DNA of 64,000 nucleotides. Origin: Kordia jejudonensis. GTDB taxonomy: Bacteria > Bacteroidota > Bacteroidia > Flavobacteriales > Flavobacteriaceae. The DNA is taken from assembly GCF_001005315.1 (NCBI RefSeq), contig NZ_LBMG01000038.1, forward strand, positions 1 to 64,000. The letters are read 5' to 3'. Both the position numbers and the translations under genes were made by a program. Below, in pieces: positions 1-64,000 of this stretch. The first letter of the stretch is position 1; each line of letters opens with the position of its first letter. The notes beneath the pieces are model-generated. The model was not told the DNA's origin. It searched no databases and was given only the letters and a program-made list of their open reading frames with translations.

Positions 1-2
1 AA

Positions 3-68
3 AAGCATTATATTGACGAGCGAATCGTAGATAAAGCCATTAAAGAATTAGATATATTTGAAGATTAA
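3..68 (+). CDS. C-terminal end of an unidentified protein (partial)
   Basis: The only open frame entering from the left edge reads 21 residues ending IKELDIFED and stops with TAA at 66-68. The other two forward frames stop earlier. Too little remains to assign a family. No hairpin terminator is obvious directly after the stop. Confidence 0.5.
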   Translation, partial: KHYIDERIVDKAIKELDIFED

Positions 69-240
69 AAAAATAGTAAAACGGTACTCTTTGGCGGTAC
101 TCTTATAAAAATCAAGAAAATAGCATTTTAAGAAAATAAGTGTAAGTCCCTATAAATAAGGTGTTTGAAAATAAAATTACCCAAAATAAATAAACTAACT
201 AACAGTTAACAACCAACAACCAACAATAAACACCGAATAA

Positions 241-490
241 CGAATAGAAAAATTAGTATTGAGCTATGAGAATTGAGTATTGAGAAGTGTTCTGAACAAA
301 TAACGAACACCGAACACCGAATTCAGAATTCAGAATTGAGAAGTATTCTGGACAAACAACCAACAACAAACACCGAATAGAAAAATTAGTATTGAGCTAT
401 GAGAATTGAGTATTGAGAAGTGTTCTGAACAAATAACGAACACCGAACACCGAACACCGAATTCAGAATTGAGAAGTATTCTGGACAAAC
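241..490. repeat. Two direct copies of a ~117-bp noncoding repeat
   Basis: Copies lie at 241-357 and 374-490, offset by 133 bp. They match almost throughout. They differ in a short internal tract: copy one has an extra CAGAATT-type unit, and copy two has an extra CACCGAA-type unit. The flanks and interior are made of AACACCGAA, AACAACCAAC and similar short units. No reading frame of useful length is present. This is the first part of a gene-free stretch (69-934). Confidence 0.85.
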
Positions 491-533
491 ACCAAACACC
501 AAACACTAAACACCGAATAACGAATAATTAATT

Positions 534-773
534 CAGAATGTAAAAGTACTCAGCAGCAACCTTGAACATAGAACTTTGAACAATGAAAGCAGTGTGTTTG
601 TTTATAAGTTGAAAAGTTTAATTTTTGAATAACAAACACCAAACACCAAACACCAAACACCGAATAATGAATAAAGAATTCAGAATGTAAAAGTACTCAG
701 CAGTAACCCTGAACATAGAACCTTGAACAATGAAAGCAGTGTGTTTGTTTATAAGTTGAAAAGTTTAATTTTC
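534..773. repeat. Two direct copies of a ~92-bp noncoding repeat
   Basis: Copies at 534-626 and 681-773 are offset by 147 bp and nearly identical. Both run from CAGAATGTAAAAGTACTCAG to the AAAAGTTTAATTTT tract. They are joined by repeated ACACCAA units. Together with the 117-bp repeats they fill most of 69-934. I see no gene in the region. Confidence 0.85.
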
Positions 774-810
774 GAACAACGAACAACGAACAACGAACAA
801 CAAGCAACGT

Positions 811-852
811 CACTTCGAGTGAAATTTCCCAAGAAATTTTGTATCGAGAAGT
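811..852. repeat. Imperfect inverted repeat, REP-like
   Basis: CACTTCGAGTGAAATTT on the left is partly complementary to the AAATTTTGTATCGAGAAGT side, with the short CCCAAG between. Such TTCGAG...CGAGAAG elements recur between genes in flavobacterial genomes (from memory), but only one copy is in this window. Confidence 0.4.
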
Positions 853-892
853 ACCTAAAAGGCATTTATTTTAAATGAAGAAAGATATTTTT

Positions 893-927
893 AAGACCCA
901 AGACCCAAGACCCAAGACCCAAGACCC
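893..927. repeat. Five tandem copies of AAGACCC
   Basis: Five exact 7-bp units run from 893 to 927. They end just before the 3' end of the minus-strand arsenate-reductase-like gene (stop at 935). This is a simple-sequence tract prone to slippage. Confidence 0.9.
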
Positions 928-934
928 AAGAAAA

Positions 935-1351
935 CTACAATTCCGTAGCAACAAACTCTTCACAAAACGCTTTAATTTGTGCTCTTGCTTTCTTAAACGC
1001 GTTAAAAATTTGTTCTTCCGAGCCAGTTACTTTTGAAGGATCAAAGAAATTCTGATGAATGCGTTTGGCGTTTTTACTTGGAATGTATGGACAGTGTTCA
1101 TGTGCATGATCGCAAACAGTAATGATGAAATCGAAATCAATATCTAAATATTCAGAAACGTTGTTAGAAGTATTTTCAGAGATATCAATTCCATCTAGTT
1201 TCATAATGGCAACTGCTTTCGGATTGACGCCATGCGTTTCAATTCCTGCACTGTAAATAGTGGCTTTTTCTTTTGCAAAATGGTTCAGATATCCATCTGC
1301 TATTTGACTTCTACAGGAATTTCCCGTACAAAGCACAAGTACATTTTTCAT
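935..1351 (-). CDS. arsC: Arsenate reductase / low-molecular-weight tyrosine phosphatase family
   Basis: The 138-residue protein starts MKNVLVLCTGNSCRSQ, giving the LMW-PTP P-loop C-x5-R (Cys8 to Arg14) at the N-terminus, as in thioredoxin-coupled arsenate reductases and small tyrosine phosphatases. A downstream Cys pair (TVCDHAHEHCPYIP, about residues 80-88) fits the thiol relay of the ArsC type, and length is normal. It lies 163 bp downstream of an ArsR-type regulator on the same strand, which favours an arsenic role. No arsenite pump is in the window, so a general phosphatase remains possible. Confidence 0.8.
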   Translation of the reverse strand: MKNVLVLCTGNSCRSQIADGYLNHFAKEKATIYSAGIETHGVNPKAVAIMKLDGIDISENTSNNVSEYLDIDFDFIITVCDHAHEHCPYIPSKNAKRIHQNFFDPSKVTGSEEQIFNAFKKARAQIKAFCEEFVATEL

Positions 1352-1514
1352 AATTTTATGGTAGGTTTGTGACTAAAATTTGAAGAACAGACACACTTAT
1401 TAAAGTAAAGAATCTTCAAAAACTAATCAAATTTAGTCACAAAAGTAAGTAGAAGAGTTATGAAAGGAAGCATCGTTTTGAAAAAATGACCTTATTTTAA
1501 CATAGGATAATGGA

Positions 1515-1847
1515 CTAACTTTTCGATTGGCAATTCACTTGAATCTTCACAAAGAAATCATTGATAGTTCTACGGTATTGATTGAGCAATTCAGTATCAA
1601 TAGCATAAAAGATATTTTTCCCTTGATTTTTCTGCTTTAGTAATTTTATTTTTTTGATTTCGGAAAGATGTTGCGATATCGTTGGTTGCGCCAATCCTGT
1701 AGCTTTTACCAATTCGTTGCAATTGCAATATTCGTTTTTGCTGATGTGTTGTAAAATGGAAATACGCGCAGGATGTCCTAAAACTTTCGTAATTAAAGCT
1801 GTTTGATTTTGATAGTCATCAAAGATGTGATTTTTTGTAATTCCCAT
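1515..1847 (-). CDS. ArsR/SmtB-family transcriptional repressor
   Basis: This 110-residue winged-helix protein has the family core LGHPARISILQHI followed by the recognition helix segment ATGLAQPTISQHLSEIKK. A Cys pair CNCNEL (about residues 41-43) lies where ArsR-type sensors often place metal or metalloid thiols. The upstream DNA carries a perfect 12-bp palindrome at 1862-1873, likely the autoregulatory operator. The likely target is this gene and the arsC-like gene downstream on the same strand. Confidence 0.85.
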   Translation of the reverse strand: MGITKNHIFDDYQNQTALITKVLGHPARISILQHISKNEYCNCNELVKATGLAQPTISQHLSEIKKIKLLKQKNQGKNIFYAIDTELLNQYRRTINDFFVKIQVNCQSKS

Positions 1848-1861
1848 AACAATTATTATAA

Positions 1862-1873
1862 TGTAATATTACA
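1862..1873. promoter_or_regulatory. Palindromic candidate operator of the ArsR-type regulator
   Basis: TGTAATATTACA is a perfect 12-bp inverted repeat, 15-26 bp upstream of the regulator start codon. ArsR-family dimers bind such AT-rich palindromes. Function is inferred from position. Confidence 0.5.
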
Positions 1874-1884
1874 ATAAAGATAAA

Positions 1885-1910
1885 AAAAGCTGGAAATATT
1901 CCCAGCTTTT
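1885..1910 (-). terminator. Rho-independent terminator of the LEA-like gene
   Basis: GCTGG (1889-1893) pairs with CCAGC (1902-1906), extended by A/T pairs. Read on the minus strand the stem ends in a run of seven T. It sits 35 bp beyond the stop of the gene at 1946-2626. Confidence 0.7.
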
Positions 1911-1945
1911 TCGTTTTTATTTTTTATGTTATGGTTTGATATTGA

Positions 1946-2626
1946 TTATTTTCCAAACAAACGTTGAAAGAAGCTTTTTGTCTTTTTCTTAGTTTCTTCA
2001 ATGGTTTCTTTGGCTTCTTCTGTGAAGTCTTCAATGCGTTCGCTCGCTTCTTCTGTAAACTCACTTACTTTTTCCTTTACATCTTCGTATGCTTCTTTTA
2101 CTTCTTCTGAAAATTCACTGGCCTTTTCCTTGGCAACTTCTGAGTATTCTTCAAATTTTTCCTTGGCTTCTCCTGCAAATTCGGTAGCTTTTTCTTTTGC
2201 ATCACCAATCGCTTCTTTCGCATCTTCTGCAAAGTCAGCCGCTTTTTCTTTGGCTACATCAGCGTATTCGTTAATTTTTTCCTTGGCTTCTCCTGCGAAT
2301 TCGGTAGCTTTTTCTTTTGCATCACCAAATGCTTCTTTTGCATCTTCTGCGAAGTCAGCCGCTTTTTCTTTGGCTACGTCAGCGTATTCGCTAATTTTTT
2401 CTTTGGCTTCTCCTGTAAATTCGGTGGCCTTTTCTTTGACACCTATAAAGGCTTCTTTGGCTTCACTTTTAATTTCGTCAATTTTATTTCCAGTCGCTTC
2501 TGTAGTTTCTTCTTTTACTTCCTGTGCTTTTTCTGTTGCTGAATCTTTAATAGTTTCGGCTTTTTTTGAAGCTTCCTGCGCAGTATCTTCTATTTTCTTG
2601 TCTAACTCTTTGTTGTCATCACTCAT
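1946..2626 (-). CDS. LEA-like / apolipoprotein-like helical repeat protein
   Basis: The 226 residues are almost entirely Ala, Lys, Glu and Asp with regular Phe/Tyr. The core is built of 11-residue units of the form AKEKATEFAGE. These are arranged as 11+11+11+7, a 40-residue unit that is almost exactly doubled (DNA copies at 2161-2280 and 2281-2400). Hendecad repeats with AKEK resemble group 3 LEA proteins and predict a long amphipathic helix or disordered chain. There is no signal peptide. A desiccation or stress-protection role is an inference from this similarity. It ends in a basic tail, KKKTKSFFQRLFGK. A 213-residue antisense frame is only a shadow. Confidence 0.75.
   Translation of the reverse strand: MSDDNKELDKKIEDTAQEASKKAETIKDSATEKAQEVKEETTEATGNKIDEIKSEAKEAFIGVKEKATEFTGEAKEKISEYADVAKEKAADFAEDAKEAFGDAKEKATEFAGEAKEKINEYADVAKEKAADFAEDAKEAIGDAKEKATEFAGEAKEKFEEYSEVAKEKASEFSEEVKEAYEDVKEKVSEFTEEASERIEDFTEEAKETIEETKKKTKSFFQRLFGK
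2161..2400. repeat. 120-bp tandem duplication inside the LEA-like gene
   Basis: Positions 2161-2280 and 2281-2400 are near-identical, differing at scattered, mostly silent positions. They encode the 40-residue helical unit of the surrounding gene. A third, more diverged unit flanks them on each side. Confidence 0.9.
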
Positions 2627-2779
2627 AATTCAGCTTTTTTGATTGGAGTCTAAAAATAAAGGTTTTTTTTGAATTTTTATAACTCTACTATGTTTGTAAT
2701 CATTGTTTTATTCTAATTAGTTTACAATAATCACAAATTGTTACATAGTTGAATCAGTATATACATTTATGTATCCAAA

Positions 2780-3166
2780 TTATTTAAAAGCATCATCTTT
2801 AGGTTCCCACAATTCTATTTTATTTCCTTCAGGATCCAGAATCCAACCAAATTTACCATATTCGTATTCTTCAATTTCGCCAATAATAGTAACACCTTCT
2901 TTTTTTAAGACGGCTAGTAATTCCACTAAATTTTCGACTCTAAAATTCATCATGAATTGTTTTTCACTTGGCTGAAAATAAGTAGTGTCTTTTGCAAAAG
3001 GACTCCATTGTGTAGAACAATCGTTCCCGTCTTTATCTTTCCACCAAAATGTACAACCGTAATCGTCTACAGGTAAGCCTAAGTGTTTTCCGTACCAACC
3101 TTTGAGTTTTTTTGAATCTTCTGATTTAAAGAAGAATCCGCCTAAACCTGTTACTCTATTTTTCAT
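2780..3166 (-). CDS. VOC superfamily (glyoxalase/bleomycin-resistance fold) protein
   Basis: The 128-residue protein has the paired beta-alpha-beta-beta-beta modules of the VOC fold. It ends with the typical FGWILDPEGNKIELWEPK, whose Glu is the usual metal ligand. I chose the ATG at 3164-3166 (MKNRVTGLGG). A longer frame to 3250 would overlap the DUF4199 gene by about 50 bp and adds a segment unlike the family. Substrate is unknown. It sits 31 bp downstream of the DUF4199 gene, so co-transcription is likely. Confidence 0.8.
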   Translation of the reverse strand: MKNRVTGLGGFFFKSEDSKKLKGWYGKHLGLPVDDYGCTFWWKDKDGNDCSTQWSPFAKDTTYFQPSEKQFMMNFRVENLVELLAVLKKEGVTIIGEIEEYEYGKFGWILDPEGNKIELWEPKDDAFK

Positions 3167-3197
3167 ACTGTATTCGTTTTTTATTGTTGTTATGAGG

Positions 3198-3713
3198 TTA
3201 TTCTTTTTTGTGTAAAAGGATTGCTGAAAGTAGTGAAATGATGACTCCAATGACGAAAACCATCATCGTCATGACAAAAAATACGGTGAACGGATTTCCA
3301 TAAGCTTCACTTTGTTTTTGTAATGATAGTTTTTCAAATTTGATATCTTCCAGCGATAAATCGGTTCGTGCATCTAACAAATTAAATTCGTACGCTAAGT
3401 ATTGTTCTGCAAAATCAGGATTTATTTGTGTAATGTAAATTGCATCCATCAGTCCAAAACCAATAGCTGTACAGAGAGAAATGAGCGCGCCAACAACGAA
3501 AGCTGTTTTGAAACTTATTTCACCATTTAATTCATAATTTTTATAGTGTTTGATGCCAAAATAGACAAAACTTAAGGAAATTATCATCGTAGCATAGCCA
3601 AGAATTTCTTGTGTTTTAAACGAAAGTCCTTGACCAAAATATAATGCGATAAAGAATAGCAAAAAAGCGGTTAGAAAACCATACAATCCATATTTTAATA
3701 CTGTATTTTTCAT
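3198..3713 (-). CDS. DUF4199 family integral membrane protein
   Basis: The 171 residues show four hydrophobic segments (about 8-28, 38-55, 70-92 and 143-165) and a polar loop between the third and fourth. This layout and sequence style match DUF4199, a Bacteroidota inner-membrane family of unknown function. It is followed closely by the VOC protein gene. Confidence 0.75.
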   Translation of the reverse strand: MKNTVLKYGLYGFLTAFLLFFIALYFGQGLSFKTQEILGYATMIISLSFVYFGIKHYKNYELNGEISFKTAFVVGALISLCTAIGFGLMDAIYITQINPDFAEQYLAYEFNLLDARTDLSLEDIKFEKLSLQKQSEAYGNPFTVFFVMTMMVFVIGVIISLLSAILLHKKE

Positions 3714-3814
3714 ATGTGTAAAAGTTTAAAAAATTGAACACTTCAAAAGTATGACTAGCTTAGAAATCATGACTCATACGAAAGTACCAATTTCATCATA
3801 CGAAGGTAGTAATT

Positions 3815-4255
3815 TTAGGAAATAGGTAGTATTTGAAGCTCTTTCGCTTTTTGAATGGCTTGTGTGCGACGCTTTACATCAAGTTTGACGTAGAGATTAG
3901 AAACGTGCGTTTTTATCGTACTTTCTGAAATAAATAGGAGTGAAGCAATTTCTTTATTGGTGTGTCCTTGTGCTAATTTGCACAATACTTCATATTCACG
4001 TTTGCTAAGTCCTAAAGTTTCAATTTGTGTGTAATCAACGGTTTGTTTTTCTGTATTTGTGTTTGATGTAGAAGTATTATTTTTTGCTTCGCGTTGTTTG
4101 TTAATGTAAATACCAACAAACAGAAAAATTACAGCAACTGCGGCAATGCTAAATTCTAAGGATGAATTTCCTTGCATCACAGAAAATTTGCTGAGTTGAA
4201 ACAATACAAGCAATGCAATGATTAAGGTCGTAAAAATGAAAACTGTTTTTTTCAC
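3815..4255 (-). CDS. Membrane-anchored LuxR-type transcriptional regulator
   Basis: The 146-residue protein has two N-terminal membrane segments (about 3-20 and 34-50), a Ser/Thr/Asn-rich linker, and a C-terminal LuxR helix-turn-helix ([20 protein letters not shown] onward). There is no receiver domain. The start is a GTG at 4253-4255, one base beyond the stop of the upstream dehydrogenase gene, so translation is probably coupled. Membrane tethering suggests direct sensing of an envelope cue. The signal and targets are unknown. Confidence 0.75.
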
Positions 4256-4256
4256 T

Positions 4257-5195
4257 TTAGTGATAGTATGCTGTAAATTTATCTACAATGGTTTGCGCTA
4301 ATTTTTCTTTACTTTCCTTTGTCCAACCAGCAACATGTGGAGAAAGTAATACATTTTCTGCCTGAATTAAGTATTGAAATGCTTCTGGCATTTGATCCTC
4401 ATTGAATAGATTTTCAAATGAGCTTTTTTCATATTCTAATACGTCTAAACCTGCACCCAAAATTTTTCCAGTTTGTAATGCTGCGACTAAATCTTTGGTT
4501 ACCACACTTTTTCCTCTTGCCGTATTGATAAACCAAAACGGATGCTGAAAACCTTCGATAAACTCTACGTTAATCATATTCAGTGTTCGTGGCGTTTGCG
4601 GCGTGTGTAAACTCAATACCGTACTTCTTTGTTGCAATTCTGAAAGTGACACTTGTGTAGCATTTTCGTCGCCAATATTTTCTTTTAAATCATAAAAAAT
4701 AACAGTTACATCAAAACCACGAAGTTTTTTTGCAAATGCTTTTCCCATATTTCCATATCCAATGAGTCCAACAGTTTGTCCATCTAATTCGAAACCTCTG
4801 TTGGTTTCGCGCAACCATTTTCCTTCGCGGACTTCTTTGTTTGCTTTGTTGAGTTTGTTTAGTAGAGAGAGCAGCATGCCCAATGCATGTTCGCCAACGG
4901 CATTTCGATTTCCTTCAGGCGCAGCAATCAATTTTATTCCTTGTTGTGCTGCAAATTCACAGTCAATATTTTCCAAACCAGCGCCAACTCTTCCAATGAA
5001 TTTTAGATTTTTTGCTTTCGTGAGAAAATCTGCATCAATACGAAACCGACTGCGAATGATAAAGCCATCGTAGTTGTGAATTTTGGCTTCAATTTCTGCT
5101 TTTGATGATGTGTAATCTTCATGATTGGTATGACCTAAATCTGCTAATTGTGATATAAGTAATGGATGATTTTCATCAAGATGTAATATCTTCAC
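4257..5195 (-). CDS. D-isomer 2-hydroxyacid dehydrogenase (SerA-like)
   Basis: The 312 residues contain the NAD-binding motif [17 protein letters not shown] (about 142-158) and the family signature around NTARGKSVV. The catalytic set is Arg (NTARGK), Glu (LDVLEYE) and His (SPHVAGWT). Proteins of this length act on 2-keto/2-hydroxy acids such as 3-phosphoglycerate. It lacks the C-terminal ACT domain of long SerA forms. It could be phosphoglycerate dehydrogenase or a related reductase. The next gene upstream is a cupin 17 bp away. Confidence 0.85.
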
Positions 5196-5212
5196 AGGAA
5201 TAAATTTTTGAT

Positions 5213-5578
5213 TTAAATTTTTGGGTAATTGGCTTGTGTAAGTTCGTGTTTTACATCGCCAGTATGTGCTATAGATCGTTTTTCAAACAATAAAAGATGT
5301 ACTTCTTCGCCGTCTTTGGTTACAGGACAATGTTCTACACCTTTTGGCACAACAATCAATTCGCCTTCCTTAACGGTTACCGTTTTATCGCGAAATTTCA
5401 TATATAATGTTCCTTTAATGACTTGAAAAAGTTCGTCTTCATTTTCGTGTGCATGCCAAACAAATTCGCCTTTAATTTTTGCCAAAATGACTTGCATATC
5501 GTCAACAGTAGCAATTTGATGCGGATGCCATTGTGTGTTTACAAGGGCAATTTTTTCTTTGATGTTGATTGTATTCAT
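5213..5578 (-). CDS. Small cupin-domain protein
   Basis: This 121-residue single-domain cupin has motif one WHAHENEDELFQVIKG, giving the His/His/Glu metal ligands, followed by the second motif around PKGVEHCPVT, which supplies the last His. Such stand-alone cupins are metal-dependent isomerases, dioxygenases or sugar-binding proteins, so the reaction cannot be assigned. It is 17 bp upstream of the hydroxyacid dehydrogenase gene and probably in its operon. Confidence 0.8.
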   Translation of the reverse strand: MNTINIKEKIALVNTQWHPHQIATVDDMQVILAKIKGEFVWHAHENEDELFQVIKGTLYMKFRDKTVTVKEGELIVVPKGVEHCPVTKDGEEVHLLLFEKRSIAHTGDVKHELTQANYPKI

Positions 5579-5654
5579 GTGACTAAAGTACTTTTTTTTG
5601 ACGAAAATTTTTAGAATCTCAGCAGGTTTTCACCTGTATGCTTTTTATTTATGC

Positions 5655-5697
5655 ATAAAAAAAGCCTCACATGGGTAAAGTGAGACTAAGTTTTTTA
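5655..5697 (-). terminator. Terminator of the small membrane protein gene
   Basis: CCTCAC (5665-5670) pairs with GTGAG (5680-5684) around a 9-nt loop. Read leftward the stem is followed by a run of T, and read rightward by TTTTTT further out, so it may act both ways. Confidence 0.6.
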
Positions 5698-5733
5698 TGT
5701 TTTTTGATGATGATTATGAGCTGTTACTAGCGT

Positions 5734-5934
5734 TTAGCTGTTTTCTGCTTGAATGGCATCTGTATCTTTTCGGTATTTTAAAAGTCCGATTCCTGCAAAG
5801 AAGAAAACTACTCCCAAAATTGTCATTGGCCAAGTAGCACTTCCCATGCTCATGTTTCCAAAAATTGATAATACGCCTAATATAAGTGCTATTGCTGCTC
5901 CGATTGTCATTATAAATCCTAAAGTCTTTATCAT
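5734..5934 (-). CDS. Small two-helix membrane protein
   Basis: The 66 residues have two hydrophobic segments (about 5-25 and 34-53), a KYRKD positive-inside end and an acidic tail. No family is recognised beyond small inner-membrane proteins common in Flavobacteriia. A terminator follows at about 5660, supporting a separate transcript. Confidence 0.6.
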   Translation of the reverse strand: MIKTLGFIMTIGAAIALILGVLSIFGNMSMGSATWPMTILGVVFFFAGIGLLKYRKDTDAIQAENS

Positions 5935-6115
5935 ATCTATTTTTTTTGTTGATTAGACTGTAAAATTACACATCATTCAAGTTTTTTACGTTACATATTT
6001 TTTGCTAATTGTTATATAATTATATTTTGAAAGGCTGTTAGTCAGGGTTTTATATTTTGAAGTAGTGTGTTTAGAAGAAATACACTTTATAAATTTTAAA
6101 AAAATTGACTATGAA

Positions 6116-6643
6116 TTAATGATCAAGGGTTTTCATCATAATATTAAAAACAAAGTCTTCTTTTCCGATAGTGAATGATTGTGTGTGATGTTTGTAAAAT
6201 TTGTGTCTATTGTAAAAATTCAGTGTATGTTGATCTGTGTGCAATTCTTTTAACCAAACACGTTTAATACTAAGTTTCTGAATTTCTTCAAAAAAATCTA
6301 TTTTTAATTTTAAACCGTTTCCATTTGAAATGTAATCTTTTAAAATATATAGTTTTTGAAGTTCTGCCGCTTCTTTATATGCCGTATCAGGAACGGGAAT
6401 ATTTTTTTTAAGTTTTGCGTATCCTACGGGAAGCGTATGTGCGTAAGCAATCAAAAATACATTTTCACTTTTTTGAAGCGAATCTTTCATTTTTTCCACA
6501 GAAAATTTTTGATCAATATACCGTCTAAGTTCTTCTTCGGAAGCAAATAAATTACTGAAGGACTCTGAAAAGTTGATTTTTGCCAATAAGGATATAAATT
6601 TTGCATCAGCGGGAACTGCTTTTCTAATTGTATGATTTTCCAT
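6116..6643 (-). CDS. GNAT-family N-acetyltransferase
   Basis: The 175 residues start with IRKAVPADAKFISLLAKINF, the usual GNAT first strand and helix. The middle holds the strand VFLIAYAHTLPVGYAKLKKN and the acetyl-CoA region LQKLYILKDYISNGNGLKLK (a weak Q/RxxGxG/A). The closing segment FYNRHKFYKH is typical of the family. The acceptor substrate is unknown. The gene stands alone. Confidence 0.8.
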   Translation of the reverse strand: MENHTIRKAVPADAKFISLLAKINFSESFSNLFASEEELRRYIDQKFSVEKMKDSLQKSENVFLIAYAHTLPVGYAKLKKNIPVPDTAYKEAAELQKLYILKDYISNGNGLKLKIDFFEEIQKLSIKRVWLKELHTDQHTLNFYNRHKFYKHHTQSFTIGKEDFVFNIMMKTLDH

Positions 6644-6848
6644 TTCGTTTGTAACCTTGTATTCGATAATTGTCGGCTTAGTGTTGTTTTATAGTATTGA
6701 TATTCAGAATGTTATATATAAGTTACTTTTTCTGCAAAACCTTGATTTTCAGTCCGTTAATTCGATAATCACGGTTTGCTTTCCTTTTTTAACTACAAAA
6801 ATAGTGCTTCATTTGTTTCATCATTAACGATTTAAAAAATATTATATT

Positions 6849-7070
6849 ATGAAGAAAAAAAATTTAAAATCATTAAAACTGAACAAGCATGCTATTTCTC
6901 GATTTAATCATACAAAATTAAGTGGAGGAAAAGTGATTCGACCTACAAAAGACATATCTTGTTATCCAGAAGATTGTCATACTGTTCAAAGTATCAATGA
7001 TTACACATGTGATTTATCATTTATGTATGGGTCTTGTGATTTATCATGCAATCCGCTTTTTATTTGCTAA
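6849..7070 (+). CDS. Lanthipeptide-like (class I) precursor peptide, orphan
   Basis: The 73-residue peptide has a Lys-rich leader whose LKLNKHAIS segment resembles the LNKxxI recognition motif of class I lanthipeptide leaders in Bacteroidota. A Ser-Gly-Gly at 25-27 may be the cleavage site. The core is Cys-rich (38, 43, 54, 63, 67, 73) with several Ser and Thr, as needed for thioether rings or disulfides. No LanB, LanC, peptidase-transporter or radical SAM gene is in the window, so modification would have to be supplied elsewhere. A strong terminator follows at 7146. Confidence 0.65.
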   Translation: MKKKNLKSLKLNKHAISRFNHTKLSGGKVIRPTKDISCYPEDCHTVQSINDYTCDLSFMYGSCDLSCNPLFIC

Positions 7071-7145
7071 GAAGCAGTTGTTTGTTACCAAAGCGTACAT
7101 TTTTAATTGAAACCTAAAAAGTTATTCATGACATATTGGGTTTAG

Positions 7146-7171
7146 AAGCGAGCTTCGGCTCGCTTTTTTTT
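7146..7171 (+). terminator. Strong UUCG-loop terminator, bidirectional
   Basis: An 8-bp perfect stem AAGCGAGC / GCTCGCTT closes a TTCG tetraloop and runs into eight T. It ends the precursor peptide transcript, and its T tract overlaps the mgtE stop codon at 7170. Confidence 0.9.
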
Positions 7172-8522
7172 AGATACCAATAATCAATTTGGCAATCATG
7201 AAGTAAATTAAAATTCCGAAGATATCATTGCTTGTAGTAATAAATGGACCTGTAGCGATGGCAGGATCAATGCCGCGCTTGTCTAAGAATAATGGAATAA
7301 ACGTTCCTATAATTCCTGCAACAATAATGACAATGATTAAGGAAACTGAGATGGCTAAAGCAGCTAAAAAACTATCTTTCCAAATTAAAACAACTATAAA
7401 TAGAATAATTGCTAAGGCAATTCCATTTAGTGTGGCCAATAACATTTCTTTTATCAAGCGATTTTTGATACTTCCTTTCAAATCGTCGTTTGCCAAACCT
7501 TGTACAATAATGGCGCTCGATTGTACACCTACATTTCCAGCCATTGCTGCAATTAGAGGTGTAAAGAAGAAAAGAATGGCATATTTACTAATCATTCCTT
7601 CAAAACCTTCCATGATGGCTGCTGCACCAATTCCGCCAAGTAATCCTAAAAATAACCAAGGCAAACGTGCGCGTGTGAGTTCCCAAATGCTATCATCGGC
7701 TTCTACATCTTGTGTAATACCTGCTGCTAATTGGTAATCTTTTTCCGCTTCTTCACGGATAACATCTACAATATCATCAATGGTAATACGACCGACCAAA
7801 CGCTTCATTTCGTCAACGACAGGAATGGCTTCCAAATCGTATTTCGACATTACTTTGGCAACATCTTCTGCTTTGTCGTTTATGTTTACATAATCTACTT
7901 TCGGAATGTATACATCACTAATATTTGTACGAGTAGAAGTTGTTAGTAGATCTTTTAGCGATAATCGTCCTTTTAGAATATCATCATCATCAACGACATA
8001 AATTGAATGTACGCGTGTTACTTCTTCTGCTTGTTTTCGCATTTCTTTTACACAGGTCAGTACATTCCAGTTTTCGTTGACTTTTACCAATTCTTTCGCC
8101 ATTAATCCACCAGCAGAATCTTCATCATAGCGAAGTAATTCTACAATTTCTTTGGCATGTTCTCTGTCTTCTAACTCTAAAATTACTTCTTGCTTTCGCT
8201 CATCGGGAAGTTCCGAAATAATATCTGCGGCATCATCCGTATCGAGTTCGTCAATTTCTTCGGCAATTTCTTTGGCAGAAAGATTTTCAAGAATTTTTTC
8301 ACGCACATCATCATCAACTTCCGTAAGAATATCGGATGTTTTTTCACTGTCTAACAGTTTGATGATATACGTTGCTTCTTCAAGATTTAGTTCATCAATG
8401 ATTTCTGCAATATCCGCATAGTGAACCTCTTCTAGTAATTCTAGAAGTAGTGAATCTTTTTTGTTCTCAATATGCGCTGCTACTTGCGCAATGAGTTCAT
8501 TACTGAGTTTAAACGGAATCAT
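7170..8522 (-). CDS. mgtE: Magnesium transporter MgtE
   Basis: The 450 residues show the MgtE order: an acidic N-terminal superhelical domain (about 1-130), two CBS domains (about 135-250, with [14 protein letters not shown] and [20 protein letters not shown]), then five membrane helices (about 285-450). The pore-lining [16 protein letters not shown] segment is present. Length is standard. The protein gates Mg2+ entry by Mg2+ binding to the cytosolic domains. Its start overlaps the end of rsmA by 14 bp, indicating translational coupling. Confidence 0.95.
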
Positions 8523-9291
8523 TTGCTATCTTGATGGTTAAATCTACGAATCCTTGAACAGCTAATTGTTCAGGTCGAAGCCCAAAGATAGTATCTTCTT
8601 TTAAATTATCGGAAAGATTGAATGTTTTTAAACTGTTTCGAAGTGTTTTTCTTCGTTGTTGAAAGGCAGTTTTGACAACTCTAAAGAATAATTTTTCATC
8701 GCACGGAAGTGTGTAATTTTCTTTTCGAATGAGTCGCATAACGCCCGAATCTACTTTTGGTGGCGGATTGAACACCTCTGGCGGAACCGTAAAAAGGTAT
8801 TCTGCTTCGTAAAAAGCTTGCGTTAAAACCGATAGAATTCCGTAGGTTTTGTTTCCATGTGATGCACAAATACGTTGCGCCACTTCTTTTTGAAACATGC
8901 CACTAAATTCAGGAATTTGATCGCGCATTTCTAAGGTTTTGAACACAATTTGCGTGGAAATGTTGTACGGGAAGTTTCCAATAATGGCAAATGGTTCTTG
9001 CTGAAATGTTTGTGTAAGATCGTACTTTAAAAAATCTTTTTCAATAATTCTATCCGAAAGCTGCAAATAGTGAGCTCGTAAGTAGGTTACGGATTCTGTA
9101 TCAATTTCACAAACGTAGGTTTTAATGGGTTTGTCTAACAAATATTTCGTCAAAACGCCCATTCCTGGACCAATTTCCAACACGTTTTTATACTTGTTTA
9201 GCGTTAGTGTATCCGCAATTCGTTCTGCAACTTCTTCATCTTTTAGAAAATGCTGTCCTAAGTGTTTTTTTGCTCTTACTTTATCTGACAT
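8509..9291 (-). CDS. rsmA: 16S rRNA (adenine1518/1519-N6)-dimethyltransferase RsmA/KsgA
   Basis: The 260-residue protein starts with the family hallmark [14 protein letters not shown]. It has the SAM motif [14 protein letters not shown] (about 41-54), the acidic ribose site CEID, and the catalytic NFPYNIST (about 106-113). A C-terminal helical domain follows with [13 protein letters not shown]. It dimethylates two adenines in helix 45 during 30S maturation. It sits between a small membrane protein and mgtE in a tight minus-strand operon. Confidence 0.96.
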
Positions 9292-9297
9292 TTCTTA

Positions 9298-9744
9298 TTA
9301 TAAGTTAGCAGTTTCTATTTGTTGAATGATCAGTGATTCGATTTCGGTTCTATCTTTTTTTGAAAACCAAGAAAGTTCAATGTCTAATTGTTTTCCATCA
9401 TTTGAAATAATGTACGGTTCGCTTCCACCTTTGCCTTTGTGATATGATTTTATTTCCGAGAAATCTCTTTTAAAACGGTTGGTGCGAAGTGTTGTTGCAT
9501 TGATGGTAACTTGCGGTTTTCCTCTCACAATCACTAAAAGAATGGCGAGTAAGAGAATGATACCCACGAAAGCATTCAATACATATTCTGTAGCAACCAT
9601 ATTTTTTCGAAGTGCTCTGCTAAGTTTTTCTGCAATTAGATCTGATGCTTCCGTGATAAAATAGAATGCCAAACCTAGTAAAATAACAATGAACAGTATT
9701 TTGATAAAGTATGAAAATTGTGAATAATATCGTTTCTCTTTCAT
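9298..9744 (-). CDS. Two-helix membrane protein of unknown function
   Basis: The 148 residues have hydrophobic segments at about 12-30 and 52-72, then a cytosolic-looking beta-rich tail (residues 75-148). The tail resembles small PH-like domains found on bacterial membrane proteins, but the match is weak. It lies 6 bp upstream of rsmA and 17 bp after the DUF4286 gene, so it belongs to that operon. Confidence 0.65.
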   Translation of the reverse strand: MKEKRYYSQFSYFIKILFIVILLGLAFYFITEASDLIAEKLSRALRKNMVATEYVLNAFVGIILLLAILLVIVRGKPQVTINATTLRTNRFKRDFSEIKSYHKGKGGSEPYIISNDGKQLDIELSWFSKKDRTEIESLIIQQIETANL

Positions 9745-9761
9745 GTGTCTAAAGTCAATAA

Positions 9762-10076
9762 TTATGCTGTGAAATCTTGAATTACACTGAGTTCTGTGCG
9801 GAATGCGAGCATTTTATCAGCAAATTTTTTCATACCATCTTCTCGCAAACGCGTTGCATCTTCATTGTAATATGCTTCTATATTTTCTTTTGAGGTTGCA
9901 GTGTATTGTACGGCATACGTAGTTCCGCCCATTTCTTCTTCGACCATCACTTGGACGAGTCGCGCACTTGTAAATTTACCTGTGGCTAAAACTTCAGGAA
10001 TATGTGTTTTTATCCAAGTTAAAAACGCTTCGTGAATACTTTCGTCAACATTGATCGTTACATTATAAATGTACAT
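9762..10076 (-). CDS. DUF4286 family protein
   Basis: This 104-residue protein has the DUF4286 start MYIYNVTINVDESIHEAFLTW and the conserved YAVQYTATSKENIEAYYNE region. The predicted fold is a ferredoxin-like (dimeric barrel) domain, and function is unknown. Its position next to rsmA and a TPR gene is a familiar flavobacterial arrangement. Confidence 0.85.
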   Translation of the reverse strand: MYIYNVTINVDESIHEAFLTWIKTHIPEVLATGKFTSARLVQVMVEEEMGGTTYAVQYTATSKENIEAYYNEDATRLREDGMKKFADKMLAFRTELSVIQDFTA

Positions 10077-10140
10077 AGCTGTGTTTTGTAATTTGAGTAC
10101 AAAATTACGATTTTTAAATTTCAGAAAGGGAAAACAGCCA

Positions 10141-11925
10141 CTAATTAATTGTGTCGCCGCGTAACTTTCGATAGGCTTTTTGTGCTTCTACGTAGTGAAT
10201 ACTGTCTTGATGATTGAAAATGATTTCTTCAAAGTAATCTTTTGCTGTATCAGGATCATCAAATTCGGTAAGGTACAAGTTGGCAATCGCAAAGTATGCA
10301 TCGTCTACCAAAATATCATCTTTAAAAAACTCAATGATTTTTTTGTAGTTCAATCGTGCTTTGTCAAACTCATTTCGTTTTTCGTACAATTCGGCTTGCA
10401 TCAACAAAGCTTCATCTTCAATTTTTTCGCCTTTATGATTTTGTAAAATATCTTCTAAGGTATTGATGGCTTCTGTTTCTTTTAATTGATACGCCAATAA
10501 ATCTGCTTTCGCGTATTTTTTCAAGGCTGTTTGTGTAGAATCTTCTAAGGAATTGTCTGAGATAATTAATTTCAACTTTAAAGCATCATTTGCAATGAGT
10601 TGTGAAACCGACGATTTTAAAACTTTTAGCTGTGTTTCTGCCCAAGCAAAGTCGCCTTTGTAATAACTCGTGCGCGCCACTCGATACCGTGCTTCTTGTC
10701 CAATAATATCGTTTTTCAAGGCTTTTTGAACTTGTGAAAAGTAAATTAACGCCTGATTGAATTGTTCTTGATATACCAAAATATCGCCGAGCGCCAATTT
10801 TACGGTGGCAAGCTGTCGTTTGTTTAGCGGTTGCTGAATGGTTTCTTTTAAATACGTAATTGCAGCATCTGGTTGATTTTTCTGAAACGCCATAAAGTTT
10901 GCGTAATCACGTTGCAACAAAACCGTTCGGTAGTCGCGCGGATATTCTGTAAAAAGTTCGTCAAATCGTTTTTGAATTTCTTCGTAATTTCCGTTTGTTA
11001 CAGACTCAATATCGAGCTGAATTAACAATTGTGAAGCACGAATAATCGTTTCATTCTGATTTGATTTTTCAATAATATATGTCAACACTTCACGTGCCGT
11101 TTCGTCGTCATTATCTTCAATACTCATGCGCGCCAAGTCAAAAATCCGTTGCAAAGAAGCATCGCCTTGCATGTAGATTGCCTTTTCTTGGATAAATGCT
11201 CTTTTGTATTGTTTTTGTTGAATAAACAACCAACTCAAGAGTTCATTCCACAATAAATCTGGTTCTTGTTGATTGCGTTTGAGCAAAATTTTTCGGAAGA
11301 GAATATTGTTTTCATCATTGGGATCATTTCGTAAAAACTGACTAATAATCCGTTGTGCATATCCTTTTTGTTCTACACGATCTTTGATTAAATCCAAATA
11401 GCTTGAAAACATTTTTTCGATGTCTCCTTTTTCGCCATAAATTCTAGCAATATTGTTGAGAAAATTATAATTTGGATTTGCCGCACGTGCTTGTTGGTAA
11501 ACGCGCAATGCATAATCAAGCAATGACTTTCTTTCAAAAGCACGTCCAACGATATAGGAAGCCGAAATTTTAGATTCGGTATATTCAATTCCTTTTTGGT
11601 AATATTTTTTTGCGTTAATCGAATCTTTCTTCAAATCATAATTAAAGCCAGTTTCAACAAATAATATAGGACTCGCTTTGGGCTTTTGAATTGCTTCTAA
11701 TAGTAGTTTTTCGGCAGTATCAAAGTCTTCCATTTGCTGGTAACTATTGACGATTCCAATGAAATAATTGATTTTACGCGGCGATTCTTTGTAGAGTTTT
11801 TCAAAAGCGACAATTGCTTTTTTGTATTCTCCTTTTTCATAATATTGACGCGCCAATGCATCATTTTGTGCCAATGTAGTGCTGTACATTCCCAAACTGA
11901 TGAGTAAACATAAAATATAACGCAT
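10141..11925 (-). CDS. Exported tetratricopeptide-repeat protein
   Basis: Using the ATG at 11923-11925 gives 594 residues with a clean signal peptide (MRYILCLLISLGMYSTTLAQ). A longer frame to 12003 adds an unlikely 26-residue head. The mature part is a chain of TPR helices, for example ARQYYEKGEYKKAIVAFEKL at the start and the FDDPDTAKDYFEEIIF end repeat. Such periplasmic TPR proteins scaffold envelope complexes. It lies 64 bp upstream of DUF4286 in the same direction. Partner proteins are unknown. Confidence 0.85.
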   Translation of the reverse strand: MRYILCLLISLGMYSTTLAQNDALARQYYEKGEYKKAIVAFEKLYKESPRKINYFIGIVNSYQQMEDFDTAEKLLLEAIQKPKASPILFVETGFNYDLKKDSINAKKYYQKGIEYTESKISASYIVGRAFERKSLLDYALRVYQQARAANPNYNFLNNIARIYGEKGDIEKMFSSYLDLIKDRVEQKGYAQRIISQFLRNDPNDENNILFRKILLKRNQQEPDLLWNELLSWLFIQQKQYKRAFIQEKAIYMQGDASLQRIFDLARMSIEDNDDETAREVLTYIIEKSNQNETIIRASQLLIQLDIESVTNGNYEEIQKRFDELFTEYPRDYRTVLLQRDYANFMAFQKNQPDAAITYLKETIQQPLNKRQLATVKLALGDILVYQEQFNQALIYFSQVQKALKNDIIGQEARYRVARTSYYKGDFAWAETQLKVLKSSVSQLIANDALKLKLIISDNSLEDSTQTALKKYAKADLLAYQLKETEAINTLEDILQNHKGEKIEDEALLMQAELYEKRNEFDKARLNYKKIIEFFKDDILVDDAYFAIANLYLTEFDDPDTAKDYFEEIIFNHQDSIHYVEAQKAYRKLRGDTIN

Positions 11926-12003
11926 AGAAAAGCTTTTATTCAAAGATAACATAAAGTATGTTAACGTTAGTTTAATATAAACTCCATTGAAGTTAAATTT
12001 CAA

Positions 12004-12240
12004 AAAAAACAGCTTTTATTTTCGTTTTCTTTGCTCGCACAAAGAAAAGAAACAAAAGAAAGTGCGCTTTTCCAGAGGTATTTTTAGTTTTTCTTTCTGA
12101 AAAAAACTAAAACCGCATGAATTTTTCTAAATTTTTTCCAAGGCTTCAAAAATTTTTAACGAAAAATTCCTGCTATACTTCGGAAAAGATTGTAAACGGA
12201 ATTAAGTTTTAAATTCGACTTTAAGTATGTTAAATAAATT
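12004..12240. other. Gene-free stretch with two AT-rich hairpins
   Basis: Hairpin one is TTTTCTTTG (12025-12033) with CAAAGAAAA (12040-12048). Hairpin two is TTTTAGTTTTT paired with AAAAACTAAAA across 12082-12113. The sequence recalls interspersed repeats I associate with Flavobacteriaceae intergenic DNA, but there is only one copy here. No gene is seen between 11926 and 12647. Confidence 0.4.
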
Positions 12241-12312
12241 GTAATGTTATTAGAAGTTAGACCGCTATCGCTTTTAGATTTTTAGACTGCGCTTTTGTAT
12301 TGTGTGAATTCG

Positions 12313-12378
12313 TACTTCAATTTCAGATTCAATTTCAACTTCAACTTCAACTTCAGATTCAATTTCAGATACAACTTC
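12313..12378. repeat. Hexamer tract of TTCAAC / TTCAGA / TTCAAT units
   Basis: Degenerate 6-bp units such as AACTTCAACTTC and CAGATTCAATTT repeat over roughly 65 bp in the spacer downstream of serS. A perfect hairpin follows. Confidence 0.7.
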
Positions 12379-12388
12379 TCAAAATACA

Positions 12389-12415
12389 AAATGCCCGAAT
12401 ATTGTTCGGGCATTT
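12389..12415. terminator. Perfect 11-bp hairpin, possible terminator
   Basis: AAATGCCCGAA (12389-12399) pairs completely with TTCGGGCATTT (12405-12415) around a TATTG loop. No long T run follows on either strand, so termination strength is uncertain. It may instead be an RNA end or processing signal. Confidence 0.5.
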
Positions 12416-12586
12416 CTATCAGCTATAAAATTCCATAGATTAAAACTATTTAAAACTAGGTTTGGGTGTATAGCATTTCGTGTTTAGTTCTGCATGTTAC
12501 GTACTAGCTATTAACCTATGGATTACGTAACATACATGTATGTTCAGATTTGGATGACAAACATACTTCAATTGTCGGCAAAAAGC

Positions 12587-12622
12587 AAAAAAGATCGACA
12601 AAATACATTGTCGATCTTTTTT
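12587..12622 (-). terminator. Terminator of serS
   Basis: A 15-bp perfect stem (arms 12587-12601 and 12608-12622, core GATCGACAA / TTGTCGATC) is flanked by A on one side and T on the other. It begins 25 bp past the serS stop. Confidence 0.9.
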
Positions 12623-12647
12623 AATTTTTATAATTGCAGTATGAACT

Positions 12648-13919
12648 TTATGAAATACTATCGAAACCTGTGTATTTCTGTAATACTTCAGGAATTTGAA
12701 TTCCGTTTTCCGTTTGGTAGTTTTCTAAAATTCCTGCCAAAACTCTTGGCAATGCCAAAGCACTTCCGTTTAAGGTGTGTGCCAATTGCTTTTTACCATC
12801 TTTATCTTTGATTCTCAGCTTTAAACGATTAGCCTGAAATGTCTCAAAGTTAGAAACCGAACTAATTTCTAACCAACGATCTTGCGCCGTAGAAAACACT
12901 TCAAAGTCATAAGTTAACGCTGCTGTAAAGCCTAAATCGCCACCACACAAACGTAAAATTCTGTATGGAAGTTTCAATTCTTCTAACATTTCCTTTACAT
13001 GCTCTACCATGGTGTCTAATGCTGCATATGAATCTTCAGGACGTTCGATACGGACAATTTCTACCTTATCAAACTGATGCAAACGGTTTAGTCCACGAAC
13101 GTGTGCGCCATAACTTCCTGCTTCACGACGGAAACAAGGTGTGTAGCCTGTGCAACAAATTGGCAAGCTTTCTGCTTTTAGCAATTCGTCACGAAAAATA
13201 TTCGTCACAGGAACTTCTCCCGTTGGAATTAGGTATAAATTATCGCCTATAACATGATACATTTGTCCTTCTTTATCTGGCAACTGACCAGTTCCAAAAC
13301 CAGAAGCTTCATTGACCAAATGTGGTACTTGATATTCTGTGTAGCCAGCATCGGTATTTTTATCCAAGAAATACTGAATTAACGCACGTTGCAAACGCGC
13401 ACCTTTTCCTTTGTACACAGGAAATCCTGCGCCTGTAATTTTATTTCCGAGTTCAAAATCAATGATATCGTATTTCTTAGCCAATTCCCAATGTGGTTGT
13501 GCGCCTTCATGCAATGTTGGAATGTCTCCTTTACGGAAAACTTCTTCATTATCATCTTCGCTATTTCCCGCAGGAACTATACTATTTGGTACATTCGGAA
13601 TGGTATATAAAAGTTGGGCAACGGCTTCTTCTTTTTCTTTCAAATCATTCTTTAGCGTTTCCGAAGTTGCTTTTAATTGCGTGCTTTTTTCACGTAAAAT
13701 CCCAGCTTTCTTTGGCTCTCCGCTTTTGAATAATTGCCCAATTTCTTTGGATAATTTATTAGAGGAAGCTAAGGTGTTGTCTAACTCAACTTGCAAACTT
13801 CTACGTGCTTCGTCTAACGAAACGACTTCGTTTACAATTTCAGTAGCATCAAAATTTCTCTTCTTCAAAGCTTCAATTACTGCGGCTTTGTTGTCTCTAA
13901 TAAATTGTAATTGTAACAT
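12648..13919 (-). CDS. serS: Seryl-tRNA synthetase
   Basis: The 423 residues have the N-terminal tRNA-binding coiled coil (about 30-100). The class II core follows with motif 2 around CFRREAGSYGAHVRGLNRLH (about 262-281) and motif 3 around NGSALALPRVLAGILENYQT (about 388-407). It charges tRNA-Ser and tRNA-Sec with serine. Length is normal. A clean terminator follows, and it is the last core gene before the metal-resistance region. Confidence 0.97.
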   Translation of the reverse strand: MLQLQFIRDNKAAVIEALKKRNFDATEIVNEVVSLDEARRSLQVELDNTLASSNKLSKEIGQLFKSGEPKKAGILREKSTQLKATSETLKNDLKEKEEAVAQLLYTIPNVPNSIVPAGNSEDDNEEVFRKGDIPTLHEGAQPHWELAKKYDIIDFELGNKITGAGFPVYKGKGARLQRALIQYFLDKNTDAGYTEYQVPHLVNEASGFGTGQLPDKEGQMYHVIGDNLYLIPTGEVPVTNIFRDELLKAESLPICCTGYTPCFRREAGSYGAHVRGLNRLHQFDKVEIVRIERPEDSYAALDTMVEHVKEMLEELKLPYRILRLCGGDLGFTAALTYDFEVFSTAQDRWLEISSVSNFETFQANRLKLRIKDKDGKKQLAHTLNGSALALPRVLAGILENYQTENGIQIPEVLQKYTGFDSIS

Positions 13920-13935
13920 TATACTGTTGTTTATG

Positions 13936-13981
13936 GCGTTTCCTCCGATGGCTCTTCGGTCAGGCTTTCGGCTTTTCCTTT
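13936..13981. other. Short GC-rich segment upstream of serS
   Basis: About 45 bp holding CCGATGGCTCTTCGG and GGCTTTCGGC stands out against the AT-rich surroundings. It can form small hairpins in the serS leader region on the minus strand. It could be a leader RNA element or a repeat fragment. The rest of 13982-14540 is very AT-rich and shows nothing I can name. Confidence 0.3.
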
Positions 13982-14543
13982 TATATCTAAAAAATCATAA
14001 CCTACTGATAGTTAGATGTGTAAATAAAAGCAGAATGCCAGGTTAACGCTGAATCGTATTCGTTTTTGTATTCTTATTTTATTAAGTTATATGTTTCAAA
14101 AATATGGATAAATCTTTAATTTTCTTTGTTTATTTGAATTAAAAAAAATCACCCCCACCTTATTAAATATCAAGACAGAATTTTATCAAGTATCTGTATC
14201 GGTTATTTAGGACTAGACAATCATAAAAACTTAAATAATTCCCGTAAATTTTAAATAAAAAAATATGTGATTCTGATTTTTTGAAATTTTTATTTAAAAT
14301 TTTTTGATTAAAATACGCAAAAAAACTTTAAAAAAGTTAAAATTGGATTTCTGCTAATAATCGCTTTTTAGTACTTTAAAAGTTTTTACCATCAAAAAAA
14401 CAAAGAATTTGGACAAAAAAATATATGTAAGTTGAGTAATAAAGCTAAAAAGTTTACAAATGAATATGAATTTACAATAACAATTTTTACTTTTTTTGGG
14501 TATTAAATTCACTTTTAAAAACGTCGAGTTTAATTAAAATTTG

Positions 14544-14551
14544 TACATTTG
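14544..14551 (+). promoter_or_regulatory. TAnnTTTG -7 element of the copper operon
   Basis: TACATTTG is an exact match to the Bacteroidota -7 consensus. It ends only 7 bases before the ATG at 14559, so transcription should start at or next to the start codon. No clear -33 TTG lies at the usual distance. Confidence 0.6.
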
Positions 14552-14558
14552 CAATAAG

Positions 14559-14972
14559 ATGAACAAGGTTCTAAACAAAATATTCGTTATAATTATGGCA
14601 TTTGTAGTTTTTGTATCTACAATGTCATTTACCATCAATTTACACTATTGCGGAGATACCTTAGTTGAAACATCTATTTTTAATAAAGACAAAGGTTGCG
14701 GTATGGAGATGGAAAAACCCTCTACCGAAGGATGCTCTATTACTAAAAAAAAATGTTGCGATGATAAACAATTAGCAATAGAAGGTCAGGACGAATTACA
14801 ACTGCAATTTGACAAAATTACGTTTGAGCAACAGGTATTTATTGCTTCATTTGTCCATACCTATATTTACCTCTTTGAAGGTTTAGATAACAATGTATCT
14901 TCTTACGAAGAATATAAACCGCCACTCGTTATAAGGCGTATCTACAAGATTGACGAGACATACTTAATTTGA
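14559..14972 (+). CDS. HYC_CC_PP family small secreted protein
   Basis: Starting at the ATG 14559 the protein has 137 residues. It begins with a signal or anchor segment (MNKVLNKIFVIIMAFVVFVS), then the motifs that name the family: HYC (NLHYCGD), CC (KKKCCDD) and PP (YKPPL). These small Cys-rich proteins occur beside heavy-metal efflux genes in Bacteroidota, and a periplasmic metal-binding role is inferred. It heads the copper operon, 111 bp before cusA. That spacer can fold through TTATCC (14993) and GGATAA (15020). Confidence 0.8.
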   Translation: MNKVLNKIFVIIMAFVVFVSTMSFTINLHYCGDTLVETSIFNKDKGCGMEMEKPSTEGCSITKKKCCDDKQLAIEGQDELQLQFDKITFEQQVFIASFVHTYIYLFEGLDNNVSSYEEYKPPLVIRRIYKIDETYLI

Positions 14973-15083
14973 TTTTTAAACAATAGACTGTTTTATCCTA
15001 TGGCTTTATAAGTTTATAAGGATAATTTACTGTATTCGGTGTTTTCCTAACATCAATGTCTAACTGTTTAATAATCAAACTAT

Positions 15084-18000
15084 ATGCTTAATAAAGCAAT
15101 CAAATTTCTTATAGAGAATAAACTCGTTGCAGTACTACTACTCGTTCTTTTCGTAGGATGGGGAACAGTAAATGCACCTTTCAATTGGGATACAGGATTT
15201 TTACCAAGCAATCCTGTAGCCGTAGATGCCATACCAGATATAGGTGAAAATCAACAAATTGTATTTACAAAGTGGGATGGTCGTTCACCACAAGATATAG
15301 AAGACCAAATTACCTATCCACTAACAACATCTTTGTTAGGTATTCCTGGAGTAAAAACCATTCGTAGTTCGTCTATGTTTGGTTTTTCAAGTATCTACAT
15401 CATTTTTGAAGAAGACATAGAATTTTACTGGAGTAGAAGTCGTATTCTCGAAAAACTAAACTCATTATCAAGCGGTTTATTACCAGAAGGTGTTAATCCT
15501 GCTTTGGGTCCAGATGCAACAGGTTTGGGACAAATATTTTGGTACACACTTGAAGGACGTGATGAAAACGGAAATGTTACTGGTGGTTGGGATTTACAAG
15601 AATTACGCAGTATTCAAGATTACTATGTGAAATATGCGCTATCCTCTGCAAGTGGTGTTTCTGAAGTCGCTTCCATTGGTGGTTATGTTCAGGAGTATCA
15701 AGTGGATGTCAATCCAGAATTAATGCGTCAATATAACATTAACTTAAACCAGATTGTAAAAGCGGTAAAAAGTAACAATCAAGATATTGGTGCGCAGACT
15801 ATAGAAATTAATCAAGCTGAATATTTAGTACGTGGTTTGGGTTATGTGAAATCTGTTGAAGATATTGAAAACGCTGTAGTGACTTCAGAGGATTTTACTT
15901 CAATTAAGATCAAAGACATTGGTAAAGTATCATTAGGTCCAGCAACGCGAAGAGGTTTATTAGATAAAGAAGGTGCGGAAGTGGTTGGTGGTGTTGTAGT
16001 GGCACGATATGGAGCAAATCCAATGGAAGTCATTAACAATGTAAAGGCGCAAATTGATGAACTGAAAGGTGGATTACCAACAAAAGTATTGGCAGATGGA
16101 CGAACATCTCAATTAACAGTCGTTCCTTTCTATGACCGTACAGAGCTTATTGAAGAAACATTAGACACGCTTAATGAAGCATTGACACTAGAAATATTAA
16201 TTACCATTTTGGTTATTATTGTTATGGTTTTCAATTTAAGAGCTTCTATTTTAATTTCTGGATTGTTACCTGTTGCAGTCTTAATGGTTTTTGTTACTAT
16301 GAAACTGTTTAACGTAGACGCCAATATTGTAGCACTTTCTGGTATTGCTATTGCTATTGGAACTATGGTAGATGTAGGCGTCATTCTAGCAGAAAATATG
16401 ATTCGCCATCTCGATGATGACAAATTACGATTACGAGAAGATGGTACAGAGTTACCTACAAATGAAGTGGTTTATAATGCCACAGCCGAAGTTTCTGGAG
16501 CGATTTTAACTGCGGTATTAACTACAATTATCAGCTTTGTTCCTGTGTTTACAATGATTGGTGCAGAAGGAAAACTGTTCAGACCACTTGCTTTTACCAA
16601 AACGATGGCGTTATCAGCATCTTTAGTCATTGCATTGTTTTTAATTCCACCATTTGCAGCTTATTTATTCAGAAAAACATCACTTAAAAATTCTTTTAAG
16701 CATATTTTAAATGGTGCTTTAATAATTGCTGGAATCGCAATTATAGGTGTTGGATATTGGTTAGGTATAGTTTTAATTGCTTTTGGTGTTACAGGTTTAT
16801 TAGGAGTTTCGGGAAAACTGAACAAAAAGAATAGTAATCTTATTAATATTGTCATCTCTTGTGCTGCTATTGTATTCTTACTTACTGAATATTGGAGACC
16901 GCTAGGTTTTGACAGAAGCATCTTCATTAACTTAATTTTTGTAGCGATTATTTGCTTCGGAATTTTAGGAATATTTTCAATTTTCAGAAGGTATTATGGA
17001 CAGATTTTAAACTGGGCTTTAGCAAACAAACTTTTGTTTTTAATGATACCAACTACCGTGCTTATTTCTGGTATTTGGATAATGAACAATACTGGAAAAG
17101 AATTTATGCCATCTTTAAATGAAGGTTCATTTTTATTAATGCCAACCTCATTACCACATTCTGGTGTTGAAGAAAACAAAAGAGTGCTTCAACAATTAGA
17201 TATGGCAGTAGCTACTATTCCAGAAATTGAAACCGTAGTTGGAAAAGCTGGTCGAACAGAATCGGCTTTAGACCCAGCACCTTTGTCGATGTATGAAAAT
17301 ATGATTAAGTACAAATCTGAATATATGCGAAATTCCGAAGGAAAAAGGCAACGTTACAAAGTAAATGAGGACGGTTTATTTAAATTAAAAGATGGTCGTT
17401 TAATTCATAACGAAAATATAGCTGTCAGTTCGAGCGCAGTCGAGAACAAAGTGATAATCAAATCAACTTTATTTAATGTCCAAAGGTCTCAACTAATTGA
17501 AGACGATAATGGAGAATACTACAGGAATTGGCGACCAGAAATACAATCACCAGACGATATTTGGAATGAAATTGTTAGAGTTACCAAATTGCCAGGCGTT
17601 ACTTCCGCACCAAAATTACAACCCATAGAAACCAGGTTGGTAATGCTTCAAACAGGTATGCGAGCACCAATGGGAATAAAAGTAAAAGGACAAGATTTAA
17701 AACAAATTGAAGCGTTTGGTTTGCAATTAGAAAGTCTTTTGAAACAGGCAGAAGGTGTTAAGGTTGAAGCTGTTTTTGCAGATAGAATTGTTGGTAAACC
17801 GTATTTGCTCATTGATATTGATAGGGAAAAGATAGCACGTTATGGTGTGTCAATTGAAGATGTGCAAAACGTGCTAAAGGTTGCAATAGGTGGCATGGCT
17901 TTAACGCAAACGGTTGAAGGTAGAGAGCGTTATGCTGTTAGAGTACGTTATCCAAGAGAGTTGCGTGGTAATCCAGACGAAATAAAAGGTATTTATATTC

Positions 18001-18845
18001 CTGTTGAAAAAGGAAGCCCTATTCCATTAAGCGAATTAGCGACGATTAGGTATGAGCAAGGTCCGCAGGTAATTAAAAGTGAGGATACCTTTTTAGTTGG
18101 CTACGTGTTGTTTGATAAATTAGATGGGTTTGCAGAAGTGGATGTTGTTGAAAATGCACAAGCATTGTTTCAGCAGAAAATAGATTCAGGAGAATTAACT
18201 GTTCCTAAAGGCATTAGTTATAAATTCACAGGAACTTACGAAAATCAGTTACGAGCAGAAAAAACATTGTCCGTTGTCGTTCCATTAGCACTTGCTATTA
18301 TTTTCTTGATTCTGTATTTCCAGTTCAAATCTGTTACTACGTCACTAATGGTATTTACAGGAATAACGGTTGCATTTGCAGGTGGTTTTATTATGCTATG
18401 GCTTTACGGTCAAGATTGGTTTTTCAATTTTAGTTTGTTTGGAGAAAATATGAGGGAACTTTTCAATATGAAAACCATCAATTTAAGTGTGGCGGTTTGG
18501 GTAGGTTTCATAGCTCTATTCGGTATTGCAACAGATGATGGTGTCGTTATGGCAACATACCTCACGCAAACTTTTGAGCGAGAAAAACCTGCCGATAAAA
18601 AGAGCATTAGAACTTCCGCTTTGCAAGCAGCCGAAAAACGTATTCGTCCGTGTTTAATGACAACAGTTACTACCATTTTGGCGCTGATACCAGTATTAAC
18701 ATCCACAGGAAAAGGAAGTGATATTATGATACCTATGGCGATTCCAATATTTGGAGGAATGGTTATAGACATTACCTCTTATTTTATTGTACCAGTATTA
18801 TATAGCTGGAGAGAAGAGTTTAAATTGAAAAGGGCAAACAAATGA
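15084..18845 (+). CDS. cusA: CusA-type copper/silver RND efflux pump
   Basis: The 1253-residue HME-RND transporter has twelve predicted membrane helices and two large periplasmic loops. Helix 4 reads GIAIAIGTMVDVGVILAEN, the monovalent-metal (CusA) pattern, not the DFG pattern of the Zn/Co pump found later in the window. It is about 200 residues longer than E. coli CusA. Extra sequence lies near residues 535-620 (additional hydrophobic segments) and 755-830. It works with the TolC protein that overlaps its end by 4 bp and the CusB adaptor seven genes on. Confidence 0.92.
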   Translation: MLNKAIKFLIENKLVAVLLLVLFVGWGTVNAPFNWDTGFLPSNPVAVDAIPDIGENQQIVFTKWDGRSPQDIEDQITYPLTTSLLGIPGVKTIRSSSMFGFSSIYIIFEEDIEFYWSRSRILEKLNSLSSGLLPEGVNPALGPDATGLGQIFWYTLEGRDENGNVTGGWDLQELRSIQDYYVKYALSSASGVSEVASIGGYVQEYQVDVNPELMRQYNINLNQIVKAVKSNNQDIGAQTIEINQAEYLVRGLGYVKSVEDIENAVVTSEDFTSIKIKDIGKVSLGPATRRGLLDKEGAEVVGGVVVARYGANPMEVINNVKAQIDELKGGLPTKVLADGRTSQLTVVPFYDRTELIEETLDTLNEALTLEILITILVIIVMVFNLRASILISGLLPVAVLMVFVTMKLFNVDANIVALSGIAIAIGTMVDVGVILAENMIRHLDDDKLRLREDGTELPTNEVVYNATAEVSGAILTAVLTTIISFVPVFTMIGAEGKLFRPLAFTKTMALSASLVIALFLIPPFAAYLFRKTSLKNSFKHILNGALIIAGIAIIGVGYWLGIVLIAFGVTGLLGVSGKLNKKNSNLINIVISCAAIVFLLTEYWRPLGFDRSIFINLIFVAIICFGILGIFSIFRRYYGQILNWALANKLLFLMIPTTVLISGIWIMNNTGKEFMPSLNEGSFLLMPTSLPHSGVEENKRVLQQLDMAVATIPEIETVVGKAGRTESALDPAPLSMYENMIKYKSEYMRNSEGKRQRYKVNEDGLFKLKDGRLIHNENIAVSSSAVENKVIIKSTLFNVQRSQLIEDDNGEYYRNWRPEIQSPDDIWNEIVRVTKLPGVTSAPKLQPIETRLVMLQTGMRAPMGIKVKGQDLKQIEAFGLQLESLLKQAEGVKVEAVFADRIVGKPYLLIDIDREKIARYGVSIEDVQNVLKVAIGGMALTQTVEGRERYAVRVRYPRELRGNPDEIKGIYIPVEKGSPIPLSELATIRYEQGPQVIKSEDTFLVGYVLFDKLDGFAEVDVVENAQALFQQKIDSGELTVPKGISYKFTGTYENQLRAEKTLSVVVPLALAIIFLILYFQFKSVTTSLMVFTGITVAFAGGFIMLWLYGQDWFFNFSLFGENMRELFNMKTINLSVAVWVGFIALFGIATDDGVVMATYLTQTFEREKPADKKSIRTSALQAAEKRIRPCLMTTVTTILALIPVLTSTGKGSDIMIPMAIPIFGGMVIDITSYFIVPVLYSWREEFKLKRANK

Positions 18846-20059
18846 ATAAAATAATTTATACACTTATTGGTTTATTAGCTTTTAGTACTTCTAATGCTCA
18901 ACAATTAGAAATACTAATAAATGAAGCACTAGCCAATAATCCAGAAATTCAAAAATTTGAAATACAATACAAAAGAGTTTCTGAAAAAGTGAACGAAGTA
19001 AACACACTTCCTAATACAGAATTTGGTGTTGGCTATTTTGTGAGCGAGCCTGAAACAAGAACTGGTTCACAACGATTTAAGGTTTCAGCTAAACAAATGC
19101 TACCTTGGTTTGGTACTATTAGCTCGCGTGAAGATTATATATCAGCATTGGCAGACACCAAATATCAAGACATTGTTATTGCAAAACGTAAATTAATGGC
19201 TTCGGTATCACAATCCTATTACGATCTGTATGCCAACCAAGCAAAACAGCATGTAATAAGTGATAATATTAAACTTTTAGAAACTTACGAAACAATGGCT
19301 TTAACATTTGTTGAAGTTGGTAAAGCATCCGCAGTAGATGTATTGCGTTTACAAATACGACAAAACGATTTGAGACAATTAAAAAACGTATTGCAACGAA
19401 AGTATTTAGCAGAACAAACTAATTTTAATAACTTTTTAAATAGAGATAATACAATAAATGTATCGGTTTTAGATAGTTTAACAATTCCAATGAAAGACTT
19501 TAAATTTAATTCCGAAAACTTATCTATACATCCTGAATTAGTAAAGTTTGACAAACTTTATCAATCTATAGAAAAATCAGAATTACTTAACCAAAAAGAA
19601 AGCAGTCCTATGATTGGTTTTGGATTAGACTACATCAATGTTTCTGAAAGACCAGATATGAATTTCTCGGATAACGGTAAAGATATTGTGATGCCAATGG
19701 TTTCGGTGTCAATCCCAATTTTTAATAAAAAATATAAATCTCAAACTAAGCAAAATGAGTTAGAACAGCAAGAAATAACAGCTCAAAAACAAGAACGATT
19801 AAACACTTTGGAAACGCTTTTAAGTAAAGCGATTAATGAACGAATTTCTGCAAGAATAAGTTATGCTACGCAAACCAAGAACTTAAAACAAGCCAAAGAT
19901 GCTGAAGAAATTTTAATCAAAAGCTACGAAACAGGAACGATTGATTTTAATGATGTTTTAGACATTCAAGAGCTACAATTAAAGTTTCAAATAAATCAAA
20001 TAGAATCTATTAAATCTTATTTCATCCAAACGACGATTATTAATTATTTAATTCAGTAA
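18842..20059 (+). CDS. TolC-family outer membrane channel (CusC-like)
   Basis: The 405-residue protein has a signal peptide ending SNAQ and the two-fold TolC repeat of long amphipathic helices with short beta strands (for example LYANQAKQHVISDNIKLLET and KLFQIN-like C-terminal helix). The start ATG overlaps the cusA stop (ATGA), so translation is coupled. It provides the outer membrane exit duct of the Cus efflux complex. Confidence 0.88.
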   Translation: MNKIIYTLIGLLAFSTSNAQQLEILINEALANNPEIQKFEIQYKRVSEKVNEVNTLPNTEFGVGYFVSEPETRTGSQRFKVSAKQMLPWFGTISSREDYISALADTKYQDIVIAKRKLMASVSQSYYDLYANQAKQHVISDNIKLLETYETMALTFVEVGKASAVDVLRLQIRQNDLRQLKNVLQRKYLAEQTNFNNFLNRDNTINVSVLDSLTIPMKDFKFNSENLSIHPELVKFDKLYQSIEKSELLNQKESSPMIGFGLDYINVSERPDMNFSDNGKDIVMPMVSVSIPIFNKKYKSQTKQNELEQQEITAQKQERLNTLETLLSKAINERISARISYATQTKNLKQAKDAEEILIKSYETGTIDFNDVLDIQELQLKFQINQIESIKSYFIQTTIINYLIQ

Positions 20060-20062
20060 ACA

Positions 20063-22378
20063 ATGAAAACCATTAATACAATACTTCTTTTATTCCTAAC
20101 ATCAATTGCATTTGCCCAAGTAGGAACAAATGGCGATGACAGAAAAGAAGAAGGAAGAAATATAAAAGAATATAACCTAACTATTGAAGAAAATAAAATG
20201 ACACTTGGAGGCGTAAGCGCAAATGCTATGACTATTAATGGAAGTATTCCTGGACCTACTTTAGAGTTTAATGAAGGAGACCTTGCCATTATTAATGTTA
20301 CCAACAAAATGGATGTGGAAACTTCTGTTCATTGGCACGGTTTAATTCTTCCTAATTTTTATGACGGTGTGCCCTATTTAACCACACCACCTATTAAAGC
20401 AGGCACCACATTTCAATATAGAATTCCTATCAACCAATCGGGAACCTACTGGTATCATTCTCATACAATGTTACAAGAACAGAAAGGAGTTTACGGATCT
20501 ATAGTCATTCACCCAAAAGAAAAAGTATTAGAGTATGATAAAGACTTAGTTGTTTTATTATCTGATTGGACTTATGAAAAGCCAATGAATGTGCTTCGTA
20601 ACCTTAAACGAGGTAACGAATGGTATCAAGTAAAAAAAGGGACAGCTGTACCATTAAGTAGAGTTATAAAAGAAGGTGCATTGGGCGCACAATTTAAGTT
20701 TTGGCGCGATAGAATGGAAGGTGCAGATATTGCAGACATTTATTATCCTGCTTTTTTAACTAATGGTAAAAAAACGGCAAAATATCCAGATTTCAAATCA
20801 GGAGAAAAAGTACGCTTACGTTTTATAAATGCTTCTGCATCGACTTACTATTGGATGGATTTTGGGACTGGTAATCCGATGATGGTGTCAAGTGATGGTG
20901 TAGATGTTGTTCCAACTTTAAAAGAGCGTTTTCTTTTTGGTGTTGCCGAAACCTATGATGTTATTGTTACCATTCCAGAAGGAACTTTAGAGGTTACTGC
21001 AACAGCACAAGACGGTTCAGGACACACATCACTTCATATAGGAAAAGGAACATTATTTCCTGCTAAAACTATAGATAGACCTGATAAAATAGAGATGATG
21101 AAACAAATGTCTAAAATGGATATGAAGATGGGGGCACCTGCCACAATTGGTAATAAAAACAAAAAAACACCTGAATATCTTAAAGAGAATTATGGCATGC
21201 AAATGAATATGAAAGATGGCAAGATGAAGATGAGTATGAGCGACAAGATGTCTATGAATAAAGATCAAATGAATAACTCAATGGACATGAAGATGGATAA
21301 CAAAAATGCACACAAATATCATAATATGTCCAAAATGTCAAAAGACACCTCTTCTTTTAATTATGAAAACCGTAAAAACTATTTTAATTACAATCATTTA
21401 AAAGCAAAAGAAAAAACGGCTTACAATGCAGACCTACCTGTAAATGATATTTTATTAAATCTTACAGGAAATATGCAACGATATATATGGAGTATGAATG
21501 GTGTACCTCTTTCAGAGACTGATAAAATAAAAATTAAAAGTAACGAAGTAACTCGTATTACTTTCAATAACCTTACTATGATGCACCACCCAATGCATTT
21601 ACATGGTCACTATTTTAGGGTAATTAACGAAAACGGAGAGCGTTCCCCATTAAAACATACCGTTAATGTACCACCAATGCAAAAAGTAGTCATTGAGTTT
21701 TATAATGAAGAATACGGAGATTGGTTTTTCCATTGTCACATTTTATATCACATGATGGGTGGTATGGCTCGTATTTTTAGTTATGATACGCCACGTGATG
21801 AAAGAATGAAAGATTTCCCTGTTCAAAAATTAATTGATGAAACAGACCATTATTATTCTTGGGGATTGTTGCGTGGAGGTTCAAATTTTAATGAACTCTT
21901 TTTAATGTCAAGCAATATCCGCAATGGATTTGGTTTAAGGGCAGAGTTTGATTATGACAAAAACCTTGAAGCCGAAATAAATTATGACAGATACCTTAAT
22001 GACTGGTTACGTCTCTATGTAGGAGTGAATACAGAAACTGAAATACCAAATTCCTTTGATGAGTTCAATACGGTGGGTCTTGTTGGTGTAAAATACTTTA
22101 CACCCTACAGGTTCAATGTAGATGTGAGTATGGACAATCAGCTACGCCCAAGGATAAGACTTGATAGAGAACTTTACCTATTTCCAAGAATTTTCCTCGA
22201 GGGAGAATACGAATATAGAGCAGACTTTGGATGGGTCAATGATTTAGGAGGCAGTTCTTTTGAGAGTGAAACACAATGGTTAGTAGGTCTTTCTTATATA
22301 CTATCAAGAAATTTTTCAATACAAGCAAACTACAATAATCGTTATGGCTGGGGTGGTGGTCTTTTGGCAAGATTTTAA
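20063..22378 (+). CDS. Multicopper oxidase fused to a CopB-like outer membrane barrel
   Basis: The 771-residue protein has a signal peptide, then three cupredoxin domains (about 30-575). Copper ligands are at HWHG (90-93), YHSH, the MHHPMHLHGH block and FHCHILYHMMGG (557-559 is HCH). Between domains is a Met/His/Asp-rich tract (about 345-430), as in CopA/PcoA copper-binding loops. Residues about 590-771 are not cupredoxin. They alternate like beta strands and resemble CopB/PcoB. The protein probably oxidises Cu(I) in the periplasm while anchored to the outer membrane. It lies 3 bp after tolC. Confidence 0.85.
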   Translation: MKTINTILLLFLTSIAFAQVGTNGDDRKEEGRNIKEYNLTIEENKMTLGGVSANAMTINGSIPGPTLEFNEGDLAIINVTNKMDVETSVHWHGLILPNFYDGVPYLTTPPIKAGTTFQYRIPINQSGTYWYHSHTMLQEQKGVYGSIVIHPKEKVLEYDKDLVVLLSDWTYEKPMNVLRNLKRGNEWYQVKKGTAVPLSRVIKEGALGAQFKFWRDRMEGADIADIYYPAFLTNGKKTAKYPDFKSGEKVRLRFINASASTYYWMDFGTGNPMMVSSDGVDVVPTLKERFLFGVAETYDVIVTIPEGTLEVTATAQDGSGHTSLHIGKGTLFPAKTIDRPDKIEMMKQMSKMDMKMGAPATIGNKNKKTPEYLKENYGMQMNMKDGKMKMSMSDKMSMNKDQMNNSMDMKMDNKNAHKYHNMSKMSKDTSSFNYENRKNYFNYNHLKAKEKTAYNADLPVNDILLNLTGNMQRYIWSMNGVPLSETDKIKIKSNEVTRITFNNLTMMHHPMHLHGHYFRVINENGERSPLKHTVNVPPMQKVVIEFYNEEYGDWFFHCHILYHMMGGMARIFSYDTPRDERMKDFPVQKLIDETDHYYSWGLLRGGSNFNELFLMSSNIRNGFGLRAEFDYDKNLEAEINYDRYLNDWLRLYVGVNTETEIPNSFDEFNTVGLVGVKYFTPYRFNVDVSMDNQLRPRIRLDRELYLFPRIFLEGEYEYRADFGWVNDLGGSSFESETQWLVGLSYILSRNFSIQANYNNRYGWGGGLLARF

Positions 22379-22381
22379 TTA

Positions 22382-22939
22382 ATGAAAAAATATCTTTACA
22401 TAAAAAATATGGTATGTAACCGTTGTAAAATGGCGATACTTAATGTATTCAATAATCAAAATATTGAAGTCAAAACCATACAACTTGGTAAAATCACAAT
22501 TGATAAAAAGGTAGAGATAAACTATCAAAAGCTTGATAAACAACTTAAAGATTTGGGTTTTGAACTAATTAAAGACCCAGTAGATACATTGATTGAAAAA
22601 ATCAAGATAAAACTAATTCAGTATGTAGAAAATAGTAATGACAACACTATTGTAACCTATCTCGAAAATGAAATAGGAAAAAGTTACACAACATTAAGTA
22701 AAACATTTAGTAAAAACGAAGGAATAACCATAGAGAAGTATTATATCAATCTAAAAATTGAAAAGGTTAAAGAATTAATTCAAATGCAAAAACTAAATTT
22801 TTCTGAAATCGCTTACACTTTAAATTATAAAAATAGTAGTCATTTAGCAAAACAATTTAAACAAATAACAGGTATGTCTATGACAGATTATAAGAGCTTA
22901 CAAATTGATACCAGAAAAACTTTGGACAAAATTGTATAA
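22382..22939 (+). CDS. HMA-like domain fused to an AraC-type DNA-binding domain
   Basis: The 185 residues start with an HMA-like fold (about 1-68) carrying NMVCNRCKM (Cys12 and Cys15), the metal-chaperone CxxC position. The C-terminal half (about 85-180) is an AraC/XylS helix-turn-helix pair, with LNFSEIAYTLNYKNSSHLAK and FKQITGMSMTDYK. This design suggests a copper-responsive activator of the surrounding operon. It sits 3 bp after the oxidase and 77 bp before copA. Metal sensing is inferred, not shown. Confidence 0.8.
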   Translation: MKKYLYIKNMVCNRCKMAILNVFNNQNIEVKTIQLGKITIDKKVEINYQKLDKQLKDLGFELIKDPVDTLIEKIKIKLIQYVENSNDNTIVTYLENEIGKSYTTLSKTFSKNEGITIEKYYINLKIEKVKELIQMQKLNFSEIAYTLNYKNSSHLAKQFKQITGMSMTDYKSLQIDTRKTLDKIV

Positions 22940-23016
22940 AAAGTATCCAATATTAGAAAAGCTTAAAATATACAGTCAAAATAATTTTGTGAGTTAAACT
23001 TTTAAAAAATGAAAAA

Positions 23017-25740
23017 ATGAAACACAAATATCAAATTCAAGGAATGACCTGCAAAGGATGTATGAGAACTGTTAATAATGCTTTGTCAGAAGTGGAAGGA
23101 GTAGAAAATGTGGAGATTGATTTTGAAACATCAACAGCAACCATAGAAATGACAGCGCATATTTCAATAGACAATTTTGAAAAAGCGCTACAAGAAAAAA
23201 AAGCAAAATATCATATTCATCCAAATAAAGGTAATGGCTTAATCACAAGAACTTTTCCAGTTAATGGGATGACCTGCAATGGCTGTAAGGCTCATGTAGA
23301 AAAAACACTTTCTTCTGTTGAAGGTGTTAAAAGTGTTTCAGTCAATTTAAAAAATGCCGAAGCTACTATATATATGAAACCAGAAATACTAATTGAAAAG
23401 TTTCAAGAGGTTTTAGAAAAAGATGGGGGAACATATAGCATTTTTAAAGCAGGTCAAAGACCTGATGCTAATCAAGAGAAAAAAGAAAAACCAAAAGGAC
23501 AAGGCACAGGTACGTTCTACTGCCCAATGCGTTGCGAAGGTGACAAAACCTACGATGATCCAGGAGACTGTCCTGTTTGTGGTATGGATTTAGTCGAAGA
23601 AGTAAGTCTAACCACAATCAACAAACAGCAATGGACGTGTCCTATGCATCCAGAAGTTGTAAAAGATGAAGAGGGCTCTTGTCCTATTTGCGGGATGGAT
23701 TTAGTACCAATGGAACCTGAAGCATCAGCGGAAGAAAAAACCTATAAAAAACTATTGAAAAAGTTTTGGATAGCATCCGTTTTCACTTTCCCAATTTTTA
23801 TAATCGCAATGAGCGAAATGCTTAATAACAATCCATTGTACGATATAATGGAACAAAAATATTGGAATTGGATTCAGTTTGCTTTATCCATTCCAGTTGT
23901 ATTTTATGCGACTTGGATGTTCTTTGAACGTGCTTATAGAAGTATAAAAACGTGGAACCTCAATATGTTTACACTCATTGGTATTGGTGCTGGTGTCGCT
24001 TGGCTATTTAGTGTTATTGGTATGTTATTTCCAGATGTCTTTCCATCACAGTTTAAAACAGAATCAGGTGCAGTACACGTCTATTTTGAAGCAGCAACGG
24101 TTATTCTAACCTTGGTGCTTTTAGGACAGTTGTTAGAAGCTCGTGCGCATAGCAAAACCAATTCGGCAGTAAAAGAATTATTAAAGTTAGCACCTAATAA
24201 AGCCATAAAAATAATAGATGGTGAAGAAGTTGAAGTCAGTATCGATAAGATAGAATTAAATGATATTTTAAAAGTAAAACCAGGCGATAAAATTCCCGTA
24301 GATGGTGTGATAACAGAAGGTGAAACAACCATTGACGAATCTATGATTACAGGTGAACCTATTCCTGTAAACAAATCACAACAAGATAAAGTAAATAGCG
24401 GAACAATTAATGGGAATCAATCCTTTTTAATGAAAGCGGAAAAAGTAGGAAGTGATACGCTTTTATCTCAAATCATTCATATGGTTAATGATGCCAGTAG
24501 AAGTCGCGCACCCATTCAGAATTTAGCAGATAAGGTATCAGGTTATTTCGTACCAGTTGTAGTTCTTATTTCTATAATCACATTTATGGTATGGGCAATT
24601 TGGGGACCAGAACCTGCTTATGTATATGCATTGGTCAATGCAATTGCAGTACTAATCATTGCTTGTCCTTGTGCTTTAGGTTTAGCAACACCAATGTCGG
24701 TAATGGTTGGCGTGGGTAAAGGTGCTCAAAACGGTGTATTGATTAAAAATGCCGAAGCTCTCGAAAAAATGGATAAGGTAAATACACTTATAGTTGATAA
24801 AACAGGAACAATTACAGAAGGAAAACCAACAGTAGAAACAGTAGGTGTTTTTAGTGATACTCTAAACGAAAAAGAGCTACTACAATATATCGTTTCATTA
24901 AATACGAATAGTGAACACCCATTAGCAGAAGCTACTGTTAAATATGGAAAAGAACATAATGCTGAAATAATAAAATCTGAAAACTTTAGTGCAATCACAG
25001 GAAAAGGTGTTGAAGCAATAATAAACGATAAAAAAGTAGCATTAGGTAATCCAAAAATGATGGAATATGCCAAAGCAGATATTACTTCTAAAATGAAAGA
25101 CGAAGCTAAATCTTACCAACAACAGGGTAAAACAGTTTCTTATTTGTCGATAGATAAAACCGTTGTTGGTTATGTAGTCATAGGAGATAAAATAAAAGAA
25201 ACAAGTGCCAAAGCAATTAAAATACTTCAAGATAAAGGCATTGATGTTATAATGCTTACAGGCGATAATCACGATACAGCACAAGCAGTAGCTTCAGAAC
25301 TTAATCTTGCAGATTTTAAAGCCAGTATGCTACCAGAAGATAAACTCAAAGAAGTTGAGAAATTGCAAGAAAAGGGAAAAGTGGTTGCAATGGCAGGTGA
25401 TGGTATAAATGATGCACCAGCATTGGCAAAAAGTGATGTAGGTATTGCAATGGGTACAGGCACAGATGTAGCGATAGAAAGTGCAATGATAACTTTGGTG
25501 AAAGGTAATTTACACGGAATAGTAAAAGCTAAAAATTTAAGCCATTCCGTAATGAAAAATATTAAGCAGAATCTATTTTTTGCACTTATTTATAACACAT
25601 TAGGAGTACCTATTGCAGCAGGCGTATTATTTCCATTCTTTGGCATTTTATTGTCGCCAATGATAGCAGCATTAGCAATGAGTTTTAGTTCTGTTTCAGT
25701 AATAGTAAACGCATTAAGATTAAGAAATATTAAAATATAA
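23017..25740 (+). CDS. copA: Copper-exporting P1B-type ATPase
   Basis: The 907-residue pump has two N-terminal HMA domains (CxxC at 12-15 and 87-90). Two heavy-metal-binding domains follow, with the CPM...CP(V/I)CGMDL pattern (about 168-195 and 207-238). Eight membrane helices carry the transport motif CPC (550-552). Catalytic motifs are DKTGT (Asp594), the HP locus NSEHPLAEA and GDGINDAPALAKSD. CPCALGLATP marks the Cu(I)/Ag(I) class. It moves cytosolic Cu(I) to the periplasm, where the Cus complex and oxidase take over. Confidence 0.95.
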   Translation: MKHKYQIQGMTCKGCMRTVNNALSEVEGVENVEIDFETSTATIEMTAHISIDNFEKALQEKKAKYHIHPNKGNGLITRTFPVNGMTCNGCKAHVEKTLSSVEGVKSVSVNLKNAEATIYMKPEILIEKFQEVLEKDGGTYSIFKAGQRPDANQEKKEKPKGQGTGTFYCPMRCEGDKTYDDPGDCPVCGMDLVEEVSLTTINKQQWTCPMHPEVVKDEEGSCPICGMDLVPMEPEASAEEKTYKKLLKKFWIASVFTFPIFIIAMSEMLNNNPLYDIMEQKYWNWIQFALSIPVVFYATWMFFERAYRSIKTWNLNMFTLIGIGAGVAWLFSVIGMLFPDVFPSQFKTESGAVHVYFEAATVILTLVLLGQLLEARAHSKTNSAVKELLKLAPNKAIKIIDGEEVEVSIDKIELNDILKVKPGDKIPVDGVITEGETTIDESMITGEPIPVNKSQQDKVNSGTINGNQSFLMKAEKVGSDTLLSQIIHMVNDASRSRAPIQNLADKVSGYFVPVVVLISIITFMVWAIWGPEPAYVYALVNAIAVLIIACPCALGLATPMSVMVGVGKGAQNGVLIKNAEALEKMDKVNTLIVDKTGTITEGKPTVETVGVFSDTLNEKELLQYIVSLNTNSEHPLAEATVKYGKEHNAEIIKSENFSAITGKGVEAIINDKKVALGNPKMMEYAKADITSKMKDEAKSYQQQGKTVSYLSIDKTVVGYVVIGDKIKETSAKAIKILQDKGIDVIMLTGDNHDTAQAVASELNLADFKASMLPEDKLKEVEKLQEKGKVVAMAGDGINDAPALAKSDVGIAMGTGTDVAIESAMITLVKGNLHGIVKAKNLSHSVMKNIKQNLFFALIYNTLGVPIAAGVLFPFFGILLSPMIAALAMSFSSVSVIVNALRLRNIKI

Positions 25741-25742
25741 TT

Positions 25743-26327
25743 ATGAAGAATTTAATAATAGTATTTGTATTAACAGTTTCAGTTTTAAGCTGTAAAAATC
25801 AAGAACAGAAAAAAGAAGAGCACAACCATCAACAGACTCGAACTGAAAAGGAAGATGCACCTAAAAAGAAACCTTTAAGCCCACATACATCTTCAATGGC
25901 AATGATTGGAGATGCACATATTCATATAGACTATTCATCACCAGGAGTTAGAGGACGAATTATTTTTGGTGGATTAGTTGGTTATGATAATGTCTGGCAA
26001 GCAGGTGCACATAATGCCACTTGGATTGAAACCAATAAAGATTTAATTATAAATGGTGAGGTGCTTCCAAAAGGAAAATATGGATTTTTCACGATTCCTT
26101 CAAAAGAGAATTGGACTGTAATGATTAATAAAAACTGGAATCAACACGGGAAAGACGATTATAATGAAAATGATGATGTGATACGATTTAAAGTGACACC
26201 AAGTATTTCAGATAAAATTACAGAGCATTTAGAATATAAAGTAAATAAGATTAGTGAAACAGAGGGCAGTATTTCTCTTGCTTGGGAAAAGGTGACAATT
26301 AGCTTTCCATTCAAAATAAATCAATAA
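25743..26327 (+). CDS. DUF2911 lipoprotein
   Basis: The 194-residue protein has a lipoprotein signal (VLSCKNQ, Cys17) and a His/Lys/Glu-rich linker. The DUF2911 body includes IDYSSPGVRGRIIFGGLVGYD and the FFTIPSKENWTVMINKNW segment. The family is widespread in Bacteroidota and its function is unknown. The His-rich linker and operon position (2 bp after copA) suggest a periplasmic metal-related role here. Confidence 0.8.
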   Translation: MKNLIIVFVLTVSVLSCKNQEQKKEEHNHQQTRTEKEDAPKKKPLSPHTSSMAMIGDAHIHIDYSSPGVRGRIIFGGLVGYDNVWQAGAHNATWIETNKDLIINGEVLPKGKYGFFTIPSKENWTVMINKNWNQHGKDDYNENDDVIRFKVTPSISDKITEHLEYKVNKISETEGSISLAWEKVTISFPFKINQ

Positions 26328-26328
26328 A

Positions 26329-27036
26329 ATGGTAAACAGGCATACAGCATTAAAAATTAGAAAAACCCATAGATATTTAGGATTGTTTTTGGGTATTCAA
26401 TTTTTGTTTTGGACTATCAGTGGTCTGTATTTTAGTTGGACAGATATTGATGAAATTCACGGAGACCATTTTAAAAATATGCAATACCAGCCTAAAGCAT
26501 TTAACAACCTTATTAGTCCATCACAACTTAATATTTCTGAAGGTGTTAACACCATCGCTTTAAGAGATATTGGTAACGTGCCATATTATTGGGTAAATGG
26601 CAAGCAGTTGTATAATGCTATAGATGGAAGCCCAAAGAATATCATCACAGAGGAAGAAGCACTCTATATTGCTAAAAACTATATGAAAAACGGTCTAGAG
26701 GTAGACGCTATTGAGCAAATAAATAAGGTTGGAAAGCATCACGAATATAGAGAGAAACTATTGCCTGCTTATGTGATTTCATATAAAACAGACGAAGCCC
26801 TTAAAGCCTATGTATCTGTTAAAGACGGAAAATTTCAAACCGTTAGACATCGTAGTTGGCGTTGGTTCGATTTTTTATGGATGACGCACACTATGGATTA
26901 TGAAGGTAGAGACAACTTTAATACAATAGTTTTAAGAGCCTTTTCTCTATTAGGCTTAATTACTGTATTAAGCGGATTTTTACTTTGGTTTACTTCCTCA
27001 CCTACGATTAGAAAATTGAAAAAGAAAAGAAATTAA
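26329..27036 (+). CDS. PepSY-domain membrane protein
   Basis: The 235 residues start with TALKIRKTHRYLGLFLGIQFLFW (first membrane helix about 17-37), followed by a periplasmic PepSY region with ITEEEALYIAKNYM. A second helix is near 200-220. The WRWFDFLWMTHTMDYEGRDN segment is typical of PepSY-associated iron or copper reductase-like proteins. It begins 1 bp after the DUF2911 stop. Its role in copper handling is inferred from context. Confidence 0.8.
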   Translation: MVNRHTALKIRKTHRYLGLFLGIQFLFWTISGLYFSWTDIDEIHGDHFKNMQYQPKAFNNLISPSQLNISEGVNTIALRDIGNVPYYWVNGKQLYNAIDGSPKNIITEEEALYIAKNYMKNGLEVDAIEQINKVGKHHEYREKLLPAYVISYKTDEALKAYVSVKDGKFQTVRHRSWRWFDFLWMTHTMDYEGRDNFNTIVLRAFSLLGLITVLSGFLLWFTSSPTIRKLKKKRN

Positions 27037-27053
27037 TATAAAAACTAAAAATT

Positions 27054-27545
27054 ATGAACACACAAGAACACAAAAACAACGAAAACGGAATGAGCAACTA
27101 CACAAAATTCTTTTTAATGTTAGGGGCATCATTTATAGCAATGTACATCACAATGTATTTAAATACCTATGAATTTGACCACGTATGGTTTAGTCTCACA
27201 CGCTTTTATATGGTATGTTTAGGTATTGCTACTATGGCACTTATTATGTTCTTTTTTATGAAGAATATGTACAAGAATAAAAAGAAGAATTTAGGAATTG
27301 TCATAGGTAGTATAGTGCTTTTTCTTGGTGCTTTAGGATTAGTGCGAGACCAAAAATCAACAGTTGGAGATATACTATGGATGAAAGGTATGATACCACA
27401 TCATTCCATAGCAATCTTAACAAGTGAAAGAGCAGATATTAAAGATCCAGAAGTAAAAAAGTTAGCAGAAGATATTATTAAAGCACAGAAAAAGGAAATT
27501 GAAGAAATGAAAGCAATGATAAATCGATTACAGAATGAAAAATAA
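27054..27545 (+). CDS. DUF305 membrane protein
   Basis: The 163 residues have three hydrophobic segments (about 20-36, 48-68 and 78-96) followed by a DUF305 helix bundle. The hallmark MIPHHSIAILTSERADIKDP includes the HH pair seen in this family, which is often encoded beside copper genes. It overlaps the next gene (cusB) by 11 bp. Confidence 0.8.
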   Translation: MNTQEHKNNENGMSNYTKFFLMLGASFIAMYITMYLNTYEFDHVWFSLTRFYMVCLGIATMALIMFFFMKNMYKNKKKNLGIVIGSIVLFLGALGLVRDQKSTVGDILWMKGMIPHHSIAILTSERADIKDPEVKKLAEDIIKAQKKEIEEMKAMINRLQNEK

Positions 27546-29313
27546 TAAAATAGTCATATACGTAGGCTTACTTGTAGTAGGTTTACTCTTGGGTTGGTTG
27601 CTATTTGGAAGTTCGTCCAATGAAAGTACAAAGCACAATCATACGGAAACAACAGAAACCAATCAAATGTGGACCTGTTCTATGCATCCACAAATTATGC
27701 AACCAGAACCAGGTGATTGTCCTATTTGCGGAATGGATTTAATTCCTGCCGAAAGTAGTGCAGATGGTTTGTTGGCAGACCAATTCAAATTAACCGAAAA
27801 TGCGATAGCATTAGCAAACATTCAGACAACTATTGTTGGCAAAGGAAAAATTGATGGTAACACCATCAAATTATCTGGTAAAATTGCTGAAAATGAAGAA
27901 GCAAACGCAGTACAAGTCAGTTATTTTTCGGGTAGAATAGAACGATTGAATGTCAGTTTTACAGGCGAGGAAGTTCGTAATGGTCAATTATTAGCAACCA
28001 TTTATTCGCCAGAATTGTATGCAGCACAACAAGAATTGATTACAGCTTCATCATTAAAGGAATCACAACCTGCATTATATAAGGCAGTTCGTAATAAATT
28101 GAAGTTGTGGAAACTTTCTGAAAGTCAAATTAATCAAATAGAAGAAACTGGAAAAGTAAAAGAAAATTTTCCAGTCTATGCTACTGTTTCAGGAACAGTT
28201 ACCGAAAAATTAGTAGAACAAGGCGATTACATAAAACAAGGTCAACCATTGCTAAAAATTGCAAATCTTAATACGGTTTGGGCAAACTTTGATGTCTATG
28301 AAAATCAAATCGATTTGTTTAAAAAGGGGCAAGAAGTTTTAGTGACTACAAACGCTTATGCTAATAAGGAGTTCAAAGGGAAAGTAGATTTTATTGACCC
28401 AATTTTAAATACCAAAACAAGAACAGTAACCTTACGTGTGGTGCTTTCTAATAAAAACGATGTATTTAAACCAGGAATGTTTGTAACCGCCAATATTGAA
28501 CGAGTTTCGAGAAGTAATGATGAGGTATTAACAATCCCAGCATCAGCTGTACTTTGGACTGGTGAACGCTCTGTGGTCTATTTAAAAATCAATCCAGACC
28601 AAACCGTTTTTGAAATGCGTGAAGTTGTTTTAGGTAATCGAATTGGTAATGAATATGAAGTTTTAGAAGGTTTATTTCTTGGAAATGAAATCGTGACTAA
28701 CGGAACATTTACGGTTGATGCAGCAGCTCAATTACAAGGTAAAAAATCAATGATGAATAAAGATGGTGGCAAAGTAATGACTGGTCACGAAGGACATTTA
28801 GGAATGGATAATAATGCATCAAAAAAAGAAAGTAACCATACTAATATGAACCAAAGATTGACGGTATCAGAGAAATTCCAAAAACAATTAAAATTTGTTT
28901 ATAATGATTACATCAATTTAAAAGATGCTCTAGTTAAAGAAGATTCAAAAAACACTTCAGTTAATGCAATAAGTTTATTAAACAATTTAGATAAAGTTGA
29001 TATGAAATTATTATCTGACAATAACGCTCACGCGCATTGGATGTCATTAGTAAAGGAAATACGATCTTCTGCAACATCTATTTCTAAAACTTCTGATATA
29101 AAGGCTCAAAGAGACCATTTCAAACATCTATCATCACGTTTAATAAATGTAGTTCAACTCTTTGGTATTAATGAAAAAGTATATGTTGAATTTTGCCCGA
29201 TGGCAGATAACGATAATGGTGCGTATTGGTTGAGTAATGAAGAACAAATACGAAACCCATATTTTGGTGATGCAATGTTAAAATGTGGTGAAGTAAAACA
29301 AACAATAAAATAA
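27535..29313 (+). CDS. cusB: CusB-type adaptor with N-terminal metal-binding domain and C-terminal DUF3347
   Basis: The 592-residue membrane-fusion protein has an N-terminal helix (about 7-24). A heavy-metal-binding domain (MWTCSMHPQIMQPEPGDCPI region, about 45-73) comes next. The adaptor core follows, with lipoyl, barrel-sandwich and beta-barrel parts (about 95-400). A His/Met-rich linker leads to DUF3347 (about 450-590, ending with FCPMADNDNGAYWLS). The metal-binding ends suggest it collects Cu from the periplasm and passes it to CusA. It links the pump to the TolC channel. Confidence 0.9.
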   Translation: MKNNKIVIYVGLLVVGLLLGWLLFGSSSNESTKHNHTETTETNQMWTCSMHPQIMQPEPGDCPICGMDLIPAESSADGLLADQFKLTENAIALANIQTTIVGKGKIDGNTIKLSGKIAENEEANAVQVSYFSGRIERLNVSFTGEEVRNGQLLATIYSPELYAAQQELITASSLKESQPALYKAVRNKLKLWKLSESQINQIEETGKVKENFPVYATVSGTVTEKLVEQGDYIKQGQPLLKIANLNTVWANFDVYENQIDLFKKGQEVLVTTNAYANKEFKGKVDFIDPILNTKTRTVTLRVVLSNKNDVFKPGMFVTANIERVSRSNDEVLTIPASAVLWTGERSVVYLKINPDQTVFEMREVVLGNRIGNEYEVLEGLFLGNEIVTNGTFTVDAAAQLQGKKSMMNKDGGKVMTGHEGHLGMDNNASKKESNHTNMNQRLTVSEKFQKQLKFVYNDYINLKDALVKEDSKNTSVNAISLLNNLDKVDMKLLSDNNAHAHWMSLVKEIRSSATSISKTSDIKAQRDHFKHLSSRLINVVQLFGINEKVYVEFCPMADNDNGAYWLSNEEQIRNPYFGDAMLKCGEVKQTIK

Positions 29314-29345
29314 ATAAACACAAATAATAATTAAATTTTTAAAAA

Positions 29346-29786
29346 ATGAAGAAAGTAATTTTAAGTGCAGCTATCATAATAGCTTTAGGTTTTACAAGTT
29401 GTAAAAACGACACAAAAAAAGAAGTTAGTTCAATTACTAAAGAAGTTTCAAAAGAAGTTGTGATGACAGACTTATCGTTTGGTGTAAGAGGTAATTGTGG
29501 TATGTGTAAAAGTACCATTGAAAAAGCTGCTAATAGTATTGATGGTGTTACAGCTGCAAACTGGGATAGAAATAAAAAGAAAATAGACGTCTCTTTTGAT
29601 AGTTCTATAGCAGATGCAATGGCAATCCATAATGCAATTGCTGCATCTGGGTATGATACTGAAAAAGTAGCAGGTAATGAGGAAGCCTACAAAAACTTAC
29701 CAGGTTGTTGTAAATATGACCATACTATGGCAATGAATCAATCTGGAGAAAATAAAAGTGAAGACCATTCTCAACACAATCATTGA
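29346..29786 (+). CDS. HMA-domain periplasmic lipoprotein
   Basis: The 146-residue protein has a lipoprotein signal (FTSCKND, Cys18) and a single HMA fold with GNCGMCKSTIEKA (CxxC) and the downstream IHNAIAASGYDTEK helix. The His-rich tail has CCKYDHTMAMNQ and HSQHNH. It looks like a periplasmic copper chaperone. It is the last gene of the copper operon, and a hairpin follows at 29803. Confidence 0.82.
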   Translation: MKKVILSAAIIIALGFTSCKNDTKKEVSSITKEVSKEVVMTDLSFGVRGNCGMCKSTIEKAANSIDGVTAANWDRNKKKIDVSFDSSIADAMAIHNAIAASGYDTEKVAGNEEAYKNLPGCCKYDHTMAMNQSGENKSEDHSQHNH

Positions 29787-29802
29787 TTAAGAAAAAGTGG
29801 TT

Positions 29803-29831
29803 TAAAGGGTTTTGTGATCATTACCCTTTAA
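29803..29831. terminator. Hairpin between converging genes
   Basis: TTAAAGGGT (29803-29811) pairs with ACCCTTTAA (29823-29831). It separates the copper operon from the converging small minus-strand gene and overlaps that gene's stop. The following T run is weak. Confidence 0.5.
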
Positions 29832-30048
29832 GGTTGCTTTTCGCATCCCTTACAGCTTTCACTAATCCGCTATAGGCGCTTACATAATATTTTGAAACCC
29901 TTAAAAATCCGTAAACAACAATTCCTGAAATGATAATTTTAGTAGTTGGATGCTTTAAAATTTCTTTTGTGTTTATGATGGGTTTTATTTCTGATTTTAT
30001 CGAATCTAAATCGAGTTTACCTTCTATTGAATTTTCTTTTCTTTTCAT
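29821..30048 (-). CDS. Small single-helix membrane protein of unknown function
   Basis: From the ATG at 30046-30048 the protein has 75 residues: a charged N-terminal part, a hydrophobic segment (about 35-52, TKIIISGIVVYGFLRVS) and a basic end. An upstream ATG at 30090 would add 14 residues. No family recognised. It points toward the copper operon from the far side. Confidence 0.5.
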   Translation of the reverse strand: MKRKENSIEGKLDLDSIKSEIKPIINTKEILKHPTTKIIISGIVVYGFLRVSKYYVSAYSGLVKAVRDAKSNLKG

Positions 30049-30377
30049 GAAATAAAGCTTTGTAATTAAAAAATTATTTAAGGAGATCAAAGCGTTATAC
30101 TTTGAATGCTGTAATTATTCAGAATCTCTAAATTCCGTTATGAAGCAAAGATGAATAGAAGTTGTTAAAAATCATTTGTTCACTTTTGTAACTTGAACAA
30201 TTTGAAAGGAGTCAAAAATATCCAATTACAAATTTAGGATATAAGCTTTAGAAGATTTTTACAATACCAATAATGAGTTCAACGGTTTTGAGTAAAAAGT
30301 GACTCACCAAACTTGTTTACCAAAATGCAAGCATGTAAAGGTCTAATAATCAATAATTTGAATTTTTAAATTTTTTA

Positions 30378-30470
30378 AGTCATTTACAGGGTATTCTTTG
30401 GTAAAATATTAGTCAATTCTGAGTCATTCTTTGGTAACTTATAGGGAACTCTTGAGTCACTTATTAGTCA
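30378..30470. promoter_or_regulatory. Array of five AGTCA direct repeats at 33/11-bp spacing
   Basis: AGTCA starts at 30378, 30411, 30422, 30455 and 30466, giving intervals 33, 11, 33, 11. ATTCTTTGGTAA occurs at 30393 and 30426. A TAAATTTC -7-like element lies at 30481, 10 bp past the last repeat. It is probably a multi-site regulator target for the second metal operon. Apart from this array, 30049-30648 holds no gene. Confidence 0.5.
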
Positions 30471-30648
30471 TTATTTAACTTAAATTTCATGAAAAATTCT
30501 TTCGACTATAAATTATTTAGGTACGAGAATAGTCTTATTTTCTTATATTAAAACCGCTTAAAATTGCTATAAAATAAGTTTAATATAAATTAGTGAGTCA
30601 TAAAGATCGACAAATAATTTTTGCACAGCAATTGCAACAAATAATTCA

Positions 30649-30656
30649 TATATTTG
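30649..30656 (+). promoter_or_regulatory. TAnnTTTG -7 element of the second metal operon
   Basis: TATATTTG matches the consensus exactly and ends 5 bases before the ATG at 30662. TTG triplets at 30621 and 30632 are possible -33 partners, though spacing is not ideal. The imperfect dyad TTGC...GCAA lies just upstream. Confidence 0.55.
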
Positions 30657-30661
30657 ACCAA

Positions 30662-30973
30662 ATGAAATTTTTAGCTGCAATATTATCAATATATATCTTT
30701 TCACTAAACTTTTTCCCATGTGGAGATAGTAGTAATGAAGAAAACGAAATCAAAACAGAAATTACCTATGATGTTAATGACGATTATGGGCATCAAGATT
30801 CTGATTTGTGCTCACCGTTTTGTCATTGTAATTGTTGTCACATCAATGTTATGCAATTTAAAATTGTTGACTTTACTTTAGCAACAATAGATATTTCTGC
30901 AAAAATCTTTTATTATTCGGCTGGATTAATTAAAAACTTCAATCCAACTATCTTACAACCTCCACAAGTATAA
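30662..30973 (+). CDS. DUF6660 family small Cys/His-rich protein
   Basis: Starting at ATG 30662 gives 103 residues: a signal peptide (MKFLAAILSIYIFSLNFFPC), an acidic region, then DLCSPFCHCNCCHINV, a dense Cys/His cluster. The conserved ending QPPQV matches DUF6660 as I recall it. A frame start at 30593 would place the signal peptide internally and is unlikely. It heads the second metal operon, paralleling the HYC protein of the copper operon. Confidence 0.8.
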   Translation: MKFLAAILSIYIFSLNFFPCGDSSNEENEIKTEITYDVNDDYGHQDSDLCSPFCHCNCCHINVMQFKIVDFTLATIDISAKIFYYSAGLIKNFNPTILQPPQV

Positions 30974-30998
30974 TTTAGTTTTTACAGGATAACTACAC

Positions 30999-31059
30999 CC
31001 TTTTTTAAGCAAAAAAGGAATTTTCATCATTTCGTATTACAACTATAATCCGTTGTAAT
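30999..31059 (+). other. Two hairpins between the DUF6660 gene and czcA
   Basis: CCTTTTTT (30999-31006) pairs with AAAAAAGG (31011-31018). ATTACAAC (31036-31043) pairs with GTTGTAAT (31052-31059). Neither is followed by a strong T run. They may set the ratio between the small protein and the large pump by attenuation or RNA processing. Confidence 0.45.
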
Positions 31060-31092
31060 TCGGACTGTTTTAACTAAATTAATATATTTTCT

Positions 31093-34000
31093 ATGATAAA
31101 TAAAATCATTGATTTTTCAATCAATAACAAGTTTATTATTGGTTTGTTAACCCTTACCATTATTGGAGCAGGAATTTGGAGTATGACTAAAGTACCTATA
31201 GATGCTGTTCCTGACATTACTAATAATCAAGTACAAGTAATTACCCAATCTCCGAATTTAGGAACTGAAGATATTGAGCAAATAATTACCTATCCTGTAG
31301 AGATCGCAATGAGTAATCTTCCAAATGTGGAAGAAATACGTTCAATCTCTCGCTTTGGTTTATCTGTGGTTACAATAGTTTTTGATGATGATATGGGAAC
31401 ATATCTTCCTCGTCAATTAGTTTCAGAAAAACTAAATGAAGTAAAAGAACAAATTCCCGAAGGTTTTGGAGAGCCATCAATGGGACCAATCTCAACAGGA
31501 TTAGGAGAAATTTATCAATATACTTTAAAGGTAAAACCTGAATACAGTAACAAATATTCTATTGCTGATCTACGTACAATGCAAGATTGGATTGTACAAC
31601 GTCAAATGGCAATGGTAGATGGTGTGGTGGAAGTAAATGCTATAGGCGGTAAAGTAAAGCAATATGAAGTAGCCGTTGATCCGAATGAGTTAAAAGCAAT
31701 AGGATTAACAATTATAGACATTTTTGAAGCACTTGAAGCCAATAATCAAAATACAGGAGGTGCTTATATTGAAAAAAATCATCAAGCCAATTTTATACGT
31801 GGGGAAGGTTTGGTTCGTAATTTTGAGGATATTAAAAAAATTACGATTAAAACTATAAACAATATTCCCATTACAATAAGTGATGTTGCAACTGTTCAGT
31901 ACGGCTCGGCAATTCGTTATGGTGCTTTAACACAAGATGGCGAAGGCGAAGTTGTTGGTGGTTTAGTAATGATGTTAAAAGGTGCTAATTCCAATGAGGT
32001 TATCGACAATGTTAAAAAACGAATGGAACAAATCCAAAAGTCGCTACCTGAAGGTGTTGTCATAGAGCCACTTTTAGATAGAAGTAAATTAATTGGCGAG
32101 ACAACTTCTACGGTAGCAAATAACTTAATTGAAGGTGCGTTGATCGTAATATTCGTACTTATATTCTTATTAGGGAATTGGAGAGGTGGATTAATTGTCG
32201 CTTCAACGATACCATTATCGTTACTTTTTGCTTTTATATTAATGAATGCTTTTGATGTTTGGGCAAACTTGATGAGTTTAGGAGCTATTGACTTTGGAAT
32301 CATTGTGGACGGCGCAGTTATCATTGTTGAAACGACAGTATTCTTAATTTCTTCACAAATACTCAAAAAGAAAAAAATGTCTTCTAAAGAGAGAAATGAT
32401 ATAGCATCTTCGGCTTCAAAAAAAATGATGAATGCAGCATTTTTTGGTCAGTTAATTATTCTAATAGTTTTTTTACCAATTCTAGCGTTACAAGGTATTG
32501 AAGGAAAAATGTTTAAGCCAATGGCACTAACTTTCATTTTTGCAATGATTGGTGCAATGGTTTTATGTCTTACCTATGTACCAATGATGTCAGCTTTGAT
32601 ATTGAGAGCGCCTAAATCCGATAAAAAGTCGTATGGAGATAAATTTGTGCATTGGGTAGAACGTAAATACCAACCATTATTGGAAAGTTCCTTAAAAAAA
32701 GGGAAACTCATTATTGGTCTTGCTATTGGTTTTTTTGCACTAGCGGTTTTTATGTTTACTCGAATGGGTGGCGAATTTATACCACAACTCGATGAAGGTG
32801 ATATTGCATTTCATGCTATCTTAAAACCAGGGAGTTCTTTAAGTGAAACTATTGAAACAACCACTAAAATTGAACAAATTGTAAAGTCAAAATTTCCTGA
32901 GGTCGATAAAATTGTAAGCCGTATTGGTGTTGCTGAAATACCCACCGATCCAATGCCTATGGATATCGCTGATGTTTTCGTAATTCTAAAACCAAAAAGT
33001 CAATGGACAACAGTTTCTTCTAAAGATCAACTCATAGAAAAAATGAAAGATGCCATTGAAATTGTTCCAGGTGTTAATTATGAATTTACACAACCAATAG
33101 AAATGCGATTCAATGAATTGCTTGAAGGTGTTCGAGAAGATATTGCTATAAAACTCTATGGCGATGATATCAACCTACTTTCTAAAAAGGCACAAGAAAT
33201 ATCTAAAATTATAGCAGGAACACAGGGTATTGGAGACATGAAAGCCGAAGCCACAACAGGATTGCCGCAAATGACGATTACTTACAATAGAAATAAATTA
33301 GCACAATACGGACTTCAAATCAATGATCTCAACAAGATTGTGCAATCTGCATTTGCTGGAGGTAATGCAGGTGTAATTTTTGAAGGAGAAAAACGTTTTG
33401 ACTTAGTAGTTCGCTTAAATACCAAAAACAGAAAAGATATTACAGATATTCAAAATCTTTTTATCAATATTCCATCAAGAGCCCAAATACCACTTCGAGA
33501 AATAGCAGACATATCATACAAATCGGGTCCAATGCAAATTAGTAGAGATAACACTAATAGGAGAACCTATGTAGGAATAAATGTTAGAGGTCGCGATGTG
33601 AAATCATTAGTAACTGAAATTAAATCAAAATTGGATGCGCAATTAGAACTACCATCAGGCTATTTTATTCGTTATGGCGGCGCATTTGAAAATTTGGAGC
33701 GTGCCAGTAGTCGTTTATTTACCGTTGTTCCTATTGCATTGTTACTTATTTTTATATTGATTTATTTTGCACTAAAATCATTACCTCAAACATTGATGAT
33801 TTACATTGCAATTCCGATGGCTACTATCGGTGGTGTTGTAGCGTTGTGGCTAAGAGATATGCCTTTTAGTATATCGGCAGGTGTAGGCTTTATTGTACTC
33901 TTTGGTGTTGCTGTTTTAAATGGACTCGTAATGATTAGCGGACTTAATGAGTTAAAAGACGAAGGCGTAACCAATCTAAAAGATAGAATTATTGAAGGTA

Positions 34001-35427
34001 CTAAAAGAAGAATTAGACCTATTATGCTTACAGCATTTACAGATATTTTAGGTTTCTTACCAATGGCTATTTCTGCATCAGCGGGAGCAGAAGTTCAACG
34101 TCCATTGGCTACTGTGGTTATTGGCGGACTATTGACCTCTACTTTACTCACATTATTCGTTTTACCTATTTTATATCATTGGGTAGAAAATAAATCCTTC
34201 TCATTGAAACCAAATAAAAAATTAGCTACACCAACAATGGTAATAGTTATGTTATTTAGTTGTTTAACACAGGTAAACGCTCAACAACAAAACAATGTAC
34301 TTACAGAAATTACATTGCAAGAAGCCGTAGAAATTTCAAAAAATAAATATCCTTTATTAAAACAAAGACAACTAGAAGTAACCAAACAGGAAAAACAAAA
34401 AGCAATTGTTTACGAACTTGGAACAACTAGAATCTTTACAGGAGGAGAAGAAATAAATAATGATAATGGTATATATACAACTATTGGCATTGGACAATCC
34501 AATATAGATATATTCGGTATTGCTCCAAAAAAGAAGTTACAGCAACAACGTATACAGTTAGCTAAAAAAGCATATCAATTATCTGAACTTGAATTGGAAT
34601 TAGAAGTAAAAAAGGCATGGTCTAATTGTTACCAAATGAAAAGAAATTATCTACTATTTGAAGAATTAGATAGTATTTATTCAAAATTTGAACAAGCAGT
34701 TGCTTTGAATTATGAAGTAGAAGCTATTTCTAAATTAGAATATTTAGCAGCTAGAAATCAATATTTCCAAATTCAAAATAAAAAAGAACAGGCGTATAGT
34801 AATTATCTAATTGCTTTACAAGAATTAAATCTCTGGTTGGCTTCGGATAAAGTATTTACAGTTTCAAAAGATTTTGATATTGAACCATTCTCTAACGTAG
34901 AAAATTTTACAGTAGAAAATCATCCTTCGTATACTATCTCACAAAATATTGTGGCAGAAGCAAATGCAAAGTATAAAGTTGCCAAAGCTAATAACTTACC
35001 TAAATTCAATATACAAGGAGGTTTACAAAGAGTCAATGGCAATTCAGGATTCTACAGTTATCAAGCTGGTATTTCAATCCCTTTCTTGTCAGGTACGAAT
35101 AAATCCAAAACACAAACAGCAAAAATTGATACAGAGATAGCAGAAATAAATGCTAAATTTAGAAAAAAAGAAGTTGAGTCAAAATTTATTCAGGCTAAAG
35201 AAGATTATTTAAAATGGAAAAAAGCTTGGAAGTTTTATGAGAGCAAAATTTTACCATTAACAAAAGGTCAGAAATCAGGTGCTTTGTTAGCATACAGAGA
35301 AGGTGAAATTGATTATACAGCATTTACACAACTCATAAAGGAAGCCATCGAATCTGAACAGCAAGCACTAACGGCTTTAGCAAATTATTTAGAAAGTACT
35401 TTCCAATTACAATATTTTAATCAATAA
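31093..35427 (+). CDS. czcA: CzcA-type RND efflux pump fused to a TolC-like channel
   Basis: The 1444-residue protein is an HME-RND pump (about 1-1035) whose helix 4 reads IDFGIIVDGAVIIVE (Asp400, Asp406), the proton-relay pattern of Zn/Co/Cd pumps. After the last helix comes a new hydrophobic segment ending LTQVNAQQ (about 1045-1065). A TolC-type helical repeat domain (about 1070-1444) follows. Inner-membrane pump and outer-membrane channel are thus encoded in one chain, possibly separated by signal peptidase. The adaptor follows 4 bp later. Confidence 0.9.
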   Translation: MINKIIDFSINNKFIIGLLTLTIIGAGIWSMTKVPIDAVPDITNNQVQVITQSPNLGTEDIEQIITYPVEIAMSNLPNVEEIRSISRFGLSVVTIVFDDDMGTYLPRQLVSEKLNEVKEQIPEGFGEPSMGPISTGLGEIYQYTLKVKPEYSNKYSIADLRTMQDWIVQRQMAMVDGVVEVNAIGGKVKQYEVAVDPNELKAIGLTIIDIFEALEANNQNTGGAYIEKNHQANFIRGEGLVRNFEDIKKITIKTINNIPITISDVATVQYGSAIRYGALTQDGEGEVVGGLVMMLKGANSNEVIDNVKKRMEQIQKSLPEGVVIEPLLDRSKLIGETTSTVANNLIEGALIVIFVLIFLLGNWRGGLIVASTIPLSLLFAFILMNAFDVWANLMSLGAIDFGIIVDGAVIIVETTVFLISSQILKKKKMSSKERNDIASSASKKMMNAAFFGQLIILIVFLPILALQGIEGKMFKPMALTFIFAMIGAMVLCLTYVPMMSALILRAPKSDKKSYGDKFVHWVERKYQPLLESSLKKGKLIIGLAIGFFALAVFMFTRMGGEFIPQLDEGDIAFHAILKPGSSLSETIETTTKIEQIVKSKFPEVDKIVSRIGVAEIPTDPMPMDIADVFVILKPKSQWTTVSSKDQLIEKMKDAIEIVPGVNYEFTQPIEMRFNELLEGVREDIAIKLYGDDINLLSKKAQEISKIIAGTQGIGDMKAEATTGLPQMTITYNRNKLAQYGLQINDLNKIVQSAFAGGNAGVIFEGEKRFDLVVRLNTKNRKDITDIQNLFINIPSRAQIPLREIADISYKSGPMQISRDNTNRRTYVGINVRGRDVKSLVTEIKSKLDAQLELPSGYFIRYGGAFENLERASSRLFTVVPIALLLIFILIYFALKSLPQTLMIYIAIPMATIGGVVALWLRDMPFSISAGVGFIVLFGVAVLNGLVMISGLNELKDEGVTNLKDRIIEGTKRRIRPIMLTAFTDILGFLPMAISASAGAEVQRPLATVVIGGLLTSTLLTLFVLPILYHWVENKSFSLKPNKKLATPTMVIVMLFSCLTQVNAQQQNNVLTEITLQEAVEISKNKYPLLKQRQLEVTKQEKQKAIVYELGTTRIFTGGEEINNDNGIYTTIGIGQSNIDIFGIAPKKKLQQQRIQLAKKAYQLSELELELEVKKAWSNCYQMKRNYLLFEELDSIYSKFEQAVALNYEVEAISKLEYLAARNQYFQIQNKKEQAYSNYLIALQELNLWLASDKVFTVSKDFDIEPFSNVENFTVENHPSYTISQNIVAEANAKYKVAKANNLPKFNIQGGLQRVNGNSGFYSYQAGISIPFLSGTNKSKTQTAKIDTEIAEINAKFRKKEVESKFIQAKEDYLKWKKAWKFYESKILPLTKGQKSGALLAYREGEIDYTAFTQLIKEAIESEQQALTALANYLESTFQLQYFNQ

Positions 35428-35431
35428 TACA

Positions 35432-36631
35432 ATGAAAAAAATATCCTATAAATACATCATATTTATTTTTACAACACTAATAATTGTGTCTTGTGATAGT
35501 AAAGAAAATCATACTGAAAATGATGGACATTCACACGAGCAAGTAAAAAATGATAATGAAGAAGATCACCAAGAAAACGAAGTAATGCTAAACGCAAGAC
35601 AGTTTGAAGCATTGAAAATGAAAATAGATACACTTACTTTACGAAATATGAGTGGCTATGTGGAAGCTAACGGAACATTAGAAGTGCCACCACAAAACGA
35701 AGCTGCAATTACTGCTGTAATAGGAGCTAATGTTGTATCTATTAAAGTCATTGAAGGCGACAAAGTTAACAAAGGGCAAGTAGTAGCCTATTTATCTCAT
35801 CCAGATATCATAAAACGACAAACTGAATATTTGAATGCCTACAGCAACAGTAATTTTTTAAAGAAAAACTATGAACGACAAAAAAAGTTATACGATGCAG
35901 GAGTTGGCTCTGGTGCTAATTTCCAAAAAGCAGAGGCAGAATACAAAGCATCAATGACATTGGTTAATGGATTGGCTGCTCAACTAAAAATATTAAACAT
36001 CAATGCTACTTTTGTTGGTGACGGAAATATTGTACAAAATGTACCCTTGCGAAGTCCAATAGAAGGTTTTGTTCAAAAAGTAGAGGTAAAAACAGGACAA
36101 TATGTAGCACCGCAAACTGAATTGTTTGATATTGTAAATACACATCATATTCATGCGGATTTAATGGTTTTTGAAAAAGATGTATTTAAGATCAAAAAAG
36201 GTCAAAAAGTAAGTTTTTCAGTACAGTCAATTCCTGATACAGAACTTACCGCAGAAATATATTCTGTTAGTAAAACTTTTGAAGAAAATCCAAAAGCAGT
36301 TCATGTTCACGCTGAAATAGAAAACAAAAAAGGAAATTTAATTCCTGGAATGTACATTCAAGGTAAAATTCAAGTAGATAAAAGTTACACGAAAGCATTA
36401 CCTGAAAATGCTATCATAAAAGAAGGAGAAAAATTTTATGCTTTTACAGTAGCAAAAAAGAATGACAAATGGAGTTTTATACCTATTGAAGTGATTACAG
36501 GAACAAAAGATGGAGATTGGATAGAAGTTACTTTTGTAGAAGAAATTAAAAATAACACCCTATTCGCTTATAACAATGCTTATTATCTAATTGCTGAAAT
36601 GAAAAAAGGAGAAGCAGAACACTCACACTAA
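35432..36631 (+). CDS. czcB: CzcB-type periplasmic adaptor lipoprotein
   Basis: The 399-residue protein has a lipoprotein signal (IIVSCDSKEN, Cys21) and a His/Asp/Glu-rich head (GHSHEQVKNDNEEDHQEN). The adaptor core has the first lipoyl half VVSIKVIEGDKVNKGQ and the second half VQKVEVKTGQYVAPQT. A barrel and membrane-proximal domain end in GEAEHSH. The His-rich ends fit divalent metal capture. It joins the CzcA-TolC fusion upstream. Confidence 0.9.
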   Translation: MKKISYKYIIFIFTTLIIVSCDSKENHTENDGHSHEQVKNDNEEDHQENEVMLNARQFEALKMKIDTLTLRNMSGYVEANGTLEVPPQNEAAITAVIGANVVSIKVIEGDKVNKGQVVAYLSHPDIIKRQTEYLNAYSNSNFLKKNYERQKKLYDAGVGSGANFQKAEAEYKASMTLVNGLAAQLKILNINATFVGDGNIVQNVPLRSPIEGFVQKVEVKTGQYVAPQTELFDIVNTHHIHADLMVFEKDVFKIKKGQKVSFSVQSIPDTELTAEIYSVSKTFEENPKAVHVHAEIENKKGNLIPGMYIQGKIQVDKSYTKALPENAIIKEGEKFYAFTVAKKNDKWSFIPIEVITGTKDGDWIEVTFVEEIKNNTLFAYNNAYYLIAEMKKGEAEHSH

Positions 36632-36633
36632 TT

Positions 36634-37050
36634 ATGAAAACGATTGAAGAACTATTAGAGTCAAAAAAAATACGTATAACAGCAATGCGCTTATTAATTT
36701 ATAAGTTTCTTGCTGAAAAAAAAGTAGCAGTAACTTTGAGTGACACGGAAAACGCATTTGTAAAAGCGGATAGAACAACACTCTACAGAACTATTAAAAC
36801 ATTTGTTGAAAATGATATTGTCCATCAAATTGATGATGGTACGGGCACAATAAAATATGCTTTATGTGAAGTAGGATGTAGTTGCGATATTAAAACCGAT
36901 TTACATTTGCATTTCTATTGTAGTAATTGTAACGAAACTGTCTGCTTAACAGATCATAAAATCCCTCAAATAAACGTTCCCGAAGGTTTTATTTCTGAAA
37001 ACGTAAACCTAGTGGTAAAAGGTATTTGTAATAAATGTAGTAGTATGTAA
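36634..37050 (+). CDS. Fur-family metalloregulator
   Basis: The 138-residue protein has the Fur winged helix (RITAMRLLIYKFLAEKK; RTTLYRTIKTFVENDIVHQ). A C-terminal half holds the metal cluster HLHFYCSNCNETVCL and a second pair CNKCSSM. The Cys4 pattern is the structural zinc site. It lies 2 bp after czcB, so it probably senses the metal exported by this operon, as Zur-like or Fur-like repressors do. Which metal cannot be read from sequence. Confidence 0.88.
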   Translation: MKTIEELLESKKIRITAMRLLIYKFLAEKKVAVTLSDTENAFVKADRTTLYRTIKTFVENDIVHQIDDGTGTIKYALCEVGCSCDIKTDLHLHFYCSNCNETVCLTDHKIPQINVPEGFISENVNLVVKGICNKCSSM

Positions 37051-37103
37051 ATGCACTTCCTTTGCATTATTTTTAAAAGTATTTTTGTAAAAAATCATTT
37101 AAT

Positions 37104-37481
37104 ATGAAATTCAATTTGAAAATACCAAAACCTTTAAAATTAGCCTATTTAGCAGAATTAAAATCTTACAGATATAGTTTAAAACATAAAGACTTTAATA
37201 AAGCTTGGTATCATTTAGAGAGGAGTCATATTATAGGGCAGTTATATCCTATTGAACATACATATTCGCATTTGTTAATGTTGAGATTTGGTTTGATGCA
37301 AAAAAACACTAAAGAAGTTTTTGGACAAATTATTAGACTGCTTGTTGGTGGCTGGAAATCATTTATTAATCATGTGCCACTTGGTAACACAGGTGGAGCA
37401 GACATACCACCACTAATGCGTATGCCTATTGATGATGATATTCAAAAACTATTTGATAAAAATGAGAAAAAAGAATGTTAA
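37104..37481 (+). CDS. DUF3703 family protein
   Basis: The 125 residues contain the family features AYLAELKSYRYSLKHKDFNKAWYHLERSH-like helices (given here as AWYHLERSHIIGQLYPIEHT, about 32-51) and the ending NTGGADIPPLMRMPI. DUF3703 members are often encoded next to metal-transport genes, and function is unknown. Conserved His residues suggest metal contact. It precedes the P-type ATPase by 22 bp. Confidence 0.82.
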   Translation: MKFNLKIPKPLKLAYLAELKSYRYSLKHKDFNKAWYHLERSHIIGQLYPIEHTYSHLLMLRFGLMQKNTKEVFGQIIRLLVGGWKSFINHVPLGNTGGADIPPLMRMPIDDDIQKLFDKNEKKEC

Positions 37482-37503
37482 TTTAAAAGATATAAAACCG
37501 AAT

Positions 37504-39414
37504 ATGGAAAGTAAACATAGTCACGATGATGGACACAATCACGGAAGTTCCACAAATAATTTCAAAGCTTATATTCCAGCTATTGTAAGTTTTACAATGC
37601 TAATTATTGGAATTGGATTCGACTATTTTGATGTAACATTTTTCAAAGATTGGATTCGGATAATTTGGTATGGTATCGCTTACCTACCTGTCGGACTTCC
37701 TGTAGTAGTTGAAGGTTGGAGAAGTATCATTAAAGGCGACGTATTTACAGAATTCTTTTTAATGTCTATTGCTACAATCGGTGCATTCATTATTGAAGAA
37801 TATCCAGAAGGTGTTGCTGTAATGCTATTTTATGCAGTAGGCGAATTATTTCAAAGTGCAGCAGTTAATAGAGCAAAAGGAAATATTAAAGCATTGTTAG
37901 ACGTTCGCCCTAAAGAAGCAAATGTTTATCGAAACGGTGACTATAAAAAAATTTCTCCTGAAAACGTTAGTATAGGTGAAAAAATTCAAGTTCGGGTTGG
38001 GGAGAAAATTCCATTGGATGGTATGTTATTATCTGATAAAGCATCATTAAATACAGCAGCTTTAACTGGGGAAAGTAAACCTAGCTCTATTGTAAAGAAA
38101 GCCAAAGTTTACGCAGGTAGTATCAATTTAGAAAATGTTATTGAAGTTGAAGTAACTAATAAATTTGAAGATAGTTCTATAGCAAGAATATTAGATTTGG
38201 TTCAGAATGCTACAGCTCGAAAGTCAAAAACAGAATTGTTCATCAGACAGTTTGCTCGTATATACACGCCTATAGTAGTGTTTTTAGCAATTGGAGTTAC
38301 TTTACTACCATACTTTTTTGTAGATGATTACATCTTTAGAGACTGGTTATATAGAGCCTTAATATTTTTAGTTATATCATGCCCTTGTGCATTGGTTATT
38401 TCTATTCCTTTAGGGTACTTTGGTGGATTAGGCGCTGCTTCAAAAAATGGGATTCTTTTTAAAGGTGCTTCATATTTAGATGCTATGACCAAAATTAACA
38501 CTCTAGTAATGGATAAAACAGGAACTGTTACAAAAGGTGTTTTCAAAATCAAACAAATAAAAACCATAGATTGGAAAGAATCTGAATTTATGGACTATCT
38601 AATGGCTATGGAAGAACAGTCCACGCATCCTATTGCTAAAGCTATTATGGAATATAAAACAGATAACAATATACTTGAAGCAGAAGCAGTTTCAGAAATT
38701 GCGGGGAAAGGCTTAAAAGGAGTTGTAAATAGTAAAGTAGTTTTAGTAGGAAACAAGGCGTTAATGACTGCAAACAGTATTGATGTTCCCGCTGAAACTG
38801 AGTCTATCGTAGAATCCATTGTATTGGTCGCTATAAATAAAAAATTTGCGGGGTATGTGGTTATTGCAGATGAGTTGAAAGATGATGCTAAACAGACTAT
38901 CACGGCATTACACAAAGTAGGTGTTAAAAGTATTATGATGCTTTCAGGTGATAAAAATTCTATTACCCAACAAGTAGCAAAAACATTAAATATTGAAAAT
39001 GCTAAAGGTGGTTTATTACCAGAAGATAAATTAGAAGAAGTTGAGTTGCTCAAGCAAAATTCTGAAAATAGAGTAGCTTTTATTGGAGATGGTATAAATG
39101 ACGCTCCTGTGTTAGCCGCTAGTAGTGTTGGTATAGCAATGGGCGGTCTTGGAAGTGATGTTGCTATTGAAACCGCAGATGTAATTATTCAAACAGATCA
39201 ACCTTCAAAGGTTGTTACTGCTATAAAAATTAGTCGTTCCACAAGACAAATAGTATTACAAAATATTGTATTAGCATTTGGTGTAAAAGTAATCGTACTT
39301 ATATTGGGCGCAGGTGGTTTAGCTACAATGTGGGAAGCAGTTTTCGCAGATGTTGGTGTAGCATTATTGGCAATACTTAATGCAGTCAGACTACAACGAA
39401 TGAATTGGAAATAG
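37504..39414 (+). CDS. ZntA/CadA-type P1B ATPase (Zn/Cd/Co/Pb)
   Basis: Counted from the ATG at 37504, the pump has 636 residues. It has a short His-rich head (SKHSHDDGHNHGSS) in place of an HMA domain. Six to eight helices follow with SCPCALVISIP (CPC at 293-295), the divalent-metal class. DKTGT (Asp337), the HP locus STHPIAKAI and GDGINDAPVLA complete the set. An alternative ATG at 37462 would overlap the DUF3703 gene by 20 bp. It expels divalent cations from the cytosol, complementing the Czc pump. Confidence 0.9.
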   Translation: MESKHSHDDGHNHGSSTNNFKAYIPAIVSFTMLIIGIGFDYFDVTFFKDWIRIIWYGIAYLPVGLPVVVEGWRSIIKGDVFTEFFLMSIATIGAFIIEEYPEGVAVMLFYAVGELFQSAAVNRAKGNIKALLDVRPKEANVYRNGDYKKISPENVSIGEKIQVRVGEKIPLDGMLLSDKASLNTAALTGESKPSSIVKKAKVYAGSINLENVIEVEVTNKFEDSSIARILDLVQNATARKSKTELFIRQFARIYTPIVVFLAIGVTLLPYFFVDDYIFRDWLYRALIFLVISCPCALVISIPLGYFGGLGAASKNGILFKGASYLDAMTKINTLVMDKTGTVTKGVFKIKQIKTIDWKESEFMDYLMAMEEQSTHPIAKAIMEYKTDNNILEAEAVSEIAGKGLKGVVNSKVVLVGNKALMTANSIDVPAETESIVESIVLVAINKKFAGYVVIADELKDDAKQTITALHKVGVKSIMMLSGDKNSITQQVAKTLNIENAKGGLLPEDKLEEVELLKQNSENRVAFIGDGINDAPVLAASSVGIAMGGLGSDVAIETADVIIQTDQPSKVVTAIKISRSTRQIVLQNIVLAFGVKVIVLILGAGGLATMWEAVFADVGVALLAILNAVRLQRMNWK

Positions 39415-39416
39415 GT

Positions 39417-39443
39417 TTAATATCAAATTTGCCTAGATATTAA
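39417..39443 (+). terminator. Weak AT-rich terminator after the second metal operon
   Basis: TTAATATC (39417-39424) pairs with GATATTAA (39436-39443), followed by TTTTATC. The rest of 39444-39798 contains nothing I can identify. Confidence 0.4.
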
Positions 39444-39798
39444 TTTTATCTCTAGTGAATAATAAATTACAACACTATAAAATGATGTTCCTTGTTGGTT
39501 TTCAAAATTAATCCCCACAATATTTTTACTGAGAATAAATTATCATTGTGATGATTCTTTTAAAGATTACAACTATAAGACATTAGATAAGTTAATAAGA
39601 TAGCTGTTCATTGATTTCGAGTATTATGTGAATTCCGTATTACCTAATTTAATTCAGCACACCCATTTACAAAATATTTGGAAACTTTGATTATTCTTTA
39701 AATGGCAATACCACATATTACCAATTTTGTAACAGATTAGTTTAATATTTATGAGAAAATAACTTTTATAAGACTACGATTGAAGTAGAACTAAAGAA

Positions 39799-40413
39799 CT
39801 AACTTTTTTCTTGTAAAGAACTTTTAACTTTTAAATTTTTCAACAACCTAATATTTTGTTTTTTTAGCTCCTCTAATACTCTTTTTCCATACTGGGTATG
39901 ATACTTATGATTTGTAAGGAAGTCGATATTTAACTGACACCATTCTTCATCAGTAAGCCGAAGTCCTGCATATACACTCCACTCGCTTCTTAACAACTTA
40001 TTTTTCAATAAGTATTCTTTACTTGCCAAATGTAATAAATCAGCATCGCAGATTATAGATTCTAAAAGTGTTTTAGGATTCTGTGGCATTACAGTAGCTT
40101 TAATACAATTTATAACTGCAACTATTTTTTTGTTGGAGAAGTTTAAATTCCTCAAAAAATCATGCGCATATTTGGCACTCATATTTTCATGTTTATCAAA
40201 TTCAATCGACATTCCTGTATCGTGAAATAAAGCTGCTAACATCAAAATTTCTAAATCAGTTTCGTTTAAATTTTCATATTTACCTATAACCTGTACATTT
40301 TCAAAAACTTCTAAAGTATGTTTGTAGCTATGAAATGGTAATGACTTACATTTACTATTTGTCAGTAAATCCAAACAGTATTCTTTCGCTTTACTTATTA
40401 GGGTTGTATTCAT
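39799..40413 (-). CDS. HD-domain phosphohydrolase-like protein
   Basis: The 204 residues show the HD signature: His in PFHSYKHTLEVF (about 27-38), the paired ALFHDTGMSIEFDKHENMS (HD at about 64-65) and a later Asp in ICDADLLHLA. HD proteins cleave phosphate esters of nucleotides or nucleotide signals. No second domain reveals the substrate. It lies between the metal operon and the envelope island. Confidence 0.78.
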   Translation of the reverse strand: MNTTLISKAKEYCLDLLTNSKCKSLPFHSYKHTLEVFENVQVIGKYENLNETDLEILMLAALFHDTGMSIEFDKHENMSAKYAHDFLRNLNFSNKKIVAVINCIKATVMPQNPKTLLESIICDADLLHLASKEYLLKNKLLRSEWSVYAGLRLTDEEWCQLNIDFLTNHKYHTQYGKRVLEELKKQNIRLLKNLKVKSSLQEKS

Positions 40414-40538
40414 AATTGAGTTTTAATATAACGCAGACTTTTTGAAAAAATTTGAGGCTTAATTTTTGTAAATTTTCTTGAAATAATAATTGTCGTTTTA
40501 GCTTGTGTCAGAAATTTAGACTTTGTTACTATAACTTA

Positions 40539-43355
40539 TCAGTACCAACGTCTTGTAAATAGTTTAATAAGTGTTGATATACTTAAGGTCACTTTAAATC
40601 GAATTTTATCAGTGTATTTATATTGCGATAATTCAAAACCATTGTTTGAACTCACTGGTAAATAGAGTTCGAAGTAATCCTCAACCAAACTCAACTTAAC
40701 ACCTGAATCATGGGCAAAATATGGCTTTAATCCTTTATTTTTTAGGTAACCTATATCTCCATAAGCGTGAATCCAATTCCAAATACTCACTTCTCCATTT
40801 AACGTTGCTATCCACTGGTTTGCAAATCGAGTGTCAAGTATTGACTTGAATCCTCCCTCTGCCGTTATATATTGTTGCGAAACAATACCTTCATCCTCAG
40901 ACCTTCCAAGATAGTTGTAATCAAATAAATAATCTGTAGGTCGATCAAGTGCAAAGTCAAAAAAGTTATTGTCAGACTGCGTTTTATTATTCAAAAAAGT
41001 ACCTAAATACAACCTTGCGCTAATTTTTCGATTGTCAAGAAATAATTTTCTGTAAAATACTGTTGCAGATATTTTGCTAAAGTTTTTGGAAAGCTCAAAG
41101 TCTCCCTGAAACGTAAAACTATTTGAAAAATTGAAGTCACGAAAAAGGTATCTAGCATTGAAAACACTATAATTGGGTGTTTCTAGCGGAAGCTCCGAAC
41201 TTTCATCTCGTGAAATAGCAACATTCCTTAATATAATTGATTGACGTAAGTTACTTCTTAAATCTTTTCTTCTATAATTGAAATCAATGTAGGGAGAGAA
41301 ACTATTTGCAAATAAGTTTGGAGCATAACTTGTTCTATCTCCAGAAAGTCCTATCGTATATGAATACCAACCATACTCTTTTATCTGTTGCGTAAAGACT
41401 AACGATGCAGAACCAATTAAAGCATTAGATTTAAAACCGTAAGTAGGTGTAATTTTATATATAAGCGGTGCTTTAAAAAGTGTTCTATTATATATTCTTC
41501 CGCCCAAAGTTAACCCATCATAAATATTATCAAATTCAATGATGGGCATAAAAAAAGTTTGATTTTTACTAGGATCTTCAATATCTTGGAGTAATCTTAC
41601 TTGTAAGGGTTTATTCAGTAATCCCTTTAAATTTTTGTAATTATTTGATCGATCAACCTCAGGTATATTTCTTTCGTAATCTATAACTAATTTATCCGCG
41701 TTGTCATTTTTTATTTTTATTGTTTTCTTTCCTGTAAAACCATCAATCCATATTTTGTAAATTGCTTTATCATCTTTAATTAAAGATACGGAAACAGGCA
41801 TCGTATTTTCACGTTTGTTTTTTATCGTAATTATAAGAGAATCACCTATTTTTTCTACATTTTTAAATTTGAAATCTAGTTTCTTATTATCAGAAATGAA
41901 TTCATTAAAAAACCAATCAACATTTTTATTTGCTAGCGTGTCAATTATCTTTTGAAATTGTTTAGCAGATGACAATTTCAATTTATTTCCTGAATAAAAT
42001 TGCTTAATACTTTTGCTAATAGTTTTATCTTCCAAATAATCTTCAAGATATTTTAAGCCTAGTCCAGCTTTATATGTATTAGTAATATTATAATTAAATT
42101 TGAGTAAAGAGTCTCTTGGAGTTTTTAATGGTTGATCTATAAAAAGTCTAGCCATGTTTTTATATCCTAGATAATATTGATCGTTAAAATACAAATCTGC
42201 GGCATGAAACCATCTTAAACCTATTACTTCTGTCAAAGCTCCGCCCAGTTTCATTTCAGGATAATTGTCGTTTATGTATTTCATCATTAAATACACTAAT
42301 ATCCCATCTGTCACCCATTTTTCGGTTCTTGGGTTTATGACCAACGTTTTTTTCAAAACAGCGTCAATCGTACTTTTTAGTAATGAAATTTCAAACTGAA
42401 ACTCATCAGAAAACGGTCGTAGTTTTTGGGGAAGCTGATTAAAACCATAAACAGGGTTTTTACGTTGGTCTATACTTGAAATTATTAGTTTATCCGTAGA
42501 CAAATCTCCTAAATTATTTTTTAAAAAATCCCCAATTTTATTTGCTACTTTATATTTTGTAGAAGTATTTGTTTTACCTGAATTAATGTTTGTTACTAAT
42601 TCAAATTCACCTGTTTTTACATTATAAAAATTCGATATTTTTTGGATATATAATTTTACGTCTCTGAGATTATTTCCACGTAAAAAAATCTCTTTTTTAT
42701 TTTTGGTAACTTGTTCATCTTGCATCATTTCAGAAGCCAAATTATATCCATTTGGAATTTTTAAATCAATCTCATAGTTTATCAGAGGAGCATAAAAATC
42801 AAATAAGTCTTTATTACTATATATCTCCCATTTTGAATTATAAACAGCAGGAATTAAATACCAATGTCTTAGATTGTAATTTTTTTCATTTGTATATCCA
42901 TTTCCCGTAAACTTATAATGTGGAAGCTTTATCGAATATGATAAATTGACAATAGTACTATCTTTAGGATGTAAAGGTTTAGATAAATTAATTTCTAAAA
43001 TATCTTGAATATCATTAAATCTTTTCCAAGTCAATGAGTCTTTAGTATTATTAAAAATTGAATTAATTTCAGTGAAACCACGTGTTTTATATCCTGCAAA
43101 ATGAAAGTTACGTCTGAAATCTTCAGCAAAACGCACAGCTAGAGGAGTTTCTTTATCGGAGTAACTATTTGCCCAATCAAGCAATAAAATAGTAGATAAG
43201 GTATCTTTTGAAGTATTGAGATATACTAACTTCTGATTGATTTTGATAGTATTCGTAACAGAGTCAAGCTCCGCTTTCATAATTATTTTATGTTGCGCGA
43301 AGCCTACAGTTGAAATGAAAAAAATAATATTAGTTATAAGTTTTTTTACATTCAT
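40539..43355 (-). CDS. M1-aminopeptidase-like domain fused to an outer membrane beta-barrel
   Basis: The 938-residue protein has a signal peptide (ending VGFAQ). Residues about 20-470 are laid out like gluzincin M1 peptidases: beta-sandwich, then helices with WVTDGILVYLMMKYIND where M1 enzymes have NEGFA. No HExxH motif is found, so the catalytic zinc site seems lost. Residues about 560-938 alternate in barrel fashion and end in an aromatic-Trp-Tyr terminus typical of outer membrane proteins. It lies downstream of two PAP2 genes on the same strand. Function is unknown; a surface binding or scaffold role is possible. Confidence 0.65.
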   Translation of the reverse strand: MNVKKLITNIIFFISTVGFAQHKIIMKAELDSVTNTIKINQKLVYLNTSKDTLSTILLLDWANSYSDKETPLAVRFAEDFRRNFHFAGYKTRGFTEINSIFNNTKDSLTWKRFNDIQDILEINLSKPLHPKDSTIVNLSYSIKLPHYKFTGNGYTNEKNYNLRHWYLIPAVYNSKWEIYSNKDLFDFYAPLINYEIDLKIPNGYNLASEMMQDEQVTKNKKEIFLRGNNLRDVKLYIQKISNFYNVKTGEFELVTNINSGKTNTSTKYKVANKIGDFLKNNLGDLSTDKLIISSIDQRKNPVYGFNQLPQKLRPFSDEFQFEISLLKSTIDAVLKKTLVINPRTEKWVTDGILVYLMMKYINDNYPEMKLGGALTEVIGLRWFHAADLYFNDQYYLGYKNMARLFIDQPLKTPRDSLLKFNYNITNTYKAGLGLKYLEDYLEDKTISKSIKQFYSGNKLKLSSAKQFQKIIDTLANKNVDWFFNEFISDNKKLDFKFKNVEKIGDSLIITIKNKRENTMPVSVSLIKDDKAIYKIWIDGFTGKKTIKIKNDNADKLVIDYERNIPEVDRSNNYKNLKGLLNKPLQVRLLQDIEDPSKNQTFFMPIIEFDNIYDGLTLGGRIYNRTLFKAPLIYKITPTYGFKSNALIGSASLVFTQQIKEYGWYSYTIGLSGDRTSYAPNLFANSFSPYIDFNYRRKDLRSNLRQSIILRNVAISRDESSELPLETPNYSVFNARYLFRDFNFSNSFTFQGDFELSKNFSKISATVFYRKLFLDNRKISARLYLGTFLNNKTQSDNNFFDFALDRPTDYLFDYNYLGRSEDEGIVSQQYITAEGGFKSILDTRFANQWIATLNGEVSIWNWIHAYGDIGYLKNKGLKPYFAHDSGVKLSLVEDYFELYLPVSSNNGFELSQYKYTDKIRFKVTLSISTLIKLFTRRWY

Positions 43356-43445
43356 TTAGTTAAGGATATACTACTCTAGCTTGATTTTTTAAATCCATTA
43401 ATATTTAAAATTTTATTCATTTCACTATTAATTCCGTGTTTATCA

Positions 43446-44018
43446 TTAGAATTTATATTTAAACCCAAGCATATAATTTCCTTCTCCGCTATTAAAAGTT
43501 AACTCGAAATGTTCTCTTTGATAAGGAGTTGTAAATAAGTACGTACTTCCAATACCAACAACTATTCCTCCTAAAATGTCCCATCCATCGTGCCTGTCAT
43601 TAATACCTTCGATTCTACTATATGCTACAAATCCTGCAACTGCATAGGCAGGAATTCCATAGCCCCAACCATAACGTCTTTGTAAAAAAGAAGCCCCTGA
43701 AAAAGCGACAGATGTATGTCCAGAAGGGAAAGCTTTTCCATCAGTTCTTCCATCAGGTCTTGGTTTGTCTATTGCATATTTTAATATATAGGTCAATCCA
43801 AGTGTCGTACCATAAGATTTTGTGAATTGCCAAAATCCTTTTTTATCTTTTTCAGCAATAATAACGACTAAAGATGTTAGAGCGGGTAAGTGCTGTAAAT
43901 AATCTCCAGCTAATTCTAGGTTTGTTTCTCTCCTTATTTCAGATGGAGAGTCAAAATCTTGTGCCAACATAACTAATGGTGTAGTAACCATTATCAATAA
44001 AAAAAATATTCTCTTCAT
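43446..44018 (-). CDS. PAP2-family lipid phosphatase (copy 1 of a tandem pair)
   Basis: The 190-residue secreted protein has a signal peptide (ending VMLAQ) and the three PAP2 motifs: KYAIDKPRP, PSGHTS and SRIEGINDRHDGWD. The last has seven residues between Arg and His, where the consensus has five. It ends in a beta-rich, barrel-like tail ending YKF. Its neighbour at 44036 is a clear paralogue, 17 bp away, so the pair arose by tandem duplication and is co-transcribed. Likely substrates are envelope lipid phosphates. Confidence 0.85.
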   Translation of the reverse strand: MKRIFFLLIMVTTPLVMLAQDFDSPSEIRRETNLELAGDYLQHLPALTSLVVIIAEKDKKGFWQFTKSYGTTLGLTYILKYAIDKPRPDGRTDGKAFPSGHTSVAFSGASFLQRRYGWGYGIPAYAVAGFVAYSRIEGINDRHDGWDILGGIVVGIGSTYLFTTPYQREHFELTFNSGEGNYMLGFKYKF

Positions 44019-44035
44019 TAAATTAACTATGTGAA

Positions 44036-44608
44036 TTAAAATTTATACGTAAAGCCAACGAGAAAGCCTTTTTCATCACTCTTAAAAGTGAGTTCCATGT
44101 GTTTTTGTTGATATTCAGTAGTAAACAACAAATTACTTCCTAGTCCAATAATAGAGCCTGCAATGACATCTAATAGATCATGCTTATTTGAGTCTATTCT
44201 GCTTGCTGCTGTAAATCCTGCTAGTGCATACGCGGGTATGCTGTATTTAAAACCATAGCGTCTGTGGATGTATCCTGCACTATGAAAAGTTATGGAAGTA
44301 TGACCAGAAGGAAATGAATTATCATTACTCATATCTGGTCGTTGTTTATTGATACTAAGTTTTAAGGCGTAAGTCATTCCTGTAGTCAACAAAAATCCTT
44401 TAGTGAATTGCCAAGCTCCTTTATTATCTCCTATAATGAATGAAGTACTCACAGATGCTAATGGAAGACTTATTAAAATTACATCTCCAATTGTTTGTGT
44501 TGTTCCTGCTTTTGGTTTTGTTTCACTGGTATCTTGCGCTGTAAGATCAGCAGGATAGATACTTAAAAAAAAGCATAATAATAAAGTCTTTATAAGCTTA
44601 CATTTCAT
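44036..44608 (-). CDS. PAP2-family lipid phosphatase (copy 2 of a tandem pair)
   Basis: The 190 residues start with a signal peptide and carry KLSINKQRP, PSGHTS and SRIDSNKHDLLD. The last motif has the canonical SR-x5-H-x3-D spacing. The ending YKF and the segments around RRYGFKYSIPAYALAGF match copy 1. A regulated promoter lies at 44637-44671. Removal of phosphate from lipid A or undecaprenyl diphosphate is plausible. Sequence alone does not separate these. Confidence 0.87.
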   Translation of the reverse strand: MKCKLIKTLLLCFFLSIYPADLTAQDTSETKPKAGTTQTIGDVILISLPLASVSTSFIIGDNKGAWQFTKGFLLTTGMTYALKLSINKQRPDMSNDNSFPSGHTSITFHSAGYIHRRYGFKYSIPAYALAGFTAASRIDSNKHDLLDVIAGSIIGLGSNLLFTTEYQQKHMELTFKSDEKGFLVGFTYKF

Positions 44609-44636
44609 TAAAGGGTATAATCTGGGGGTTATATTG

Positions 44637-44671
44637 TAAATTTATATTGGAAATCTTAAGAAAATTTAAAG
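44637..44671 (-). promoter_or_regulatory. Envelope regulon promoter E (PAP2 pair)
   Basis: Minus strand: CTTTAAA (44671-44665), 4 nt, CTTAAGA (44660-44654), 9 nt, then TAAATTTA (44644-44637), seven of eight matches to TAnnTTTG. The start codon is 28 bp further. Confidence 0.7.
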
Positions 44672-44691
44672 TCTTTTCAATAAAGTATATT

Positions 44692-45573
44692 TTACATTAT
44701 CACATTTAGTGCATTTTTCTTAATGTCAATTAATAATATATTATTTTCTATTATTGAAAATTCGCCATCTATTTGGGAAGAAAAAAACTCACCTTTTTTC
44801 ATTGCTAGAAAGATTGATGATGATCTATAATACTTAGCTTCTTTAAATAATCTTGGTTTTTTGATGAGTAAATAAAAACCAAACAAAAGAATTTTCAGCC
44901 TACTAATTTTGGGAACTATAACGATATCTAAAAGTCCATCTTGCAAGGATGCAGAAGGAGTTAAACTAAAATTATAGCCTAGTTGATTAGAATTAGAAAT
45001 AAAAATGAGGAAAGGGTTCATTAATTCGTAATTACCGTCAATGTTTATGATAACTTCTTTTCTTTTATTGTATTTGAGAAAAGACTGAACAGTCGCTTTT
45101 AAATAGCAATAAAGTGTTCTTCTGTTGAGAGCTTCATAGTTTTGTATGACATTAGCGTCAAAGCCAAAACCTGTATTACTAAAAAAATAACGTTTATTTA
45201 CACAACCTGCATCTATTTTAGAAATTTCGCCATTTCTTATTTTGTTTAACGCTTTATTAATATTTTTCGGAATACCTAAATGAGACGCTAAACCGTTTCC
45301 TGATCCTTTAGGGACTATTCCAAATAGAATAGAAGTTCCTACAAGAACAGAAGCAACTTCATTAATGGTTCCATCACCACCACAAGCTACAATAATATCA
45401 ACTTTTTGATGTACTGATTCTTTAGTTAAATCAACTGAGTGCCCTTTGTAATTTGAAAATTTTATACAAATATCAAACATTTCTACCTCAAAATAATCTT
45501 GGAGAATTTTTTTAGAAATAGTATTGCGACCAGATCCTGCAATTGGATTAACTATGAAGTGAATTTTTATCAA
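44692..45573 (-). CDS. Diacylglycerol kinase-family lipid kinase (YegS/DgkB type)
   Basis: The 293 residues have the DAGK catalytic start FIVNPIAGSGR (about 6-16), the nucleotide loop CGGDGTINEVA (about 64-74) and the PKGSGNGLASHLGIP segment (about 92-106). A C-terminal beta domain with SQIDGE follows. It phosphorylates diacylglycerol or related lipids. EptA-type transferases release diacylglycerol from phosphatidylethanolamine, so this kinase would recycle it. It has its own copy of the shared promoter box, divergent from the PAP2-eptA operon. Confidence 0.9.
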   Translation of the reverse strand: MIKIHFIVNPIAGSGRNTISKKILQDYFEVEMFDICIKFSNYKGHSVDLTKESVHQKVDIIVACGGDGTINEVASVLVGTSILFGIVPKGSGNGLASHLGIPKNINKALNKIRNGEISKIDAGCVNKRYFFSNTGFGFDANVIQNYEALNRRTLYCYLKATVQSFLKYNKRKEVIINIDGNYELMNPFLIFISNSNQLGYNFSLTPSASLQDGLLDIVIVPKISRLKILLFGFYLLIKKPRLFKEAKYYRSSSIFLAMKKGEFFSSQIDGEFSIIENNILLIDIKKNALNVIM

Positions 45574-45646
45574 TACAATTTTATATTTGAATATTTTACA
45601 GATGATACCATCTTGTAAATGACTTTGAATCTTGATATAAAACTTC

Positions 45647-45681
45647 CGAAATTACTATTGAAATCTTAATTAATTCTAAAG
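45647..45681 (-). promoter_or_regulatory. Envelope regulon promoter D (lipid kinase)
   Basis: Minus strand: CTTTAGA (45681-45675), 4 nt, ATTAAGA (45670-45664), 9 nt, TAATTTCG (45654-45647), seven of eight matches to TAnnTTTG. It points to the lipid kinase start at 45573 and lies back to back with promoter C. Confidence 0.65.
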
Positions 45682-45700
45682 AAAAAAATGATCAAAAAAT

Positions 45701-45735
45701 CTTTAAGTTTTCTTTAGAATTCGACTATAAATTGG
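45701..45735 (+). promoter_or_regulatory. Envelope regulon promoter C (PAP2-eptA)
   Basis: Plus strand: CTTTAAG (45701-45707), TTTT, CTTTAGA (45712-45718), 9 nt, TAAATTGG (45728-45735), seven of eight matches to TAnnTTTG. It drives the operon starting at 45800. Confidence 0.7.
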
Positions 45736-45799
45736 CGTAAAAGTTAAACATTACAACTACAATGTTCCCCTTTATTAACTTGATTCTGAAGTCAATTTT

Positions 45800-46681
45800 A
45801 TGATAAACAGTATAGCATTAGATACCTCCATAAGAGATAAAATCAAAACTGATAGTATCGTTATCCAAAATTTTAAAAAAGTAAGTTTGAATTTAGTAAT
45901 AGTACCATTTTTATTATTACTAATATTCTTTAGTTATTATTTATTTTCATTTGATGGTTCTTTTGTAAGCACCTATGTTGATTCACAAAAAGATATGTTT
46001 TTAGAGCTAAATGAAATCTTATCAACGTATCCAAATCTAGCATATAATGTGACATATTTAGGAGATGCAAGAGTAATGTTTCCATTTATTTTTATATTTC
46101 TTTTTGTTGCACCAAAACTTTGGGAAGCTTTATTGACTTCATCCATACTCACATTAATTACATCAGCCATTCTTAAACATATATTAGCAGTTCCCAGACC
46201 CGCAGCCGTAATGGACATGGATACATTCACTATTATGGGAAGACCAAATATTTTACATACTTCATTACCATCTGGACACGCAATGACCGCGTTTATGATT
46301 ATAACTATTTTATTGTTTGCGTTCATGCCAAAAAAAATGGTGCATAGAATTTATTGGACACTTTTTTTAATTACAATCGCTTGTATTATTGGTCTTTCAA
46401 GAGTTGCTGTTGGAGCGCACTATCCTGGAGATGTCCTCTTTGGAGCTTGTTTGGGTTTTATTATTGCTGTTATTGGTATTAATTTGAATAGAAATATCAG
46501 TTGGTTGTACTGGATGAAATTAAAAAAATATTATCCAATTATTTTTTTAATTTTAATGTATTGGTTTTACTTGATTCTTATGAAAACTGTAAAACATAAT
46601 ATTCCAATATTTTATTTTTCTTTAATAGCATTAATGTTTACTTTTTTCTCAATAACAAAGGAATATGTCAAAAAAAATTAA
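45800..46681 (+). CDS. Integral membrane PAP2 phosphatase
   Basis: The 293-residue membrane protein has six to seven hydrophobic segments and all three canonical motifs: KHILAVPRP, SLPSGHAMTAF and SRVAVGAHYPGD. It resembles LpxE/LpxF-like or PgpB-like phosphatases more than the small secreted pair. The coding end overlaps the eptA-type gene by 17 bp. This supports a joint role in editing lipid A phosphates before phosphoethanolamine is added. Confidence 0.87.
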   Translation: MINSIALDTSIRDKIKTDSIVIQNFKKVSLNLVIVPFLLLLIFFSYYLFSFDGSFVSTYVDSQKDMFLELNEILSTYPNLAYNVTYLGDARVMFPFIFIFLFVAPKLWEALLTSSILTLITSAILKHILAVPRPAAVMDMDTFTIMGRPNILHTSLPSGHAMTAFMIITILLFAFMPKKMVHRIYWTLFLITIACIIGLSRVAVGAHYPGDVLFGACLGFIIAVIGINLNRNISWLYWMKLKKYYPIIFLILMYWFYLILMKTVKHNIPIFYFSLIALMFTFFSITKEYVKKN

Positions 46682-48185
46682 ATTAAGTTACTTTGCGCTA
46701 TTTGTAAGCTTTATTAATTTAATTCTCTATCAATATCCTTTTTTCAAGTTTGTTTTCGCAAATAAGAATATTGGAAGTTTTAATGGCGTATTATTTCTTC
46801 TTAGTCTAATAGTTGCTTCGATATTATTAAATGCGTTTGCCTTTTATATTGGTATTTATTTAATGCGAGTTGTTGGTAAGTATTTAATTATATTACTATT
46901 TAATATTAGTGCCGTTGCAGTGTATTTTATAAATACTTATGGAGTTATTTTGGACAGGACTATGATTGGTAATATACTCAATACTAATTATGAAGAATCT
47001 ACAAGTTTTTTGTCATTCAACTTATTTTTATATCTGATTATTCTTGGAATCATACCAAGTATCTTCATATACAAGGCGGATATCATAATCCCTAAAATTA
47101 AAATATTTGCGTTAAATTCTGTTGTAACGTTACTACTGCTTGGAACCTTAGCGTATGTAAACTCATCTAATTGGCTTTGGATTGATAAAAATTCAAAAAC
47201 TTTAGGTGCTACTACTATGCCGTGGTCTTATGTTGTTAATACTTTTAGATACTACAGTCATATCAATAAGAAAAATGAAAAACAAATTTTATTGCCAAAT
47301 GCTACTATAAAAGATTCCACAAAATCAATTGTTGTACTGGTTATTGGAGAATCCGCTAGAAGTAGTAATTTTTCCTTATATGGATATGATAGAAACACAA
47401 ACCCTTTACTTTCTAATATTGATAATGTAAACCATTTTAAAACTCAATCTTGTGCTACATATACAACTGCTGGTCTTAAATGTATCTTAGAACATGAGAA
47501 CACAGGAAAACTTTATGAAATATTACCAAATTACTTGTACAGGAATGGTGTAGATGTTATATGGAAAACTACTAATTGGGGAGAACCTACAATAAAAGTA
47601 AAAAGTTTTCAAAACAAAGATTTTTTAAGACAAAACTGTGAAGGTGAAATTTGTGGTTACGATGAAATATTATTAAAAGATTTACAGCAAGAGATAGAAA
47701 ATAGTGAGAAAAATAAAATTCTCATTGTCTTACATACAAATACAAGTCACGGTCCAACATACTACAAAAAGTATCCGAAACAGTTTGAAAAATTTAGTCC
47801 AGTATGTAAAAGTGTAGAATTAGCTAATTGTACTCAACAAGAACTTATAAATGCGTATGATAATACGATTCTTTATACTGATTATATATTAGCGACTTTA
47901 ATTGAACAATTGAAAAAGATAGAAAAATATGAGTCATCTATGATATACATTTCTGATCATGGAGAGTCATTAGGTGAAAATAATCTTTACATGCATGGAA
48001 TACCATCAAGTATAGCTCCGACAGAACAATTAGACATTCCTTTTATTGTATGGTCATCTAATACATCTAAAATAATAAAAGAGGATCAAGAATATTCACA
48101 ACACAACATATTTCATACTGTCTTAGACCTATTATCAGTTGAAAGTCCAATTTATGAGGAAAGTATGAGTATCTATGAAAAATAA
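46665..48185 (+). CDS. EptA/MCR-type phosphoethanolamine transferase
   Basis: The 506 residues have five N-terminal membrane helices (to about 170), then a periplasmic alkaline-phosphatase-fold domain. Metal and nucleophile residues are visible: Glu229 in IGESARSS, Thr267 in SCATYTTAGLKC, and the DHGESLGEN region with the later His in LYMHGIP. Cys pairs suggest the usual disulfides. It transfers phosphoethanolamine from PE to lipid A, lowering surface charge and affinity for polymyxin-like peptides, and releases diacylglycerol. The exact acceptor (lipid A or another glycan) is inferred. Confidence 0.88.
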   Translation: MSKKIKLSYFALFVSFINLILYQYPFFKFVFANKNIGSFNGVLFLLSLIVASILLNAFAFYIGIYLMRVVGKYLIILLFNISAVAVYFINTYGVILDRTMIGNILNTNYEESTSFLSFNLFLYLIILGIIPSIFIYKADIIIPKIKIFALNSVVTLLLLGTLAYVNSSNWLWIDKNSKTLGATTMPWSYVVNTFRYYSHINKKNEKQILLPNATIKDSTKSIVVLVIGESARSSNFSLYGYDRNTNPLLSNIDNVNHFKTQSCATYTTAGLKCILEHENTGKLYEILPNYLYRNGVDVIWKTTNWGEPTIKVKSFQNKDFLRQNCEGEICGYDEILLKDLQQEIENSEKNKILIVLHTNTSHGPTYYKKYPKQFEKFSPVCKSVELANCTQQELINAYDNTILYTDYILATLIEQLKKIEKYESSMIYISDHGESLGENNLYMHGIPSSIAPTEQLDIPFIVWSSNTSKIIKEDQEYSQHNIFHTVLDLLSVESPIYEESMSIYEK

Positions 48186-48231
48186 AGGATTCTTGTAAAT
48201 TTTAAATACTTTATATCCTAAACTAGATGAT

Positions 48232-48273
48232 TTTGATATTTGATGCTAATATTTAAAAGCACCAAATATCAAA
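48232..48273. terminator. Bidirectional terminator between converging genes
   Basis: TTTGATATTTG (48232-48242) pairs with CAAATATCAAA (48263-48273). TGCT/AGCA continues the stem inside after one mismatch. It serves the eptA operon from the left and the PepSY-like gene from the right. Confidence 0.8.
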
Positions 48274-48281
48274 TTTATCTA

Positions 48282-48728
48282 TTAATCTTCTTTAATAGTG
48301 CCAACTATCTTGCCTTCAAGATTAATAGAAACTTCTAACTCAGCATCACCTTTCTTTAAGCTAAACTCATACAATGTTACAGAAGGTGTTTCAGAAATTT
48401 CTATTTCGTCTATGTTATAGTTCGGAAATTCTGCTTTTAAATTACTCAGAATTTCTTTAGAGATTTCTGAAACCTCTATCTCATGTTCGGTTTCTCTCCA
48501 TGAACCATCTAATCCAAAATTAGCTGAATATTTCGTAGTATTCATTTCAAATTCTGCTTCCCATTCTGTATCGTTTTCTTTTTCCCATTCTATTTTGGTA
48601 GCACTAGGAAACTTTGATAAGAAAGCTTCTTGAACTGTTTTAGGGGCGTTAGTTTGCTTAACTTCTTTTTCATCGCATGATAAAAATAGTAAACATATAA
48701 ATACATTTGTAAGTAATTTTATTTTCAT
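48282..48728 (-). CDS. PepSY-like (DUF2874) lipoprotein
   Basis: The 148-residue protein has a lipoprotein signal (LLFLSCDEK) and two repeats of the PepSY-like fold. The first begins VQEAFLSKFPSATKIEWEKE, followed by the strand pattern DTEWEAEFEM. The second runs through LKAEFPNYNIDEIEISET. Such periplasmic proteins often accompany two-component systems and may modulate the sensor. Its promoter carries a 29-bp element shared exactly with the barrel gene at 48829-50232. Confidence 0.85.
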   Translation of the reverse strand: MKIKLLTNVFICLLFLSCDEKEVKQTNAPKTVQEAFLSKFPSATKIEWEKENDTEWEAEFEMNTTKYSANFGLDGSWRETEHEIEVSEISKEILSNLKAEFPNYNIDEIEISETPSVTLYEFSLKKGDAELEVSINLEGKIVGTIKED

Positions 48729-48749
48729 AAATTCTTTATTTTATAAAAG

Positions 48750-48795
48750 GTAAGTTATTACTAAATTCTAAAGACTATTTAAAGGAAATCTAAAG
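48750..48795 (-). promoter_or_regulatory. Envelope regulon promoter A (PepSY-like gene), triple repeat
   Basis: Minus strand: CTTTAGA (48795-48789), CTTTAAA (48784-48778), CTTTAGA (48773-48767), each 11 bp apart. After 9 nt comes TAACTTAC (48757-48750), six of eight matches to TAnnTTTG. The 29-bp box is identical to that at 50282-50310. Confidence 0.75.
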
Positions 48796-48828
48796 TTTAT
48801 CAAAAAAGTTTTTTGAAGTAATGTAAAA

Positions 48829-50232
48829 TTAGAAAACTTGTCCTATGCCTATATAAAATAGTCCATCCTCTTTAGATTTACCATAATCAAAAGAAATTAT
48901 GGTAGACTGATTCCAAGCTACACGTAAACCTGCTCCGTAAGATGTTTTAATTTTACTAAAATTTAAGTTTTGCCATTTGTCTCTAACGGTTCCTGCATCA
49001 AAAAAGGGAGCCACACCAAAAGCTAAACGCTGTTTTCCTATAGAGAATTCAGTAAATCTATAACGTAGTTCAAAATTTGCAAACCATAGTGATCTTGCCA
49101 AAAACCTATTGGCTCTATAACCACGTAGCGATTGTTTACCTCCAAGCGCATTAATACTTCCGTCTGGACTCCATTGATCTTGAAATTCAAAAAATGGAGC
49201 ATTACTGCCAAAAATATTACCTATACCCAATCTACTTGCAAATACTGTACGCTTGCCGAACGGTATCTTTTTGTAATATCTACCTTGAATGAATAATTTA
49301 TTGAAATTGAATTCAGAACCAATGATATTACTTGAATATTCATTTGCGATTTCAAAATAAAATCCTTTTGTTGGATCTGGTTCAAAATCTCTAGTATCAT
49401 ATATTAACGCAGTCTGTAATATAGATACCCAACCACCATCTAATCCTGATATTTTATTTTGTTCAAAATCTCTCCGTAATAGTGAAACACCATTTGGTGC
49501 CTGAATAGTATTTCCTGTATTTGGGTCTATTGCGTCTGCTTCCTTTCCTTCAAAAGTTTTATACTTTAAATTTTGTATTTCATATCCTCCCATAATACGC
49601 CATTTTCCATTACCAAGAGCATAATCTGCCTTCAAATTAAGCATATATTCTGTTTCACGAAAACGGTTAGACAAGGCATCGGTTACAAAATCTGCTTCTC
49701 CATTTTGCCCTGGACGTAATCTTTTTCTAGCTCTATCATAATCAGCATAGGTGCTGAATGTTTCTCCATTTTGTGATGATGGCAATCTTAAAGGGTTTAA
49801 GGTTGCTTCTGTAAGTCCAAAATAGAGATTAGCAGGATTCTGCTGTATTTTAACATCTACCTTAAATCTCCAACGAGAACCTTTGTAATAAGGTACATCT
49901 AAAGATAAAGTCAATTCTCTAGCGTTTGAAGTATAATAAGCCACATTTGCTTTCAGTTTCGCTAGATAAGGTGTGTACGCAAACAATTCGTTGTCTCGTG
50001 TCCCATTCCAATAAACATTACCTCTTACTCCAAAACCAAAGCCAGTGATTGGGTCAGAAGAAAAGTCTGGAATTCCAGTAAAAAAAGTTCCTTCCTTTTT
50101 TTTAGCCAAATCATCATCAGACATTCTTTTGGATTTAATAAAAGAGAGCGAGTCTTTAACTTGAGAATTACATAGGTGTGTTGAAAAGGCTAGAATCAAA
50201 GCTAGAGTCCAAACCTTATTAATTATTTTCAT
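48829..50232 (-). CDS. BamA/TamA (Omp85)-family outer membrane protein
   Basis: The 467 residues have a signal peptide, then a 16-strand-type barrel with the Omp85 C-terminal features: GGKQSLRGYRANRF (the conserved RGF/Y loop 6 motif) and the ending GIGQVF. No POTRA repeats fit in the short N-terminus, so this is a patatin-less, POTRA-less surface-antigen barrel. It may help place surface lipoproteins or LPS-related proteins. It shares its promoter element with the PepSY-like gene and follows the sensor kinase gene. Confidence 0.85.
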   Translation of the reverse strand: MKIINKVWTLALILAFSTHLCNSQVKDSLSFIKSKRMSDDDLAKKKEGTFFTGIPDFSSDPITGFGFGVRGNVYWNGTRDNELFAYTPYLAKLKANVAYYTSNARELTLSLDVPYYKGSRWRFKVDVKIQQNPANLYFGLTEATLNPLRLPSSQNGETFSTYADYDRARKRLRPGQNGEADFVTDALSNRFRETEYMLNLKADYALGNGKWRIMGGYEIQNLKYKTFEGKEADAIDPNTGNTIQAPNGVSLLRRDFEQNKISGLDGGWVSILQTALIYDTRDFEPDPTKGFYFEIANEYSSNIIGSEFNFNKLFIQGRYYKKIPFGKRTVFASRLGIGNIFGSNAPFFEFQDQWSPDGSINALGGKQSLRGYRANRFLARSLWFANFELRYRFTEFSIGKQRLAFGVAPFFDAGTVRDKWQNLNFSKIKTSYGAGLRVAWNQSTIISFDYGKSKEDGLFYIGIGQVF

Positions 50233-50264
50233 ACGTTCTTAAATTAACTATACAAATTCAGAGG

Positions 50265-50310
50265 CAAAATTAATTTTAGAATCTAAAGACTATTTAAAGG
50301 AAATCTAAAG
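50265..50310 (-). promoter_or_regulatory. Envelope regulon promoter B (Omp85 gene), triple repeat
   Basis: The same three 11-bp-spaced repeats sit at 50310-50304, 50299-50293 and 50288-50282 (minus strand), overlapping the kinase stop codon. After 9 nt follows TAATTTTG (50272-50265), a perfect TAnnTTTG match, 32 bp before the start. Confidence 0.8.
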
Positions 50311-51579
50311 TGAATTATAAGAGAATGTATATTGGTGCATACTGTCTTTAAAATGGTATTGAATTGACATTTTATGATAGTCACAAATTTTTTTGACGAT
50401 AGCCAACCCTAACCCTAAAGATTGAGTGTTATTGTTTTCTTTGTAAAAGCGTTGAAATATTTTTTCAGGTGCATGTAAGATTTCAGTTCCACTATTACTT
50501 ATGGATAAATTATTCTCGGTAATCGAAATAACTATTTTTCCATTTTCAGCGGTGTATTTAATTGCATTACCTATTAAATTTGAAATTAAAACATCCAACA
50601 AGGTTTTATTCATTAATAGTGTAACTATATCGCGCTCCTTGTAAGAAATTAGTATTTTTTTACTTTTAGCTATTTCTTCAACCGCTTCTATAATTGATGA
50701 TACACGCTCATTAAGATTGATACTTTCTGTTTCTGAAAATTGTTGATTATCAATTTTAGTTAGTAAAATAAGACTTTTATTAAGTTTTGATAATCGTCTT
50801 ACATTTCGCTGTATATCATTTAATGTAATTGTGTCTCTTTCACTTAAAACACTGGAATTGTCTATCAAGTTTTCAATTTTGGCTTGGATAATGGCTAAAG
50901 GAGTTTGAACTTCATGAGAGACATTTTCAGTGAATTGTTTTAAGTTTTCATAATCTGAAATAACCTTTTCTGTTAATGATTTTAAATTGTCATTAAGTTC
51001 AACAAACTCTAAGATATCAGAATCCTTCAATTCAATTTTTGATTTTGACTTAACAGAAAATGCTTTGATTGCTTCCAAATTTTCAAAAAATGGCTTCCAT
51101 ATTATTTTATTTATGTAGTTAGTATAAAAGTATTGAGCTAAGTACATCACAAAAAATATGATAGCAAATGCAATCAAGATTGAGATTAATATATCTTCAG
51201 ATTCTACTACAAGAGTCCTAACTGTAATTTTATAGTTAACATTATTTACTTTTATAAATGTATTTAACTCACGAAATTCTTCATCTTCATTTTGAGAAGC
51301 ATCATAAAGAACTACATAACCAATTGATTGTGGTTTAATTTCACTGACTTCACTAACTTCAAATAAAGGACTCAAAGAAGTTACTGTTTTGTTTTGTTTT
51401 AAGAGTTCCTCTATTCTATGAGTAGATGAATAAAGACCTTCATCAGTCTCATCTTTAATAATAGCATTTGTAATAAAGTATAAGGAAATAAGACATAATA
51501 AAGCAAGAACTAATCCGAACTGAATGTAGCTTTTTGCAATTTTTTTTAGAAGCTTTATTTTGTCTTGATGTGTTTCCAA
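50305..51579 (-). CDS. Sensor histidine kinase
   Basis: The 424 residues have two membrane helices (about 21-41 and 130-151) around a periplasmic domain of about 88 residues. A HisKA domain follows with His222 (FTENVSHEVQTPLAII). The ATPase domain has LISNLIGNAIKYTAENG (N box) and SLGLGLAIVKKICDYHKM (G box). The overall design matches PmrB/PhoR-type OmpR-partner kinases. It lies 1 bp after its response regulator and probably senses cationic peptides, metals or envelope stress. Confidence 0.93.
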   Translation of the reverse strand: METHQDKIKLLKKIAKSYIQFGLVLALLCLISLYFITNAIIKDETDEGLYSSTHRIEELLKQNKTVTSLSPLFEVSEVSEIKPQSIGYVVLYDASQNEDEEFRELNTFIKVNNVNYKITVRTLVVESEDILISILIAFAIIFFVMYLAQYFYTNYINKIIWKPFFENLEAIKAFSVKSKSKIELKDSDILEFVELNDNLKSLTEKVISDYENLKQFTENVSHEVQTPLAIIQAKIENLIDNSSVLSERDTITLNDIQRNVRRLSKLNKSLILLTKIDNQQFSETESINLNERVSSIIEAVEEIAKSKKILISYKERDIVTLLMNKTLLDVLISNLIGNAIKYTAENGKIVISITENNLSISNSGTEILHAPEKIFQRFYKENNNTQSLGLGLAIVKKICDYHKMSIQYHFKDSMHQYTFSYNSL

Positions 51580-51580
51580 A

Positions 51581-52258
51581 TTATGAGTTTTCAGTAAATT
51601 TATATCCGCTACCGTAAGCGGTTTTTATGTACTTTGCTCCAGCAGTACTTATTTTTTTTCGCAAGTTATTAATATGTACATAAATAAAATCAAAATTGTC
51701 TAATAAATCACTTTGATCTCCCCATAAATGTTCTGCGATGGTTTCTTTTGAAAGAACTCTTTCCTTATTGGTAATAAAAAATAATAATAAATCATATTCT
51801 TTTCGGGTTAACTGAATTGAATTATTATTTACAAAAACTGTCCTAGCGTCAGTATTCATTTTAATTTCATTAAAGATTATATGTTCCCCACCATTTTGTT
51901 TCCGTCTTCTAAATATTGCTTTTATACGCGAATTTAGTTCCGCTAGATGAAAGGGTTTTGTCATATAATCGTCTGCTCCTAAATCTAATCCTAGTAATTT
52001 GTCGTCCAAAGAACTGTTAGCTGAAATGATTATAATGCCCGTATTATTATTTTTATCTTTCAGTAATTTGATAACATCTAAACCACTTCCTGTAATAAGA
52101 TTAATATCTATTACCGCAATATCATATTCGTATAATGACGCTTTATAAATCGCTTCTTCATAATCAGAAGCGACTTCACACACATTATTCTCTCTTTTTA
52201 AAAAAGTAACAATAGATTGCTGTAATTCTATTTCATCTTCTGCTATGAGAATTTTCAT
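51581..52258 (-). CDS. OmpR/PhoB-family response regulator
   Basis: The 225 residues have a receiver domain (acidic pocket EDE at 7-9, phosphoacceptor Asp51, GADDYMTKPF) and a C-terminal winged helix (about 130-225, ending KYIKTAYGSGYKF). Regulators of this class bind as head-to-tail dimers to direct repeats about 11 bp apart. The shared promoter element shows this spacing, so this protein is the best candidate to bind it. The gene itself carries one (promoter F), implying autoregulation. Confidence 0.93.
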   Translation of the reverse strand: MKILIAEDEIELQQSIVTFLKRENNVCEVASDYEEAIYKASLYEYDIAVIDINLITGSGLDVIKLLKDKNNNTGIIIISANSSLDDKLLGLDLGADDYMTKPFHLAELNSRIKAIFRRRKQNGGEHIIFNEIKMNTDARTVFVNNNSIQLTRKEYDLLLFFITNKERVLSKETIAEHLWGDQSDLLDNFDFIYVHINNLRKKISTAGAKYIKTAYGSGYKFTENS

Positions 52259-52276
52259 TTTAAAAAAAATTATAGA

Positions 52277-52311
52277 TAAATATAGTGTATAAATCTAAAT
52301 GTATTCTTAAG
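52277..52311 (-). promoter_or_regulatory. Envelope regulon promoter F (two-component system)
   Basis: Minus strand: CTTAAGA (52311-52305), 4 nt, ATTTAGA (52300-52294), 9 nt, TATATTTA (52284-52277), seven of eight matches to TAnnTTTG. It lies 18 bp before the response regulator start and suggests feedback control. Confidence 0.65.
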
Positions 52312-52447
52312 AAAGTATTAATGTACACTGCGATTAATATAGTTATTAATTACGCTACTATCTACAGAATCCTTAAATGTAAATGTTTATGTAGAGTGAG
52401 TTCGAGCATCTAAGAGTTTTAGTAATGTTCACCAAGAGGTAATGAAT

Positions 52448-54973
52448 TTAATTAAAATACAACCTACACGAAAAATTAGGTGTCATACCTAGTGAAAAAC
52501 GCTGTATATCAGAAACAGTATCTTGTGAATTAATTCGGTAATATTTTTCTATTTGATTGTTAGTATTTAGTACATTCCAGAGTGCAAATGCAAAATCTAA
52601 TCGCATCTTTTCTGATAATTGGTACGCATATTTAGCTGAAAAGTCTAATCGGAGATAATCTTCTAATCGTGAAGTATTTACTTGTTCGTAGTTGATTTCT
52701 CCGTTTGAGATTTCGTTTCCAACAATAGGCATCGTTATTGGTTTTCCTGTTCTCCAATTTAGTCCTAAGCCTAATTTTAAAGAATTATAAGAATAAGTAA
52801 TCCCAGAAGTTACCGAATGAGTGATATCATAGTTACTAGCAAACGGATTTGCTTCTAATGACTTGAACGTGTATTCATTGTTCATATACGAATAACTAAG
52901 CCACATATTTAAGTTGTCTAGTTTTTTTCTAAGTAGCATATCAATTCCATAAACACCATACTGTCCACTTGCTTTTGTAAATTCATATTGATTTTGAAAA
53001 CCTTGACTTTGTGTGGTAATTCCATCAACTTCTTTAAAATACCCTTCAACACTTGCCAACCAATTATTTTTTTGATAGTTAAGTCCAACCGATAGTTGTT
53101 TGCTGGTAAGTACAGGAATATCGCTATCATTCGATAATTGCCAACGTCTTTTTTCAATACCCAAAAAATCATTTTGAAAGTTCACAATTTGTGAGGTGTT
53201 TTGATGTTTAAATTCTGCTTGTGCTTCCACAATAAAATCATCCAAAAACGTATGACTCAAACTAAATCTTGGTTCAATGATATGCTTTTTAAACTTATCT
53301 AAATAGTTATAACGTCCTCCAAAACTGATTTGTGTGTTTTTATCATTTGAGTTATAGTTAATTCCTGAAAAGAAAGCATGCGTACGCAACACTTCCGATA
53401 GTAACAAACGAATCAAAGGAATGTCAATATCGTCCAAATTGGTCACTTCTGTTTCTACAAAATGATATCCTGCATTGATGGTAAAATTATCATTGTACAA
53501 ATAATTCAATTTTAATTTTGCACTGGTTTCTGAAACTTTATTTTCTTGTAAAAAACGTTGTGAATCTAACAGATTAGCGTTTATAGCTCTTAGCTTATAG
53601 TCTGATTCGTAAATTTCAAGTGTTGTAAACAGTTTGTCTCTCCAATTATTTTTAAAATACAATCCTGCACCAAAACTTTTTTGTTCCAAGTTACTTTCTC
53701 TGGAATCTTCAATAGTACCTGTTACTAATGTTTCGGTAAAACTTAATGTATTAGAAACAAAAATTCCATTCAATCGTAATTCATTACGATCATCTATGTT
53801 ATACAACCAACGAAAAGAAGTATCATAAAAATCAAAGCCCTTATCAGAATTGATAATATTTTCTTGATTTTCTGCTACTTCGGTATCCTGTTCTATTTGC
53901 TCAAAATAGGCATTGTATGCGGGCGTTTCTATCAGATCATTAATTGATTTCCGAGCTGCAATTTGTATAGATGATTTTTTACCAAGTGGCGTATCAAAAA
54001 ATACATTCGCATCCGTAAAATTTACTCCTACACTTCCTTTAAAAGTTGTTGAAATATTTTTGGCTGTTTCCATAGCTATCGTACCCGAAACACCATCTGT
54101 TTCACTTATATCTGTACCATTTTTTAAGAGTTGAACTTTTTGGGTAATTTGAGGATTGTACATCGAAATCAACCCAAAAAAATGTCCCGATTGATACATT
54201 TTGATACCATCCCATTTAATCAGGTTTTGATCGTGAGTTCCACCACGAATATTCAAATTAGATACTGTTTCATTAGTACTTTGAATACCAGGAAACGCTT
54301 GCACAGCTTGCAATACATCATTCTCTATCATTCCTGGCAACAAATCAAAATTCTTAAAATTTAATGTGAACGAACCATTGCTAAGTTTGCTAATTCCTGA
54401 TGCTATATAGTTAGATATAATGACACTAGAGAGCGATTCTGCTTGCTGGATAAGATATACGCTTCCGCATCCATTTTCAGTAAAATTTTCACTAATGCGT
54501 TGTATGGTTTTATAAGATATATGTCGTATAGTAATCAATTCTTTCGGAGAAGAAATTTGTAAACGAAAAAAACCATTTTCATCACTTGTAGTGGCGTTTG
54601 TCAAGCCTTGAATGGTTGCTGATTCAATGGGAACATTTGTGTCTTTATTTTTTAAAAAACCACAAACAATTACCCCTTTTTTTAACTTCACAATAATAAA
54701 GCGACTGTCCATTTGTTGGAAAGTAAACTTTGTTTCTCTTTCAAGTTGTAGTAATATGTTGGAAAGTGATGTTGAAAAATCAGGAGTTGTGACACTGACT
54801 TCTTTGAGTTGTTCTTGTGAATAATTAAATTCAACCTCAAATTTTTTCTTTACATTTTCTAAAACCGCAATCAGCGATTCTTTCTTATCAGGAGCGATAC
54901 TATTTTGCCCAAAACTGTATGTAGCAAAGAGCAAAATAATAAGAAATGTATATATGTTATTGGTTAACTTCAT
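52448..54973 (-). CDS. TonB-dependent receptor with N-terminal STN signalling domain
   Basis: The 841 residues show a signal peptide, an STN (secretin/TonB short) domain (about 30-100), a carboxypeptidase-regulatory-like domain (about 107-185), the plug (about 205-310) and a 22-strand barrel ending in YFN. STN domains talk to FecR, whose gene overlaps this start by 17 bp. It therefore belongs to a cell-surface signalling trio with the ECF sigma factor. The imported ligand (metal chelate, oligosaccharide or peptide) cannot be read from sequence. Confidence 0.9.
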   Translation of the reverse strand: MKLTNNIYTFLIILLFATYSFGQNSIAPDKKESLIAVLENVKKKFEVEFNYSQEQLKEVSVTTPDFSTSLSNILLQLERETKFTFQQMDSRFIIVKLKKGVIVCGFLKNKDTNVPIESATIQGLTNATTSDENGFFRLQISSPKELITIRHISYKTIQRISENFTENGCGSVYLIQQAESLSSVIISNYIASGISKLSNGSFTLNFKNFDLLPGMIENDVLQAVQAFPGIQSTNETVSNLNIRGGTHDQNLIKWDGIKMYQSGHFFGLISMYNPQITQKVQLLKNGTDISETDGVSGTIAMETAKNISTTFKGSVGVNFTDANVFFDTPLGKKSSIQIAARKSINDLIETPAYNAYFEQIEQDTEVAENQENIINSDKGFDFYDTSFRWLYNIDDRNELRLNGIFVSNTLSFTETLVTGTIEDSRESNLEQKSFGAGLYFKNNWRDKLFTTLEIYESDYKLRAINANLLDSQRFLQENKVSETSAKLKLNYLYNDNFTINAGYHFVETEVTNLDDIDIPLIRLLLSEVLRTHAFFSGINYNSNDKNTQISFGGRYNYLDKFKKHIIEPRFSLSHTFLDDFIVEAQAEFKHQNTSQIVNFQNDFLGIEKRRWQLSNDSDIPVLTSKQLSVGLNYQKNNWLASVEGYFKEVDGITTQSQGFQNQYEFTKASGQYGVYGIDMLLRKKLDNLNMWLSYSYMNNEYTFKSLEANPFASNYDITHSVTSGITYSYNSLKLGLGLNWRTGKPITMPIVGNEISNGEINYEQVNTSRLEDYLRLDFSAKYAYQLSEKMRLDFAFALWNVLNTNNQIEKYYRINSQDTVSDIQRFSLGMTPNFSCRLYFN

Positions 54974-55871
54974 ATACGATTACACTTTTTTCAGTATCTA
55001 TTTCAAAGCGTAAATTCATAGGTTCGGTAACTGATTTTAAGGCTTTTTGTAGGTCATCATGTTGAAAACCTCCTGTAAAGAGTTGACGACCATTCATATT
55101 TTCTGTAGAAATTTTTACATTAAATTGGCGTTCCATTTCGTCAAAGACTTCTTGCAACGGTACAGCCGAAAACGAACTGAGGTTTTGCATCCAGTATGGT
55201 TTTGTATCGCTTAATTTTCGTTCTATCAATTCATCATTTAGAATCACCAATTGATCGCCGTGTTTTAAAAGACGTTGATGTGTTCCTGTTACAACTTTTA
55301 CTGCGCCTTCATAACACGTTACTTCAAAATAGTTAGTTCGCTTTTTTACATTAAACTGCGTTCCTACCACACGAATAGTATCTTTTTGTGCAATCACATC
55401 AAATGTTTCTCCTTTGGCAACTTTAAAAAAGGCTTCTCCATTTAATTGTACCATTCGCTGATTGTTCCAATTCTCTTTGTCATATTTAATTGATGATTCA
55501 GCGTTGAGCACAATTTCAGAGGTATCAGGTAATAGAATAGTAGTTTTTTCACTAGCTACAGTTGTAATAGTTATAAGGCTGTTATTAAAAAAGAGTGTAT
55601 ATAGTCCAAATAAAACTACAAAGACACCTGCCATTTTTAAAATCGGCATAAAAATTCTTGAAAAATTTCGTTTTTGTGTTTGCGATGATAATTTGTTAGC
55701 CTTGAAAGTTTCAAAATCATCAACGGTTTGAAAATTTGAAGCTTTAAATTTTTTTGCATTTTCTACAATAGACTGATAATATTCAAAATCAGCACTCTGT
55801 TCAAAATCTTTCAATTCAGATTCTGAAAGCTCCTCATTTAGCCATTTTTGTATCAAATTATCATTATCCAT
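54957..55871 (-). CDS. FecR-family anti-sigma factor
   Basis: The 304-residue protein has a cytosolic N-terminal part, one membrane helix (about 80-100, MPILKMAGVFVVLFGLYTLF), the FecR domain (about 115-215) and a C-terminal DUF4974 domain (residues about 230-304, VPLQEVFDEMERQFNVKI). It relays receptor status to the sigma factor encoded 46 bp upstream. Overlap with the receptor gene suggests coupled translation. Confidence 0.92.
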   Translation of the reverse strand: MDNDNLIQKWLNEELSESELKDFEQSADFEYYQSIVENAKKFKASNFQTVDDFETFKANKLSSQTQKRNFSRIFMPILKMAGVFVVLFGLYTLFFNNSLITITTVASEKTTILLPDTSEIVLNAESSIKYDKENWNNQRMVQLNGEAFFKVAKGETFDVIAQKDTIRVVGTQFNVKKRTNYFEVTCYEGAVKVVTGTHQRLLKHGDQLVILNDELIERKLSDTKPYWMQNLSSFSAVPLQEVFDEMERQFNVKISTENMNGRQLFTGGFQHDDLQKALKSVTEPMNLRFEIDTEKSVIVYEVNQ

Positions 55872-55917
55872 TTCTAGTGCATTTTATATGTAACAACTCA
55901 TTTTAAAAAATCCCTGA

Positions 55918-56442
55918 TTATTTTATGGAAAATCCTTCTAATTGTTCTTTTAATATCATAAAAGCTCTGTGAACCCTGTATTCTACTACCTTAACAGTAA
56001 TACCCAACATTTCTGCGATTTCTTTTTGTTTTTTGTTTTCTGCCTTGCTTAACAAAAAAGCGACTCGGTATTCCTCTTTCATATTTTCTAAAACTGAATT
56101 GTATTTCTCTAAAAACTCCGCTTCTTGCATAATAAATTCAGGACTCTCGTTGGTATGGGTTTGAGTATTGGTTTTTTGATATTTCAGTTTTACTTTTTCA
56201 TGTTTTAGTTGATTTAGTACTAAATTATTAGCAACTGTAAAGAGAAAAGATTTTGCTTTGGAAGGAGAAACCATACCACAATTCTTCCAAAGTTTTAAAA
56301 AGGCTTCTTGTGTAGTATCATTAGGATTGCAAGTGCTACCATATTTGTAATATAAAAAATCATGTATATTTTTTGAAAGCTTCCGATAGATACTTTCAAA
56401 AATACGTTCTTCGCAAACATGAGTTTCTAGTTCTTTTTCCAC
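55918..56442 (-). CDS. ECF-type RNA polymerase sigma factor
   Basis: The 174 residues have region 2 (NIHDFLYYKYGSTCNPNDTT; FLKLWKNCG) and region 4 (EYRVAFLLSKAENKKQKEIA onward, then VKVVEYRVHRAF). No signal peptide is present. It directs transcription of the FecR/TonB receptor genes and perhaps of the divergent lipoprotein genes starting at 56556. Confidence 0.92.
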   Translation of the reverse strand: MEKELETHVCEERIFESIYRKLSKNIHDFLYYKYGSTCNPNDTTQEAFLKLWKNCGMVSPSKAKSFLFTVANNLVLNQLKHEKVKLKYQKTNTQTHTNESPEFIMQEAEFLEKYNSVLENMKEEYRVAFLLSKAENKKQKEIAEMLGITVKVVEYRVHRAFMILKEQLEGFSIK

Positions 56443-56555
56443 GTATAAAAATGTTAAAAAATCAAGATACTCATTTTTTTTTAATCAAAAGTCAGGGATT
56501 TTAATTTCATGGTTGTTGTATTAGCAAAAGAAGAAAAAACTAAACTTAAATACTT

Positions 56556-58337
56556 ATGAAAGCACTAACACAACTTTTCGCAATTGCATTACTTTTTGTA
56601 ATGGTAAGTACTTCCTGTAGAACAGAAGACATGGAAGTTATTGAAGCGCCACAGGAACAAACGTTGGATATCAACTCTCCAGTAAAAAGCCTGATGCAAC
56701 GCACTGCAACCAATGATGGTTCTTTTGATAATATTATTGATAATGCAAATTGTACTACTGTTCAGTTGCCTGTCACGGTAGTTGTAAATGGACTGGAAAT
56801 AACAATTGATTCCCAAGAGGATTTTGCCACTATTGAAGCTATTTTTGATGAATTTGATGATGATAATGATAATTTAGAAATTCAATTTCCTATTACCATC
56901 ACATTAACTGATTTTACAGAAGTAGTGATTAATAATGCCACTGAATTTGCAACATTTACTGCCAATTGTAACGGTCAAAATGTAAGTGATGACGATATTG
57001 AGTGTTTAGATTTTAATTATCCTATTGTCGCTTCATTCTTTAATACAAATAATGAATTGTTAGAAACTATTTCTATTATGAATGATGCAGAAATGTATGC
57101 GTTTATTGAAAATATTGATGACAACGATATCATTACCATTCAATTTCCAATTACAGTGACAACCTTTGATGGACAAACCATTACCATCAATAACTTTACA
57201 GAACTAGAAAACACGATCAATAACTATGATGATGTATGCGATGAAGACGATGACTATGATTATAATGATGACGATTGCAACAACTGTACAAACGATCAAT
57301 TAGCAACCGTATTAAGTCAATGTTCCAATTGGATGGTAGATAAGTTAGAACGAAATGACAATGATTTAGAAGATACCTATGTAGGTTACAATTTCAACTT
57401 TGGAACAGATGGAAGCATACAAATCACTTCTGGTACTGGAAACTTTGCAGGAACTTGGCAATCTTCTGGTTCAGGAAATAACATTTCAGTCATCATAAAT
57501 ATACCTGATTTCCCAGACTTTAACGCTACTTGGAATCTTCATGAGATAGAACAAGAAAATGATGAGACAAAAGTAGATTTACGACTTGGAGATGATCGTC
57601 TACGATTTGAAAGTGACTGCACATCTTCAGGAAACAATGGAAATGTGGATGACACTGCTTTAGTCAATTCACTTACTATGGGCGATTGGTATATTACTTA
57701 TTATTTTGATGATACAGATGAAACAACAAATTATACAGATTATGTATTCAATTTCGCTTCTGATGGTTCTGCAACTGCTAACTTAATGGGAACAATTACG
57801 AATGGTTTTTGGAATACGTCTGTTGGCGATCAAACAGCATTAGAACTCAACTTAAACTTTGGTAATACTTCTCCTTTAGACGAACTGGCTGAAGATTGGG
57901 ATGTGTTGGAAGTTACCAATGACATTATACGCTTAAAAGATGTGAGTGGTGGCGATGGAAGTATCGACTATCTAACTTTTGAACGCAATCCTTCAACTGG
58001 CGGAAGCACAAACAATTTAGACACCATTCTAAGTGATGGCACATGGATTGTAGATTCATACACAGACGATGGAACTGATGAAACTTCTGACTATACAGGA
58101 TATCAACTGACATTTATGAGTAATGGAACTGTACAAGCAACAAATGGAACTATAATTAATGGAACATGGAATGTTCAAAATGCTGGAAATGTACTAAACC
58201 TTAATTTCAGTGGAATTCCATTTGACGAATTTAATGACGATTGGGATGTGATTTCTGTAACGGCTACGGAAGTAATTCTCCAAGATGTTAGTGGCGGTAA
58301 TGGTGGAACAGATGTGCTTAAATTCTCTAAACTTTAA
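56556..58337 (+). CDS. Large acidic lipoprotein with repeated domains
   Basis: The 593-residue protein has a lipoprotein signal (VSTSCRTED, Cys21). The first part (about 60-230) repeats a beta unit of the form PITITL...VVINNATEFATF three to four times. An Asp/Asn-rich hinge (about 228-245) follows. Three lipocalin-like units come next (about 250-360, 372-480, 488-593). Each opens with a W-containing strand, followed by DYTGYQLTFMSNGT-type motifs, and ends with LQDVSGG-type motifs. Exact function is unknown. It is divergent from the ECF sigma factor and followed by a one-unit paralogue. Confidence 0.75.
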   Translation: MKALTQLFAIALLFVMVSTSCRTEDMEVIEAPQEQTLDINSPVKSLMQRTATNDGSFDNIIDNANCTTVQLPVTVVVNGLEITIDSQEDFATIEAIFDEFDDDNDNLEIQFPITITLTDFTEVVINNATEFATFTANCNGQNVSDDDIECLDFNYPIVASFFNTNNELLETISIMNDAEMYAFIENIDDNDIITIQFPITVTTFDGQTITINNFTELENTINNYDDVCDEDDDYDYNDDDCNNCTNDQLATVLSQCSNWMVDKLERNDNDLEDTYVGYNFNFGTDGSIQITSGTGNFAGTWQSSGSGNNISVIINIPDFPDFNATWNLHEIEQENDETKVDLRLGDDRLRFESDCTSSGNNGNVDDTALVNSLTMGDWYITYYFDDTDETTNYTDYVFNFASDGSATANLMGTITNGFWNTSVGDQTALELNLNFGNTSPLDELAEDWDVLEVTNDIIRLKDVSGGDGSIDYLTFERNPSTGGSTNNLDTILSDGTWIVDSYTDDGTDETSDYTGYQLTFMSNGTVQATNGTIINGTWNVQNAGNVLNLNFSGIPFDEFNDDWDVISVTATEVILQDVSGGNGGTDVLKFSKL

Positions 58338-58349
58338 ATATTTACAATT

Positions 58350-58832
58350 ATGAAAACAACATTCAAATTAGTTTTTTTATTAATGATAAGTTTCTCTCTT
58401 ATGTCAACTACTTGTGAAACAGATGATGATGTGCTTATTGACAACTCTCAAACCATTGCCGAAATAGCAAATATTGCCGAATCAGGCACATGGAGAATTA
58501 CAAGTTTTGTAGACTCTGGACAAGATGAAACCAACGATTTTAATAACTACAATTTTACCTTTGAAGCTAGTGGAACAGTAACTGCTAGTGATGGAACAAA
58601 TCAAATACAAGGAACTTGGTCTGTTTCAGATGATAGTAATAGTAGTGATGACAGTAGTTCTGATGATGATATTGATTTTAATATCTCATTCAACGTACCT
58701 AATACAAGTGAATTTTTCGATTTGAATGACGATTGGGATATCATCAGTTATTCTTCTACTACAATTAGTTTACAAGATATAAGTGGTGGAAATGGCGGAA
58801 CAGACACCTTAGTTTTCCAAAGAAACAATTAA
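58350..58832 (+). CDS. Small lipoprotein with one lipocalin-like unit
   Basis: The 160 residues have a lipoprotein signal (LMSTTCETDDD). One copy of the unit found three times in the upstream gene follows (GTWRITSFVDSGQDETNDF to LQDISGGNGGTDTLVF). A Ser/Asp tract interrupts it around residue 100. It starts 12 bp after that gene and ends at a good terminator, so the two form an operon. Function is unknown. Confidence 0.75.
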   Translation: MKTTFKLVFLLMISFSLMSTTCETDDDVLIDNSQTIAEIANIAESGTWRITSFVDSGQDETNDFNNYNFTFEASGTVTASDGTNQIQGTWSVSDDSNSSDDSSSDDDIDFNISFNVPNTSEFFDLNDDWDIISYSSTTISLQDISGGNGGTDTLVFQRNN

Positions 58833-58868
58833 TCTTTTTTTGCCCTAAAAAACCTTAATAGTTAGTTG

Positions 58869-58901
58869 AAGCTGCCTTTTGTAAAAAAGGTAGCTTTTTT
58901 G
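58869..58901 (+). terminator. Terminator of the lipoprotein operon
   Basis: AAGCTGCCTTTT (58869-58880) pairs with AAAAGGTAGCTT (58885-58896, one G-T pair), followed by a T run. Confidence 0.85.
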
Positions 58902-59203
58902 TTTTCACCTTGATTGAAGATCAATAAAGAGTGCAAACTATTTTTCATAAAGAAAGTGATATTATTAGATGATAATTTTTTTTAAAACACTTAAAGTATT
59001 ACTTTAAATAACCTTAGCTAATATTTATCTCGCAATTTCAAAAACAAAAAAATCAATTCAAAAAGTATATAAAAATTCATCAAATTCTTTTAGAACTTTT
59101 TAGTAAAAACAATATAAACTTTTTGCAATTTCACTTAAAACATAGCACAATTTTTACACAAATCTAGTACAAACAAAAACAAATTTTATTAGATATTTTT
59201 ACA

Positions 59204-59282
59204 AAAATTTATTGAAAATTTGTGAAGTTTTTGTGGAATATTTGGCAAAATTTATTGAAAATTTTATCAAGTTTTATTGAAA
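59204..59282. repeat. AT-rich direct repeats in a gene-free stretch
   Basis: AAAATTTATTGAAAATTT occurs exactly at 59204-59221 and 59247-59264. Its core TTTATTGAAA recurs at 59273-59282. Intervals are 43 and 22 bp, close to whole helical turns. The surrounding 58980-59460 is extremely AT-rich with no gene. It may be a protein-binding or bent-DNA region. Confidence 0.55.
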
Positions 59283-59467
59283 TACTAAACAAACATTAAT
59301 ATAATTTTTGACAAAGTTTATACCAATATTAAATAAATACTAATCAAAATTTTGTCAAAAACTAGATGAAATTTTAATAAAAATTATTCTCAAAACAATT
59401 GATTTACAAAACCTTATACCAAAAAGTTGTTTTTTATTATTTTCTAAAAATAAATAAAGTAACTATT

Positions 59468-60697
59468 TTACTCATCTTTTAACGAATTAGCACTTAGAAT
59501 TTGATTTGTACGTTTCATATCAATATAAACTCTATTTCCCTGATTTATAAATTTGTCAAGTATCGATTCTGAAAGTCCAATATTTTTAGCTAATAAATAT
59601 CCAATCACAAAATCAAATAAGAAGCTTACGTATAGTAACTCAAAGTCAGAATAAATACCTCTATTTTTTTGATTACTATGAACATGATAATCCCTTGATC
59701 GTATCACTTTTCCTGCAAATGAACTCCATTCTTCATCAGTCAATTTTCCTATAGACTTAAAAATTTCTTCGTAGTTCTTAATATACTTTTTTAAATTATT
59801 TTGATCAATACCTGAGTAAATTTTACAAAACGCTTCAAACGTAGAAATACTATTTGTAAATCGCTTACTATGACTAATACCACTTGAGATAAAATTATCC
59901 ATTAATCTATGTAGACAAAATCTAAAATTATCGTTAGTATAAGCTGCAATCAGAATTTTAGATAATTCACTTTTAATGTCTTTATATTCTGTATATATAA
60001 AATTATACGTACTTTTTGATAGTTTTTTATCATTATAGTAAACCTCTTGCCAAGCATTACAACCTAAACATTGAAATTTAAATTCGCTAAACTTGCTGGA
60101 ACCTCCTCTTAAAAACTGAAGCACTTCTTGAAATTGATCATAAATTTCGATGGCTTTTAAAACACTAACAGCTTCTTTTAAAATAAACTTTACCTTTCCG
60201 TGATTACTTATAACAAGTTTTGAACGATTCTTCATTCGATAACTTATGAATTGTTGAATTTCAATCATAAATTCATCTTGTTGGATTTCGTATTGATCTG
60301 TAAATTCCTTTTTACTCAAAGAGTTTGTCTGATTATTATACCAGACAGCGTGATTTATCCATTTGACTATTGCTTCATTAATGACATAGAATTCTTTTAT
60401 CAATAAATTTTCAGTTAAAATTATATGTTCATTACTAACAAAAAGATATTTAGGCTTGTAAACTCTGGATTCTATAATCCCTGAAGTTTGATTTTGTATT
60501 AAGCAGTCAACAAAAGTTGCGTATCCAAGTCCTGTAAAAACACCTACGATTTGTAATTCCTTAAATACCATTTCAGAAGAATGTAGATTGGTTTCAATAA
60601 AAATATCATCCTCCTTAAAGAATAGAATACCGAATTGTTTTTGACTTTCTTTTCCTAAAAACCATATTTCGCCGTGATATCTTTTTTGCTTATCCAT
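59468..60697 (-). CDS. ApeA-like HEPN-domain protein, probable anti-phage defence
   Basis: The 409-residue protein starts RYHGEIWFLGKESQKQFGIL, which resembles the ApeA N-terminal beta domain. It ends in a helical HEPN region (about 250-400). The HEPN catalytic pattern R-x4-6-H is present in VIRSRDYHVHSNQ. A CLGC motif lies near residue 210. ApeA proteins are single-gene defence systems that act as abortive RNases. The neighbourhood (repressor-like gene, small peptides, AT-rich flanks) fits an accessory region. Confidence 0.72.
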   Translation of the reverse strand: MDKQKRYHGEIWFLGKESQKQFGILFFKEDDIFIETNLHSSEMVFKELQIVGVFTGLGYATFVDCLIQNQTSGIIESRVYKPKYLFVSNEHIILTENLLIKEFYVINEAIVKWINHAVWYNNQTNSLSKKEFTDQYEIQQDEFMIEIQQFISYRMKNRSKLVISNHGKVKFILKEAVSVLKAIEIYDQFQEVLQFLRGGSSKFSEFKFQCLGCNAWQEVYYNDKKLSKSTYNFIYTEYKDIKSELSKILIAAYTNDNFRFCLHRLMDNFISSGISHSKRFTNSISTFEAFCKIYSGIDQNNLKKYIKNYEEIFKSIGKLTDEEWSSFAGKVIRSRDYHVHSNQKNRGIYSDFELLYVSFLFDFVIGYLLAKNIGLSESILDKFINQGNRVYIDMKRTNQILSANSLKDE

Positions 60698-61087
60698 TAT
60701 GTTATTTATATTATTGCTCTGTTATCATGTTTTTGTTAAGATTCACAATGATTTTTTTTTGGAGTGTAAACAAAATGATCATAATGAGTTTTTTTTGTAT
60801 GTATTGAAATAAGAAAATTTTAATACGATTAAATTATAGTTAGTATCAAAAACATTTTTTTCTGATGTAAAACAAATATAATTTGATGTGAAAACAAGAT
60901 AGTATATTATTTCATATAAATTTCTTTAAAAGTAAATACCATTTAGTCAGTAAGGCAAAACCATAATTCCACATTTTGAATGAAAATTCGCTATTAAATA
61001 TTATATTTGATTGTATAATATTACTACTTTAGCTATAACTTTACAGTGTTTATAAGGTGTAAATTTCTGACTACTGCCGTTTTCATA

Positions 61088-61095
61088 TACATTTG
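61088..61095 (+). promoter_or_regulatory. TAnnTTTG -7 element
   Basis: TACATTTG matches the consensus exactly and lies 30 bp before the ATG of the 54-residue lipoprotein at 61126. The rest of 60698-61087 shows no gene. Confidence 0.55.
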
Positions 61096-61125
61096 ATTTA
61101 ATGTTAATTATTAAATCAAACAACC

Positions 61126-61290
61126 ATGAGAAAAATTGTATGTATTAGTGCATTAGTGTTCGGATTATCACTTTTTAATAGCTGTACACCTAATAGTGTT
61201 GAAGAACAAGAATATGAAGAATTTCAAGCAACAGACAAGGGAGACGTTACAGCTCCAGGAGTCGAAGACGAAGAAGATTCAAACGACTAG
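61126..61290 (+). CDS. 54-residue lipoprotein
   Basis: A short frame from ATG 61126 to TAG 61288-61290 encodes a lipoprotein signal (FGLSLFNSCTPN, Cys20) and an acidic tail. Small lipoproteins of this style (SCT followed by E/Q and Gly/Asp-rich ends) are common in Flavobacteriaceae. It was too short for automatic detection. Its last ~77 bp overlap the next gene in another frame. Confidence 0.65.
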   Translation: MRKIVCISALVFGLSLFNSCTPNSVEEQEYEEFQATDKGDVTAPGVEDEEDSND

Positions 61291-62044
61291 ATTTATTTTA
61301 TACATAACTGCAATAATTTCTGTTATTGCAGTTTTTTCTCATGTATTTTTTCCAACTACGAATCCAGAAGTAGTACAAGCAAGATCTGCACATAAAAAAG
61401 TAAAAAAGGAAAGAGATACTAAGTTTGCAGAATTGAGAATAAACCAAGAACACTATTCTAAAGGTATAATTACCAAAAATGAATTTGACGAACTTAATAG
61501 GAGTTTATTAACTGATTACCTTATTCTTTATGATGAATCTAACATAAAGTATAAAGAACTTGGTTTAGTTAAACAAGAATCAAAAGTTTTCTATTTTAAA
61601 AACATGAATGTTTTTTTATATCAAACTAGCGTCTTTGTAGTGCTGTTAATTTTATCAGTTTTGTTCTACATTACGCTTCAATTGATAGAATACAAATCAT
61701 TAAAAAGAGCGTATCAATTTTGTTCTTTTGCTTTTATGACTATTGCATTCTATTATTTAGTTTGGATTTTTTACCCAAAATCTGAATTACCCTTCTTAGC
61801 ATATATTTTCACAATGTTGGTTATTGCTTCAATTTCAACAGTTGCAAGTAGGTATTTTTTAAAGTGGATAATTCAAAAAGAGTCTATCGTATTCATTCAT
61901 AAAGAAAACTTTAAACGTTTATGGTATTTCATAATCAATATAACACCAAATTTTATAAGCGATACTAAAAAGAAAGAAGACTATATTGATGGATATACAA
62001 AAGAAATAGAGGAATTTAAAATACCCTACCATGAAGAACCATAA
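61214..62044 (+). CDS. Four-helix membrane protein of unknown function
   Basis: From ATG 61214 the protein has 276 residues: a charged head, one helix (about 28-45), a Lys/Glu coiled-coil-like region carrying AHKKVKKERDTKFAELRINQ, then three more helices (about 145-215). Starts further left (GTG 61196, TTG 61199) are possible. The 77-bp overlap with the 54-residue lipoprotein is unusual, so the true start could lie nearer 61270. No family recognised. Confidence 0.6.
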   Translation: MKNFKQQTRETLQLQESKTKKIQTTRFILYITAIISVIAVFSHVFFPTTNPEVVQARSAHKKVKKERDTKFAELRINQEHYSKGIITKNEFDELNRSLLTDYLILYDESNIKYKELGLVKQESKVFYFKNMNVFLYQTSVFVVLLILSVLFYITLQLIEYKSLKRAYQFCSFAFMTIAFYYLVWIFYPKSELPFLAYIFTMLVIASISTVASRYFLKWIIQKESIVFIHKENFKRLWYFIINITPNFISDTKKKEDYIDGYTKEIEEFKIPYHEEP

Positions 62045-62222
62045 TATCAAAAAAGTAAAACATTTACACAAACTCGGATATTTAAAAAAAGATTCTTCTG
62101 ATAAAGCAATAGAGGAAATTGAAAAAAAAGTAGAAGAACTCCGAAAAGAAGTAGAACGCATGAAAAAAGAAAATGACCATTATTTAAGTCACCTACCTAA
62201 AGGTATTGATTTAGCTTTTTAA
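62031..62222 (+). CDS. Short coiled-coil protein
   Basis: The 63 residues are highly charged with heptad-like spacing (AIEEIEKKVEELRKEVERMK). The gene overlaps the membrane protein gene by 14 bp, suggesting an operon. Its stop overlaps by 4 bp the stop of the converging repressor-like gene. Function is unknown. Confidence 0.6.
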   Translation: MKNHNIKKVKHLHKLGYLKKDSSDKAIEEIEKKVEELRKEVERMKKENDHYLSHLPKGIDLAF

Positions 62223-62665
62223 TCGGAATCTTTATCGGTTGAATGTGGCTTGATAATTCCAAACTCAATTAATCTTTGACGTATTTTTTGTTCTGCTAAA
62301 TTATCTATAAATAACTTCAAATATTCCGACTTCTTATAATATTCCTCTTTATTCTTAACAAAGTGATCTACCAATTCTATAAGTTCAAAACGAACACCAA
62401 GCTTCTCTAAGTATATATCTTTTGAATCATTCGATTCTAGTAACATTTCCCCAGTGCCATCCGTCAACCATTCGCGAGATACATTAAACTCTGTACACAG
62501 TATGTCGGTTAGTACTTGTCTTGATTTTTCTCTTGGATTGTCAATGATTCCGTTTTTAATTTTATCAGCCGAAACTTGAGACAGCAAACCGTTACTAATC
62601 TGTTGGATTTTATACCCGCTAATATCCAATTCTTTCATGGCATTACGTATTCGATTGATATTCAT
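62219..62665 (-). CDS. Phage-repressor-like helix-turn-helix regulator
   Basis: The 148 residues have an N-terminal helix-turn-helix (GYKIQQISNGLLSQVSADKI onward). The segment NVSREWLTDGTGEML, typical of Bacteroidota CI-like repressors, comes next. The C-terminal part (about 85-148) is helical with no S24 peptidase residues seen, so it is not a LexA-type self-cleaving form. It is transcribed away from the small-peptide genes, with a candidate operator between. Confidence 0.75.
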   Translation of the reverse strand: MNINRIRNAMKELDISGYKIQQISNGLLSQVSADKIKNGIIDNPREKSRQVLTDILCTEFNVSREWLTDGTGEMLLESNDSKDIYLEKLGVRFELIELVDHFVKNKEEYYKKSEYLKLFIDNLAEQKIRQRLIEFGIIKPHSTDKDSD

Positions 62666-62710
62666 ATTTTTTAATTTGTATAAAAATTATATAATTTATA
62701 AAACTTTTAT

Positions 62711-62736
62711 TATATTTGTTTTGGTCGATAACCAAA
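62711..62736 (+). promoter_or_regulatory. Promoter with operator-like inverted repeat for the GG-peptide genes
   Basis: TATATTTG (62711-62718) is a perfect TAnnTTTG. Directly after it lies TTTGGT-CGATA-ACCAAA (62720-62736), covering the expected transcription start. This is where a repressor would block a rightward transcript toward the peptide genes. Confidence 0.5.
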
Positions 62737-62913
62737 GATATTAAAATTAAGCGCAAAGAAAGCTGCTATTATTAATTTCTGAATAATAAACAACACAAAC
62801 AAATACCATATTCGGAAAAGACAGAAAATAAAAGTAATTTACCTAAAATAAGGGGAAGATTCCCCTTACTTATTGTGCAATTTTTTAGTTTATTTGTAGT
62901 TATCATATTATAG

Positions 62914-62991
62914 AATGATTCCCCTATTTCCATAAGTTGTATTGCAGAATTTAAAATGGGCGATGCTGAAAACCCTATTAGAATAGAGTAA
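62914..62991 (+). pseudogene. Relic of a GG-leader peptide gene
   Basis: The frame ends KMGDAENPIRIE before TAA at 62989-62991. AATGGGCGATGCTGAAAAC is nearly identical to AATGGGCGATCCTGAAAAA in the intact gene at 63015-63197. A stop (62911-62913) and no GG leader upstream point to a decayed copy or partial duplication. Confidence 0.45.
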
Positions 62992-63014
62992 GCAAAACTA
63001 TTATTTATACACTT

Positions 63015-63197
63015 ATGAAAGTAAACAAGTTTAAGCAAATCGAAAAAGTTAATTTATCTCAAATTTATGGAGGAACAAAACTCCATAAAACTACAATGGG
63101 CGATCCTGAAAAACCAGAATATACTGATGTTCATATTGATAGAGACGACGATGACAAATGGAGTGAAGGAGACGAATTCGTAGTCACTAGACTTTAA
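63015..63197 (+). CDS. GG-leader precursor peptide with EF-hand-like loop (1)
   Basis: The 60-residue peptide has a Lys-rich leader ending LSQIYGG (Gly19-Gly20), as in Bacteroidota natural-product and bacteriocin-type precursors cut by C39 peptidase-transporters. The core holds a 12-residue acidic loop D42-R-D-D-D-D-K-W-S-E-G-D53. This follows the EF-hand spacing with Asp at 1, 3 and 5 and an acidic position 12. There are no Cys residues, so lanthionine rings are unlikely. A paralogue follows 30 bp downstream. Confidence 0.7.
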   Translation: MKVNKFKQIEKVNLSQIYGGTKLHKTTMGDPEKPEYTDVHIDRDDDDKWSEGDEFVVTRL

Positions 63198-63227
63198 AAA
63201 TTTATTAACAAAATTTATTAGAAAATT

Positions 63228-63443
63228 ATGAAAGCAAAAAGTATAAAAAAATTAAAAACTTTAAAAGTAGAAATTCCTTCTATCTATGGCGGATTTGATG
63301 GAATTCATGCAACTGGAGGTGGAACTATTCAAAATATGGCTTATGAAAGTGATTTATTTGTAGATGATAATGGCGATGGAAAATGGAACGCAGGAGAATC
63401 GATGCATTTTTACCACACAACACCTGTAATAAACAGATTGTAA
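63228..63443 (+). CDS. GG-leader precursor peptide with EF-hand-like loop (2)
   Basis: The 71-residue peptide has a Lys-rich leader ending IPSIYGG (Gly21-Gly22). A Gly-rich start of the core and a textbook loop D46-D-N-G-D-G-K-W-N-A-G-E57 follow. Positions 1, 3, 5, 6 and 12 of the EF-hand are all satisfied, with Trp at 8. The ending INRL resembles VTRL of peptide 1. Calcium binding is a prediction. A perfect hairpin follows at 63466. Confidence 0.72.
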   Translation: MKAKSIKKLKTLKVEIPSIYGGFDGIHATGGGTIQNMAYESDLFVDDNGDGKWNAGESMHFYHTTPVINRL

Positions 63444-63465
63444 TTTTTATATTATTAAATCAGTA

Positions 63466-63502
63466 ACCTACTTATACTAAAGTATTATTTGTATAAGTAG
63501 GT
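63466..63502 (+). terminator. Perfect 12-bp hairpin after the peptide genes
   Basis: ACCTACTTATAC (63466-63477) pairs with GTATAAGTAGGT (63491-63502) around a 13-nt loop. The T run after it is poor, so it could be partial termination before the next gene. Confidence 0.6.
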
Positions 63503-63518
63503 GTTAAAAAACAAGATC

Positions 63519-64000
63519 ATGAAAAAAGTTATATACCTGTTTTTTCTTTTACCATTAATATTGTTTAGTCAAGAAGAAAAAAAGAAACAAATACTAGCTA
63601 CTTCTTTAATTGAAGAAATTGAATTGATGTCTGAAAAAGATCAGTTATATAGAAGTGGTATTTTTTACGATCAGCAACATTTACTAAGCGAGGAAGAAAG
63701 GAAAACACTTTGGAAGTTTCAGTTTTCAAAAGATGATGAAAATACCAAAAAGCTTATAGAAATTATTAAAAAGCACGGATATGTTGATGAAACTAATTCA
63801 AATCTTGAATATGTATCTATACTTCCATTCTTTTTACACGCTCCCAAAAAATATTGGAAAGAAATAAAAATCATAATAAATAAAGAGCGAAAAAAAGGGA
63901 ACATTGATGATGCTAAATACAACAAGATAATAGAACACATGAAATTTAGTATTCCAGAAGATTTAAAAATTAATTATACAGGACGTAAAAAGAATGATTC
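63519..64000 (+). CDS. Secreted protein, truncated by the window end
   Basis: The frame from ATG 63519 is open for 160 codons to the edge. It has a signal peptide (KKVIYLFFLLPLILFSQ) and a helical body with repeated charged segments. FLHAPKKYWKEIKIIINKE recalls DUF6624-type proteins, but this is tentative. It follows the GG-peptide genes by 75 bp and may be part of the same transcript. Confidence 0.6.
   Translation, partial: MKKVIYLFFLLPLILFSQEEKKKQILATSLIEEIELMSEKDQLYRSGIFYDQQHLLSEEERKTLWKFQFSKDDENTKKLIEIIKKHGYVDETNSNLEYVSILPFFLHAPKKYWKEIKIIINKERKKGNIDDAKYNKIIEHMKFSIPEDLKINYTGRKKND

Follow-up and report, generated by a model that had tools for sequence, protein, structure and literature searches.

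Do the six transcription units of a short gene island in Kordia jejudonensis answer to a single switch and, if so, which regulator operates it? The island lies in a 64,000-nucleotide stretch at the start of contig NZ_LBMG01000038.1 (hereafter the window), where genes for envelope and lipid A functions adjoin a two-component system (Table 1). A sequence-only reading had proposed that their promoters share a direct-repeat box at a fixed distance from the -7 element, and had called this a PmrA-like regulon.

Direct-repeat boxes of the CTTWARA-N4-CTTWARA type with an 11-bp period are present at all six promoters, at the positions and on the strands first proposed. The repeats follow the consensus CTTTARA-N4-CTTTAGA, and the variant CTTAAGA also occurs. 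The gap between the box and a TAnnTTTG-like -7 element is exactly 9 bp in 6/6 promoters; the six specified letters of this element are all matched in the Omp85 promoter, with one wrong letter in four promoters and two in the PepSY promoter. The 29-bp three-repeat copy is, as claimed, identical at 48767-48795 and 50282-50310, 1.5 kb apart, and the Omp85 promoter, which extends into the 3' end of the kinase gene, has a further degenerate repeat in register (CTTATAA). The class-II arrangement of OmpR/PhoB-type regulators, i.e. tandem direct repeats with a period of about 11 bp fixed beside a downstream promoter element, is thus found here.

Table 1. Promoters and genes of the island (positions in the window)
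Feature	Position	Strand	Description
PAP2-family protein, second of pair	43446..44018	-	Pfam; LpxE-like NF007159 37.1 bits, below cut-off 177
PAP2-family protein, first of pair	44036..44608	-	Pfam; LpxE-like NF007159 39.2 bits, below cut-off 177
PAP2-pair promoter	44637..44671	-	two repeats 44654-44671, 9 bp, TAAATTTA
YegS/diacylglycerol-kinase-type lipid kinase	44692..45573	-	Pfam PF00781, PF19279
Lipid kinase promoter	45647..45681	-	two repeats 45664-45681, 9 bp, TAATTTCG; head-to-head with PAP2-eptA promoter
PAP2-eptA promoter	45701..45735	+	two repeats 45701-45718, 9 bp, TAAATTGG
PAP2-family phosphatase, first gene of PAP2-eptA pair	45800..46681	+	Pfam PF01569
EptA, lipid A phosphoethanolamine transferase	46665..48185	+	NCBIfam NF007160 667.8 bits, cut-off 561
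Acidic PepSY-like protein	48282..48728	-	Pfam PF11396
PepSY-like gene promoter	48750..48795	-	three repeats 48767-48795, 9 bp, TAACTTAC
Omp85-family outer membrane protein with DUF5982	48829..50232	-	Pfam; NCBIfam NF047779 522.6 bits, cut-off 200
Omp85 gene promoter	50265..50321	-	three repeats 50282-50310 and degenerate fourth 50315-50321, 9 bp, TAATTTTG
Sensor histidine kinase, PorY family	50305..51579	-	NCBIfam NF052314 415.4 bits, cut-off 350
OmpR/PhoB-type response regulator, proposed box binder	51581..52258	-	Pfam Response_reg and Trans_reg_C
Two-component operon promoter	52277..52311	-	two repeats 52294-52311, 9 bp, TATATTTA

Such repeats could be due to chance, or to a mobile element repeat that has spread among the promoters, as the exact 29-bp repetition might suggest. 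The box itself is not enriched: with two mismatches allowed, it has 40 matches in the window against 39.9 expected, and the exact box has eight matches genome-wide against six for a reversed control pattern. The unusual part is that 5/8 of these exact matches fall inside the island (at three promoters, two of which give a match in each of two registers). The complete 35-mer (i.e. box, 9-bp gap and -7 element) behaves differently. Leave-one-out matrix scores of the six sites are 27.4, 20.8, 24.7, 18.9, 25.0 and 10.1 bits, with the PepSY and Omp85 sites mutually non-independent because their boxes are identical, and 20 Markov replicates of the whole window reach 16.5 bits at most. The claim that the fixed geometry makes chance unlikely therefore stands for the whole 35-mer except at the autoregulatory site of the two-component system (10.1 bits), which is not significant in this leave-one-out Markov test.

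We also built a profile (R1) from 38 sites of relatives with TAnnTT at +9, of which two were removed by hand; all 36 remaining sites are from genera other than that of the host. In the window, R1 ranks the six island sites as the top six (24.6, 24.3, 21.9, 20.8, 18.1 and 18.0 bits; the seventh match has 11.5), and in the 5.36-Mb genome the island accounts for its top five matches (24.6 to 17.7 bits) while the next, located elsewhere, has 16.3. A site outside the island could be missed by this search since the lipid-kinase site surfaced only as a 9.7-bit fragment. Rescoring of 28 loci outside the island with the full matrix (the next 25 profile matches and three exact-box loci, the remaining genome being covered by the profile search alone) gave a best score of 13.5 versus at least 21.8 for the six island sites. 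A scan of the genome for the box, as suggested with the sequence-only reading, thus yields no comparable full site outside the island within the sensitivity of the profile search, and the regulon of this genome seems confined to the island.

Orthologous promoters in relatives contain the site as well. Selection by box only in 14 relatives' loci (269 kb) gave 73 sites, including 65 intergenic ones; among the latter, TAnnTT occurs at +9 in 42 and at +20 in 12, and no other offset between 0 and 30 has more than six. The +20 offset equals 9 + 11, as expected from the upstream register of triple boxes. Recovery of relatives' sites is not wholly independent because they were located with the window consensus and, for the profile, selected for TAnnTT at +9. 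The same geometry nevertheless recurs in independent promoters across many genera with diverged flanks, which argues against both chance and a mobile repeat, as does the co-occurrence of site and regulator described below. The Markov replicates, the +9 offset in relatives, the ranking by an other-genus profile and this co-occurrence lead us to reject chance, and we regard the probability of a chance or mobile repeat as negligible.

The boxed genes in relatives include those for EptA, PAP2 and PepSY-like proteins, and further boxed operons are sulfatase + lipid kinase, OEP-HlyD-RND and GT2-LAB_N-PMT. Among relatives, the regulator gene has a box upstream in 16/17 loci with a regulator of at least 67% identity and in 0/10 loci at 54-59% identity (L052-L055, L229, L230 and L248-L251), so autoregulation is not general. 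For example, Nonlabens antarcticus (regulator 69% identical; L138) has five matrix sites, one directly before the regulator gene, while the profile gives six matches at E<0.01.

The proposed box binder contains a receiver and a winged-helix domain (Response_reg 78.7 bits and Trans_reg_C 72.7 bits, both above cut-off), and its best PDB match is DrrD (1kgs), followed by PmrA/BasR (8jo2 and 4s04). Across 397 genomes, strong sites (E<=5e-4) are present in 27/33 genomes with a regulator of at least 54% identity versus 3/364 others (Fisher p 8e-33), where the identity line was set after the data were seen and the counts become 27/38 versus 3/359 at 52% or above. Exclusion of the 11 genomes that supplied profile sites leaves 17/22 versus 3/364 (p 2e-22). 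Six regulator-bearing genomes (G346, G120, G117, G019, G385 and G186) have no site at this threshold, and five of them, when rescanned, gave weaker matches only (best E 0.002-0.03). Within the host genus, sites at E<0.01 are found in 2/2 species with the regulator and 0/9 without; at a laxer E<=0.05, weak matches appear in 5/9 sister species without it.

Another OmpR-family regulator of the same genome might read the box, with the adjacent pair merely one of its targets. A first look gives 53-57 regulator-like candidates in this genome, in one other genome (G378) a PAP2 gene has a perfect site upstream although no regulator is detected at E<=1e-50, and the regulator gene in the 54-59% clade is unboxed. 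We consider this improbable in view of the co-occurrence across genomes and because, among ten sister species with 42-97 regulator-like candidates each, sites at E<0.01 are found only in the one with the present regulator. The sequence-only reading of a single regulon under the adjacent OmpR/PhoB-type regulator as predicted binder, with eptA among the targets, is supported by co-occurrence, autoregulation in close relatives and conserved geometry. By these sequence comparisons, the six promoters have one rigid switch in common, which the adjacent sensor-regulator pair very probably operates, and the assignment of the box to the adjacent regulator is well supported.

The consensus of Bacteroidota promoters of this type includes a -33 TTG. 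Here this position is taken up by the box, and TTG is missing from the -33 zone in 41/42 promoters, an absence partly imposed by the box itself; these promoters therefore look activator-dependent. OmpR-type regulators can also repress, and repression from these boxes is a quite improbable reading that the -33 arrangement speaks against. Activation in a class-II position is probably the mode of action: because the box sits where the -33 TTG would be, the regulator may replace this contact and recruit RNA polymerase.

The kinase passes the curated PorY model. Its periplasmic domain has a largely conserved D-x4-E-x-E-x-[FY]-R-[EQ] motif (alignments A2 and A5), whereas the ExxE motif of PmrB/ColS is present in the window's kinase and not conserved across the kinase family in the alignment. 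The sensor domain is predicted with a pLDDT of 88, and Foldseek finds no match to this fold in the PDB at E<=0.001; no ligand can be inferred since only weak PAS/LOV-like matches were obtained. We favour envelope disturbance as the putative signal, possibly in the form of cationic peptides or metal ions. An alternative, which we think unlikely though worth keeping in mind, is that metal stress (as for ColRS with zinc) or phosphate status, not cationic peptides, is sensed and lipid A remodelling is one arm of the response, with the mechanism unaffected. In its favour, the boxed RND permease of relatives best fits the heavy-metal CusA/CzcA model, below cut-off, and excess zinc makes ColRS activate eptA and lpxE (PMC8306577); zinc or iron may thus be sensed here. 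In addition, one weak site (L047) has a PhoX-type gene in its vicinity, and an arrangement of 7-bp repeats and 4-bp spacers would equally fit PhoP of M. tuberculosis as described in PMC4832192. Against this alternative, the regulator reaches 154 bits on the Bacteroidota PhoB model, short of the cut-off of 270, and Pfam scans of 20 target-region proteins found no phosphate-uptake gene.

How close, then, is this system to known ones? The label "PmrA-like" holds as an analogy of target set, OmpR/PhoB-type regulator and 11-bp period, and fails as membership: the regulator scores 147 bits against the PmrA model NF007928 (cut-off 330) and the PorY-family kinase 76.4 bits against the PmrB model NF008025 (cut-off 314), so we reject a PmrA/PmrB assignment. 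The likeness to PmrA/BasR also includes head-to-tail half-sites and a predicted eptA target. In K. pneumoniae pbgP, the PmrA half-sites are given as CTTAAT and CCTAAG with five base pairs between them (PMC3973317), and PmrA is described as controlling eptA (PMC2904496). Here, a boxed promoter precedes PAP2-eptA, and the GT2 and PMT proteins of the boxed operon in relatives have ArnC and ArnT as best models, below cut-off. Recognition-helix residues V192, H193 and N196 of PmrA align with V194, H195 and N198 here; N196 is reported as a base contact (PMC4660055), and the asparagine also occurs in DrrD. The minor-groove R210 of PmrA aligns with Y215, which is invariant in the 18 regulators of alignment A3. 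Unlike PmrA, the present system has a PorY-family kinase, a Bacteroidota-type -7 element, PepSY-like, Omp85 and RND targets, and triple boxes.

The ColR/RaxR regulons (PAP2/lpxE, eptA, arnT and dgkA) resemble the target set, by analogy, as closely as that of PmrA. The ColR regulon is reported to include a PAP2 gene and dgkA (PMC8306577, PMC2689224), and the ColR-ColS/RaxR-RaxH pair is described in Pseudomonas and Xanthomonas as adjoining PAP2/lpxE, eptA and arnT in varying combinations; of the systems compared here it comes nearest in its targets. However, the published ColR motif ACGNNTTTTTNAC is unlike the present box; with one mismatch allowed it is still absent from all six promoters, and it has one exact match in the window (11137-11149). 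The poor conservation of ExxE also separates this kinase family from ColS/RaxH. PorX-PorY of Porphyromonas gingivalis shares the NCBIfam PorY kinase family and is reported to control, among other genes, those for type IX secretion (PMC8050853); by contrast, the partner here is OmpR/PhoB-type and the examined boxed genes are mostly envelope genes. In Capnocytophaga canimorsus and Helicobacter pylori, the lpxE-eptA operon likewise has overlapping genes for a PAP2-type phosphatase and EptA. In C. canimorsus, the overlap is 20 bp (17 bp between the ORFs in the window), deletions of lpxE and eptA are reported to lower the polymyxin B MIC, the operon gives polymyxin B resistance, and the main text of that paper does not use 'two-component' (PMC4730577).

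We hold it highly likely, from the sequence, that a PorY-family kinase and an OmpR/PhoB-type regulator control a small envelope-remodelling regulon. In this mechanism, (i) the periplasmic domain would sense the disturbance; (ii) the phosphorylated regulator would bind head-to-tail on two 7-bp repeats with an 11-bp period, of which the proximal one ends 9 bp before the Bacteroidota -7 element; and (iii) it would activate its own operon together with EptA and the PAP2 phosphatases, for phosphoethanolamine addition and lipid A dephosphorylation. The lipid kinase could recycle diacylglycerol released by EptA, and the Omp85-family and acidic PepSY-like proteins (the latter with 29 D+E versus 14 K+R after residue 20 and an N terminus that looks lipoprotein-like by eye) would be activated too. 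The Omp85 and PepSY-like promoters have three or more repeats, so their response probably differs in threshold or strength.

The number of repeats shows a new pattern. Three-repeat boxes occur in 8/10 PepSY-like promoters versus 0/34 in other named classes, a count that leaves out L052-L055 and sites scoring <19 and uses some hand-assigned target classes; the layout is found in 12/16 PepSY-like promoters examined, the window's own included. Tentatively, and with some doubt, repeat number might be a conserved output-specific code, with two repeats for autoregulation and enzyme operons and three for acidic PepSY-like proteins and, here, Omp85. In a sister clade whose regulator is 57-59% identical, this box might also drive structured small RNA genes that lie in tandem in the interval from the kinase gene to gyrB. 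For these candidates, the consensus fold has 0 pairs (poor alignment), single folds were used instead, and Rfam gives no match at those in L053, L054, L212 and L214. With such a code, one regulator would set different thresholds for enzymes and for the PepSY-like class, whose members may then buffer stress or feed back on the kinase.

Titles and opening lines of abstracts among the top matches in the open-licence PMC literature contain no such Bacteroidota lipid A/envelope regulon. The predicted regulon brings lipid A and envelope remodelling in Bacteroidota to the level of binding sites, connects a kinase of the PorY family with an OmpR-type partner and with envelope targets, and supplies a ready matrix for regulon annotation in other genera. 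By analogy with PmrA and ColR, to which it is unrelated, the switch appears to turn on outer-envelope remodelling, which suggests that unrelated two-component systems of different phyla converged on a similar target set.

Each of six transcription units, lying at 43.4 to 52.3 kb of the window, opens with a 35-bp module. It comprises two 7-bp CTTWARA-type repeats with a period of 11 bp, nine bases and a TAnnTTTG-like element, which bears out the claim of the sequence-only reading that boxes lie a fixed 9 bp before such an element at six units. We take the -7 element of these promoters to be of the Bacteroidota type by its consensus, which fits the flavobacterial host, as does the 69% identical regulator of a named relative, Nonlabens antarcticus. 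The units encode (i) a PAP2 pair, (ii) a YegS-type lipid kinase, (iii) PAP2 and EptA, (iv) a PepSY-like protein, (v) an Omp85-family protein and (vi) an OmpR/PhoB-type regulator with a PorY-family kinase. The identity of EptA is firm (667.8 bits against a cut-off of 561); the LpxE likeness of the PAP2-pair proteins is seen below the cut-off only. The promoters of the lipid kinase and of PAP2-eptA are arranged head-to-head, and only 19 bp lie between their boxes.

The earlier view that chance is unlikely holds for the whole module, but not for the box by itself. In leave-one-out scoring of the whole module, the top score of 20 Markov replicates is surpassed at five sites, two of which have an identical box, but not at the sixth, autoregulatory site. 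On its own, the loose box is no commoner in the window than expected (40 matches versus 39.9), and the exact box shows no enrichment in the organism's own genome (eight matches versus six for the reversed pattern). A sequence-only profile, built from 36 sites of other genera that were picked for the +9 spacing after being located by the window consensus, puts the six sites ahead of everything else in the window: the lowest of them scores 18.0 bits and the next match 11.5. In the genome scan that had been proposed, the five best profile matches all lie within the island (lowest 17.7 bits), and the next, elsewhere, comes close with 16.3. Rescoring of 28 loci of this genome with the full-length matrix gives a maximum of 13.5, against 21.8 or more for each of the six. 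The absence of further sites is not absolute, because the profile search recovered the lipid-kinase site merely as a weak fragment.

The regulator is patchily distributed: a sample of 148 other genomes, with a single genome for each genus, contains 12 that carry it at ≥67% identity, and it is present in 2 of 11 genomes of its own genus. In relatives, genes for PAP2, lipid kinase, EptA and PepSY-like proteins lie near it in differing combinations. Orthologous promoters, a comparison suggested alongside the genome scan, retain the geometry: among 65 intergenic sites found by the box only (14 loci, 269 kb), TAnnTT lies at +9 in 42, at +20 in 12 and at any other offset in at most 6. An offset of +20 is what a triple box would show when read in its upstream register.

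Among relatives' loci with the regulator at ≥67% identity, 16 of 17 have the module in front of the regulator's own gene (15 genomes and one miss, L051). At L051, in genome G117, an internal TAG stop interrupts the regulator gene and no site was found before it; a site is retained before a PepSY-like gene. None of 10 loci in the 54–59% clade has the module before the regulator gene; in this clade, then, it is other genes that bear the box, and no autoregulation is seen. A Chitinophaga relative (regulator 54% identical, among the matches listed) carries a weak related site immediately upstream of its regulator gene, so the box may predate the family.

Co-occurrence across 397 genomes points to this regulator as the probable binder of the box. 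Of 33 genomes with a regulator of at least 54% identity, 27 have profile sites at E ≤ 5e-4 (profile E-values are rough), versus 3 of 364 others; the 54% line was set after the data were seen, and at 52% the counts are 27/38 versus 3/359. One genome, G308, joined the 33 once its regulator gene proved to be cut by a contig end. Without the 11 profile-supplying genomes the counts are 17/22 versus 3/364, and the regulator-bearing side becomes 16/21 when the own genome is also removed. Three genomes have sites without the regulator: two sites lie within open frames (L221, L222) and one perfect site precedes a PAP2 gene (G378). Within the genus, sites at E < 0.01 are present in 2/2 genomes with the regulator versus 0/9 without, five of these nine having weak matches at E ≤ 0.05. 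The G378 site has a matrix score of 41.8, among the highest (top 42.7, in L040); this genome has no close copy of the regulator, and two weakly kinase-like proteins (23–24% identity) are encoded upstream of the site.

The first gene after the site in relatives encodes the regulator at 13 loci, a PepSY-like protein at seven and a PAP2b-like protein at five. Further putative targets are TonB-receptor-like genes, a sulfatase-family gene then a lipid kinase (four relatives, with Pfam run on one of the four), an OEP-HlyD-RND operon and GT2-LAB_N-PMT, where the best models of the GT2 and PMT proteins are ArnC and ArnT, below cut-off. The lipid kinase of the window adjoins PAP2-eptA. Phosphatidylethanolamine that loses phosphoethanolamine becomes diacylglycerol, and from this chemistry we infer that the lipid kinase could recycle the diacylglycerol left by EptA. 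The phosphoethanolamine donor of EptA is described as phosphatidylethanolamine (PMC8306577).

Repeat number varies with target class. A third upstream in-register repeat is present in 8/10 PepSY-like promoters versus 0/34 of the other named classes (regulator, PAP2, EptA, sulfatase, RND, TonB-receptor and GT2; Fisher p 3e-7), and in 2/9 unclassified or contig-edge sites. A partly overlapping set gives 12/16 PepSY-like versus 0/17 regulator promoters; of the six promoters in the window, those of the PepSY-like and Omp85 genes alone show it. In 11 PepSY-like sequences from relatives, the part beyond residue 20 has a net charge of -8 to -26, so these proteins are acidic.

Boxed short units of a sister clade (regulator 57–59% identical) are candidate small RNAs. 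They measure ~200–290 bp each, with three in L053, two in L054 and two in L251, while L249 has a single one, truncated at a contig end; those of L053, L054 and L251 sit between the kinase gene and gyrB. Judged by eye, an apparent intrinsic terminator closes the complete units. In the units of L053 and L054, no ATG-started frame of ≥25 codons and no Rfam match was found. Seven units are more stable than shuffles (fold z -3.8 to -8.0; -1.3 to -5.1 without the terminator) and share TGAGGGGA. Of the two tandem units in G119 and G323, one has a small frame of ~47–50 codons, as read by eye, and the other is apparently non-coding, with a hairpin.

Locations of boxes, sites and boxed units (L, relatives' loci; G, relatives' genomes)
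Feature	Location	Remark
Box, PAP2 pair	window 44654-44671	
Boxes, lipid kinase and PAP2-eptA	window 45664-45718	
Box, PepSY-like gene	window 48767-48795	
Box, Omp85 gene	window 50282-50310	
Box, two-component system	window 52294-52311	
Regulator gene with internal stop	L051:9610-10275(+)	G117
Weak related site	L135:9962-9996(+)	Chitinophaga relative
Site before PAP2-like gene	L247:6341-6375(+)	G378
Boxed short units	L053:12724-13494(-), L054:7505-8037(-), L251:2867-3408(-), L249:2903-3144(+)	sister clade
Two tandem boxed units	L212:2698-2956(-), L248:3445-3700(+)	G119 and G323; adjoining gyrB-like gene

The proximal repeat ends 9 bp upstream of the -7 element, and the -33 zone is without TTG in 41/42 promoters, partly as a consequence of its being occupied by the box. 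Such a layout fits a mechanism in which the activator probably takes the place of the upstream promoter element. OmpR/PhoB-type proteins, e.g. PhoP of M. tuberculosis, are described as binding paired 7-bp repeats with 4-bp spacers (PMC4832192).

The PmrA and ColR regulons are nearest in function, and to this extent the description 'PmrA-like' stands; membership in PmrA/PmrB is ruled out by model scores, as the regulator and kinase fail both models. The ColR motif is unlike this box, and the ExxE motif of ColRS is not conserved in this kinase family. For these reasons we regard the system as separate from PmrA and ColR. Titles and opening lines of abstracts yielded no description of such a regulon in Bacteroidota. 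The system is probably an envelope-remodelling two-component regulon of a known kind, reached from a different kinase family.
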